37,320 bases of DNA from a virus, in IMG/VR virus record IMGVR_UViG_3300044855_000071, positions 1-37,320 of that record; one strand, written 5' to 3'. Positions 1 to 37,320 of this stretch are shown in pieces. Every line of letters begins with the position of its first letter. Position 1 is the stretch's first letter. Made by a program: the position numbers and the translations under genes. The notes under the pieces are model-generated. The model did no database searches. It had not been told where the DNA came from and worked only from the letters and a program-made list of their open reading frames with translations.

Positions 1-2
1 TT

Positions 3-34
3 TTTGGAAAAATCGAATTACCTTAATATATTTG
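3..34 (+). promoter_or_regulatory. Bacteroidetes-type promoter facing an immediate terminator
   Basis: A -33 box TTTG lies at 3-6 and a -7 box TATATTTG at 27-34, 20 bases apart, which fits the Bacteroidetes consensus. No + strand gene follows before the terminator at 73-101, so the predicted transcript is only about 60 nt. The copy at 37177-37208 lies directly behind the stop codon of the last gene. Confidence 0.6.
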
Positions 35-72
35 TAGAGTCGTATTCATACTCTTAGGGATTTTGAGTTAAG

Positions 73-101
73 AAAAGGCGGGTTTCGTACCCGCTTTTTT
101 T
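73..101. terminator. Bidirectional intrinsic terminator
   Basis: The stem GCGGGT (78-83) and ACCCGC (89-94) encloses a 5-nt loop. Seven Ts follow, and AAAA precedes, so the hairpin can terminate from both sides. It would end the rightward structural operon (last gene ends at 37200 = base 26 on the circle) and the leftward endonuclease gene that stops at 100. The second copy is at 37247-37275. Confidence 0.85.
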
Positions 102-474
102 ATTTATATTTATCCCTAGTCATAATGCGCGAACCGCCGCCAATAATGTAGTTAGGATATAATTTTTTATACTCACAAACTTTATAATTTTCAAAAACGT
201 TTGCTAAACCCATTTCGCTAGTTTTAGTTTCCATTGTTTCAATAATACGAATAGGCTTATATTTTTCAGTAAATTTTGCGGCAATACCTTTTATATGCTT
301 TTTAAATCTGTCTTCTACATTAAAAGCTATACCAACGTAATAAGCTCTATTTTCACATTCTAAAACATAAACATAATATTGTTTTTTTTGGCAAGGCTTT
401 AAAGGCTTAGAATAGTTTTTTATCATTTCTAAACCGGGGTGCATTTTACGATTATTTTTTTTTGTTCGCTTCAT
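100..474 (-). CDS. GIY-YIG family endonuclease, probably a free-standing homing nuclease
   Basis: This 124-residue protein carries a GIY-YIG nuclease domain. The first motif reads YVYVLE (about residues 34-39) and the second YYVG (45-48). They are followed by the conserved Arg in VEDRFKKH (R56, H60) and a likely metal-binding Glu in ANVFENYK (E95). The first 30 residues are very basic and may bind DNA. There is no separate C-terminal DNA-binding module, so it resembles small single-domain members (UvrC-N/YhbQ-like) or compact homing enzymes. It runs against all structural genes and sits between scaffold and major capsid genes, a common place for homing endonucleases in phages. A 12-bp palindrome just upstream (480-491) could be its operator. 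Family assignment is firm; the homing role is inference. Confidence 0.85.
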   Translation of the reverse strand: MKRTKKNNRKMHPGLEMIKNYSKPLKPCQKKQYYVYVLECENRAYYVGIAFNVEDRFKKHIKGIAAKFTEKYKPIRIIETMETKTSEMGLANVFENYKVCEYKKLYPNYIIGGGSRIMTRDKYK

Positions 475-479
475 AGTAT

Positions 480-491
480 TATAAGCTTATA
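480..491. promoter_or_regulatory. Perfect palindrome upstream of the endonuclease gene
   Basis: TATAAGCTTATA is a perfect 12-bp palindrome that ends 6 bases before the endonuclease start codon (474). Its position fits a repressor or self-repression site. No such function is shown by the sequence itself. Confidence 0.35.
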
Positions 492-527
492 TGAGTATTA
501 CTAATAGCTTTTTGGTGAATTCTGAGA

Positions 528-586
528 AACTGTGAAAGCATGATTAGCCCAAAGCGGTTTTTACTCGCTTTACGCTTTTCACAGTT
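528..586. repeat. Imperfect inverted repeat between the two leftward genes
   Basis: AACTGTGAAAGC (528-539) is the inverse of GCTTTTCACAGTT (574-586) apart from one bulged base. A second, inner pair (AAAGCG at 551-556 with CGCTTT in the following 15 bases) extends the hairpin. It overlaps the 3' end of the gene at 585-794. It has no T run, so it is not a classical terminator. It may be a processing or stability hairpin. Confidence 0.5.
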
Positions 587-794
587 ACGCTCTAATAGCT
601 TTTCGGAGCCATTCGTCGAACGCTGTGCCTAACAGGGCGCCGTGCCTTATTAGGTTGAGGTCTATTTTACGAGCCATACGGTAGCCCGAATGATAGTGCG
701 GCTCACCTCTTTGCATCACCGCTGCGCTGGTATCATTGCCCACAGTAGCGCGTTTTACGAACTTGCTGCCGTAGTTTATCCCGACCAAGTTCAA
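585..794 (-). CDS. Hypothetical small protein, unrecognised
   Basis: This leftward frame of up to 69 residues has no family I recognise. The frame only reaches full length from a TTG start (792-794); the first internal ATGs give 43 or 30 residues, so the true start is uncertain. The C-terminus (FDEWLRKAIRA) is amphipathic and basic. It lies in the inverted island with the endonuclease. A short leftward RNA ending in a terminator (811-847) sits immediately upstream, so expression could depend on reading through that terminator. A diverged copy of the last dozen codons appears at 501-540, suggesting an old partial duplication. Codon use resembles the phage core, which supports its being a real gene. 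Confidence 0.45.
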   Translation of the reverse strand: MNLVGINYGSKFVKRATVGNDTSAAVMQRGEPHYHSGYRMARKIDLNLIRHGALLGTAFDEWLRKAIRA

Positions 795-810
795 TTTTAT
801 TTTTAGGGAA

Positions 811-908
811 TAAAAAAACCCGAAACTGCGAGCGGGCTGTTCGGGTTATTGGAAACCGTTAAAGGTATCAATATCGTTTATAACGAACCAACCGCTCGAT
901 TGTTTCGG
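811..908 (-). ncRNA. Candidate leftward small RNA of about 100 nt
   Basis: A - strand promoter (912-941) is followed about 60 bases later by a strong leftward terminator: AACCCGAA (840-847 on the complementary strand) pairs with TTCGGGTT (817-824) and is followed by seven Us (812-818). No open frame with a normal start lies between them. The 15-nt terminator loop contains CCGCTCG (read on the - strand from 829-835), which is complementary to CGAGCGG near the RNA's 5' end (892-898). A pseudoknot can therefore tie the ends together. A small hairpin CGTT/AACG (875-885) lies between. It may be a free small RNA or an attenuated leader of the gene at 585-794. Confidence 0.5.
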
Positions 909-911
909 CTT

Positions 912-941
912 CAAATATAAAACGCTTTTTTGAATTACAAA
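912..941 (-). promoter_or_regulatory. Leftward promoter of the candidate small RNA
   Basis: Read leftward, the -33 box TTTG lies at 938-941 and the -7 box TATATTTG at 912-919, with 18 bases between. The spacer contains TTCAAA at the same place as in the three cassette promoters. Predicted start is near 906-908. Confidence 0.6.
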
Positions 942-958
942 AACTTTTCTTAAATTTG
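929..958 (+). promoter_or_regulatory. Promoter of the major capsid gene
   Basis: The -33 box TTTG is at 929-932 and the -7 box TAAATTTG at 951-958, with an 18-base spacer. It drives the capsid gene through a leader of about 95 nt. It overlaps the leftward promoter at 912-941, so the two cannot easily be occupied at once. Confidence 0.7.
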
Positions 959-995
959 TTGCGCTCTTTAGTGTAGTTCGCCAACTTTATGGCAT

Positions 996-1037
996 TTGTA
1001 GGCGCAAGGGTTCAGCCTAATAAACACGAACCTACAA
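996..1037 (+). promoter_or_regulatory. Structured leader of the capsid mRNA
   Basis: TTGTAGG (996-1002) pairs perfectly with CCTACAA (1031-1037). An alternative stem GGTTC/GAACC (1009-1013, 1028-1032) lies inside. The loop shows AATAAAC (1019-1025). The tail-tube leader at 30458-30480 has the same GTAGG, AATAAAC, CCTA order. A role in stability or translation of abundant mRNAs is inferred. Confidence 0.4.
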
Positions 1038-1056
1038 CAACAACTACATTTTAATC

Positions 1057-2100
1057 ATGTCAATTTCTCGCATTTTATCAGAATGCCCGAACGTGCAAAT
1101 GAGCCTTTCGGAGCTATTTATAGAAGTAGGGCAAAGAGAACAGCTCCCGTTTTTGGAGTTTCTTTTATCGCCTGAAAACGCAAAACTAATTCGCACCGAG
1201 GTAAGCCCCGGCGGCGGTAAACTTAAAACCGTACAGGCTCGCTGGATACAGCGCCTACCCGAAACCGAAGTAGAAGAGGGCGCAGATATTCTAACGTGTA
1301 CCTCAACTAACACTTACGGCGATAGCACCACTACCTACACCGTAGATACAACCGACACGTACACCGCTTCACAGCTTATTAACGCCGCTGATATTGCCCG
1401 CCATTGTCAGGAAAACAGCCGTTACGTACTTGAAAGCGTTATGCGTTTAATGGATGTACTCGACCGTAAGGTAGCTAGTGCAGCCGCAACGCAAGCCGTA
1501 GCCGACACAGGTAAATGGGGTACTGATGTAACAGGGTTCTATACCGTTTCGAGCGATTGTTTGCAAATCGCAACCGAGCTAACCGATAGCGAATTAAACC
1601 CTTTCGCCCTTGCGGATATTCTACAAGCTACCCGCATGGCTAATTACCCGGGCGCTCCCGTAGCGTTTGGAGGCGCGGCTATGCAACGTTACGCAAACGC
1701 CGTACAAGCTGGATGCTGCACGCAATACGGTATTGATTTACTAGCTATTTCTCAGCAAAACGGCTTCGGCTTTGCTTACGATGCTCGTTTAGCAGCGGCG
1801 CAAGGCTCGCAAACTAAAGCGTTGGTAACAACCGCGGGCGCTATTCAATGGTTATCTTTTAACCTAGCTGAATGGAACGCAGGTATTACTCCCGTAGCAG
1901 GTTCTAATTATTCTAAAACGCTAGTGTTCACCCCTGCGGGCGTACCTTGCGATTTAACTATGAAAGACGACTGCGGTAATTTGTCGATTGTATTAACTAC
2001 AACGGGCAAAGTAGTAACGTTACCTACCGATATTTACGAGGCTTCAGACAAATACAGCGGCGTTAACTATGTTAACTGCGTTTCTATTGTTAACCCTTAA
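1057..2100 (+). CDS. Major capsid protein (predicted)
   Basis: This 347-residue protein is the best candidate for the major capsid protein. On the circle it follows portal, MuF-like protein and scaffold, and it precedes the connector genes, which is the usual head-gene order. It has its own strong promoter, a structured leader and a terminator directly behind it, fitting a highly expressed single gene. Its size fits HK97-fold capsid proteins. The N-terminal third is rich in Glu and Thr; the middle (about residues 110-220) has the Ala-rich helical segments common in such proteins. I recognise no diagnostic short motif, so the call rests on context and length. Cys residues near 180, 220 and 300 might form disulfides. 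Confidence 0.75.
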   Translation: MSISRILSECPNVQMSLSELFIEVGQREQLPFLEFLLSPENAKLIRTEVSPGGGKLKTVQARWIQRLPETEVEEGADILTCTSTNTYGDSTTTYTVDTTDTYTASQLINAADIARHCQENSRYVLESVMRLMDVLDRKVASAAATQAVADTGKWGTDVTGFYTVSSDCLQIATELTDSELNPFALADILQATRMANYPGAPVAFGGAAMQRYANAVQAGCCTQYGIDLLAISQQNGFGFAYDARLAAAQGSQTKALVTTAGAIQWLSFNLAEWNAGITPVAGSNYSKTLVFTPAGVPCDLTMKDDCGNLSIVLTTTGKVVTLPTDIYEASDKYSGVNYVNCVSIVNP

Positions 2101-2127
2101 TCGGTGGATTAAAAGACGTAATTGGAG

Positions 2128-2154
2128 GGGCGGTAAATAACCGCCCTTTTTTTT
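2128..2154 (+). terminator. Terminator behind the capsid gene
   Basis: GGGCGGT (2128-2134) pairs with ACCGCCC (2140-2146), followed by eight Ts. It belongs to the GGGCGG/CCGCCC hairpin family found at five places in this genome. The T run runs straight into the next promoter's -7 box (2154-2161). Confidence 0.85.
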
Positions 2155-2161
2155 ATCTTTG
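2154..2161 (+). promoter_or_regulatory. -7 box of the neck operon promoter
   Basis: TATCTTTG matches TAnnTTTG and lies 14 bases before the start codon at 2176. No clear -33 box is visible. It would restart transcription right after the capsid terminator. Confidence 0.5.
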
Positions 2162-2175
2162 TAAAAACGTTAAAC

Positions 2176-3222
2176 ATGTGTTTTGATAAATTACTAGGTT
2201 TACACGAATGCAGCCTACCCGAACCAACGACGGGCTTATATATTGATAGTTTAGGCATTAATACGACGTTGCTAGGGCAACTAATAACCGACCAATATAA
2301 CAACGGCGTTGAGCTGTTCGAAGATAAAAGGTCGTTCGCATGGCGTAAGTTAAGCGGCGACGTTTTAAGCCGTTTAAACCCTGTTATGAAAGCCGACACC
2401 GTAATTGAAAATAAAAGGGTAGGTCAAGTATTAACCGACTATTCGAACATTCAAACGGCTTTAGGTGCGGGGCGTTATGGCGGTATTCGTTTAACGATTA
2501 ACCCTAATAACCTTTCGTATTTACAGCTATACGTTAGCGATATATTATTAGCTATTGATAGCGCTAATACTAACGTTCCTGTTTTGGTTTTCGATATGAC
2601 AACGCTAAAGCTCGTTTATTCGTTTACCTACGGTACGGGCGGCGTTGAGCAGTTTATAGGTAAGGAGTTCGCAGCGGGTAGGCGTAAATTAGACTTAGCA
2701 ATAGTTTACGAAATGGACGTTAACGCTCCGAAGTTTATACCAAAGAAAGGGAGTTGTTATGATTGTGGCGGTAAGGTTCGCGAGGCGCATATTTGCCCGT
2801 TTGTTGATGCGATTGGAATAGAACTAACCACCGACGGAACGAACGTACTGAGTAGTGCAAACCAAAAGTACACAAGCGGCATGAGCTTAAACTATAACGT
2901 TAACTGCGACCGTTCGGCGTGGCTTTGCTCAATAGGCGGTTTAATGGCGATGCCGCTTGCATACGCTACGGCGGTAGAAATTTACAACTATGCGCTAACC
3001 GTTAGCCCAAACCAACGTGTTAACACCGCCGTAAGTTTGAATAAGGGTAATAAAGTATTTGCAACCGCTCCAGCGTTCGAGGGTATTGTAGCGGCTCGCG
3101 ATATTGCAGCCGAACAATACAACCTAGAGCTAAAGGCGATGTTAGAAAATATGCGCCTGCCCGACGATAACCATTGTTTTGATTGCCGTAAAAACATTAA
3201 ATACGTAACCGCGTTACCATGA
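2176..3222 (+). CDS. Virion structural protein, probable head-tail region, unrecognised family
   Basis: This 348-residue protein lies directly behind the capsid gene, has its own -7 box, and overlaps the next gene by ATGA. The position suggests a connector, a head-completion protein or a minor capsid component. It is rich in cysteines arranged as short pairs (CYDCGG and a following HICPF near residues 195-210, CFDC near residue 335), which may bind a metal or form disulfides. No membrane segment or signal peptide is seen. I do not recognise a named family. Confidence 0.65.
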   Translation: MCFDKLLGLHECSLPEPTTGLYIDSLGINTTLLGQLITDQYNNGVELFEDKRSFAWRKLSGDVLSRLNPVMKADTVIENKRVGQVLTDYSNIQTALGAGRYGGIRLTINPNNLSYLQLYVSDILLAIDSANTNVPVLVFDMTTLKLVYSFTYGTGGVEQFIGKEFAAGRRKLDLAIVYEMDVNAPKFIPKKGSCYDCGGKVREAHICPFVDAIGIELTTDGTNVLSSANQKYTSGMSLNYNVNCDRSAWLCSIGGLMAMPLAYATAVEIYNYALTVSPNQRVNTAVSLNKGNKVFATAPAFEGIVAARDIAAEQYNLELKAMLENMRLPDDNHCFDCRKNIKYVTALP

Positions 3223-3719
3223 CCGTAGGCGAATTTCAAAAGCGTACCGAAGAAATTTACAGCGAATTTACTAGCGACTTTAAACCGCTTTACGAGGCTG
3301 TTAGCGATTTACGTTTAGATATGGGGCAAAGGATATTTGAAAAATTTGAAAACACCGCAGGGCAAAAAATACCATTACCCGCTCGTAAATCGCCGGGAAC
3401 TAGCGCGGGCGATTATTCGCCGGGCTATGCCAAATTAAAACAAACCCGCCCGAACCCCTTAGAGCTTACTAATTTTTTAGAAAACAATTTTTACGCCGAA
3501 CCTCCCTACCAAAACGGCTTAGAGGCTGGCATTCAATTAAGCCCCCGCGAATATGATAAGGCGCAGGGCTTACAATACGGCAAAAGCGTTAACCCTAAAT
3601 ATACTCAGTTCAGCGGCTACGGCGTTATTTTTCGCCCTACCAAAGAAGAAGAAGAAAGGTTTTTAGAAGACCATAGCTTTAGGCTTGCAGCCGAAATTCA
3701 AAAACGTTTAAACGGATGA
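3219..3719 (+). CDS. Probable head-tail connector or neck protein
   Basis: This protein of 166 residues sits between the capsid-side protein and the fibre fusion, overlapping both neighbours by 4 bases. The N-terminal half is helical and acidic (EEIYSEFTSDFKPLYEAVSD). The middle is Pro/Tyr-rich and includes RKSPGTSAGDYSPGYAKLK. The C-terminus is charged and helical. Length and place fit head-closure or HK97 gp10-type neck proteins, but no motif proves it. Confidence 0.5.
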   Translation: MTVGEFQKRTEEIYSEFTSDFKPLYEAVSDLRLDMGQRIFEKFENTAGQKIPLPARKSPGTSAGDYSPGYAKLKQTRPNPLELTNFLENNFYAEPPYQNGLEAGIQLSPREYDKAQGLQYGKSVNPKYTQFSGYGVIFRPTKEEEERFLEDHSFRLAAEIQKRLNG

Positions 3720-6190
3720 ACCTATTAACCTCGATTATTGACCGCCTAAACCAACGCGCCGCCGTTGGTAATATATTCGACCAGATTTACGGCTTATGCG
3801 AGCTATACGACGGCGGTAGCGAACGGGCGTGGGTGCATTACATAGGCAACGGGCAAGCCGTACCCGTAACGAATTACGACGCTAAACAGGGTACGTTATT
3901 TTGGGCAAAGCGCGGCAAAACAACCGTAACTAAAACCGATAGCCTACGCGTTGCGGGTTGTAAAACGATGTACGAAACGCGCTTCCCGTTAACGGCTTAT
4001 GCGGTGGTTCGCAAAAACCATTTGCCATGCGATAGCGCCGAGGCTCAAGACTGGATAGCGTCGCGGGTGTATAAGCTAGTAAGCGGTACAGACCCGCAAT
4101 TTAAAACCGCTTTAGGCGTCGTTAATTATGAAGTAACGCCGAACGGCTATACCAACGAAATTAAACAGCTACCGCCGCAATTTGAATGGGCTTCGGTAAC
4201 TATTGAAATGGACGTTATAGTAACGACCTTTAACGAAGACGGCTGTTATGATACATGCGCTACGGGCGATATACCTTTGCCCGATTTCGAACCGTGTACG
4301 CCGTGTTTAACTTCGGTAGCGGTTGACGGCGTTACCATTATTGGCAACGGTACACCTGAAGACCCGCTAACGGCTATTGGTGGCGGCGGCGGTACACCGC
4401 TAACCGTTAAAGACGAAGGTACGAACGTAAGCACAAACACCGCTACGCTAAACTTTACAGGCGCGGGCGTAACGGCTTCGCTAACTTCGCCCGGCGTGGT
4501 TGAGGTTAATATACCTAGCGGCGGCGGTGGCGGCGGCGTAACCTCGGTAACGGGTAGCGCTCCGATAGCGTCGAGCGGTGGGGCTACGCCCGATATAAGC
4601 ATAACGCAAGCGGATAGCTCAACCGACGGCTATTTAAGCTCTGCAGATTGGAATACCTTTGATGGCAAGTTCGATACACCAACAGGGACAAGCTCGGACT
4701 ATCTTGACGGCACGGGCGCACCTACACCATTCCCGACGCTTACAAATGGCACGGTTACACAGGTTGCGGCAACTGTGCCGAACCCGACAAACCCTGCATT
4801 TAGCGTTGCAGTACCGAACCCAAACACTACACCAAGCATTGACATAACAGCCAATGGAGTTGTGAGCCAGTACGTCCGTGGTGATGGCTCTTTGGCAAAT
4901 TTTCCTTTAGGCGGTGGCGGTGGCGCATCGGTTAACTATTATCTCAACGGCTCGATAAGTCAAGGCACGATAGGTGGCAATGCTTACTTTCAAATGAGCC
5001 GAGTGCCAGTTCTCGGAGGTGGCACGAACTTCACACGCACAAATGCGCAGGGCAATGGCTATATTGCGCAATTCATAACCGATGCAGGCGACCCAAATCT
5101 TTTGGCAATTCCTTCAGGTAATTGGAATTTCGAAACTTACTTTAACGCATCGAGTGGCGGTGGCAATCCGAGCTTTTACATGGAGCTTTATAAGTACGAT
5201 GGCGCAACCTTTACGCTTATCTCATCAGGCTCTACAAATCCCGAAGCAATTACAGGCGGTACGGTAGTCGATTTGTATGTAAGTGCGCTTGCAGTACCTT
5301 CAACAGTATTGCTTGCAACTGATAGGCTTGCAGTACGCATTTTTGTAACCACATCGGGGCGTAACATTACGCTGCACACTGAGGACAACAACCTTTGCCA
5401 AGTAATTACAACCTTCACAACAGGGCTTAACGCATTGAATGGCTTGACCGAGCAAGTGCAAAACTTCGCAACGGGTACAAGTGGAACGGATTTCGGCATC
5501 AGCTCGGCAAGCAGCACGCACACATTTAACCTACCAACTGCAAGCGCAACAAATCGAGGTGCATTAAGCAGCGGCGATTGGACTACATTCAACAGCAAGT
5601 TTAACACCCCAAGCGGCACGACTTCGCAATATGTGCGTGGTGATGGCTCACTCGCAACATTCCCGACCATACCAAGCGGAACGGTAACAAATGTAAGCGC
5701 AACCGTACCAAGTCCTGCAAGTCCTGCTCTATCTGTAAACGTAAGCAACCCGACCACTACACCCGCTATTGCAATCACAGCGAATGGAACAACGGCTCAA
5801 TATATTCGCGGCGATGGTAGCCTTGCAGCCATACCCTTTGAACTTGTCGTGGCTGCGTCGGACGAAACAACGGCGTTAACAGCGGGCAATGCAAAGATTA
5901 CATTCAGGATGCCTCGGGCGGTAACACTTACAGCGGTTCGGGCTTCACTTACCACAGCGCAGGCAAGCGGCAATATCTTTACGGTAGATATTAACGAGGG
6001 CGGTACTTCAATATTAAGCACAAAGCTTACCATTGATAACACTGAAAAGACAAGCACAACGGCTGCAACGCCGCCAGTAATAAGTGATACAGCGTTAGCC
6101 GATGATGCTGAAATGACAATAGATATTGACCAAATCGGAAATGGAACGGCAACAGGTTTAAAGGTTGCATTAATCGGAGTTTACGCATGA
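3716..6190 (+). CDS. Fusion of a neck/tail-completion-like domain to a repetitive fibre protein
   Basis: This 824-residue protein has at least four parts. Residues 1 to about 185 are globular and resemble the rest of the neck module in composition. Gly-rich linkers follow (poly-Gly near residues 222, 264 and 398). Two 91-residue modules (bases 4634-4906 and 5564-5836) then match each other at about 56 positions by eye. Each starts LSS(A/G)DWxTF and ends with RGDGSL. Between them lies a beta-rich domain of about 220 residues with YFNASSGGG and TTSGRNITLHTE, typical of Bacteroidetes phage fibres. The last 115 residues (from about SDETTALTAG) match a C-terminal fibre domain that I know from phages of several phyla. 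It is probably a trimeric neck or tail appendage involved in host binding. Confidence 0.7.
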   Translation: MNLLTSIIDRLNQRAAVGNIFDQIYGLCELYDGGSERAWVHYIGNGQAVPVTNYDAKQGTLFWAKRGKTTVTKTDSLRVAGCKTMYETRFPLTAYAVVRKNHLPCDSAEAQDWIASRVYKLVSGTDPQFKTALGVVNYEVTPNGYTNEIKQLPPQFEWASVTIEMDVIVTTFNEDGCYDTCATGDIPLPDFEPCTPCLTSVAVDGVTIIGNGTPEDPLTAIGGGGGTPLTVKDEGTNVSTNTATLNFTGAGVTASLTSPGVVEVNIPSGGGGGGVTSVTGSAPIASSGGATPDISITQADSSTDGYLSSADWNTFDGKFDTPTGTSSDYLDGTGAPTPFPTLTNGTVTQVAATVPNPTNPAFSVAVPNPNTTPSIDITANGVVSQYVRGDGSLANFPLGGGGGASVNYYLNGSISQGTIGGNAYFQMSRVPVLGGGTNFTRTNAQGNGYIAQFITDAGDPNLLAIPSGNWNFETYFNASSGGGNPSFYMELYKYDGATFTLISSGSTNPEAITGGTVVDLYVSALAVPSTVLLATDRLAVRIFVTTSGRNITLHTEDNNLCQVITTFTTGLNALNGLTEQVQNFATGTSGTDFGISSASSTHTFNLPTASATNRGALSSGDWTTFNSKFNTPSGTTSQYVRGDGSLATFPTIPSGTVTNVSATVPSPASPALSVNVSNPTTTPAIAITANGTTAQYIRGDGSLAAIPFELVVAASDETTALTAGNAKITFRMPRAVTLTAVRASLTTAQASGNIFTVDINEGGTSILSTKLTIDNTEKTSTTAATPPVISDTALADDAEMTIDIDQIGNGTATGLKVALIGVYA
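4634..4906 (+). repeat. Fibre module, copy 1
   Basis: This block of 91 codons, in frame within the fibre gene, is repeated at 5564-5836 with exactly the same length. It runs from LSSADWNTF to RGDGSLANFP. Confidence 0.8.
5564..5836 (+). repeat. Fibre module, copy 2
   Basis: This is the second 91-codon module, from LSSGDWTTF to RGDGSLAAIP. It has an extra internal QYVRGDGSL motif. The two modules flank a unique domain of about 219 codons, a layout that permits deletion or exchange of that domain by recombination. Confidence 0.8.
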
Positions 6191-7002
6191 GCTTTATTAT
6201 CAATCCTTATGTTTATGCGGTAGCGGGCTGTGTTGATGCCGATGCCAATGCTTTTTTAACCGCCACAGGGATAACCGACCCGACCATATCAGCTGCTATT
6301 TGTACATTTGTAACGAGCCTAAAGGCGCAAGGTTTATGGGCTAAATTTTATGCCTTATATCCTTTTGTCGGAGGAACAAGTACAACACATAAATTCAATT
6401 TGAAAAATCCTGCTGATACAGATGCAGCTAGGAGATTAACATTTGTCGGCGGCTGGACACACACTGTAAATGGTGCGCAGCCTAATGGTGTCAATGGTTA
6501 TGCAGATACCAACTTTAATACGGGAGCTGTTTGGACTACCTATAATAATAGTTTAGGGCTTTATTCACGTAGCATTGCAGGTACAGCTATTGATGCAGAT
6601 TTTGGACAAGGTGGCAGTTTGGGGGAGTTCGGGCAAAATTTAGTAATTAGGAGAAGCAATAATCAAAGTATTTATGATGCGCTAAATTCAAGCGGTACAG
6701 GGCGTATTTCATTTATTAATAATGATGGAAGGGGTTTATACGTTGGTAGTATTACAGCCATAAATAGTCGAAAATTATACAAGAATGGAACTCTTCAAGT
6801 GCAAAGCACAACCAGTATAGTACAAGCATTACCCTCCTACAATTTATATTTAGGATGTTATAATCAGGGTAACACACCTTTATTTTTTGGAAGTAAACAA
6901 TATGCGTTGGCATTTATAGGCTTAGGATTAACCGACACAGATGTTTCAAATTTAAATACTATAAATCAAACATTTCAAACCACATTAGGCAGACAAGTAT
7001 GA
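6187..7002 (+). CDS. Tail fibre or receptor-binding protein, LamG/concanavalin-like
   Basis: This 271-residue protein overlaps the fibre gene by 4 bases. The central part contains YPFVGGTSTTHKFNLKNP and FVGGWTH, followed by beta-rich segments such as LYKNGTLQVQ and LYLGCYNQG. These are characteristic of Bacteroidetes phage adhesins with a LamG/concanavalin-type jelly roll. The N-terminal segment (FIINPYVYAV) probably docks onto the preceding fibre. Codon and base use differ from the head genes (more A/T, more GCA and AAT), consistent with exchange of host-range modules. Confidence 0.65.
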   Translation: MSFIINPYVYAVAGCVDADANAFLTATGITDPTISAAICTFVTSLKAQGLWAKFYALYPFVGGTSTTHKFNLKNPADTDAARRLTFVGGWTHTVNGAQPNGVNGYADTNFNTGAVWTTYNNSLGLYSRSIAGTAIDADFGQGGSLGEFGQNLVIRRSNNQSIYDALNSSGTGRISFINNDGRGLYVGSITAINSRKLYKNGTLQVQSTTSIVQALPSYNLYLGCYNQGNTPLFFGSKQYALAFIGLGLTDTDVSNLNTINQTFQTTLGRQV

Positions 7003-7205
7003 TAGAAGTTTATCAACTCACACCCGAACAAGCCGAGCAGTTAAGGGGCATTCAATATGTAACCGATATGACGTTTAATCCTATTGAGGATGCGAATGGC
7101 ATTTGGATAATAAGCAGCGAAGAGGTAAGCAGTTCAACCATTGATTGGGTAAAGGAGTTGCCCGCTATTGAATACGTGCCAAAACAATATGATTATTTTG
7201 ATTAA
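6999..7205 (+). CDS. Small hypothetical protein in the fibre cluster
   Basis: This 68-residue acidic protein overlaps the adhesin gene by ATGA. It contains helical and charged stretches (LTPEQAEQLRG, DWVKELPAIEYVPK) and no membrane segment. Small proteins at this place are often fibre chaperones or caps; that role is a guess from position only. Confidence 0.6.
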   Translation: MIEVYQLTPEQAEQLRGIQYVTDMTFNPIEDANGIWIISSEEVSSSTIDWVKELPAIEYVPKQYDYFD

Positions 7206-7210
7206 CTTTG
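7203..7210 (+). promoter_or_regulatory. -7 box upstream of the 7227 gene
   Basis: TAACTTTG matches TAnnTTTG, 17 bases before the start codon at 7227. No convincing -33 box is seen. Confidence 0.4.
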
Positions 7211-7226
7211 TAAAAATTAACCAACT

Positions 7227-7724
7227 ATGGCAGGCGTAAAAGTAACAGATTTAATCACGTTAGGAACGGCAGATCCTGCCGATGTGATGTACATTGTTGA
7301 TAGCAGCTCAAACCAGTCTAAACAGATTGAGGTGCAAAATATCTATTCAGGTATTCCACAGCTTGAAGCGGGCAGCTATACGCCTACTGTAAGCGACGAA
7401 ACAAACGGTGTATTGGTGACACCTACTAAAGCATTTTACAGCAAGATTGATAATATTGTAAACGTTTCATTTTTGCTTGATGTGCAATTCGATACAGGTG
7501 AAACCTCAGCTTCGTTCAATTTAAGCCTACCAATTGCCTCTAATTTTGGCGGGGATAAGGATTTTATTTGTACAATATGGTACAAGGATTTAAGCGAATT
7601 ATTAGCCGATAGCTATGCAGACGCGGACTCAACAAATAATAAGATAAGCGTTTATTTAGTGTCCAATACAGCGGCTTTTAGTTATTCATATTTGACCATC
7701 ACAGGTCAATACGAAATTATTTAA
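7227..7724 (+). CDS. Tail appendage protein
   Basis: This 165-residue protein starts with MAGVKVTDLITLG and continues YIVDSSSNQSKQIEVQNI. I recognise this N-terminal attachment segment from fibre and appendage proteins of Bacteroidetes phages. The C-terminal 110 residues are beta-rich and probably form a small receptor-binding or trimerisation domain. It has its own -7 box and is separated from the lysozyme gene by one base. Confidence 0.6.
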   Translation: MAGVKVTDLITLGTADPADVMYIVDSSSNQSKQIEVQNIYSGIPQLEAGSYTPTVSDETNGVLVTPTKAFYSKIDNIVNVSFLLDVQFDTGETSASFNLSLPIASNFGGDKDFICTIWYKDLSELLADSYADADSTNNKISVYLVSNTAAFSYSYLTITGQYEII

Positions 7725-7725
7725 G

Positions 7726-8181
7726 ATGCGCTCGACCTCTAAGTTAGGACTTGATATAATTAAGAAATACGAGGGGCTACGCCTTACGAGCTACCTTTGC
7801 CCCGCCGGCATACCGACGATAGGCTACGGCTCGACGCGTTACCCGAACGGCAAAAAGGTAATATTAGGCGAAAAGCTAAACAACGAAACCGAGGCTACCT
7901 CGTTGCTTTTGGCAACCATGAAGCCCTACGAGGACGCCGTAAATAGGCATTTACCGAACTTAAACCAATGCCAATTCGACGCGCTAGTTAGCTTTTGTTA
8001 TAACGTAGGTACTGGAGCGTTTATTAAATCGACGTTGCTGCGAAAAGCAAAGGCAAACGCAAACGACCCCTCAATAGTGGACGAATTTTCGAAGTGGGTA
8101 CGCGGCGGGGGTAAGGTTTTACCGGGCTTAGTAACGCGCCGCAAAGACGAAGCGCGGTTATACTTTTCACTTTGTAAATAA
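7726..8181 (+). CDS. Endolysin, GH24 lysozyme (T4/P22 type)
   Basis: This 151-residue enzyme hydrolyses the bonds between N-acetylmuramic acid and N-acetylglucosamine in peptidoglycan during lysis. The catalytic Glu is E16 in KKYEGLRL. The motif PTIGYGST carries the catalytic Thr (T31). The spacing follows the family pattern E-8 residues-D/C-5 residues-T, here with Cys at position 25 instead of Asp. The typical GH24 helices follow (QFDALVSFCYNVGTGAF and VTRRKDEARLY). There is no signal peptide or anchor, so export depends on the holin encoded next. Length is normal for a single-domain phage lysozyme. Confidence 0.93.
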   Translation: MRSTSKLGLDIIKKYEGLRLTSYLCPAGIPTIGYGSTRYPNGKKVILGEKLNNETEATSLLLATMKPYEDAVNRHLPNLNQCQFDALVSFCYNVGTGAFIKSTLLRKAKANANDPSIVDEFSKWVRGGGKVLPGLVTRRKDEARLYFSLCK

Positions 8182-8230
8182 TAGCCCTAAAATTAATTAA
8201 CAACGCCCGCGCTTTAACGTATCATTAGGC

Positions 8231-8434
8231 ATGGCACGGCGAACAAATAAGGCTAAACGAATTTGTAGTATAATTCTTAAACATTGGAAGCCAACGATAG
8301 GGAGCTTAACTATACTCGTTTCGGTATTCCTGTTAATACTCAAGAAAATCGAAGTCGAAACGTTAGCCGCTATTGTAGCTGCGATGTTAGCCGCTGGATA
8401 CATACCTAAATCGAAAGACGATGCTAGCGAATGA
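8231..8434 (+). CDS. Probable holin, two membrane segments
   Basis: This 67-residue protein has a basic N-terminus (ARRTNKAKR) and a hydrophobic segment at about 22-38. A short charged turn (KKIEVE) and a second hydrophobic segment at about 44-58 follow, with a charged tail. This is the plan of small two-segment holins. The gene follows the lysozyme after a 49-base gap and overlaps the next gene by 14 bases. No sequence family is recognised, so the call rests on topology and place. Confidence 0.6.
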   Translation: MARRTNKAKRICSIILKHWKPTIGSLTILVSVFLLILKKIEVETLAAIVAAMLAAGYIPKSKDDASE

Positions 8435-8852
8435 CACTACCGTAATATGTACGAACCCGGGTAATTGCAAAAATCACCCCGTTAAAACTCTTTTAAGCGA
8501 TTTAAATACGCAAACCGAGGCAAAGGATAGCAGCGCACAAATAAGCGCCTTAGATACGCTTAAAATGGATATTAAAAACGAAGCCGTTAAGGAGGTTGTT
8601 ATAAATAAATTGCAGGCTATTGACACTATTAAGCCGTGTAACGTATCTTTGTTAACCGAACAAACGTACACGCCCGTAATAATTCACGAAGTAAGAAAAG
8701 CGCCCGAAATGGAACAGCCTATGCAGTACGATTTACTAATAAACGCCGCCTTATTTACCTTTATGCTAGGTTTAACAGCCAAATATGCGCTAACATGTAG
8801 CGGCGCATGGCTTAACCTATTCAAAGATTTACGCAAAGAAATTGCAGCCTAA
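8421..8852 (+). CDS. Membrane-anchored protein of the lysis region
   Basis: This 143-residue protein has a soluble N-terminal part with two Cys (C10, C16), a predicted helical stretch (about 25-65), and one hydrophobic segment near the C-terminus (about 104-124) followed by a basic tail. It overlaps the holin candidate. It might be a spanin-like protein or a lysis regulator. No family is recognised. Confidence 0.5.
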   Translation: MLANDTTVICTNPGNCKNHPVKTLLSDLNTQTEAKDSSAQISALDTLKMDIKNEAVKEVVINKLQAIDTIKPCNVSLLTEQTYTPVIIHEVRKAPEMEQPMQYDLLINAALFTFMLGLTAKYALTCSGAWLNLFKDLRKEIAA

Positions 8853-8877
8853 TACACGTTAATAATTTGATAGGTTG

Positions 8878-8885
8878 TAAATTTG
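8878..8885 (+). promoter_or_regulatory. -7 box directly before the PAS-HisKA gene
   Basis: TAAATTTG matches TAnnTTTG and ends 4 bases before the GTG start at 8890, so the mRNA would be leaderless or nearly so. No -33 box at proper spacing was found, so strength is uncertain. Confidence 0.4.
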
Positions 8886-8889
8886 TAAA

Positions 8890-9456
8890 GTGAGCAGCCT
8901 ATACATACTTGAAAACAGTATCGACCTGTTTTACGTAGTTACCGACCGCGACGGGCTTATATTGACCACAAACGACTTATTTCGCGAGTATTCAAGCCAT
9001 TTAAAACCCGAAAATATTGCGGATATAAGCGCAACCGAACCCGACCGCGACGATGTTTTAGCGGCTATCGAAAAGGCAAAGGGCAAAGCGCCCGAACCTA
9101 TACGCGTTTACGCAAAGACAAAGCAAAAAAACGGGGCTTTGCGGTATAACGTTTGGAATATTTACGCAATACTTGATTGTTACCATTTTATAGGCATTCA
9201 GCTAGTCGATGTAACGAGCATAACCAGCCACGAACACGAACGCCAAAAGATATTATTAGAAGAATTTAGGTTTATGTTAAGCCACGAGCTACGCCAGCCG
9301 CTAACCTCGATAGGCGGTTTAGTACGTATGTTAGTTCAGCATGGAAGCGCTAGCGAAAAGGAACGTTTAGAGCTGGTTCGAATGATTGAAGAAAGCGTAA
9401 ACCGCCTCGACGATGTTATAAAGCTACTTGTTAAGAAAGCCGCACGCCAAATATGA
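8890..9456 (+). CDS. PAS plus HisKA protein: histidine kinase lacking its ATPase domain
   Basis: This 188-residue protein starts with a GTG codon; the next Met lies inside the HisKA domain. Residues 5-110 form a PAS sensor domain (IDLFYVVTDRDGLILTTNDLF, then a beta-sheet ending in DVTSI). Residues 112-185 form a histidine-kinase dimerisation domain with the H-box FMLSHELRQPLTS, in which H132 is the expected phosphate acceptor, followed by a second helix (EESVNRLDDVIKLL). The frame stops exactly at the end of that helical hairpin. The HATPase domain with its N and G boxes is missing, and the next frame does not encode it. It cannot phosphorylate itself and may act as a decoy, dimer partner or phosphotransfer protein for a host two-component system. 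The domains are clear; the role is inference. Confidence 0.85.
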   Translation: MSSLYILENSIDLFYVVTDRDGLILTTNDLFREYSSHLKPENIADISATEPDRDDVLAAIEKAKGKAPEPIRVYAKTKQKNGALRYNVWNIYAILDCYHFIGIQLVDVTSITSHEHERQKILLEEFRFMLSHELRQPLTSIGGLVRMLVQHGSASEKERLELVRMIEESVNRLDDVIKLLVKKAARQI

Positions 9457-9644
9457 TGCCTGAAACAGCTACCGAGTGCGACGAAAGGCTAGTAAAGATA
9501 GCCGCTGTTTACGTTTTGGAACGCGGGATGCCGTTACAATTCGCTATTGAGCTGTTAAGCGATAGGCTAAAGGACAAAACAGAAATAAACGAACGTTTAA
9601 CGCAATTTTTAAGCTATGTTTTCGCAGGCAAAAGCCCTCTCTAA
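9453..9644 (+). CDS. Small hypothetical protein coupled to the PAS-HisKA gene
   Basis: This 63-residue, mostly helical protein starts at an ATG overlapping the stop of the PAS-HisKA gene (ATGA). It has charged helices (RLVKIAAVYVLERGMP, ELLSDRLKDKTE) and no membrane segment. Coupling suggests co-expression with its neighbour and possibly a complex. No family is recognised. Confidence 0.6.
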   Translation: MMPETATECDERLVKIAAVYVLERGMPLQFAIELLSDRLKDKTEINERLTQFLSYVFAGKSPL

Positions 9645-10296
9645 ACCGTTTTTAGGCTTAATTATAGCCTGTTTATTGCTCGTTATTATGCTTATAGCTA
9701 CTTGCCAAAGCGCAAACGGGCTACGCGATAGGTTAAGCGCTTCAGAAAGCTACAACGGAAAGCTAAAACAGCGCACGGTTAACGATAGCCTGCGGCTATT
9801 CACGCAGGATATTAAGCTAACACGCAGCGACCGCGATTTAAACGAGCTAAAAAAGCGTTTGGCGTTGGTGAATATTGAACAAGCGACCGAGGCGAAAGTT
9901 AAAACCGTTATAAAAACCGAGTTTAAAATAGGCGAACCAATAGTAATTCACGATACTATTTACGTTTTAAAGCTACCTATTGAATTTAACCGCTCTGAGC
10001 GTTGGTTTAATATGGCAGGGCGCATAAATCGTTTAGGGATGTTTCAGCTCGATAGCTTAGTAACGTATGCAAGGTTTACACATTCGATAGGCGATACCGT
10101 TTCTAATCGCTTTTTAGGCGGCTTATTTGCCAAACGCGGTAAGGTCGTTAGGGTTGCTATTGATAACCCGTATATGAGCGTAACGGGTTTAAATAATATC
10201 TACGTTCGCCGAGAGCCGAAATGGTACGAATTAGGCGTCGTTAAGTTCGGCGCGGGCTTTCTTTTGGGCGCTGTGTTTATAGCCGCCGCAAATTAA
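9616..10296 (+). CDS. Bitopic membrane protein, Bacteroidetes phage type, possibly spanin-like
   Basis: This 226-residue protein has an N-terminal membrane segment (about 11-29) ending in ATCQ, then a helical stalk (about 35-85). A beta-rich central domain (EPIVIHDTIYVLKLP, NRSERWFNMAGRI) follows, then a conserved-looking NPYMSVTGLNNIYVRR stretch and a C-terminal hydrophobic segment (about 204-225). Similar proteins are frequent near lysis or replication genes in Bacteroidetes phages, without a settled function. A role in bridging the envelope during lysis is possible. It overlaps the preceding gene by 29 bases. Confidence 0.55.
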   Translation: MFSQAKALSKPFLGLIIACLLLVIMLIATCQSANGLRDRLSASESYNGKLKQRTVNDSLRLFTQDIKLTRSDRDLNELKKRLALVNIEQATEAKVKTVIKTEFKIGEPIVIHDTIYVLKLPIEFNRSERWFNMAGRINRLGMFQLDSLVTYARFTHSIGDTVSNRFLGGLFAKRGKVVRVAIDNPYMSVTGLNNIYVRREPKWYELGVVKFGAGFLLGAVFIAAAN

Positions 10297-10320
10297 TTGC
10301 GCTGAAAATTAAGCGGTTAC

Positions 10321-10381
10321 AAAAAAAGTTTAAATATTTATTGAAAATGTTTTGCAGGTTCAAATAATGTTTATACATTTG
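10321..10381 (+). promoter_or_regulatory. Cassette promoter A (repeated promoter family)
   Basis: The core from TTGCA (10352-10356) to TTATACATTTG (10371-10381) matches promoters at 17411-17440 (24 of 30) and, on the - strand, 35732-35761 (26 of 30). The -33 TTTG (10351-10354) and -7 TACATTTG (10374-10381) are 19 bases apart. The spacer is also conserved (TCAAA at 10360-10364). Similarity to the 17 kb copy extends upstream to an AAAAAAAGT block at 10321. Confidence 0.85.
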
Positions 10382-10418
10382 CCTCATCAAACATTCAAAC
10401 ACTTTAAACTTTTACACT

Positions 10419-10679
10419 ATGGCAACTTTAACAAACACAATCAAACGCGCTAACAAAGCAACAAATTCACAGCCTCAAAAAAGCGGTCAATTTTACACCT
10501 ACAATTATAAGGGCTATGAACTTTCTTTTGCGCAAAACGGAAGCTCAGACGAAGCAACTTGTTTTTACACTAAAAGAGCAAACCTTAAAGATGATATAAC
10601 AACAGATTATTTTGCGGGTACATTTCATGATAATGTTTCTCAGGCGATTAAATTTATCGACTATATGACACGCAACTAA
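10419..10679 (+). CDS. Cassette A protein, small and unrecognised
   Basis: This 86-residue soluble protein has a Lys/Thr/Asn-rich N-terminus followed by a compact region with aromatic beta-strand-like stretches (QFYTYNYKGYELSFAQNG, ATCFYTKR) and a helix (SQAIKFIDYM). Codon use is A-rich and unlike neighbouring genes. It stands alone between a strong promoter (10352-10381) and a hairpin (10689-10707), the layout of an independently expressed early accessory gene. Timing and a possible anti-host or anti-defence role are inferred from layout only. Confidence 0.7.
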   Translation: MATLTNTIKRANKATNSQPQKSGQFYTYNYKGYELSFAQNGSSDEATCFYTKRANLKDDITTDYFAGTFHDNVSQAIKFIDYMTRN

Positions 10680-10688
10680 CCTTAATAC

Positions 10689-10707
10689 GGGCGGCTAATA
10701 ACCGCCC
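10689..10707 (+). terminator. Cassette A terminator hairpin
   Basis: GGGCGGCTAATAACCGCCC folds into a 6-bp GC stem with a 7-nt loop and is followed by only TTT. It differs from the hairpins behind cassettes B and C by one or two loop bases. Confidence 0.7.
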
Positions 10708-10748
10708 TTTCAACTTTTCAAACATTCAAACTCTTAAACCCTTTAAAT

Positions 10749-11054
10749 ATGTTACAGATGCATTCAACATTTAAAAACACCGAAAACACCGAGTTTTATT
10801 TATTCGACCATTTAAACGGCGTGCTAACTATGCTCGTTGACGATGGCTGTTTAAAAGGTATCTACACGCGCTGCGATAGCAAATGCGCTGCGATATACCG
10901 TAAATTTAATATCGAGCAAATCGAGGGCGTACCGTTCGAACACCGCATGTACGACGTACTCGAAGCCGCCGAATTTCACAGCCGCTATATTAAAGTAGTG
11001 GACGCCGTTAATCGTAACTTCGATATGTGTTTTACGCAGCCAACCGAAAACTAA
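10749..11054 (+). CDS. Hypothetical early protein
   Basis: This 101-residue protein is acidic to neutral with several Cys and His residues spread along the chain. It starts behind an A-rich leader (CAAACTCTTAAACCC then TTTAAATATG) like the leaders of other early genes here. It is followed by the SSB-like gene after 27 bases. No family is recognised. Confidence 0.6.
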   Translation: MLQMHSTFKNTENTEFYLFDHLNGVLTMLVDDGCLKGIYTRCDSKCAAIYRKFNIEQIEGVPFEHRMYDVLEAAEFHSRYIKVVDAVNRNFDMCFTQPTEN

Positions 11055-11081
11055 TTTTTAAACCCTTTAAACATTTATACT

Positions 11082-11744
11082 ATGGCTTTAACAGCACCCG
11101 TTGGCGGAACGGTAAACCGCCAAATAGCGCCCGAGGGTAGTTACCCTGCGCGTTGTTATCAGATTATTGACCTCGGCACGACCGAGCAAGGGGGGAATTT
11201 CCCCGGCAAAAAACGTAAAGTTCAATTCCTATTCGAGCTGCCAACCGAGCTGGCTGTATTCGACGAAAGCAAAGGCGAACAACCGTATTATGTGCGGAGC
11301 ATTTACACGCTATCTATGAACGAAAAAGCGCTATTGCGCCGCGACCTTTCAGCATGGCTCGGTAAAAAGATAACCGACGAACAAGCGGGTAAGCTCGATA
11401 TATTCGCAATGCTAGGTAAAACGTGCATGGTTAATATAGCGCACGTTACCAAAGGCGAAAACACCTACGCTAATATTATTAGCTTTGCCCCGCTTATGAA
11501 AGGCTTTGACTGCCCGCCTGCGGTTAATGAGGCGTTTACCTACACGCCTACTGAGCATAACCCCGAAACGTTCGCGAAGCTACCCGAATTTTTACAGGAT
11601 AAGATTAAAGAAAGCGACGAATACAAAGCGACGTTAAACAAGCCTAAAAAGGCAACGCCGCCGCAGAATATAGAACCTATTGACGGGAACGACGAAGACG
11701 ATATTTTCGGGATTAAAGCAGCTAACGACCTGCCGTGGGATTAA
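11082..11744 (+). CDS. Single-stranded DNA-binding-like replication/recombination protein
   Basis: This 220-residue protein shows an OB-fold-like N-terminal region with the order seen in phage DUF669/SSB-type proteins: PEGSYPARCYQIIDLG, then KRKVQFLFELP, then the strand-rich TCMVNIAHV. A flexible acidic tail ends in DIFGIKAANDLPWD, which resembles the partner-recruiting tail of SSB proteins. It probably coats single-stranded DNA during replication or works with the exonuclease encoded at 12847. The assignment rests on layout and tail rather than on a full motif. Confidence 0.65.
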   Translation: MALTAPVGGTVNRQIAPEGSYPARCYQIIDLGTTEQGGNFPGKKRKVQFLFELPTELAVFDESKGEQPYYVRSIYTLSMNEKALLRRDLSAWLGKKITDEQAGKLDIFAMLGKTCMVNIAHVTKGENTYANIISFAPLMKGFDCPPAVNEAFTYTPTEHNPETFAKLPEFLQDKIKESDEYKATLNKPKKATPPQNIEPIDGNDEDDIFGIKAANDLPWD

Positions 11745-11751
11745 ATAATTA

Positions 11752-11774
11752 AGGGGCGGTTAATCGCCGCCCCT
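11752..11774 (+). terminator. Hairpin behind the SSB-like gene
   Basis: AGGGGCGG (11752-11759) pairs with CCGCCCCT (11767-11774) around a 7-nt loop. There is no T run, so it may be a weak terminator, an attenuator or a 3'-end protecting hairpin. It belongs to the GGGCGG/CCGCCC family. Confidence 0.55.
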
Positions 11775-11801
11775 AATTCACACAAACTAAAAATAAAGCA
11801 G

Positions 11802-12470
11802 ATGACACTTGCAAAGGTACAAATTTCGATTGAAAAAATATACGCCGCGATAAATTCGCCCGACGTATTAAACGCGCAAGCTACGATAGCCCGCAATACA
11901 GGCGGCGGCGAAGCGTTAACCATTCGCAACGTAAGCGACTATACGGCTATGAACGCCGCTGTTAAGGAAGTAAGCGACGCCGTTAAGCTAATCGAAAGCG
12001 CACGTAAGGACGTAACCACGCCTTTAGATAACTTCAAAAAAGAGCTAATGAAGCTCGAGCGCGAAAGCACCGCGCCGCTAATTGAATTTATCGAAGACGC
12101 TAAACGCGTTATGCTAGAATACCACGAACGCCTCGAAGCTGAACAAGCCGCCGCCGAAGCTAAGTTAAAAGCCGAAGCCGAAACGAGCCTAAAGCAAGCG
12201 CAAAGCGTAGCCGATATTATGGCGAATTTCACCGACCGCCTATTTGCTACGACGGTAGAGAATAACCAAACTAAAAACGTGCGCACTACGATTAAGGCGC
12301 GTATTAACGGCGAGGTTGACTGGGTAAAGGTTTTAGGGCTGTTATTCGCTTCAGGTGAACTAGACGCTAACGAGCTAATTAAAAACTTACCGCGGGCAAT
12401 GAAAGCGCAAGGCGTCGAAGTTATCGCTGGCATTGAATTGTACGAACATAAAACTCAAATAATCAAATAA
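11802..12470 (+). CDS. Coiled-coil protein of the recombination module
   Basis: This 222-residue protein has a long, charged coiled coil at about 65-150 (Glu/Lys/Ala-rich, with YHERLEAEQAAAEAKLKAEA), followed by a smaller domain with a WVKVLGLLFASGELD helix. It lies between the SSB-like gene and the HTH/exonuclease genes. Coiled-coil proteins of this size in phage recombination modules include Gam-like nuclease inhibitors and DUF1351-type proteins. The similarity is in architecture only. Confidence 0.5.
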   Translation: MTLAKVQISIEKIYAAINSPDVLNAQATIARNTGGGEALTIRNVSDYTAMNAAVKEVSDAVKLIESARKDVTTPLDNFKKELMKLERESTAPLIEFIEDAKRVMLEYHERLEAEQAAAEAKLKAEAETSLKQAQSVADIMANFTDRLFATTVENNQTKNVRTTIKARINGEVDWVKVLGLLFASGELDANELIKNLPRAMKAQGVEVIAGIELYEHKTQIIK

Positions 12471-12499
12471 ACATGGAAACTTTTAAACTTTTAAATACG

Positions 12500-12847
12500 A
12501 TGTACACTTTCACACCCTTAACGCATAACGAGATATGCGAACGAATTGAAAAGGCACGCAAACGCCATAGTTTTAATAAATCAGAATTTTGCAAAATGAT
12601 GGGGTACAACCCAACGATATTAAATAAATGGCTCAAAGGCGCTAATTTTAGCTCTAAATCATATAGAAGTGCAATGGAACTTATTAAAAAGCTAGACGAA
12701 GCGCCTAAACAAACCGAAATTAAGTTTACGCCGAAGCCTATTGAAAAACCTAGCTACGGCGTACTAACGCTCGAAGCGGCTATTAAAATGGTTAAGGACG
12801 CAGGCTATAAGGTAAGCCAGCGCGTAGAAACATGGGAGGAAATTTAA
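12500..12847 (+). CDS. Helix-turn-helix DNA-binding protein
   Basis: This protein of 115 residues (124 if the ATG at 12473 is used) has an XRE-like HTH: NEICERIEKARKRHSF is the first helix pair, KSEFCKMMGYNPTILNKWLKG is the turn and recognition helix. A linker and a second small helical domain follow. I prefer the inner start because the bases before it (AAACTTTTAAACTTTTAAA, then TACGATG) match the A-rich leaders of other early genes. It is likely a transcription regulator of the early region. No palindromic operator was identified. Confidence 0.7.
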   Translation: MYTFTPLTHNEICERIEKARKRHSFNKSEFCKMMGYNPTILNKWLKGANFSSKSYRSAMELIKKLDEAPKQTEIKFTPKPIEKPSYGVLTLEAAIKMVKDAGYKVSQRVETWEEI

Positions 12848-13419
12848 TGACCCGCGAGCAATACATTAAGCACCCCGCAACGAGCGCAAGCCGTATCAAA
12901 CGTTTTTATACGGGCGATATAAGCTACGCCCAAACGGCGCTCGATGCGGGCGCGGCGTTTCACTACCAACTATTAGAACAACCTTTCGTTAATATGCCGC
13001 CGCCCGTGCAAAACGTTTACACCGCTATAAACGAGCTGCCATTATTAGCGCAGCTGTTTATAAACTCAGAAAAGGAATATATTAAACTAGGTAGTGTTAA
13101 CGTGGACGGCATCGAGCGCGAGGCTAAAGGCATGTTTGATTTGTGCTGGCTAAGCGAGGGTATTATAGCAGATGTTAAAACAACAAGCGCGGGTACAATA
13201 CAAGCCTTTGCGCATGATATGATTAAACACCTTAACCACGTTCAGGCGGTTTGGTATTCGTCGTTAATGGGCTTCGACCCAGCGCTATTCTTTTACATAG
13301 GGATACCGCCAAAGGTGAAACAAACGGGGCGCTTTACAGACCTTTATTTATACCGCCACAAGCCCGAAGAAATAGAACACGCGAAACAATTAATTTCTAA
13401 ATACTTTCATAGCTTATGA
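12847..13419 (+). CDS. PD-(D/E)XK exonuclease, RecB/RecE-like
   Basis: This 190-residue nuclease has the core motif of RecB-type exonucleases: GMFDLCW (D98), then IIADVKTTS with D109 and K111, then the helix HVQAVWYSSLMG with the conserved Gln and Tyr. An upstream GAAFHYQLLE segment provides the usual His. Such enzymes degrade double-stranded DNA ends to feed single-strand annealing; no annealase was recognised nearby unless the SSB-like or coiled-coil protein serves. Start: ATG at 12847 overlaps the previous stop as TAATG and follows a rare good Shine-Dalgarno (GGGAGGA, 12834-12840). An upstream ATG at 12832 is less likely. Confidence 0.8.
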   Translation: MTREQYIKHPATSASRIKRFYTGDISYAQTALDAGAAFHYQLLEQPFVNMPPPVQNVYTAINELPLLAQLFINSEKEYIKLGSVNVDGIEREAKGMFDLCWLSEGIIADVKTTSAGTIQAFAHDMIKHLNHVQAVWYSSLMGFDPALFFYIGIPPKVKQTGRFTDLYLYRHKPEEIEHAKQLISKYFHSL

Positions 13420-13637
13420 ATTACGCAATGTTACAAACGCCTATCGAGCGATTAATAGAGGCGCTAAACCTAAACCCTAATAACCCGCATGTTTCTGAAG
13501 CCCTAGAGCGCGAAAAAGGCGATTTTAGACACGCCTACGAAACAGGATATACCGACGCAGAAACACGGCTAAACCCGAATTTAAGCGCAAAGCGCATGAG
13601 CCTAATTGAATTTAACGAGTACTATGGCAAAGACTAA
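13416..13637 (+). CDS. Small hypothetical protein
   Basis: This 73-residue, helical, charged protein overlaps the exonuclease gene by ATGA and the next gene by 14 bases. It contains IERLIEALNLNPNNPHVSE and KRMSLIEFNEYYGKD. Tight packing suggests a replication accessory role. No family is recognised. Confidence 0.6.
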   Translation: MNYAMLQTPIERLIEALNLNPNNPHVSEALEREKGDFRHAYETGYTDAETRLNPNLSAKRMSLIEFNEYYGKD

Positions 13638-13857
13638 CGACGTAAGCGAGCTAAACGAGCTAATAGGGCTTAAAGCCGAACACGTTAAACCGTACCTCTA
13701 TGCGCTAGGGTTTGAGTACTTCGAATGCAACTATAAGTACCGGAAAATATTTAACGACTATAAGCGTAACCGCTGTTTAGTAGTGGATTTATTTGAAGAC
13801 AAAAGCGAGCGTATAGAACAGTTTAAATTGATAACTAACCGCCTTTACACTAGATGA
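13624..13857 (+). CDS. Small hypothetical protein
   Basis: This protein of 77 residues starts at ATG 13624 (the frame is open further up but only from a TTG). It is rich in Lys, Tyr and Glu (YFECNYKYRKIFNDYKRNR) and could bind nucleic acid. It overlaps the VRR-NUC gene by ATGA. No family is recognised. Confidence 0.6.
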   Translation: MAKTNDVSELNELIGLKAEHVKPYLYALGFEYFECNYKYRKIFNDYKRNRCLVVDLFEDKSERIEQFKLITNRLYTR

Positions 13858-14240
13858 AACGAGCGCCACGCGAAAGCGATATATACCACGAGCTATCTAA
13901 ATTTATGCGCCTTAAATACCCTACGTTAATTTGGCGGTTTGACTTCAGCGCGGGAACGAAAATGAGTATCGGACAAGCGCGGGTGCATAAGGCGTTTAAC
14001 CCGCACCGCGGCTACCCTGACTTATTTATTTGCCGCCCGTCGAACGGTTACGCGGGGCTATTTATCGAGATTAAACAGCAAGGCGTTAAGGTCGCTAAAT
14101 TAGACGGTTCGCCGTTGGCTAACGAACACCTAGCCGAACAAGCGCAAATAATCGAGCAGCTGAAGCGCGAGGGCTATTACGCTACGTTCGCATGCGGGTT
14201 AATGGAATGTATTGAAATAATTGAAAAGTACCTACGATAA
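13854..14240 (+). CDS. VRR-NUC domain nuclease
   Basis: This 128-residue protein is one VRR-NUC (PD-(D/E)XK) domain. Visible motifs are the N-terminal Glu in SDIYHELSKFM, GYPDLFI (D56), GLFIEIKQQG (E72, K74) and the downstream Gln in LAEQAQIIEQLKREGY. Stand-alone VRR-NUC proteins in phages are thought to cut branched DNA such as Holliday junctions. It is followed after 19 bases by an SNF2-type helicase and then a DNA methyltransferase, so it may supply the cutting activity of that group. Confidence 0.85.
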   Translation: MKRAPRESDIYHELSKFMRLKYPTLIWRFDFSAGTKMSIGQARVHKAFNPHRGYPDLFICRPSNGYAGLFIEIKQQGVKVAKLDGSPLANEHLAEQAQIIEQLKREGYYATFACGLMECIEIIEKYLR

Positions 14241-14259
14241 ACACTAAACACAAAAACAC

Positions 14260-15651
14260 ATGAATACAGACTACTTAGCGTTTCTTGAGTCAAAGAAACA
14301 CAGCTCGATTAACTTCGGTATTGAGCCAAATTTTTTACCCGAACAAATGTTTGACTACCAAAAGCACGTAGCCGAATATGCTATTAAAAAAGGGCGTTGC
14401 GCTGTTTTTTTAGATACGGGTTTGGGTAAAACTATTATACAGCTTACAATAGCTACGAACTACGTAAGGCACACTAATAAGCCGGTTTTAATTATTACGC
14501 CTTTAGCGGTCGCCTTTCAATTTATTAAAGAGGCTGAAAAGTTTGGAATAGACGATATAAGCTATTCTAAAGACGGCTCAATTAAAACTAAAATAATAGT
14601 ATGCAATTATGAGCGTATTGATAAGTTTAATAGCTCTGAATTTGACTGCGTTTTACTCGACGAAAGTAGTATATTAAAAAACTTCGACGGAGCTATTAAA
14701 GGTCAAATAACAGCATTTTTAAAAAAGGTAAAATATAGGTTTTTATTTACGGCTACACCGTCGCCAAATGATTATATAGAACTCGGTACAAGTTCCGAGG
14801 CGTTAGGTTATTTGGGCTATATGGATATGCTGGCAAAGTTTTTTAAAAACAATCAAAATAACGTAGCCAAACTTTCACAAATATCGAAAGCAAGGCAGGG
14901 CGAAGAATGGTATTTAAAGCCTCATGCCGAAAAAGATTTTTGGCAATGGATAAATAGCTGGAGTATTTCGTGCAAAAAACCATCCGACTTAGGTTATTCG
15001 GATAGTTTACACGAATTGCCTGAATTAAACGAAATACAAACCATAATTAGAAACGTAAACCCCCTAGCTATTAATGGACAAATGAGCATGTTTGCGCTAC
15101 CCGCTACGGGCTTTGCAGAAATAAAAGCCGAGGTAAGGTCGACCATTAAAGAGCGTTGCGAAATGGCTTATAATAAATCCCTATTGCATCCTTGTTCGGT
15201 TTATTGGGTTAACCTAAACGATGAAGCCGCGCTAATATCTCAGCTCGATAAAACAGCCGTAGAGGTTAAAGGGGCAATGAACATAGATAAAAAAGAGGAA
15301 ATACTTTTAGCCTTTTCAAACGGAGAAATAAAAAAGCTAATTACTAAAACATCGATAACGGCTTTCGGGCTTAACTGGCAGCATTGTAACCATACTACAT
15401 ATTTTCCAACGTATAGCTACGAACAATACTATCAAGCTATACGGCGCTTTTGGCGTTTCGGGCAAACTAAGCCCGTGAATGTAGATTTAATTTTATCGGA
15501 CGGGCAAATTAAAATAATGGAGAGCCTAATGGTAAAAAAAGATAAAGCTATTCAGATGTTTGAAAACCTAATTAAGCAAACTAACGAAACTTACGAAATA
15601 ACTAAAAAGCACTTCGACAAAGAAATAATTTTTCCAAACTTCATAAACTAA
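14260..15651 (+). CDS. SNF2/DEAD-like superfamily 2 helicase
   Basis: This 463-residue ATPase has Walker A DTGLGKT (52-58), motif Ia LIITPLAVAFQF, motif II VLLDESS (132-138, a DESS variant), motif III TATPSP (164-169) and motif VI QAIRRFWRFGQTKP close to the C-terminus. This is the order seen in SNF2-type translocases of phages and prophages. It ends 5 bases before the methyltransferase gene; the same helicase-methyltransferase pair recurs in many phages. Its sequence is richer in A/T than that of its upstream neighbours, which hints at separate acquisition. Confidence 0.87.
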   Translation: MNTDYLAFLESKKHSSINFGIEPNFLPEQMFDYQKHVAEYAIKKGRCAVFLDTGLGKTIIQLTIATNYVRHTNKPVLIITPLAVAFQFIKEAEKFGIDDISYSKDGSIKTKIIVCNYERIDKFNSSEFDCVLLDESSILKNFDGAIKGQITAFLKKVKYRFLFTATPSPNDYIELGTSSEALGYLGYMDMLAKFFKNNQNNVAKLSQISKARQGEEWYLKPHAEKDFWQWINSWSISCKKPSDLGYSDSLHELPELNEIQTIIRNVNPLAINGQMSMFALPATGFAEIKAEVRSTIKERCEMAYNKSLLHPCSVYWVNLNDEAALISQLDKTAVEVKGAMNIDKKEEILLAFSNGEIKKLITKTSITAFGLNWQHCNHTTYFPTYSYEQYYQAIRRFWRFGQTKPVNVDLILSDGQIKIMESLMVKKDKAIQMFENLIKQTNETYEITKKHFDKEIIFPNFIN

Positions 15652-15656
15652 ACACA

Positions 15657-16643
15657 ATGGTAAAACAACAAAAAGTAACAGAGGACTACGCTATTTATAA
15701 TAGCGATTGTATGTATGTAATTTCTCAAATGCCTGAGAATAGCATCGATTTTTCGGTGTATTCTCCGCCGTTTGCAGGGCTTTACAATTACAGCTCACAC
15801 GAAAACGACTTTAGCAACTGCGAAACTAAAGAGCAATTTTTAGAGCAATACGAATTTTTAATTAAAGAAATGGCGCGGGTAACTAAGCCCGGTAGAATTA
15901 ACGCCGTACATGTTACCGACGTACATACCAATACGGGTAGGCTTTGGGATTTTCCCGGCGAAGTAATACGGCTACACGAAAAATACGGTATGCAATACCA
16001 TAACCGTATAACCATTTGGAAAGAGCCGTTAAAGGTTCGTATGCGTACAATGGTTCAGAGCTTAATGCACAAATTTATAGTAGAAGACGCTACGCGCTGT
16101 TTTACTGCGATGCCTGACTATGTATTAATATTTAAAAAGTCTGGAGAAACAGATACGCCCGTTCAGCACCCTAACGGCTTAAACGACTTCGAGTATTTTG
16201 GCGAAAACCCGTTTTTAAAAGCGCATGAAGAAACCTACGGTAATTATTCAGACTTTAGAAAAAAGTGGGCAAAGTTTAGCGGCGACCAACGAGAAAACAA
16301 ACTATCGCATTTAACATGGCAGCGGTACGCTTCGAGCGTTTGGGACGATGTAAGGATAGATAACGTGTTACAATTTAAAGATAGTCGCGAAGAAGACGAC
16401 GAAAAGCACGTACACCCCTTGCAATTAGATGTAATTGATAGGCTAGTATATTTATACACTAACCCCGGCGAAACGGTATTAACGCCTTTTATGGGCGTAG
16501 GTAGCGAGGTTTATAGCCCTGTATCTATGGGTAGAAAGGCTATCGGTATTGAGCTAAAGGATAGCTATTTTAAACAGGCTATAATTAATTTAAAAGAGGT
16601 TAATAGCCGTTTTCAAAAGTTTGAACAGCCCGAACTTTTTTAG
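15657..16643 (+). CDS. DNA methyltransferase, N4/N6 amino type, beta class
   Basis: This 328-residue protein has the catalytic motif IV first (FSVYSPPF, residues 32-39) and the AdoMet-binding motif I near the C-terminus (LTPFMGVGS, with GIEL after it), which is the beta-class order. SPPF is more usual in N4-cytosine enzymes, but N6-adenine cannot be excluded. The central region with IWKEPLKVRMRT and MHKF is typical of the variant paired with phage helicases. No restriction endonuclease is recognised beside it, so it probably protects phage DNA from host restriction or marks it. Confidence 0.87.
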   Translation: MVKQQKVTEDYAIYNSDCMYVISQMPENSIDFSVYSPPFAGLYNYSSHENDFSNCETKEQFLEQYEFLIKEMARVTKPGRINAVHVTDVHTNTGRLWDFPGEVIRLHEKYGMQYHNRITIWKEPLKVRMRTMVQSLMHKFIVEDATRCFTAMPDYVLIFKKSGETDTPVQHPNGLNDFEYFGENPFLKAHEETYGNYSDFRKKWAKFSGDQRENKLSHLTWQRYASSVWDDVRIDNVLQFKDSREEDDEKHVHPLQLDVIDRLVYLYTNPGETVLTPFMGVGSEVYSPVSMGRKAIGIELKDSYFKQAIINLKEVNSRFQKFEQPELF

Positions 16644-16651
16644 TATCTTTA
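16620..16651 (+). promoter_or_regulatory. Promoter of the initiator-like gene
   Basis: The -33 box TTTG (16620-16623) and the -7 box TATCTTTA (16644-16651, one mismatch to TAnnTTTG) are 20 bases apart. The predicted start near 16655-16657 coincides with the first base of the leader hairpin. It overlaps the end of the methyltransferase gene. Confidence 0.55.
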
Positions 16652-16655
16652 AGCG

Positions 16656-16756
16656 TTCAGAACTCGAAACCTGAATGTTAAGAAATTAATTTTTTGCCCT
16701 TTGGGTTTACGAGGTAAGGTATATCCGAGCCGTTTCGAGCGTAAATTTCAAAGGGC
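16656..16756 (+). promoter_or_regulatory. Structured leader RNA with complementary loops (possible riboregulator)
   Basis: Hairpin 1 is TTCAG (16656-16660)/CTGAA (16671-16675) with a 10-nt loop. Hairpin 2 is GCCCTTTG (16696-16703)/CAAAGGGC (16749-16756), extended by TTTACG (16706-16711)/CGTAAA (16740-16745). Loop 1 contains CTCGAAAC (16663-16670), perfectly complementary to GTTTCGAG (16732-16739) in loop 2 and directly abutting the inner stem. The whole can form a kissing-loop or pseudoknot fold that ends 9 bases before the start codon at 16766. No known riboswitch class is recognised. Confidence 0.65.
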
Positions 16757-16765
16757 TTATTTTTT

Positions 16766-17383
16766 ATGAAGAAATCATTTGTACTTTATTGCGATACATA
16801 CGACACGCTCCAGCATTTAAACGACGAGCAATTAGGTAAGCTAACGCGCTTAATATTTGAATATCAAATAAACGGCTCAACGCCCGAACCTAGCAACCCG
16901 TTATTTATCGCTTTTGGCTTCATTAAATCGAGCTTAGATAGGGACTGTTTAAAGTACGAAGAACGCGCCGAAAGGGCTAGGGAAAACGGGGCTAAAGGTG
17001 GGCGACCTATTAAAAACCTAGTGGGTAAAACAGAAACCCAAAAAACCCAGCGGGTTATTTTAAAACCCAAAAAACCTGATAGTGTAAGTGTAAGTGATAG
17101 TGTAAGTGTTAATGATAGTGTTAATGTAAACTTTAAAAAGTGGGGCGCTAAAGAGTTAATCGAAAGCATGAAGCCCTTTAAGGATATATTTAACCGCGAA
17201 ATGCTAAACGCCTTTTATGAATACTGGAGCGAGCCTATGCCAAACGGTAAGATACGGTTAACCGCACAAACAGCTTGGGACACTAAACGCAGGCTTAGTA
17301 CATGGAATAAACGCGACGCCACCAAACAACCGCAAACCGCGCCAACGCTTACGCGAGCATCGAGGGGCGTTAAAATGGAATAA
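16766..17383 (+). CDS. Replication initiator-like protein (DUF6291 type)
   Basis: This 205-residue protein has the N-terminal domain of phage replication-region proteins (FVLYCDTYDTLQHLNDEQLGK, then RLIFEYQING, then RARENGAKGGRP), which I assign to the DUF6291 type. A low-complexity linker of alternating Asp/Ser/Val/Asn follows (about residues 105-122). The C-terminal part (LNAFYEYWSEP, TAWDTKRRLSTWNKR) resembles the DNA-binding or helicase-loading tail of such proteins. It precedes the DnaB gene by one cassette. The linker DNA is made of three 18-bp repeats, as in lambda-type origins located within the initiator gene. Its mRNA leader is strongly structured. Confidence 0.7.
   Translation: MKKSFVLYCDTYDTLQHLNDEQLGKLTRLIFEYQINGSTPEPSNPLFIAFGFIKSSLDRDCLKYEERAERARENGAKGGRPIKNLVGKTETQKTQRVILKPKKPDSVSVSDSVSVNDSVNVNFKKWGAKELIESMKPFKDIFNREMLNAFYEYWSEPMPNGKIRLTAQTAWDTKRRLSTWNKRDATKQPQTAPTLTRASRGVKME
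17034..17131 (+). other. Candidate replication origin with iterons inside the initiator gene
   Basis: Three consecutive 18-bp repeats begin with GATAGT: GATAGTGTAAGTGTAAGT (17078-17095), GATAGTGTAAGTGTTAAT (17096-17113) and GATAGTGTTAATGTAAAC (17114-17131). They are preceded by two copies of AAACCCAAAAAACC (17034-17047 and 17063-17076). Iterons of this length in the linker of an initiator gene next to A-rich DNA match the lambda O arrangement. Origin function is inferred. Confidence 0.5.
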
Positions 17384-17440
17384 AAAAAGTAAATTATTTT
17401 TGTTAAGGTATTGCACAATCAAAATAAGTTTATACATTTG
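17382..17440 (+). promoter_or_regulatory. Cassette promoter B (repeated promoter family)
   Basis: TTGCA (17411-17415), TCAAA (17419-17423) and TTATACATTTG (17430-17440) are in the same register as promoter A; 24 of 30 core bases agree. The upstream AAAAAAAGT (17382-17390) is also shared with promoter A. The following leader (AAACATTTAAACACTT, then ACACAATG) resembles that of cassette A. Confidence 0.85.
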
Positions 17441-17468
17441 CAGAGTTAAACATTTAAACACTTACACA

Positions 17469-17942
17469 ATGAAGAAACAAAATTTAGTAAACGAACTTTT
17501 TAAATCTGCTAATAGACCCGAACAAGGCGATAATCGTAGCCACATTGTTAAAACTCTTAATAAGGTTTTAGAGGATGGAATTATAAAAGTGGAAATTTGC
17601 GAAAAAGGCAGAGTATGGACGAATAAGAATTATGTTGATGCAAACGGCAATAAAGAGAAATTTAATGTTGAATTAAAAGCGTATGGTTGGGTTAGGAGGG
17701 CTTATATACAGCCTTACATTACTGCCGATGATGTTTTAAAGCAAGTAGGCAAATTTCTTCAAAATCCGAATGTATCAGAAAAGCATACCGCAACAATGAA
17801 AGTTACCGGATTAGAAATTTGTGAATGCGAAAGGTGTTATGGTAAGGGTGTTATACCTGCATTTCATTACTATTGCCAAGGTATATGTTTTGAATGTTAC
17901 GGCTCAAAATATGTAGTGCGAAAATATACTCTTTCAGTTTAA
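17469..17942 (+). CDS. Cassette B protein with a DnaJ-like zinc ribbon
   Basis: This 157-residue protein starts at ATG 17469, right behind the shared A-rich leader; the frame is open further up but would cross the promoter. The C-terminal 45 residues carry a zinc-binding pattern: CERCYGKG (C120, C123) and CFECYGSK (C140, C143), as in the CxxCxGxG repeats of DnaJ. The N-terminal 110 residues have no family I recognise (contains VEICEKGRVWTNKNY and YGWVRRAYIQPYIT). Codon use is A/T-rich compared with its neighbours. It is a single-gene cassette with its own promoter and hairpin, so it is probably an early accessory protein. Confidence 0.72.
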   Translation: MKKQNLVNELFKSANRPEQGDNRSHIVKTLNKVLEDGIIKVEICEKGRVWTNKNYVDANGNKEKFNVELKAYGWVRRAYIQPYITADDVLKQVGKFLQNPNVSEKHTATMKVTGLEICECERCYGKGVIPAFHYYCQGICFECYGSKYVVRKYTLSV

Positions 17943-17949
17943 TTTAACA

Positions 17950-17968
17950 GGGCGGCTAACAACCGCCC
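17950..17968 (+). terminator. Cassette B terminator hairpin
   Basis: GGGCGGCTAACAACCGCCC is a 6-bp GC stem with a 7-nt loop. AAATTTTT follows, a delayed T run. It differs from the cassette A hairpin by one base. It lies 14 bases before the DnaB gene start, so some readthrough is probably needed to express that gene. Confidence 0.65.
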
Positions 17969-17981
17969 AAATTTTTACCGC

Positions 17982-19358
17982 ATGAAACCGCTCCCGAAAA
18001 TAGAACAAGCATTAATTTATATTTCGCTTTTAAACGACGATACGTGGCGCGAAATTATACCGCAGCTATCTGAACACCACTTTAAGGACGAACTAGCGTT
18101 AAAATGCTTTAAAACGATTAAAAACATAATAGCAGATAACAAGCAACCCACGCTAATAACGTTAGCTCAGTTCGGGCGCGTCGAGAAAACCTTTACAGGC
18201 TCAGACCTTTCAGCTATTACCAGCTGGGGCGACGAGTTTTATTTTAACCAGCCTGTAAACGATTATATCGCTATTCTAAAGGACGAACATATTAAACGCC
18301 AAATTAACTCGGTAATGGTCGAAGCCTCGCTAGAATTTAGCGGCTTACGCGGCGGCGCTCAAACCGCAGCTGAAATAATTAAACGCCTTAACACGCTACT
18401 CGAGGACGGCGCTAGTAATGATAACATGCTAGACACGTTAACCCTAGCAGCTGAAGAACGGCAAGCCTATTACCGCCGCGCCGAACTGCATTTAAGCGGT
18501 AAAACAAGCGGATTAAATACAGGGTTAAGCGCGTTAAATAGGTTTACAGGAGGTTTTCACCCCGAACTAATAATACTAGCGGGTCGCCCGTCGATGGGCA
18601 AAACAGCGCTCGCATTATACCACGCCTGCAATTTCAACGAGCCGGGTATATACTTTAACCTCGAAATGAATAAAAGCCAACTATGCCAGCGGCTAATACT
18701 TCAGCATTCGAGCGAAAGGATTAACAGCGCACGCCTACGCGATGGTAATTTAACGCAGCCCGAACTACATGCCTTTGAAACTACGATAGGCACGGTTGAA
18801 AATTTGCCCTTTCTTATTTACGATAAGCCGCGTTGCGGCGTTCATGAGGCGATACGTGTTATGCGCCGCGAAGCCCGCAAAGGAAATTGTAAATGGGTTA
18901 TAATCGACTATTTGCAGCTAATGACTATCGAGGGCTTCAGAGGCGGCAACCGCGAGGCAGAGGTAGCCGAAATAAGCCGCACGCTAAAAGCCGCGCAAAA
19001 GGAGCTTAACATTCCTGTTATAGCCCTTGCGCAGCTTTCGCGTCAGGTTGAGCAACGCGCCGACAAACGACCGATACTTTCTGACTTGCGCGAAAGCGGC
19101 TCAATAGAACAGGACGCCGACACGGTTATATTTATTTACCGACCCGAATACTACGCGCTAAACGACGAACTCGGCAACCCGTATAGCTCCGACGTTTTTT
19201 ACCTATTCGAGAAACACCGCCAAGGCTCGACGGGCGAAGTGAGGTTTAAGCATAATAGCACGATAACCAGCTTTAGCGATATTGCAACTAGCGGCGGTAG
19301 CACCTTTGCGCCTATGCCTATAAATACTACCTTTGACGAAGAACTAATGCCCTTTTAA
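17982..19358 (+). CDS. dnaB: Replicative DNA helicase, DnaB family
   Basis: This 458-residue helicase unwinds the replication fork as a ring hexamer. The N-terminal domain (about 1-110) is the DnaB helical domain. The ATPase core has Walker A GRPSMGKT (201-208), Walker B WVIIDYLQLM (305-314) and the DnaB signature LSDLRESGSIEQDADTVIF followed by RPEYY. The sequence ends in an acidic tail. Length is normal. No phage primase or DNA polymerase is recognised, so it probably recruits the host primase and polymerase, loaded by the initiator-like protein at 16766. Confidence 0.95.
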   Translation: MKPLPKIEQALIYISLLNDDTWREIIPQLSEHHFKDELALKCFKTIKNIIADNKQPTLITLAQFGRVEKTFTGSDLSAITSWGDEFYFNQPVNDYIAILKDEHIKRQINSVMVEASLEFSGLRGGAQTAAEIIKRLNTLLEDGASNDNMLDTLTLAAEERQAYYRRAELHLSGKTSGLNTGLSALNRFTGGFHPELIILAGRPSMGKTALALYHACNFNEPGIYFNLEMNKSQLCQRLILQHSSERINSARLRDGNLTQPELHAFETTIGTVENLPFLIYDKPRCGVHEAIRVMRREARKGNCKWVIIDYLQLMTIEGFRGGNREAEVAEISRTLKAAQKELNIPVIALAQLSRQVEQRADKRPILSDLRESGSIEQDADTVIFIYRPEYYALNDELGNPYSSDVFYLFEKHRQGSTGEVRFKHNSTITSFSDIATSGGSTFAPMPINTTFDEELMPF

Positions 19359-19359
19359 A

Positions 19360-19464
19360 ATGGAAGTAAAAACGTTTATAATGATGGCTTTTATAATAAT
19401 AATTACAGCCCTAACGTGGGCTTATATAATTGATAAGCACCATAACGACAAAGGGGGCGCATAA
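19360..19464 (+). CDS. 34-residue membrane peptide
   Basis: The frame starts 2 bases after the DnaB stop and ends 2 bases before the next start, leaving no waste. The peptide has a short basic start (MEVKT), one strongly hydrophobic segment (about 6-24, with FIIIITALTW) and a charged, His-rich tail. It could be a small inner-membrane protein. No family is recognised; size makes the call tentative. Confidence 0.5.
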   Translation: MEVKTFIMMAFIIIITALTWAYIIDKHHNDKGGA

Positions 19465-19465
19465 C

Positions 19466-19705
19466 ATGACAACCGAACAACGCATAATTGAATACATGAC
19501 TAATTACGAGCCGCAGCCCGTAGCGATTAAAGACGGCGAAAAAACGTATTTAAACGCCCTTAGAACGCATCAAAGCTATTCGATATACCTAACTAACGCC
19601 AAACCAAAAACAAACGTTTATAGAACGTATTTACGCCTTTGTTTCGACTGGCTTAAAACGCTTAAAAAAAACGGCGTTAATTTGTCTTACATAATCAAAA
19701 ATTAA
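19466..19705 (+). CDS. Small hypothetical protein
   Basis: This protein of 79 residues starts at ATG 19466 behind AAAGGGGGCG, a purine-rich site; the frame extends up to 19430 only through non-ATG starts and overlaps the membrane peptide. It is basic and helical (NVYRTYLRLCFDWLKTLKKNG). No family is recognised. Confidence 0.6.
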   Translation: MTTEQRIIEYMTNYEPQPVAIKDGEKTYLNALRTHQSYSIYLTNAKPKTNVYRTYLRLCFDWLKTLKKNGVNLSYIIKN

Positions 19706-19706
19706 C

Positions 19707-19714
19707 TATATTTG
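19707..19714 (+). promoter_or_regulatory. -7 box upstream of the RHH-like gene
   Basis: TATATTTG ends 5 bases before the start codon at 19720, so the mRNA would be nearly leaderless. A TTTG at 19681-19684 is a possible -33 box but its spacing of 22 is long. Confidence 0.45.
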
Positions 19715-19719
19715 CAGCG

Positions 19720-19917
19720 ATGCAACCGAAGAAAAAGGATAACCGAGGCGGCGCACGCAAGGGCGCAGGGGCTAAACCGCTTTATAACGAGCCAACGGTT
19801 AACATAACCTTTCGCGTTCCTGTTTCGCACCGCGCTACGATACGGCGCATGGTTTACGACTATATGGACGGCGTTAAGGTAGCTAAAGTAAAACACGACC
19901 CCGAGTATGGATGCTAA
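19720..19917 (+). CDS. Small DNA-binding protein, ribbon-helix-helix-like
   Basis: This 65-residue basic protein begins with a Lys/Gly-rich segment (PKKKDNRGGARKGAGAKP), followed by a strand NITFRVP and a helix VSHRATIRRMVYDYM. This is the layout of short phage regulators of the ribbon-helix-helix type. It has its own -7 box and overlaps the next gene by 11 bases. The specific target is unknown. Confidence 0.6.
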   Translation: MQPKKKDNRGGARKGAGAKPLYNEPTVNITFRVPVSHRATIRRMVYDYMDGVKVAKVKHDPEYGC

Positions 19918-20290
19918 ACTATTAACGATACCCTGCGCAATAGAAGCCGTTTCCACGCGCCGCGATAAAACGATTAAAATAACCATAGGCACGCAGGAGC
20001 TAACGCCCGAACAAACGACCGCGCTGTTTAGCCAATGGGTGGGCGGCGTTGGCGTTATGGCGTTTAAAGGCGAACAATTCAATTATAACGACGAAGCGCT
20101 AATAAACAACCTAAAGATAGACGCCGCCGAGCTCGGAAGCAAAACACCGAGCCAGCGCCTGCGTTCAGTCCTTTACGTGCTATTCACCCATGCGCCCGAG
20201 GGGCATAAGGAGTTTAGCACATTTTACGAAGCAACTATTGAGCGCTTTATAGATATGGCAAAGAAACGTATAGACACTTATAGCTTATGA
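19907..20290 (+). CDS. Hypothetical protein
   Basis: This 127-residue soluble protein has a strand-rich N-terminus (DKTIKITIGTQELTPEQ) and helical C-terminal half (SQRLRSVLYVLFTHA, FIDMAKKRID). It overlaps both neighbours. Such proteins are common just before terminase genes, but no family is recognised. Confidence 0.65.
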   Translation: MDAKLLTIPCAIEAVSTRRDKTIKITIGTQELTPEQTTALFSQWVGGVGVMAFKGEQFNYNDEALINNLKIDAAELGSKTPSQRLRSVLYVLFTHAPEGHKEFSTFYEATIERFIDMAKKRIDTYSL

Positions 20291-20691
20291 TTATCGACGA
20301 ACAAGTAAAAGCAACGCATAAGCGCACCCGCACCGGGTTCATGCTAAACGTTAGAGCCGAGCACGTAGGCGCTCAACCTATATACGTGGGCTACGTTCAT
20401 GACGCAGGCAGCCATTTTGAATACCCTATCGCGCTTTGGCATGAAGACCTAAAGAAATACGATAACCCCGAGCTAAAAAAACTGTTACCCGAAAACGTGC
20501 GCTATTGTTTAGGCACTATCGAAACCAACGAAGACCGTCAAGGCAACGAGGTTAAGTTAGTACGCGTATTCATAACGGGTAAAACAAAGGGGTTAACCGA
20601 GCTTGCGATATACCCCGAAGACCTTAAAACACTAAAGCGCGACGGTCAACACTATTGCAGCGCTATAAACGAATTACAGTTTATTGATTAA
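20287..20691 (+). CDS. Hypothetical protein
   Basis: This 134-residue protein has mixed strands and turns (FMLNVRAEHVGAQPIYVGYVHD, EVKLVRVFITG). It overlaps the previous gene by ATGA and ends at the -7 box of the next small gene. No family is recognised. Confidence 0.65.
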   Translation: MIIDEQVKATHKRTRTGFMLNVRAEHVGAQPIYVGYVHDAGSHFEYPIALWHEDLKKYDNPELKKLLPENVRYCLGTIETNEDRQGNEVKLVRVFITGKTKGLTELAIYPEDLKTLKRDGQHYCSAINELQFID

Positions 20692-20696
20692 CTTTG
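20689..20696 (+). promoter_or_regulatory. -7 box upstream of the packaging operon
   Basis: TAACTTTG matches TAnnTTTG, 5 bases before the ATG at 20702. No clear -33 box. It may start the late packaging and tail operon. Confidence 0.4.
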
Positions 20697-20701
20697 TAAA
20701 T

Positions 20702-20842
20702 ATGCCACTATTCCAAGGCGATAGCCAAACCGTTATAAGTATGAATATCCGTAAGCTAATCGACGAGGGGTACACCCCGCAACAAGCCGCCGCAATAGCA
20801 TACGCAGAAGCTGAAAAGTACCGCAAAGCACGCAGTAAATAA
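20702..20842 (+). CDS. 46-residue phage protein of a widespread small family
   Basis: The peptide reads as one helix-rich domain: a Ser/Asn-rich start (FQGDSQTVISMNIRKLIDEG) and an Ala-rich second helix (PQQAAAIAYAEAEKYRKA). I recognise this pattern (GxSxxxISxNIxxLxxEGxxxxQAxAIA) from many phages, where it lies near terminase or portal genes; function is unknown. It follows a -7 box almost directly. Confidence 0.7.
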   Translation: MPLFQGDSQTVISMNIRKLIDEGYTPQQAAAIAYAEAEKYRKARSK

Positions 20843-20871
20843 ACAATTTATTACAGACGAAATACAGACGT

Positions 20872-21180
20872 ATGGCATTTCCTCACGACGGTAGAAAAAT
20901 GAAGAAAGGCGAAACGCTTAACCCTAACGGGCGACCGCGTAAGCTGCCCGAACTTGATAAGCTATTAGCCGAAGTATTAGGCGAAGAAAAAGACGGGATA
21001 ACAGCGGGCGAAGCGATATTAAAAGCGATACGCGCAAAGGCGGCTAAAGGCGACGTAAGAGCTGCGGAGCTGTTACTAGACCGCGCATACGGCAAGCCGA
21101 AGCAAAGTATAGATACCGCCATAACCACAACCGAGCCGCTCGTTATTATTCGTACCGAACCGAGCAAGCCTAATGAATGA
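20872..21180 (+). CDS. Small terminase-like DNA-binding protein (DUF5681 type)
   Basis: This 102-residue basic protein starts with the DUF5681-like pattern (KKGETLNPNGRPRKLPE), followed by helices with AAKGDVRAAELLLDRAYGKP. Proteins of this type precede large terminase genes and are taken to serve as small terminase subunits that recognise phage DNA. It overlaps TerL by ATGA, which supports the role. Confidence 0.7.
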   Translation: MAFPHDGRKMKKGETLNPNGRPRKLPELDKLLAEVLGEEKDGITAGEAILKAIRAKAAKGDVRAAELLLDRAYGKPKQSIDTAITTTEPLVIIRTEPSKPNE

Positions 21181-22454
21181 GCTACCGATTAACCGAACGG
21201 CAAACCATAGCCTACGATTTAGCATTAAGCGGCGATAAACGCGTAATAGTATTCGGTGGCGCAATTCGCGGCGGTAAAACGTATTGGCTACTGTTAACGC
21301 TAACCTCGCTATGTTTAGCGTACCCACGTAGCCGTTGGGCTATTATACGAAAGAGCCTACCGGATTTAAAGCGTACAACGTTTCCCAGCTTTAGTTCAAT
21401 AATGGTCGACGGCGTTTCTAATTATGTTCGCAGTTGGAATAGGGACACGCAAGTAGTAACGTTTATAAACGGTTCTGAGCTTATCTTCATGGCAGAAAGC
21501 TACGACGAAGACAAAGACCTCAACCGCTTCAGGGGCTTAGAAATAAACGGCGCGGGCTTGGACGAAGTAAACGAGCTACAAGAGCCAACATTTTACAAAG
21601 TTCAGGAGCGTATAGGTTCATGGAATAAGGCGCAAGGTAAGCCGCCTATACTTTGCCTCGCTACTTGCAACCCTGCGCAAAATTGGGTTAAGACGGTTAT
21701 TTATAAGCGCTACGTTGAAAACACGCTGCCCGAAAGGTGGGCGTTTATACCGAGCAAAATAACCGATAACCCGCATATACCCGCCGAATACTTAGAAGCT
21801 TTAAAGGAATTACCGCCTATTCAATACGCTAGGTTCGTCGAGGGCGATTGGGACGTAATGGACGAAGTATTAAACCCGTTCTTATACGAATGGGTCGACG
21901 AAAAGCATATAGACGATAACGCAACGCTAAACCCTAATATACCCGTTTATGTTAGTGTGGACTTTAATATTAACCCGCTTTGCGCTTTGGTTATTCAGCA
22001 AACCAGCGGCGGCGCTAACGTGGTCGACGAAATACGAATAGAGAAAGGCAGCATAGAGGCGTTTTGCGATGCGGTAAGGGCGTTAAACATTCCTATTGGC
22101 TTATTACGCATAACGGGCGATGCAATGGGTCGCGGCGGTACGGTTCAGCAGCGCGATAACTCGAGCGCCTATACTATGATTAAGCGCTTATTACACATGA
22201 ACGACAGCCAATTTATAATACCCGCGAACCCTAAGCACGAAAACAGCCGCGTCGATTGTAATTCGGCGTTACGGCGTTTGGATATTCGCGTTAATAGTAA
22301 ACGTTGTAAGGGCTTTGTATTCGACGCGAAGCAAGTACAATGCGATGCTAACGGCTCAATTATTAAATTGAATAGGCGAAAGTTAACCGAACGCGCCGAT
22401 TATTTAGATTGTTTTCGTTACTTTGTAAACGCGATTTTAAAACGATACCTATGA
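21177..22454 (+). CDS. terL: Terminase large subunit
   Basis: This 425-residue protein pumps DNA into the prohead and cuts it. The ATPase has Walker A GGAIRGGKT (27-35), a coupling region with RKSLPDLKRTTFPSF, and Walker B INGAGLDE (123-130). The C-terminal RNase H-like nuclease shows its acidic residues in VSVDFNIN (D262), ITGDAMG (D315) and ERADYLDCFRYF (D408, D411). Length is normal for the family. The Cys- and fibre-containing tail genes follow directly instead of the portal, an unusual order. Confidence 0.95.
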   Translation: MSYRLTERQTIAYDLALSGDKRVIVFGGAIRGGKTYWLLLTLTSLCLAYPRSRWAIIRKSLPDLKRTTFPSFSSIMVDGVSNYVRSWNRDTQVVTFINGSELIFMAESYDEDKDLNRFRGLEINGAGLDEVNELQEPTFYKVQERIGSWNKAQGKPPILCLATCNPAQNWVKTVIYKRYVENTLPERWAFIPSKITDNPHIPAEYLEALKELPPIQYARFVEGDWDVMDEVLNPFLYEWVDEKHIDDNATLNPNIPVYVSVDFNINPLCALVIQQTSGGANVVDEIRIEKGSIEAFCDAVRALNIPIGLLRITGDAMGRGGTVQQRDNSSAYTMIKRLLHMNDSQFIIPANPKHENSRVDCNSALRRLDIRVNSKRCKGFVFDAKQVQCDANGSIIKLNRRKLTERADYLDCFRYFVNAILKRYL

Positions 22455-22792
22455 GCGTATGCACCCCTTGTTACGATGCTGGCATTATAATAGACGCTTG
22501 TTTAAGCTCTTTAGCGTTCGGGTACGTTACACCCGAAACGGGCTATATAGTGGACGTTAAGCATAACGCTACGGGCAAAGTACAAACGTTTGAAGCGATA
22601 AGCGACGAAGCCGGGCTAATATCAATTAGCGGGTTAAAGGTCGACCCGTTGCAGGGCTACACAATTAGCTTACGCGATTGTACGAATTTCACTATTTGCG
22701 AAACTGAATACACATGTATTAGCTTTGCGGTTGCAAACACCAACTATGAGCCTGAGGGCGTTACTAACCTTTTAGATTGTACCGAATGTTAA
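22451..22792 (+). CDS. Hypothetical Cys-rich protein behind terminase
   Basis: This protein of 113 residues starts at ATG 22451, overlapping the TerL stop (ATGA); the frame upstream lies inside TerL. It has Cys pairs at both ends (CTPCYDAG, DCTEC at the C-terminus) and looks like a small beta-sandwich (GYIVDVKHNATGKVQTFEAIS). It may be a virion decoration or tail protein. No family is recognised. Confidence 0.65.
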   Translation: MSVCTPCYDAGIIIDACLSSLAFGYVTPETGYIVDVKHNATGKVQTFEAISDEAGLISISGLKVDPLQGYTISLRDCTNFTICETEYTCISFAVANTNYEPEGVTNLLDCTEC

Positions 22793-22995
22793 CACGTATT
22801 AAACACATTTTTTTAGGCTGGTATCTTATGCTTAAAGACGATAAGGCAACGCGTAATATGTCGCAAGTGCGGCGTATGGTTTGCGAGGTTTGCCCGAAGC
22901 GTAATAAGTTTTTAGACCAGTGTAATGAGTGCGGTTGTTTTCTGCCCGCAAAGACCCGCGTAAAGGATGCTGCATGCCCCTTACAGCTTTGGTAA
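22786..22995 (+). CDS. Zinc-ribbon protein
   Basis: This 69-residue protein has a clear zinc-binding pattern: CEVCPKR, then CNECGCFLPAKTRVKD, then CPL near the end. This resembles the small zinc-ribbon proteins (DUF6171-like) found near terminase genes in phages. The start ATG at 22786 overlaps the previous gene by 7 bases; a TTG further up is unlikely. Confidence 0.7.
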   Translation: MLTRIKHIFLGWYLMLKDDKATRNMSQVRRMVCEVCPKRNKFLDQCNECGCFLPAKTRVKDAACPLQLW

Positions 22996-23002
22996 GCGAC
23001 CT

Positions 23003-23257
23003 ATGTTTATTAAGCTCAAAGCAATGTTAGTTGAAAGCCTAGATACTGAGGACGAAAAACTAGCGGAAGCGACGCGGCGCGAAATAGGATATACCGACCT
23101 ATTGATAAACATAAACCATATTAATTACGCTTTTCGCTCAACGCCCAAAGAAACGGTATTATACCTAAACGATGACACCACAATAGTAACCTATGAAACG
23201 ATTGCACAAATACACGAAAAAATTAACCGCGCCTTTGCGTTACCTCTTTTATCGTAA
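23003..23257 (+). CDS. Hypothetical protein before the tail chaperones
   Basis: This protein of 84 residues starts at ATG 23003. It is a charged, mixed alpha/beta protein (LLININHINYAFRSTP, TVLYLNDDTTIVTYETIAQIHEKI). The C-terminal 65 bases overlap the next gene. No family is recognised. Confidence 0.6.
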   Translation: MFIKLKAMLVESLDTEDEKLAEATRREIGYTDLLININHINYAFRSTPKETVLYLNDDTTIVTYETIAQIHEKINRAFALPLLS

Positions 23258-23846
23258 ACCCAAAACAACCTATAACCTAGTAGAAGTATTTAAACACGAA
23301 CGCCATACTTATTACCGCTTCCCTAAAGAGGTTAATATGCCGCTCGAAAGATTTGCTATGAGCATGAGTTTGCTCGAGCGTTTAAGCAGCGGGTTAAGCG
23401 GTTCGGAAATGGAAAAGATATTAGGCGAAATGGAAAAGGCTTTAGCCGCTGGTTTATCTAACCCAAAGACCGCCGCGCTAATGGGCGCTTATATTCACGT
23501 TATACGCGAACGGCAAAACACGGTTATACACCGCGACTTGTTATTAAACATAGCCGCGACTTGGATTATACGCGGCGACGAAAACCCCGCAGAAATAAAC
23601 CCCGATATACACCAACAAAAGTTAACCCTATTCGAAGAGCTGAGTAAAGGGGGCGCTCACGATTTTTTTTACAGCTTGGGTATCGAGCCGCTGATGCCCT
23701 TATTCAGTATTTCACCGGAAGAATTACAGCAGCTATGGGAATACAACACGGTGCAAATACGCAAGCTAACCGACTTACTACGCCAGCTGAGCTCTCACCG
23801 CAAAGCCGGGCAACGCGAACAAGCCAGCAGTTCAGAGAACAAGTAA
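23193..23846 (+). CDS. Probable tail assembly chaperone
   Basis: This 217-residue protein lies directly before the tape-measure gene, the place of tail assembly chaperones (lambda G-like). It is mostly helical (MSLLERLSSGLSGSEMEKI, ISPEELQQLWEYNT), has no membrane segment, and ends in a polar tail. A T8 run at 23663-23670 forms an in-frame T TTT TTT slippery site, and the -1 frame is open from there to 23983. A TAATG start of the next gene offers a simpler coupling. The chaperone role comes from position. Confidence 0.6.
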   Translation: MKRLHKYTKKLTAPLRYLFYRKPKTTYNLVEVFKHERHTYYRFPKEVNMPLERFAMSMSLLERLSSGLSGSEMEKILGEMEKALAAGLSNPKTAALMGAYIHVIRERQNTVIHRDLLLNIAATWIIRGDENPAEINPDIHQQKLTLFEELSKGGAHDFFYSLGIEPLMPLFSISPEELQQLWEYNTVQIRKLTDLLRQLSSHRKAGQREQASSSENK

Positions 23847-23983
23847 TGAACCTAGCGGGCGGTTCTATATCGGAGTTTAATGAATTAATGAGTTCCGATG
23901 TTTCGACTTATTTGCTTAAATTTGAGCAGCATTTAAAGGCTCAAAACAATGGCGGCAAAAGTTCAAATTACATACGAAGCTGA
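23846..23983 (+). CDS. Second tail assembly chaperone segment (lambda T-like), coupled or frameshifted
   Basis: These 45 codons lie in the -1 frame of the preceding gene and begin at an ATG overlapping its stop (TAATG). The peptide (SISEFNELMSSDVSTYLLKFEQ) has the acidic helical character of the C-terminal part of chaperone fusions. The frame is open upstream to 23669, so it may instead be made only as a -1 frameshift extension. The gene overlaps the tape measure start by 35 bases. Coding nature is likely; the mode of expression is open. Confidence 0.6.
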   Translation: MNLAGGSISEFNELMSSDVSTYLLKFEQHLKAQNNGGKSSNYIRS

Positions 23984-26759
23984 GGCGTCGAGCCTACGTG
24001 AAGTTGTTAATGAAGCGAATAAGGCTAACGACGCTTTAGAAGCGGGCGCTCAAAAGACTTCAGAAAAACTATCGAATACTTATAAAGCCGTTGGTAAATC
24101 GTTTACTAGCAATTTCGGCGGTACGCAGGTTCGTAAAACATTAGACGAACAAGCTAAGGCATTTGACCAAGTAAACAAAAAAGCAACGCCGTTAACGCGA
24201 GTATTACGCGGCATTAAAAACGAACTTAACCTATTAGAGGAGTCAGGGCAAGGCGGCACCGCTGCGTTTAGAAAATTAACGCTAGAAGCTGCAAGGCTCG
24301 AAGACCAGATAGGCGACACACGGGCGCGGGTTTCTAACCTTGCGAGCGATACGTTTAAATTCGATGCAGCGGTTCAGGCTACGCAGGGATTAGCGGCGGG
24401 CTTCGAAATAGCGCAAGGCGCGGCGGCTTTGTTCGGTAGTGAAAACGAAGACCTGCAAAAGGTTATAGCGCAAACCACAGCGGCAATGGCTATTGCTAAC
24501 GGGTTGCAACAAATAAGCGCGTTATTGCTTGAAGAAAGTAAATTAAAAACATTTGCACTAACCGCAGCGCAAGCGGCATACAACGGCGTTATATCGCTTA
24601 CCACGGGAGCGCTAAAGGGTTTACGCCTTGCGTTAGCAGCTACGGGCGTAGGCGCTATTATAGTCGCCTTAGGTGCGGTCGTAGCTTATTGGGACGAAAT
24701 TAAAGCCTCTATTACGGGCGTTAATGAAGAACAAGAAAAGCTAAACGCTACAAGTCAAGCTAACCTAAAGTTAGAACAGGATAAGCTAGAGGCTATTGGT
24801 AACCAAGACGAAGTATTAAAGCTGCAAGGTAAAACCGAAAGGGAGATATTACAGCTAAAGGTTAAACAGTCCGAGCAAACCATAGCCGCGCAGGAAGCCG
24901 CAATTAGAAGTACGCAAACGAATTTAAAGCTACAAATCGAAGCCGAAAAAAGGTCGTTTGAGGTCGTTCGTAATATTGCAAGGTTTGGCATAGAAGCAAG
25001 TTTGGCAGCGGCTAGGGCTTTGGTAGCGCCTTTGGATTTATTAATAACGGTAGCGAATGAAGTAGCCGACGCGTTAGGGTTCGAAAAGATAACTACAACA
25101 GTTAACGAACAAATTACCAAACTTGCTAAAACAGGCTCGGAAGCCGTAGCCAAATTAGCTTTTGACCCTGAAGAAACTAGAAAAAGCGGCGAGGCGGCTT
25201 TGGCTGCAAGCGACAAAGCTCTAAAGGATTTACAAAACCAAAGGGCGGGCTTTCTTAATTCGATTAAGGATATTGACAAAGAGGCGGCGGATGAAGCCGC
25301 TAACGCAGCTAAAGAGGCTAACGACAAATCAACCGAAGCCGCAAAGAAAGCCGCCGAAGACCAAGCCGCGGCGCGCGAAAAGTTACGGCAATTAGAAAAT
25401 GAAGCCTTTTTAACGCAGTTAGCTGAACAGGAAAAAATACTAAACGAAAGCAACAATAAGATACTAGAACTCGAAAAGGCGTTTAGGGACGCTAAATTTA
25501 AAGCGGGTAGCGCTGAGGAAATACAAGCGCAAAAGGATTTAGCGACGGCAATAGAACAAGTAAAAACGCAGGCTAATAAACAAATAGAAGCCATCGACAA
25601 ACAGGAACTCGAAAAGAGCGTACAACGCCAAATCGAAGCCGCAAAGGTAGGCGCAAACGCTACGCTTCAGGAACAGTTAACCTCAATACAGAAACAGCAG
25701 CAAATCGAATTAGATAACGCCGAAAAGCTAGGTAAGGACAAAGTAGAAATAAACAAGCGCTACGCCGAACAAATCGACGCTATAAATAAACAGATAGCGC
25801 AAGCCGAAGTAAATACGCAAATAAACACCTTACAGCGTTTAGAAATAGAGCAAGGCAGTAGTTTAGACCGCCGAATACAATTAATCGAAATAGAAGCCGC
25901 TAAACGCAAAAAAGAGGCTACCGATAATATTAAAGACGAAAAGGAACGCGCCTCGGCTATTCAGTTAATCGAAGCCGAAACACAGGCGGCTATACGCGAA
26001 GAACGGAAAAAGACCCTAGACGAAAGTATAGAACAAGGCTTAGAGTTTGCTAACGCCGTTGGTAATGCGTTTCAATCTTTTGTTGCGCTATCTAAACAGC
26101 AAAGCGAGGCGCGTGTAGCTTTTGTTCAGGAAAGCAGCGCGGCTGAATTAGAGGCTATAAACAAAAGCGCGGCTAGTGAAATAACAAAAGAGCGTAACCG
26201 CGAGGCGTTGCGTTTACGTACTGAGCGCCGTATAGCATCTGAAAAAACTAAACAAGCCGCGCTAGATAAGCAATTAGCTTTATTTAATGCTATTATAAAT
26301 ACAGCCGCATCCATAACAAAGGTATTAGGCAACCCCGTATTAGTAGCGTTAGCAACGGCAGCGGGCGCGGTTCAGATAGCCACAATAGCCTCGCAGCCCG
26401 TACCGCGGTTTGCAAAGGGTGGTTTAATAGGCGGGCGTTTACATAGCGCGGGCGGTACGTTAATCGAAGCTGAACGCGACGAATATATAATTAACCGCCG
26501 TCAATCGGTTAAGCACCGCCGCGAGCTAGATGCTATTAACACCTCGAGCGCTGCGTTTAAAAAGCTAATCGAGGAACGGTATGTACGACCTGCGTTATTA
26601 GCTTACGCAGGCGGGCGCAAAAACGACGCGGTAATAATTAACGCCTCTTTAAATTCTAAAAGCATGGAGCGTAAATTAGATAGGTTAAATAAGACGATGT
26701 TAAAACAAAAAACCGTCGTTAATATTAACGCATACGATACTAGGTACAAATGGCAGTAG
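23949..26759 (+). CDS. Tape measure protein
   Basis: This 936-residue protein sets tail length and is the longest frame. It is dominated by coiled coil (about 10-130 and 265-760, rich in Glu, Gln, Lys and Ala). A hydrophobic segment at about 217-248 (LALAATGVGAIIVALG) and another near 785-815 (INTAASITKVLGNPVLVALATAAGAV) are typical of tape measures. A C-terminal region with PVPRFAKGGLIGG follows, a motif I associate with tape measure C-termini. Length predicts a tail of roughly 140 nm if the usual 1.5 angstroms per residue holds. Confidence 0.9.
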   Translation: MAAKVQITYEAEASSLREVVNEANKANDALEAGAQKTSEKLSNTYKAVGKSFTSNFGGTQVRKTLDEQAKAFDQVNKKATPLTRVLRGIKNELNLLEESGQGGTAAFRKLTLEAARLEDQIGDTRARVSNLASDTFKFDAAVQATQGLAAGFEIAQGAAALFGSENEDLQKVIAQTTAAMAIANGLQQISALLLEESKLKTFALTAAQAAYNGVISLTTGALKGLRLALAATGVGAIIVALGAVVAYWDEIKASITGVNEEQEKLNATSQANLKLEQDKLEAIGNQDEVLKLQGKTEREILQLKVKQSEQTIAAQEAAIRSTQTNLKLQIEAEKRSFEVVRNIARFGIEASLAAARALVAPLDLLITVANEVADALGFEKITTTVNEQITKLAKTGSEAVAKLAFDPEETRKSGEAALAASDKALKDLQNQRAGFLNSIKDIDKEAADEAANAAKEANDKSTEAAKKAAEDQAAAREKLRQLENEAFLTQLAEQEKILNESNNKILELEKAFRDAKFKAGSAEEIQAQKDLATAIEQVKTQANKQIEAIDKQELEKSVQRQIEAAKVGANATLQEQLTSIQKQQQIELDNAEKLGKDKVEINKRYAEQIDAINKQIAQAEVNTQINTLQRLEIEQGSSLDRRIQLIEIEAAKRKKEATDNIKDEKERASAIQLIEAETQAAIREERKKTLDESIEQGLEFANAVGNAFQSFVALSKQQSEARVAFVQESSAAELEAINKSAASEITKERNREALRLRTERRIASEKTKQAALDKQLALFNAIINTAASITKVLGNPVLVALATAAGAVQIATIASQPVPRFAKGGLIGGRLHSAGGTLIEAERDEYIINRRQSVKHRRELDAINTSSAAFKKLIEERYVRPALLAYAGGRKNDAVIINASLNSKSMERKLDRLNKTMLKQKTVVNINAYDTRYKWQ

Positions 26760-28792
26760 AATTAAAGTTTTTAATCGACGGCTTAGAGCGCGGGCAACCT
26801 TTAAACCCTGAGGACTTTGCTATAACAATTAGTGAGGACGATAGTATAGGAGCGCGTATTGTATCTTTTGAAAACGAGTTAACCTTTGGCGGCGACGTTT
26901 ACGATTATCTATACACCAAACTAGAAACAAGTGGCTATTGTGAATTGGTACGCGTAAGCGTGCAATATATTTGCGCTTCGGGAACGTGGCAAAAATTAGT
27001 TGACGGCTATATAATAGCTACTGAGTGTACATTTATTTTAGCCCGCTGCCAAGTTAAAACGAAGCTATACGACGAAACATTTAGCACCAAAATAAACAAT
27101 AACAAAAGCATACCGTTTTCGCTTCAGCTAACGCAAACTAAAAACGGGCAACCCGTTACACCGCCAACGCTTCGACGCTTAGAAATATTTTTACCAGCTA
27201 CGGGAATATTCGAGCCGTTATGCGCTTACGGCTACCCTGTTTACGATGTGTTTAGGCATTTAGTAAACTGCATGAGCGATAACCTAGTTGACTTCGAAAG
27301 CAATTATTTACAATATACTTACCCCGACGTTAATATACCAGCGTTTACAAACGGCAAAGTATTACGCACGCGCACTATTTTAGAAATGGTTTGCGAATTT
27401 GAAACGCTATATAATGCGCTGCGCACTAAATTAAATTTAGGCATGGGCTTCGAGAAACAAGCCAACGGGCGACCGTTATTAAGAATAGAACCTATAAGTT
27501 ATTTTCAACAAATTAACGCAAGCGCTAATTTATACGACCAGCCCGAAATAGAAATGAAGTTCGATACGGCGCGTTTATACCAAGCTGTTAACTTCGGTAA
27601 CGAAACGGTATTAGAGCAAGGGCAATGCGACGGCGGTAATAGTTCATGTACGTTTACACAAACTCCGTTTAGGGGTTTTAGAAATGAGCGCTTCGGGTTT
27701 GTTGGCGAATGCAATACGGCTAATATATTACAGCTCGAAACGGCGTCTATTTTATTTGATACAAACGTTATCGAAGACGTTATAGCCTTTGCAGCCGAGG
27801 GCTATGACGAAAGCAATTTTATAATTCAGAGTAACTATTTCGAATTTAATTCAAACCCTAATTGCTTAGTAGCTCAACCATACGACCCGTATGCGCTAGG
27901 GCAAACCGTTTATAACGGTGTTTATACTAACGAGCGTGTTTCGTCTAACTGGTTGAGCGGCTACCCTAATAGCCTTAGTAGTTTTCTCGAGGGCTTTAAT
28001 ACCGTGCTAACACCGTTTACGGTTAACTTTAGCGCTGGCATAGCTAACCAAATAATAAATCAAGTTGAATGCACCGACGCGCAATATGTTTCAATATTAG
28101 ACGATACGGCGCACTTTGCTATTTATTTACAGCAAACCAGCGACCCTAATAACCTTTATGAAGTAGATACCTATACCGTACCGTTTGCGGGCGTTTATAC
28201 ATTTAGCGCGGGTATTATATTCGAAGAAATGCGCGACGCTGCAAACGACGCTATTGACCCAACCGAATGGGGGCGCGACCGTAAGATATTTATAAAACAA
28301 TATGATAACACCGACGCTTTTGTTCAGGAAATAGAAGTAGGCAATTCTGGAAGCTCAAAGGTTAAGGCATGGAGTGAAATTACAAACTATACAATAGTAT
28401 GTAACCAAGGCGATAAAATACGGGTAGACGCTGCGGTAAAACGCGCTACGGGTGGAACTATTTATATAAGCCTGCAAAGGTTTATAGATACCGCCGTAAT
28501 TAATTCAGTAAGCCGAACAAGTTACTTTACAGGTTCTGGAATACCATTCGACGAAAGCACGCTAAACCCTGTTAATATAGACGAAGTTCAAAGCTATGTA
28601 TATAAGTTTAGCCGCCCGCTTACAATGGCAGAAATAAACGCTATAACGAGCGAAACGTCGAAGCCTATTTTATTAGGTAGGCGTGACGATAGTTTAGCGG
28701 TTATACCTACCTACATTAAAACGATTAATATACAATCTGTAATGCGCAAGGGCGCAGAATTTGAATTACGCTCTAATAAACTACTTCCATGA
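26750..28792 (+). CDS. Tail-tip (distal tail/baseplate) protein
   Basis: This 680-residue protein follows the tape measure with a 10-base overlap, the place of distal tail and tail-tip proteins. The N-terminal half is beta-rich (FAITISEDDSIGARIVSFEN, LVDGYIIATECTFILA); a Cys-rich stretch (QCDGGNSSCTF) lies near residue 300. The last part has a sandwich-like domain (about 470-600). No named family is recognised; Cys pairs may form disulfides. Confidence 0.65.
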   Translation: MAVELKFLIDGLERGQPLNPEDFAITISEDDSIGARIVSFENELTFGGDVYDYLYTKLETSGYCELVRVSVQYICASGTWQKLVDGYIIATECTFILARCQVKTKLYDETFSTKINNNKSIPFSLQLTQTKNGQPVTPPTLRRLEIFLPATGIFEPLCAYGYPVYDVFRHLVNCMSDNLVDFESNYLQYTYPDVNIPAFTNGKVLRTRTILEMVCEFETLYNALRTKLNLGMGFEKQANGRPLLRIEPISYFQQINASANLYDQPEIEMKFDTARLYQAVNFGNETVLEQGQCDGGNSSCTFTQTPFRGFRNERFGFVGECNTANILQLETASILFDTNVIEDVIAFAAEGYDESNFIIQSNYFEFNSNPNCLVAQPYDPYALGQTVYNGVYTNERVSSNWLSGYPNSLSSFLEGFNTVLTPFTVNFSAGIANQIINQVECTDAQYVSILDDTAHFAIYLQQTSDPNNLYEVDTYTVPFAGVYTFSAGIIFEEMRDAANDAIDPTEWGRDRKIFIKQYDNTDAFVQEIEVGNSGSSKVKAWSEITNYTIVCNQGDKIRVDAAVKRATGGTIYISLQRFIDTAVINSVSRTSYFTGSGIPFDESTLNPVNIDEVQSYVYKFSRPLTMAEINAITSETSKPILLGRRDDSLAVIPTYIKTINIQSVMRKGAEFELRSNKLLP

Positions 28793-30426
28793 GTTACACC
28801 TCGATACCGAACCAACCTATACTATTTAACACCGTACTACCTGAAAACTGCGTAGGCTGCGAGGGTAACTATTCGCAGCTAGTTGATTTTAACGACCAGC
28901 TGTTTTGGCAATTAGAAACCGAGCCGTGCGGCGCTTTAGAATTAAAGTTAAGCGCGTTAAGCAACTGGACGCAAAGCGGGAGCGAAATAACCGCAACGGG
29001 TAACTCGGGCTACTTATTACAGCAATATTGGCGCTTCGATGTTATTACGGTTGTTAAGGTTGTTATAAGCGTTACTAATTATAATTCGGGTACACTTGTA
29101 GTTAGTTTAGCGGGCGGCTCGTTTGAATACCTTACAACGGTCGGTACGCATACGCTGTATTTAAATATAGGCAATTTAACAAGCCCCTATTTAACGCTCG
29201 ATATTTACGGGCTTGCGGGTAACTTATTTAATGGTACGTTTATAGTCGAAAGCGTTGAGCCTATACCAACGGGCGGCTTATTTACGGGTATTGTAGATGC
29301 GCAAACGTTAGCCGTCGTTCAGGTACTAACGCCCGTGCTAACGGTTAAAGACCAATATTTAACGGCGGCTATTGACCTTGCAGATTATGAGCTAACGGCG
29401 GGTTGCTACCGTTTGGCTATTGCAGATTATTGTACAAATACATGCGGGCAATATTTTATTTATAACCCGTTCTTTAGCGGCGACCCGCTATGTATAGGCT
29501 GCGAGCCTATTGGCTGGAGTAATAATATTATTAGCGGCGGGGCGAACTGGGACGCGGGTAACGGTAGCGCAAGTATTACAATGACAACGGGCGATGTAAC
29601 GCAGCTAGTAAGCGTTACCGAGCTTTGCGAAGACGTTGAATATAGCGTAACGATTAAGGTCGATACGCTAACAAACGCCCGCTTACGTTTTCAGGTTAAC
29701 GATGTAACGTACGAAACAATAAGCACAACGGGTACATTTACCTTTGACGTAACGCCAACTAGCAGCGGCGCGATAGCGCTACAGGCTTCGCAATTCAGCT
29801 CAACACCTAGCGAAATAGAATTAAGCTATGTAACGGTACGCGCTTATAAAGAACAAGCGATATACGATAAATACAGCGAAGTTATAAGCATAGGCGATTA
29901 TAGCGACGAATGCAGATATTTTAAGCTCGAGGGCTGCAATGCTGAAAATCAATTTAACCTAGCTTTTAGCGGTACTTCGTTTTTGCCCGGTATTCGTTTA
30001 GAGGGTAGGCAATTCAGGGCGCAATATAATACCGACGTCGATTTATTTAGATACGCAAGCGGTCGCGCCGTTACGAGCTATGCGGATATACGTAAACGCT
30101 GGAGCTTTTATTTTGGGCGTTTGCCTGAGTACGTTTTCGATTTTCTTTCTATTATAACATACTTCGATAACCTTTACGTTAACGGCGAATTATACGCGCC
30201 CGCCGAAGATAGTTTTCCTGAAATAGAATATAACGACGCCGATAACTTAGGCGCTATTACAATAGACCTATTTAAGAAAAACGTTAAGGTACGTAAGACC
30301 GTTTGCAGCGCCGCCGATGCGAACTGCCTACCGTCGATACTCGATTTAGGCGACGAACCGTTTTTATTAACGCAAGCTGAAGACCGTATTTTAACGCAGG
30401 ATAACGTTAACTTATATCAAGAATAA
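28789..30426 (+). CDS. Tail structural protein, minor tail/tip
   Basis: This 545-residue protein overlaps the previous gene by ATGA. It is strand-rich with carbohydrate-binding-like jelly-roll segments (about 55-130 and 250-350, for example SASITMTTGDVTQLVSV) and Cys pairs (CVGCEG, CTNTCGQ, CIGCEP). It may form the outer tail tip and contact the host surface. No named family is recognised. Confidence 0.6.
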   Translation: MSYTSIPNQPILFNTVLPENCVGCEGNYSQLVDFNDQLFWQLETEPCGALELKLSALSNWTQSGSEITATGNSGYLLQQYWRFDVITVVKVVISVTNYNSGTLVVSLAGGSFEYLTTVGTHTLYLNIGNLTSPYLTLDIYGLAGNLFNGTFIVESVEPIPTGGLFTGIVDAQTLAVVQVLTPVLTVKDQYLTAAIDLADYELTAGCYRLAIADYCTNTCGQYFIYNPFFSGDPLCIGCEPIGWSNNIISGGANWDAGNGSASITMTTGDVTQLVSVTELCEDVEYSVTIKVDTLTNARLRFQVNDVTYETISTTGTFTFDVTPTSSGAIALQASQFSSTPSEIELSYVTVRAYKEQAIYDKYSEVISIGDYSDECRYFKLEGCNAENQFNLAFSGTSFLPGIRLEGRQFRAQYNTDVDLFRYASGRAVTSYADIRKRWSFYFGRLPEYVFDFLSIITYFDNLYVNGELYAPAEDSFPEIEYNDADNLGAITIDLFKKNVKVRKTVCSAADANCLPSILDLGDEPFLLTQAEDRILTQDNVNLYQE

Positions 30427-30432
30427 ATTTTA

Positions 30433-30440
30433 TATCTTTG
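30433..30440 (+). promoter_or_regulatory. -7 box of the tail-tube gene
   Basis: TATCTTTG matches TAnnTTTG. The start codon is 78 bases further on, so the mRNA has a long leader. No clear -33 box. The box is identical to that at 2154-2161. Confidence 0.55.
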
Positions 30441-30457
30441 TAAAACACTAAAGCGCC

Positions 30458-30480
30458 GTAGGAATAAACGAGGCATCCTA
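30458..30480 (+). promoter_or_regulatory. Stem-loop in the tail-tube leader
   Basis: TAGGA (30459-30463) pairs with TCCTA (30476-30480). AATAAAC begins at 30463. The order GTAGG, AATAAAC, CCTA is the same as in the capsid leader (998-1037), suggesting a shared control of abundant virion mRNAs. Confidence 0.4.
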
Positions 30481-30518
30481 TTTAACAGCCGCGTATAAAT
30501 TCTAAATACTTTAATTCT

Positions 30519-31055
30519 ATGGCATGCGTAAGCTATTGCGATAGTTCGTTACTAGACCATAATTTGGTTAATTGCAACGATTATAAGTTAGGCGGCGTTT
30601 CAGCTATTCTAGTGGGCGCTTGCGGTACTGCGTTAGTAGACCCTTCAGACGAAACAGAAGTTAATGCCTTGATTAGCGCCGGGACGGCTAAGTTAATCGA
30701 GGACATTCGCTTTGCTTTGCCTGCGGGCTCACCCGTAACGGTTGACAGCCCTATCGGCTGCGGCGTTCCTATTCGTATTAACGAAGACCGTACAGCAACC
30801 CTCTACGACGCGAACGTAACCGACGAAAATAATACCTTTTGGAACGATGTAAATAACCGCCGTATAGCGTGGATACTCGCGTACATGTGTGATAGCGGTA
30901 AGGTTATTTATATTAACCCTCCCGTTGGTATTAGTACTTCGGCTAACTTTATTTTGCCCGAGCAAAACAACGAACTACAACGTTATGAGGTAACGTTTTC
31001 TTGGCGTGATAAAAACATTCCAAGTCAATACGATGCACCTCCGGGAGTATTCTAA
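30519..31055 (+). CDS. Major tail tube protein (predicted)
   Basis: This 178-residue protein has its own promoter and a long leader, as expected for a highly expressed tail tube. Size fits. The N-terminus has several Cys (CVSYCDSSLLDHNLVNCND), and the sequence KLGGVSAILVGACG resembles tail-tube proteins of Bacteroidetes siphoviruses. It ends one base inside the glycosyltransferase gene (TAATGG). Unusually, it lies after the tape measure rather than before it. Confidence 0.65.
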   Translation: MACVSYCDSSLLDHNLVNCNDYKLGGVSAILVGACGTALVDPSDETEVNALISAGTAKLIEDIRFALPAGSPVTVDSPIGCGVPIRINEDRTATLYDANVTDENNTFWNDVNNRRIAWILAYMCDSGKVIYINPPVGISTSANFILPEQNNELQRYEVTFSWRDKNIPSQYDAPPGVF

Positions 31056-31975
31056 TGGATAACCTACCAACAAATCAGAGTAACCAGCACGCCTCTAGCG
31101 GGGTCGTGTTGGTTGCTTTTGGTAAGCCGCAGTACTATTGGGCGGCTTATAATTTAGCCTATTCTATTAAGCGATTTAACGCAGCTATTAACGTTGCGCT
31201 TGTTTGCGATACTAAAGAACGGGCGTGCTATTATTGCACCGACTTATTAGGCTATATAAACGAATTTATAGAGCTACCCGAGGCGCATATTTACACCAAT
31301 AAAAAGATAGACCCCGGCAAAGCAAAGGTTTTATTATACGATTATTTGCCTTACGATAACAATCTATACTTAGACGTCGACGCGGTATGCCTAAAGGATT
31401 TACAGCCGTTAATTGATAGCTGCATAAATTCCGGCGCACCGTTTTTAACGCGCGTAGTGGGCGAACATAACATTAAGCAGGGACGCGATTTTAAAGCCAT
31501 GCAGTGGGCGTGGGCGGATGAACTATGGCAGCACTTCGGGCTAAATAAAAACGACGTTATTTACGCTATAAACAGTTCTATTCAATTCATTAAAAAGAGC
31601 GAAACAGCCGAGGCGATTTACCGCACCGCTGCGGATTTATATTTAAACAACCCTATGCCAATTTATAAGCTACGAATGAAGTGGGGCGGCGGTCAACCCG
31701 ACGAACTATATTTTAACGTAGCGTTTGGCAAAACAGGCTATAAGCCTAAAGACGTGAACGCGATATGTTTTCAAATGGGTAAAGAGTATTCGTATAAGCA
31801 AATCGAAGAACTATACTACCTTATGAGCTATTACGGTGGCAAGGGCTTTACACCTAGCTTTTACATAGACTGGCTCGATAGGAAATTAAAACAATGGATG
31901 GAAGCCGACGGCAAACAGCATAAGTATTTTATTCACCGCATAACAGACCATAAACATGCAGACCCAAAACGCTAA
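31055..31975 (+). CDS. Glycosyltransferase, GT-A fold (GT8-like)
   Basis: This 306-residue protein has the plan of GT8-like nucleotide-sugar transferases: an N-terminal strand GVVLVAFGKPQYYWAAYNLA, the metal-binding DxD in NNLYLDVDAVCL (D107, D109), and a downstream GGGQPDELYFN acceptor-site motif. No membrane segment is seen, so it acts in the cytoplasm. It is coupled to the tail-tube gene, which suggests that a virion protein or phage-modified host glycan is the substrate. Substrate and sugar cannot be read from the sequence. Confidence 0.75.
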   Translation: MDNLPTNQSNQHASSGVVLVAFGKPQYYWAAYNLAYSIKRFNAAINVALVCDTKERACYYCTDLLGYINEFIELPEAHIYTNKKIDPGKAKVLLYDYLPYDNNLYLDVDAVCLKDLQPLIDSCINSGAPFLTRVVGEHNIKQGRDFKAMQWAWADELWQHFGLNKNDVIYAINSSIQFIKKSETAEAIYRTAADLYLNNPMPIYKLRMKWGGGQPDELYFNVAFGKTGYKPKDVNAICFQMGKEYSYKQIEELYYLMSYYGGKGFTPSFYIDWLDRKLKQWMEADGKQHKYFIHRITDHKHADPKR

Positions 31976-32570
31976 AGAAAAACCGAAAACTAAAAAGCCG
32001 TATAAGCCGAAAGCTAAAAAGGAAAACAAGGAGTATGTTTATGCGCTCGAACCGCTACCCGAAAAAACGGCAAATAACGCGCCGTGGGAGTCCGAGCATG
32101 AAGTAGGTATGTTATTAGCCGCCTTAATTAAAACGAGCGGTTTTAATAGCGTATTAGACCTCGGAACGTACACGGGTAAAACTACCGACGCCATGCTTCA
32201 GGCGCTACCCGAAAACGGAAGTATTATAAGCGTCGATATAGAAGACCATAGGGGCGAAGTGTTTAAGGAAATTTGCGGCTTTGATACGCGCATTAAATAT
32301 ATTTTGGGCGATAGTATTGAAACATGCAAAAGCCTATACGGTCAAAAGTTCGATTTAATATTTGTGGATACGGTACACGAATGGAGCTACGCGCTACCCG
32401 AATTTAAGGCTATTGAATTACTTATAAATAAGGGCGGCGTTTTGGCGTACCACGACTCAATTAAATTCGAGGGTATCGAGCGCTTAATGAATTACGCTAA
32501 GGTTTTTGGATATAACGCCGTAACGATTAATACACCCGCCGGAAACGGTTTAACCTTTTTACAGAAATGA
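31956..32570 (+). CDS. Class I SAM-dependent methyltransferase (Methyltransf_24-like)
   Basis: This 204-residue enzyme has motif I VLDLGTYTGKTT (67-77), motif II IISVDIED (90-97), FDLIFVDTVHEW (132-143) and GGVLAYHDS (160-168), a plan found in small-molecule and sugar O-methyltransferases. The N-terminal 25 residues are Lys-rich. It overlaps the glycosyltransferase gene by 20 bases, so the two probably act on one target, for example by methylating a transferred sugar. DNA methyltransferase motifs are absent. Confidence 0.75.
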   Translation: MQTQNAKEKPKTKKPYKPKAKKENKEYVYALEPLPEKTANNAPWESEHEVGMLLAALIKTSGFNSVLDLGTYTGKTTDAMLQALPENGSIISVDIEDHRGEVFKEICGFDTRIKYILGDSIETCKSLYGQKFDLIFVDTVHEWSYALPEFKAIELLINKGGVLAYHDSIKFEGIERLMNYAKVFGYNAVTINTPAGNGLTFLQK

Positions 32571-32644
32571 AAACTAACTTTTGCAGAACCCGCTCTTGCG
32601 GCTCAAACATTATAGACAAACCAACCGTTAAAAGTATTGCGTAA
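32567..32644 (+). CDS. 25-residue peptide coupled to both neighbours
   Basis: The frame starts by ATGA overlap with the methyltransferase stop and ends by TAATG overlap with the portal start. It encodes a basic peptide with two Cys (NFCRTRSCGSNIIDK). Such tight junctions argue for translation, though the peptide could also be just a ribosome bridge to the portal gene. No family is recognised. Confidence 0.45.
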   Translation: MKTNFCRTRSCGSNIIDKPTVKSIA

Positions 32645-34548
32645 TGGCACTAACACAAGACGAAGTTAGCCGCGTTGTTAACCGCTTTGCCGCCATGTAT
32701 AAAGGGTGGGAAAGCGCCGCAGCAAAGCACCCTATAAACCCGATAACAAAACAGCGCACGGGCGTAAGTCAATATCCTGAATATTGGGATGGCTATAACT
32801 ACGCGGCTAAAATGTACGATAGCATTTTACCACACGCCCGACCCGACGTTTACCCTGAACACCTGTTAAGCGTTCGCGCCCCTAACCAAACAGAGGCGCA
32901 GGCGCAATACATTAAGGCGAATTATAAGCCTACAACGTTAAGCGTATTCGAGGACTTTAAGGCTACTATAAGCCGGGCGTTTGCGGACCAGAACTGGTCC
33001 ATTCGGTACAACCCCGAAACCGAACCTATTTTCGGTAACGATACTTTTCAAAGCTACGTAAATACTGAAATAGAAAAGTTTACTAGCGTTGAGGCGTTCG
33101 TTAAGTCGATGCTGCCAACGCTAAAGCTAATCGACGCTAACGGTATTATAGCGATTGAACCCGAAGAAATTGAAACAACCGAAAACGAAATAGGCGAAGA
33201 AATAATAAGCAACGAGCTATTAAAGCCGTACCCGCATTACTATTCCTGTAAGTCAATCGTAGGGCAAAAGTTCGGCGAATACTATTTAGTTATTACCGAC
33301 GATAAAAGCCGCGTTCGTGTAGGCTCTAAAGACGAAATGAGCGGGCTTATATTAGAGCTTTACGATAACGAGAATATATGGAAAATAGCGCAATATGGCA
33401 AGCGTTCAGAAATGCAATTCAGCGAGCCTGTATTATACTTTAATCACGAACTCGGATATGTACCATGCGAAAAGCTAAAGGGTACGCCGCAAATGATTAA
33501 TAGCGAAATAGCTTTTCAATCGCCGTTTATTACCGCCGTGCCTTTGCTCGACCAAGTAATACTAGACGAAAGTTACCTACAAATTAGCAAGGCTACTAGC
33601 TCATTCCCGTACATGGTAGCGCTAGGTGAAATATGCGACTTTACCGACCGCGAGGGTAACAAGTGTCAGGACGGGCAAATATTTGACCCAGTTAACGGGG
33701 GCTTTAGAACGTGCGGCTCGTGTTCAGGTAGCGGCGTTCGTTCGCGCTTTAGCCCGACGGGCGTTATGCTTATTAAACCTAAGACCTCGTTAAGCGACGG
33801 CGATACGTTAAGCGGCGAGTATCTAAAATTCGTTTCGCCTCCTTTAGATACGCTAAACTTTTTACGCAGCGAAATAGATACGCAGTTAAAAAAGAGCCGC
33901 CAAATATTGCACCTACCTAGCTCGGACGAAAGCGGCACGGTAGGCGAAGCGTCAACCGCTACGGGTTCGCTAAATAAAATGCGGGCGTTATATGCCTTTA
34001 TTAAACCTATATCCGACCAGCTATTTGGCTTATATGAGTTTATGCTAATTACAATCGGGCGTATGCGTTACGGCGAATACTTCGGCGGCGTTAATCTTAT
34101 ATACCCTACAACGTTCGATATTAGCACCCCTAGCGATTATTTGGCTATAATAGCCGAGGGCATTAAGGCGGGCGTACCCCCTGCGGTAACTTATAGCAAC
34201 GTTTATAACTACATTAAAGCTATTCACTTTACCGACGAAGAAACAAGTGCTATTTACGATTTAATTGTAAATGCCGACGAATTGCTGTTAATGAGTAGCG
34301 CGGATATATTCGCCCGCTTAAATAACGGCACGGTTGAAAAATGGCAGGACGTTTTACACCACAGCGCCCCTCAGTTAATAATGGAGCTTATTCGTAGCTA
34401 TTTACCAACCGATGAAGCGCCGCGTTTTGTCGATTTACCAATGGGCGAACAGGTGGCGCAGCTGCGGGCGTTATCCGCTAGTAAGGTAGCCGAACAATTA
34501 GACCCTATTCAACAAGTACAACGGGAGTTATTAAATGGCATCGCTTGA
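32644..34548 (+). CDS. Portal protein
   Basis: This 634-residue protein forms the dodecameric portal. Its size, its place before the MuF-like and scaffold genes and its motifs support this: a long N-terminal domain, FVSPPLDTLNFLRSEID in the wing/stem region, and the helix-rich C-terminus (EQLDPIQQVQRELL). A Cys cluster (C331, C341, C357, C360, the last two as CGSC) forms a zinc-ribbon-like insertion of about 40 residues. The gene overlaps the next by 14 bases. Confidence 0.8.
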   Translation: MALTQDEVSRVVNRFAAMYKGWESAAAKHPINPITKQRTGVSQYPEYWDGYNYAAKMYDSILPHARPDVYPEHLLSVRAPNQTEAQAQYIKANYKPTTLSVFEDFKATISRAFADQNWSIRYNPETEPIFGNDTFQSYVNTEIEKFTSVEAFVKSMLPTLKLIDANGIIAIEPEEIETTENEIGEEIISNELLKPYPHYYSCKSIVGQKFGEYYLVITDDKSRVRVGSKDEMSGLILELYDNENIWKIAQYGKRSEMQFSEPVLYFNHELGYVPCEKLKGTPQMINSEIAFQSPFITAVPLLDQVILDESYLQISKATSSFPYMVALGEICDFTDREGNKCQDGQIFDPVNGGFRTCGSCSGSGVRSRFSPTGVMLIKPKTSLSDGDTLSGEYLKFVSPPLDTLNFLRSEIDTQLKKSRQILHLPSSDESGTVGEASTATGSLNKMRALYAFIKPISDQLFGLYEFMLITIGRMRYGEYFGGVNLIYPTTFDISTPSDYLAIIAEGIKAGVPPAVTYSNVYNYIKAIHFTDEETSAIYDLIVNADELLLMSSADIFARLNNGTVEKWQDVLHHSAPQLIMELIRSYLPTDEAPRFVDLPMGEQVAQLRALSASKVAEQLDPIQQVQRELLNGIA

Positions 34549-35446
34549 CGAACTAGTTAAAAAGAAATTAGCGCTTTACGAGAGTATCCCCGAAAAGCTA
34601 GCAACGCAAGCTGAACGGGCGCAACGTGCAAGCTGGGAAAAGGTGCTACCGTTAATCGAAGAAATGGATACCGACGCCAACGGTAATATAACGCAAACCG
34701 AAGATAACATACGGCGTATAGGCATAATAGCCGAAGAATTAAATAAGAGCCTCGCGGGCGGCGAATACCGCGACGCCGTTCAGGATTTTTTAGGGTCAAT
34801 AGACGATAGTGTAAACCTAACGAATGAAATAGCGCAAGAGTTTGAGCGCGGTTTCGAGCCTACCAACGCCCAAAGGCAATTAGTACAAATATCAAAGCAA
34901 AACGCTATAACCTCTTTTTTCGGTAGCGGCTTACGCGACCGCGTTACGCAGCCCTTTATTGAGCAGCTAACGGCTAACATAGCAGCACGCGCCCCGTTGC
35001 GCGAAGCTGTTAAGGCTTTAAAAATGCAGGTCGTAGGCGACGCGAATTTAGACGGCAAATTATTAAGCAACGTTAAAAGCGTAGCATATACAGCGCAAGC
35101 GGTCGCCGACCGTAGTTACTCAGCTGCGGTTAACGAGGATTTAGGCATACAATGGTTTAGGTATGCGGGCGGCGATATACCCACTACGCGCCCATTTTGC
35201 GACCATAGAAAAGGGCAAATATTCCATAAGAAAGAAATAGAGGCGTGGGGTCGCGGCAATAACAGCGCGGGTATAAACGATATTCGCGAGGGTACATGGG
35301 CGGGTCGTATAGACGGCACGGACGAAAAAACGATTTTTACCTTTGTAGGCGGCTGGAATTGCCGCCATAATTTAGTACCCGTTACCGAGCGGCGCGTACC
35401 CGACGAAGTAAAGGCAAGAGCACGAGCTGAGGGGTATATTGATTAA
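34535..35446 (+). CDS. Minor head protein, SPP1 gp7/MuF-like
   Basis: This 303-residue protein follows the portal gene, as MuF-type proteins do. The N-terminal part is helical and charged. The C-terminal part carries the family's signature: FRYAGGDIPTTRPFCDHRKGQ, then a WGRGNN segment, and GWNCRHNLVPV at the end. MuF proteins are packaged in few copies with the portal. No toxin domain is fused here. Confidence 0.75.
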   Translation: MASLDELVKKKLALYESIPEKLATQAERAQRASWEKVLPLIEEMDTDANGNITQTEDNIRRIGIIAEELNKSLAGGEYRDAVQDFLGSIDDSVNLTNEIAQEFERGFEPTNAQRQLVQISKQNAITSFFGSGLRDRVTQPFIEQLTANIAARAPLREAVKALKMQVVGDANLDGKLLSNVKSVAYTAQAVADRSYSAAVNEDLGIQWFRYAGGDIPTTRPFCDHRKGQIFHKKEIEAWGRGNNSAGINDIREGTWAGRIDGTDEKTIFTFVGGWNCRHNLVPVTERRVPDEVKARARAEGYID

Positions 35447-35453
35447 ATAAAAA

Positions 35454-35472
35454 GGGCGGTGGTTAGCCGCCC
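35454..35472. terminator. Convergent hairpin behind the MuF gene and cassette C
   Basis: Read leftward it is GGGCGGCTAACCACCGCCC followed by TTTTTATTT, a good terminator for cassette C. Read rightward it ends the portal/MuF transcript but lacks a T run. It is one base away from the cassette B hairpin and two from that of cassette A. Confidence 0.75.
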
Positions 35473-35478
35473 GGTTGG

Positions 35479-35700
35479 TTAGAATAAAGAGCAGATTTCG
35501 TTTGATGTTTGAATATTAAATCTTTCGCAATAAATTTCTAACTCTTTTGAAAGCGAATCAAATTGCTCAATTGTAATTGTATTTAATCGAAGAGAAATAC
35601 AAAGGCGATAAGCATATTCAAATGAGTTAATTGATTCGCCTACTTCGTACATTTCAAGTATTGCATCTCGACGATTTTTAAATGGTTGTGTTGTTGTCAT
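35479..35700 (-). CDS. Cassette C protein, small and unrecognised
   Basis: This leftward 73-residue protein is acidic and helical (DAILEMYEVGESINSFEYAY, EQFDSLSKELEIYCERF). It has a promoter of the cassette family (35732-35761) and a cassette-type hairpin. Codon use is A/T-rich and unlike the flanking head genes. It is a moron-like insertion in the head operon, between MuF and scaffold. The function is unknown; early expression against host or defence is inferred from the promoter. Confidence 0.7.
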   Translation of the reverse strand: MTTTQPFKNRRDAILEMYEVGESINSFEYAYRLCISLRLNTITIEQFDSLSKELEIYCERFNIQTSNEICSLF

Positions 35701-35731
35701 GGCTTTATGTTTTTATCGTTGTTTTGTTTGA

Positions 35732-35761
35732 CAAATGTATAACTATTATTTGAATGTGCAA
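35732..35761 (-). promoter_or_regulatory. Cassette promoter C (repeated promoter family)
   Basis: Read leftward it begins with TTGCA, carries TCAAA in the spacer and ends in TTATACATTTG. It matches promoter A at 26 of 30 bases and promoter B at 24 of 30. The -33 and -7 boxes are 19 bases apart. Upstream, ATTTTTGTT is also shared with promoter B. Confidence 0.85.
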
Positions 35762-35825
35762 CACGCAAACAAAAATAAATACAAAAAAAATTATAATCGA
35801 CTGAAAACGTAGGCAATAAATTTAA

Positions 35826-35857
35826 TTTGCTTTTGAAACCGTAATACACTAATTTTA
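35826..35857 (+). promoter_or_regulatory. Possible promoter of the scaffold operon
   Basis: TTTG at 35826-35829 and TAATTTTA (35850-35857, one mismatch to TAnnTTTG) are 20 bases apart. The start codon at 35862 is so close that the mRNA would be leaderless. Confidence 0.4.
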
Positions 35858-35861
35858 CAGC

Positions 35862-36065
35862 ATGTTTTACGTTATGCCGAACGGCGATATTAAACACGCT
35901 ACGGGAATACTAGCAGCGTTATTAGTTAAGCGCGGCGGGCGACCTTTGGAATTAAAACCTATAAATTTAATATATGCCATTAAACGAGAAAGAAGCGTTG
36001 GAGCTTCTACAATTTCTAAACCTAAACGAAGCCGAAAACCTAGAAGCGGCAAAGGAAAAGTTTGA
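35862..36065 (+). CDS. Small basic protein overlapping the scaffold gene
   Basis: This 67-residue frame fills the space before the scaffold gene and overlaps its first 92 bases. The N-terminal part (MPNGDIKHATGILAALLVKRGGRPLEL) has phage-like codon use. The C-terminal part is highly basic (SKPKRSRKPRSGKGKV), which may partly reflect the overlapping frame. Without this gene, about 110 bases would be empty. No family is recognised. Confidence 0.5.
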   Translation: MFYVMPNGDIKHATGILAALLVKRGGRPLELKPINLIYAIKRERSVGASTISKPKRSRKPRSGKGKV

Positions 36066-36795
36066 ACAAACCTACGTCGAGTCTAAAGAACTAAGCGGCA
36101 AAATTGGTAAGCTAACGGGTACTATTGCCAACGTTACGCGCAAGGCATTTGAGCCGTTTGGTGTTACATTAAGCGAGGACGATTTTAAAGATAAAAAGGT
36201 TGAAGACGTTATACGCAGCGCCTCAGACCGCGCCCGTGCTGAATACGAAAAGAAACAAACCGAATGGGAACAACGCGCAACGGCTTCGGGTAGCGAGGAA
36301 CTGGTTAAGGAATGGGAAAAGAAATACAAAACCCTAGAGCGCAAAGTAACCGAAGTGGACACCGCACGGCAGGACGCTATAAACCAATTTGAACAATTTA
36401 AAATCAAAGTAACCGAAGACCAGCGCAACGCTAAAATTAACTCAACCTTTGAGCGTGAACTAGCGGCGTTGAAGCTAGACCCCTCGGCAAATGAATTAAC
36501 GATACGTGGATTTAAAAGCGCTATAAGCGATAAATACCAGCTCGATATAGAGGACGACGGCAACTTTGTTGTTAAGGATAAAAGCAGCGGCGAACGCCTT
36601 AAATCGAAAGAAAAAGCGGGTACGTTCCTAAACCTTTCGGACGTGCTATTAAAAGAGGCTACCGAGGCGGGTATTATTCAGAAGAACCCACAAGCGGGCA
36701 AACCAATGCCACGCCCCGGGGCTATTATACCGCAATTAGAAACGGCGGCGGATAAAAAGGTAAAAGGCGTTAACCCTCGATTTTTCGCGAAATGA
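35974..36795 (+). CDS. Head scaffold protein (predicted)
   Basis: This 273-residue protein is very charged and mostly coiled coil (about 15-150, for example KKYKTLERKVTEVDTARQ). The C-terminus is Pro/Lys-rich (GKPMPRPGAIIPQL, then KVKGVNPRFFAK), as in scaffolds that bind the capsid protein by a basic tail. It lies before the major capsid gene on the circle. No protease is encoded nearby, so the scaffold may leave the prohead uncut. Confidence 0.75.
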   Translation: MPLNEKEALELLQFLNLNEAENLEAAKEKFEQTYVESKELSGKIGKLTGTIANVTRKAFEPFGVTLSEDDFKDKKVEDVIRSASDRARAEYEKKQTEWEQRATASGSEELVKEWEKKYKTLERKVTEVDTARQDAINQFEQFKIKVTEDQRNAKINSTFERELAALKLDPSANELTIRGFKSAISDKYQLDIEDDGNFVVKDKSSGERLKSKEKAGTFLNLSDVLLKEATEAGIIQKNPQAGKPMPRPGAIIPQLETAADKKVKGVNPRFFAK

Positions 36796-36941
36796 GCCTA
36801 CGTAAAGCTATTCATATTTTAGAGCTGCATAATAACTGGCGCAGGGGTATTGAAAGCGAAATGGTAAACCCAGTAGAGCTAGGGCATGCAATAGATGTTA
36901 TTTTAAAACACGCTAAAAAAACTATGTATGCCAACGTATGA
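36792..36941 (+). CDS. 49-residue protein of a widespread small phage family
   Basis: It overlaps the scaffold stop (ATGA) and the next gene by 14 bases. The pattern of an N-terminal helix, NNWRRG, Pro and GHAIDVILKH is one I recognise from many phages (consensus LxxAIxxLExxNxWRRG). The function is unknown. Confidence 0.65.
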   Translation: MSLRKAIHILELHNNWRRGIESEMVNPVELGHAIDVILKHAKKTMYANV

Positions 36942-37200
36942 GGGTTTTAATGTAACGGCTTCAGACCGCGAGGGTAAAAAGTATAAAGCCGTAGATAGCG
37001 ACGGTAACGAAATTCACTTCGGGGCGTCGGGCTTCAGGATTAAGCCCGGTACTGATGCGGGTAACTCTTACTGCGCCCGTAGCGCTGGCATACCCGCCCC
37101 GCGCGGTTCGGCTAATTGGTGGGCGCGTCAATTATGGAGCTGCGAGGGTAAGCGTTCAGTAAGCGAAAAACCTTTTTTTGGAAAAATCGAATTACCTTAA
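36928..37200 (+). CDS. Conserved small phage protein
   Basis: This 90-residue protein has the pattern KKYKAVDSDGNEIHFGASGF, then GNSYCARSAGI, then NWWARQLWSCEGKRS, which recurs in structural regions of unrelated phages; its role is unknown. It is the last gene of the rightward structural operon. Its final 26 bases lie in the terminal repeat, and the promoter at 37201 starts right behind its stop codon. Confidence 0.75.
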   Translation: MPTYEGFNVTASDREGKKYKAVDSDGNEIHFGASGFRIKPGTDAGNSYCARSAGIPAPRGSANWWARQLWSCEGKRSVSEKPFFGKIELP

Positions 37201-37320
37201 TATATTTGTAGAGTCGTATTCATACTCTTAGGGATTTTGAGTTAAGAAAAGGCGGGTTTCGTACCCGCTTTTTTTATTTATATTTATCCCTAGTCATAAT
37301 TCGCGAACCGCCGCCAATAA
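37175..37320. repeat. Terminal direct repeat, right copy
   Basis: This is the second copy of bases 1-146 (offset 37174), with T at 37301 where the left copy has G at 127. The first 126 bases are identical, the remaining 19 match after the mismatch. Confidence 0.95.
37274..37320 (-). CDS. GIY-YIG endonuclease, C-terminal fragment (repeat copy)
   Basis: This is the redundant copy of the last 15 codons of the gene at 100-474, cut by the end of the window. It is not a second gene. It carries CGA instead of CGC for the Arg near the end. Confidence 0.9.
   Translation of the reverse strand, partial: IGGGSRIMTRDKYK

Follow-up and report, generated by a model that had tools for sequence, protein, structure and literature searches.

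A kissing-loop leader with fast-changing complementary words suggests a possible self-specific RNA switch in the control of phage replication

The leader of a phage replication operon raises the question of whether its RNA adopts the fold that its letters suggest and, if so, what that fold controls. The window, that is, the whole stretch of DNA analysed, is a 37,320-bp virus record read as a Bacteroidota-type phage, in which terminase, portal and tape-measure genes are present. Upstream of the leader a methyltransferase gene ends at 16643, and the leader fills the gap up to the ATG of a DUF6291 gene (16766; Table 1). An earlier note, made from the letters alone, had described this gap as two hairpins with 8-nt complementary loops, forming a compact tertiary fold that could sense a ligand or a protein and control replication.

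The hairpins, the pairing and the first loop were as described, and the complementarity between 16663-16670 and 16732-16739 is exact; the second word, however, is not an apical loop and lies in the 3' strand of an asymmetric internal loop between P2 and P3. Both hairpins are well formed, being contained in the minimum-energy fold (z = -2.53; 4/200 dinucleotide shuffles fold as well). The predicted RNA 5' end falls at the hairpin 1 stem, in agreement with the note, as does the distance of nine bases between the end of the second stem and the start codon (16756 vs. ATG 16766). Dinucleotide shuffles of the single sequence gave the same topology in 111 of 20,000 cases; the topology of one sequence is thus unusual, not decisive, and it is the homologues that decide.

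Table 1. Leader and replication operon in the window, and words of cultured phages.
Feature	Position	Strand	Description
Candidate -33 element	16620-16623		TTTG; 20 nt upstream of the -7-like element
Promoter -7-like element	16644-16651	+	TATCTTTA; Bacteroidota TAnnTTTG type, by sequence; 2 nt before hairpin 1
Hairpin 1 (P1)	16654-16677	+	Stem 16654-16660 with 16671-16677; 10-nt loop 16661-16670
Word 1	16663-16670	+	CTCGAAAC; in the hairpin 1 loop; U-N-R (U-turn-like) signature
Inter-hairpin linker	16678-16695	+	A/U-rich
Hairpin 2	16696-16756	+	P2a 16696-16703 with 16749-16756; P2b 16705-16710 with 16741-16746
Hairpin 2, inner parts			GA 16711-16712 (conserved); P3 16713-16731, an apical stem-loop; word 2 flanked by P3 and the 3' strand of P2b
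Possible competing local hairpin	16696-16706	+	GCCC-UUU-GGGU; weak here; mutually exclusive with P2; suggestive only
Word 2	16732-16739	+	GTTTCGAG; exact (reverse) complement of word 1
U-tract	16757-16765	+	TTATTTTTT; directly 3' of hairpin 2, ends at the start codon; intrinsic-terminator-like
DUF6291 protein, putative replication initiator	16766-17383	+	Operon gene 1; PF19808, E=3.6e-25
DnaB-type replicative helicase	17982-19358	+	Same operon, further downstream; PF03796, E=2.4e-80
Flavobacterium phages sniff/tooticki/hemulen			Word GTGAGACG; exact complement in terminator hairpin
Flavobacterium phage morran9-1			Word GTGAGAAG; exact complement in terminator hairpin
Flavobacterium phages mumin/snusmum			Word GTGGAACG; exact complement in terminator hairpin
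elemoA			Words GTGAGAGC (complement 7/8 letters) and GTGAGATG (exact), in terminator hairpin
elemoE			Word GTGGAGG; exact complement in terminator hairpin
Phage 11b			Word CGGGCAGG; exact complement in terminator hairpin
Olleya phage Harreka_1			Word GTGGTGG; exact complement in terminator hairpin
Cellulophaga phi19:1			Word GTACGAC; exact complement in terminator hairpin

Homologous leaders were collected in two ways. A search with the DUF6291 protein led to 33 viral contigs, and nearly all close relatives carry the same leader with changed loop letters and retained complementarity. Pattern scans in which a single side was specified, either that of hairpin 2 or that of hairpin 1 with short flanks, led to about 120 contigs and left the partner letters free of selection; these patterns account in part for the conserved outer letters of the words, and the loci found through the protein and the isolates show the same trend. 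Across 28 aligned leaders, eight of nine possible loop-loop pairs are formed in every sequence (28/28), the ninth being optional, and four of them have changed on both sides, in up to 14 sequences and without G-U intermediates. In the same alignment 97% of cells are paired in the hairpin 1 stem, which includes a covarying pair, and 99.7% in P2, where seven pairs have changed on both sides; measures of the whole structure exceed all shuffles (0/500) and all slid controls. When 78 distinct leaders were parsed individually, the core word cells were Watson-Crick in 624/624 cases spread over 17 different 8-letter words, counts that represent related sequences and not independent events, and the stems surrounding the words contain 6 to 14% G-U vs. 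none in the words. The compensatory changes on which the earlier note had staked its tertiary fold are thus present, and comparison of the leaders makes fold and kiss nearly certain, with support for the tertiary fold that appears about as good as comparative data allow. One 52,227-bp contig holds two leaders (L013 and L010) with different words about 34.7 kb apart, and is either a chimeric assembly of two phages or a case of two real copies.

The absence of G-U pairs is also what would be expected of identical double-stranded sites, so that the words might be two inverted copies of a DNA site for a fast-evolving phage protein, with complementarity as a by-product. This is very improbable, because on several backbones unrelated to one another the words occupy precisely the hairpin 1 loop and the open hairpin 2 strand, the G-U pairs of the surrounding stems are of the RNA type, and the flanks of the two sites are unlike each other.

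The same design, comprising promoter, 5' hairpin, complement-bearing terminator hairpin, U-tract and replication genes, recurs on unrelated backbones. A detector for a terminator hairpin with a complementary upstream word fired in 27/55 more distant DUF6291 leaders, mostly with word 1 in the loop of a 5' hairpin, vs. 1/550 shuffles and about 5/414 other ORF starts of these phages. It also fired in two phages upstream of ORF 11082 (TTTAATAT; about 10900-11081 in the window, and L284), which may be chance in A/T-rich DNA. The second backbone, B (GTTAACTG type), has classic loop-loop complementarity of 6-7 nt, and its 12 aligned leaders contain 30 cells changed on both sides (0/500 shuffles). Among cultured phages, whose leaders were located via the DUF6291 protein, the carriers are Lillamyvirus, Muminvirus, Elemovirus, 11b, Harreka_1 and phi19:1, and isolates on the same host show compensated word changes (Table 1). 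Phages phi13:2 and phi19:3 have 9-nt complementarity and a terminator without an evident hairpin 1; the roles of the words look swapped in both. In L351, L371 and phi13:2 (L277, about 2892-2950) it is hairpin 2 that carries the purine-rich word usual for hairpin 1, and the 5' segment that carries the complement. The design is absent from the leaders of Vibrio phage 1.265 and MT835521 and, as inspected by eye, of Riemerella CRP5. Blastn of the backbone A and B leaders against isolate phages and plasmids gave no match. A covariance-model search of 395 Bacteroidota genomes also gave none, but was uninformative for want of a positive control. A pattern scan of genome contigs proved too loose, and its matches in G+C-rich genomes were discarded as noise.

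The position of the leader bears on what it may control. In essentially all readable loci it heads the replication operon, as the earlier note had placed it, and the first-gene slot in relatives is filled by replication-initiation O-like proteins instead of DUF6291. Behind it comes DUF6291 or an O-like protein, or else the initiator preceded by an HNH endonuclease, a methyltransferase or a small ORF, and then DnaB or a protein of about 312 aa. In five loci (L090, L255, L059, L085, L258) genes for HNH or NUMOD-type endonucleases and DNA methyltransferases replace the initiator directly 3' of the leader, and the spot after the U-tract resembles an insertion site. Structure prediction for the DUF6291 protein gave a weak model (pLDDT 64) and no fold match. 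Within its gene, short tandem-like repeats (GTAAGTG / GATAGTG / GTTAATG; 17078-17133), which encode a DSVSVSDSVS linker and have blastn matches in 84 phage records, could be origin iterons inside an initiator gene, as in lambda O. Elsewhere in the window (8890-9456) lies a protein with a match to HisKA, the histidine-kinase dimerisation domain (E=3.6e-9), which is unexpected for a phage.

A promoter and a terminator appear to delimit the leader. All 78 homologous leaders have TAnnTTnn upstream of hairpin 1, at a distance of 2-5 nt in 74 of them, and the -33 element is unconserved (18/78). In 76/78 leaders hairpin 2 is succeeded by a T-run (at least 6 T within 8 positions) vs. 10% of ORF starts in the same phages; with a G+C-rich stem and the T-run directly behind it, hairpin 2 and the U-tract resemble an intrinsic terminator placed immediately ahead of the start codon. 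Simulated folding of the nascent RNA suggests that the word helix can arise, along with hairpin 1, P3 and a local GCCC...GGGC hairpin, ahead of the 3' half of hairpin 2, and that the terminator stem prevails only once complete. Since the word helix can form before that point, the kiss is placed to tune the timely closure of the terminator. Kiss and terminator stem are mutually compatible, and the fold alone thus gives no switch. The competing local hairpin is stronger in relatives (e.g., GUCACC-CUAU-GGUGAC) and is restricted to backbone A, for which reason a universal antiterminator hairpin was rejected.

Attenuation of transcription by the leader is likely. The reading that we prefer, with somewhat better than even confidence, is a cis-acting kissing-loop attenuator that heads the phage replication operon and whose word is a self-specificity tag. 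Transcription would start at hairpin 1, and the loop with word 1, held open by its U-turn-like signature, would pair with word 2 upon its emergence. The P2/P3 hairpin and U-tract would then act as an intrinsic terminator that extends up to the start codon of the first gene, and the kiss would set how frequently the polymerase stops and hence the amounts of initiator and helicase. We infer both the termination and the direction of this effect, and likewise that the words serve as self-specificity tags that prevent cross-regulation among related phages in one cell. A rival reading is translational control as in ColIb-P9/IncB repZ, in which the pseudoknot and the P2 stem would govern the access of ribosomes instead of termination: the stable hairpin stops 9 nt short of the AUG, and known plasmid initiators are regulated in this manner (cited in PMC10724649). 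Such control is quite unlikely here, given that the leader has no leader peptide and no Shine-Dalgarno sequence to mask, that the U-tract adjoins the stem also in leaders whose AUG is 15-25 nt more distant, and that the first gene varies.

The turnover of the words suggests what the kiss may distinguish. Words change at about three times the rate of the rest of the leader (closest pair classes), and they already differ in 7/27 leader pairs that have only 1-2 differences over about 83 other positions. The pairs L106/L109, L074/L038 and L251/L255 each have one other difference and two word base pairs exchanged on both sides. Furthermore, the same word reappears on different backbones, a pattern suggestive of diversifying selection or of allele exchange. 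Different words occur among phages of one host; the host therefore does not set the word, and host-determined words were rejected. The minimal difference between words is one base pair, so that word specificity may be incomplete. Within the loops the U-N-R signature keeps a fixed register in 21/21 backbone A loops and is found in backbones B and C and most isolates; the base before it is usually G, and the strict YUNR form is mostly absent. The strict Watson-Crick rule and the rapid turnover would fit a self-specificity tag, by analogy with plasmid incompatibility RNAs and P4.

This turnover also bears on the ligand sensing proposed in the earlier note. A ligand pocket would be conserved, whereas no part of the leader evolves faster than the paired letters, and this leaves sensing through the kiss unsupported; a protein that reads the shape of the leader and not its letters is possible. 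A metabolite riboswitch or self-cleaving ribozyme on a kissing-loop scaffold would accord with a compact pseudoknotted fold upstream of genes and with the conservation of some letters (GA where P2 meets P3, the A-rich linker). It is nevertheless highly doubtful, as the tertiary contact evolves fastest, the conserved letters vary between backbones of the same design, and there is no Rfam match.

Trans action between phages is plausible. The terminated RNA of about 105 nt would be well suited to act in trans as a copy sensor or to signal superinfection, and in antisense systems U-turns accelerate the pairing of loops (PMC4485353, PMC6562991). Taken further, the leader might be an independent small RNA gene, complete with promoter and terminator, that works mainly in trans, loop 1 or word 2 pairing with the nascent leader of a same-word phage and silencing the replication operon of that phage, for superinfection exclusion or copy control in the manner of P4 CI or C4. 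The complete cassette of promoter, RNA and terminator is indeed kept while the gene behind it changes, the words diversify fast and differ among phages of one host, and U-turn loops are typical of quick intermolecular pairing. However, in 4/11 near-complete genomes the word occurs only twice, with no third copy, and no antisense -7 element (reverse TAnnTTTG) is found in the leader (0/78), a promoter of another type being possible; a separate antisense locus as a general feature was rejected on these grounds, and leader-leader pairing alone remains. Intramolecular pairing should outcompete it, and the carriers appear lytic, which makes a mainly trans-acting RNA rather unlikely. Tyrosine integrase (PF00589) was found in none of 14 records, fragments or near-complete, and mumin-type phages are reported lytic (PMC7077304). 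Classical lysogenic immunity thus probably does not explain the diversification, and any trans effect would concern co-infection, not lysogeny.

Taken together, matching letters that vary yet stay complementary point to an RNA switch, self-specific and so far undescribed, that would act on phage replication; the terminator with its U-tract, the hypervariability of the words and the generality of the design are additions to what the earlier note contained. A bolder proposal, which we hold tentatively as less than an even chance, is an undescribed class of phage RNA in which a private word, quick to evolve and strictly Watson-Crick, is common to a terminator hairpin and a 5' loop and serves as the on/off key of a lineage's replication, diversifying because same-word leaders of co-infecting relatives can silence each other (RNA-based superinfection incompatibility in lytic phages). 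Many Flavobacteriia phages seem to have in common an RNA control of replication that is in no family library. Plasmid-style incompatibility RNAs would be linked to lytic phages, with RNA-based superinfection exclusion directly testable, and the natural word variants, some of them from cultured phages that share a host, already amount to an experiment in compensatory mutation. Many natural kissing-loop pairs would also be supplied for RNA engineering.

Among known systems, Rfam at gathering and relaxed thresholds returned chance matches only, with no C4, other phage RNA, riboswitch or ribozyme family, in keeping with the earlier note, which had recognised no known riboswitch or ribozyme. The pistol ribozyme has a similar topology, in which the loop of a 5' hairpin pairs with an internal loop between stacked stems, and an A-rich linker; its paired strand, however, is on the opposite side of the internal loop, Rfam gives no match, and what we take to be the pistol core letters are absent from the phage leader. 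The fully complementary 6-7 nt loops of backbone B resemble those of ColE1 RNA I/RNA II, which are two separate RNAs, whereas the phage leader is one. The pT181 and pIP501 attenuators share attenuation before a rep gene, loop-loop kissing and U-turn loops, but these plasmid systems need a countertranscript, whereas here the kiss lies within one RNA. In the IncIalpha/IncB/IncK rep leaders (ColIb-P9 repZ, antisense RNAI), too, an upstream hairpin loop in the leader of a replication initiator pairs downstream as a pseudoknot, and the loop letters decide the plasmid compatibility groups, for which one RNAI loop nucleotide can suffice (PMC10724649). Unlike these, the leader of about 110 nt is found in phages, has no antisense promoter (0/78 reverse TAnnTTTG) and no repY-like leader peptide (no ORF of at least 60 aa between 16643 and 16766), and its pairing is 8-9 bp long, fully Watson-Crick and diverse in words, with the partner inside a terminator hairpin. 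In the RNA immunity of P4 (CI) and P1/P7 (C4), short complementary leader segments likewise belong to a phage replication or antirepressor operon, and in P4 leader RNA pairing halts transcription into the replication genes, which are controlled by premature termination (PMC4825925). P4 has a processed CI RNA with upstream and downstream targets, whereas here there are two words, one per hairpin, with no third complementary segment (4/11 near-complete genomes), no Rfam C4 match and carriers that appear lytic. Outside all curated RNA families, and without an antisense partner, the leader would by analogy act most like the replication-control RNAs of plasmids and of the P4 type.
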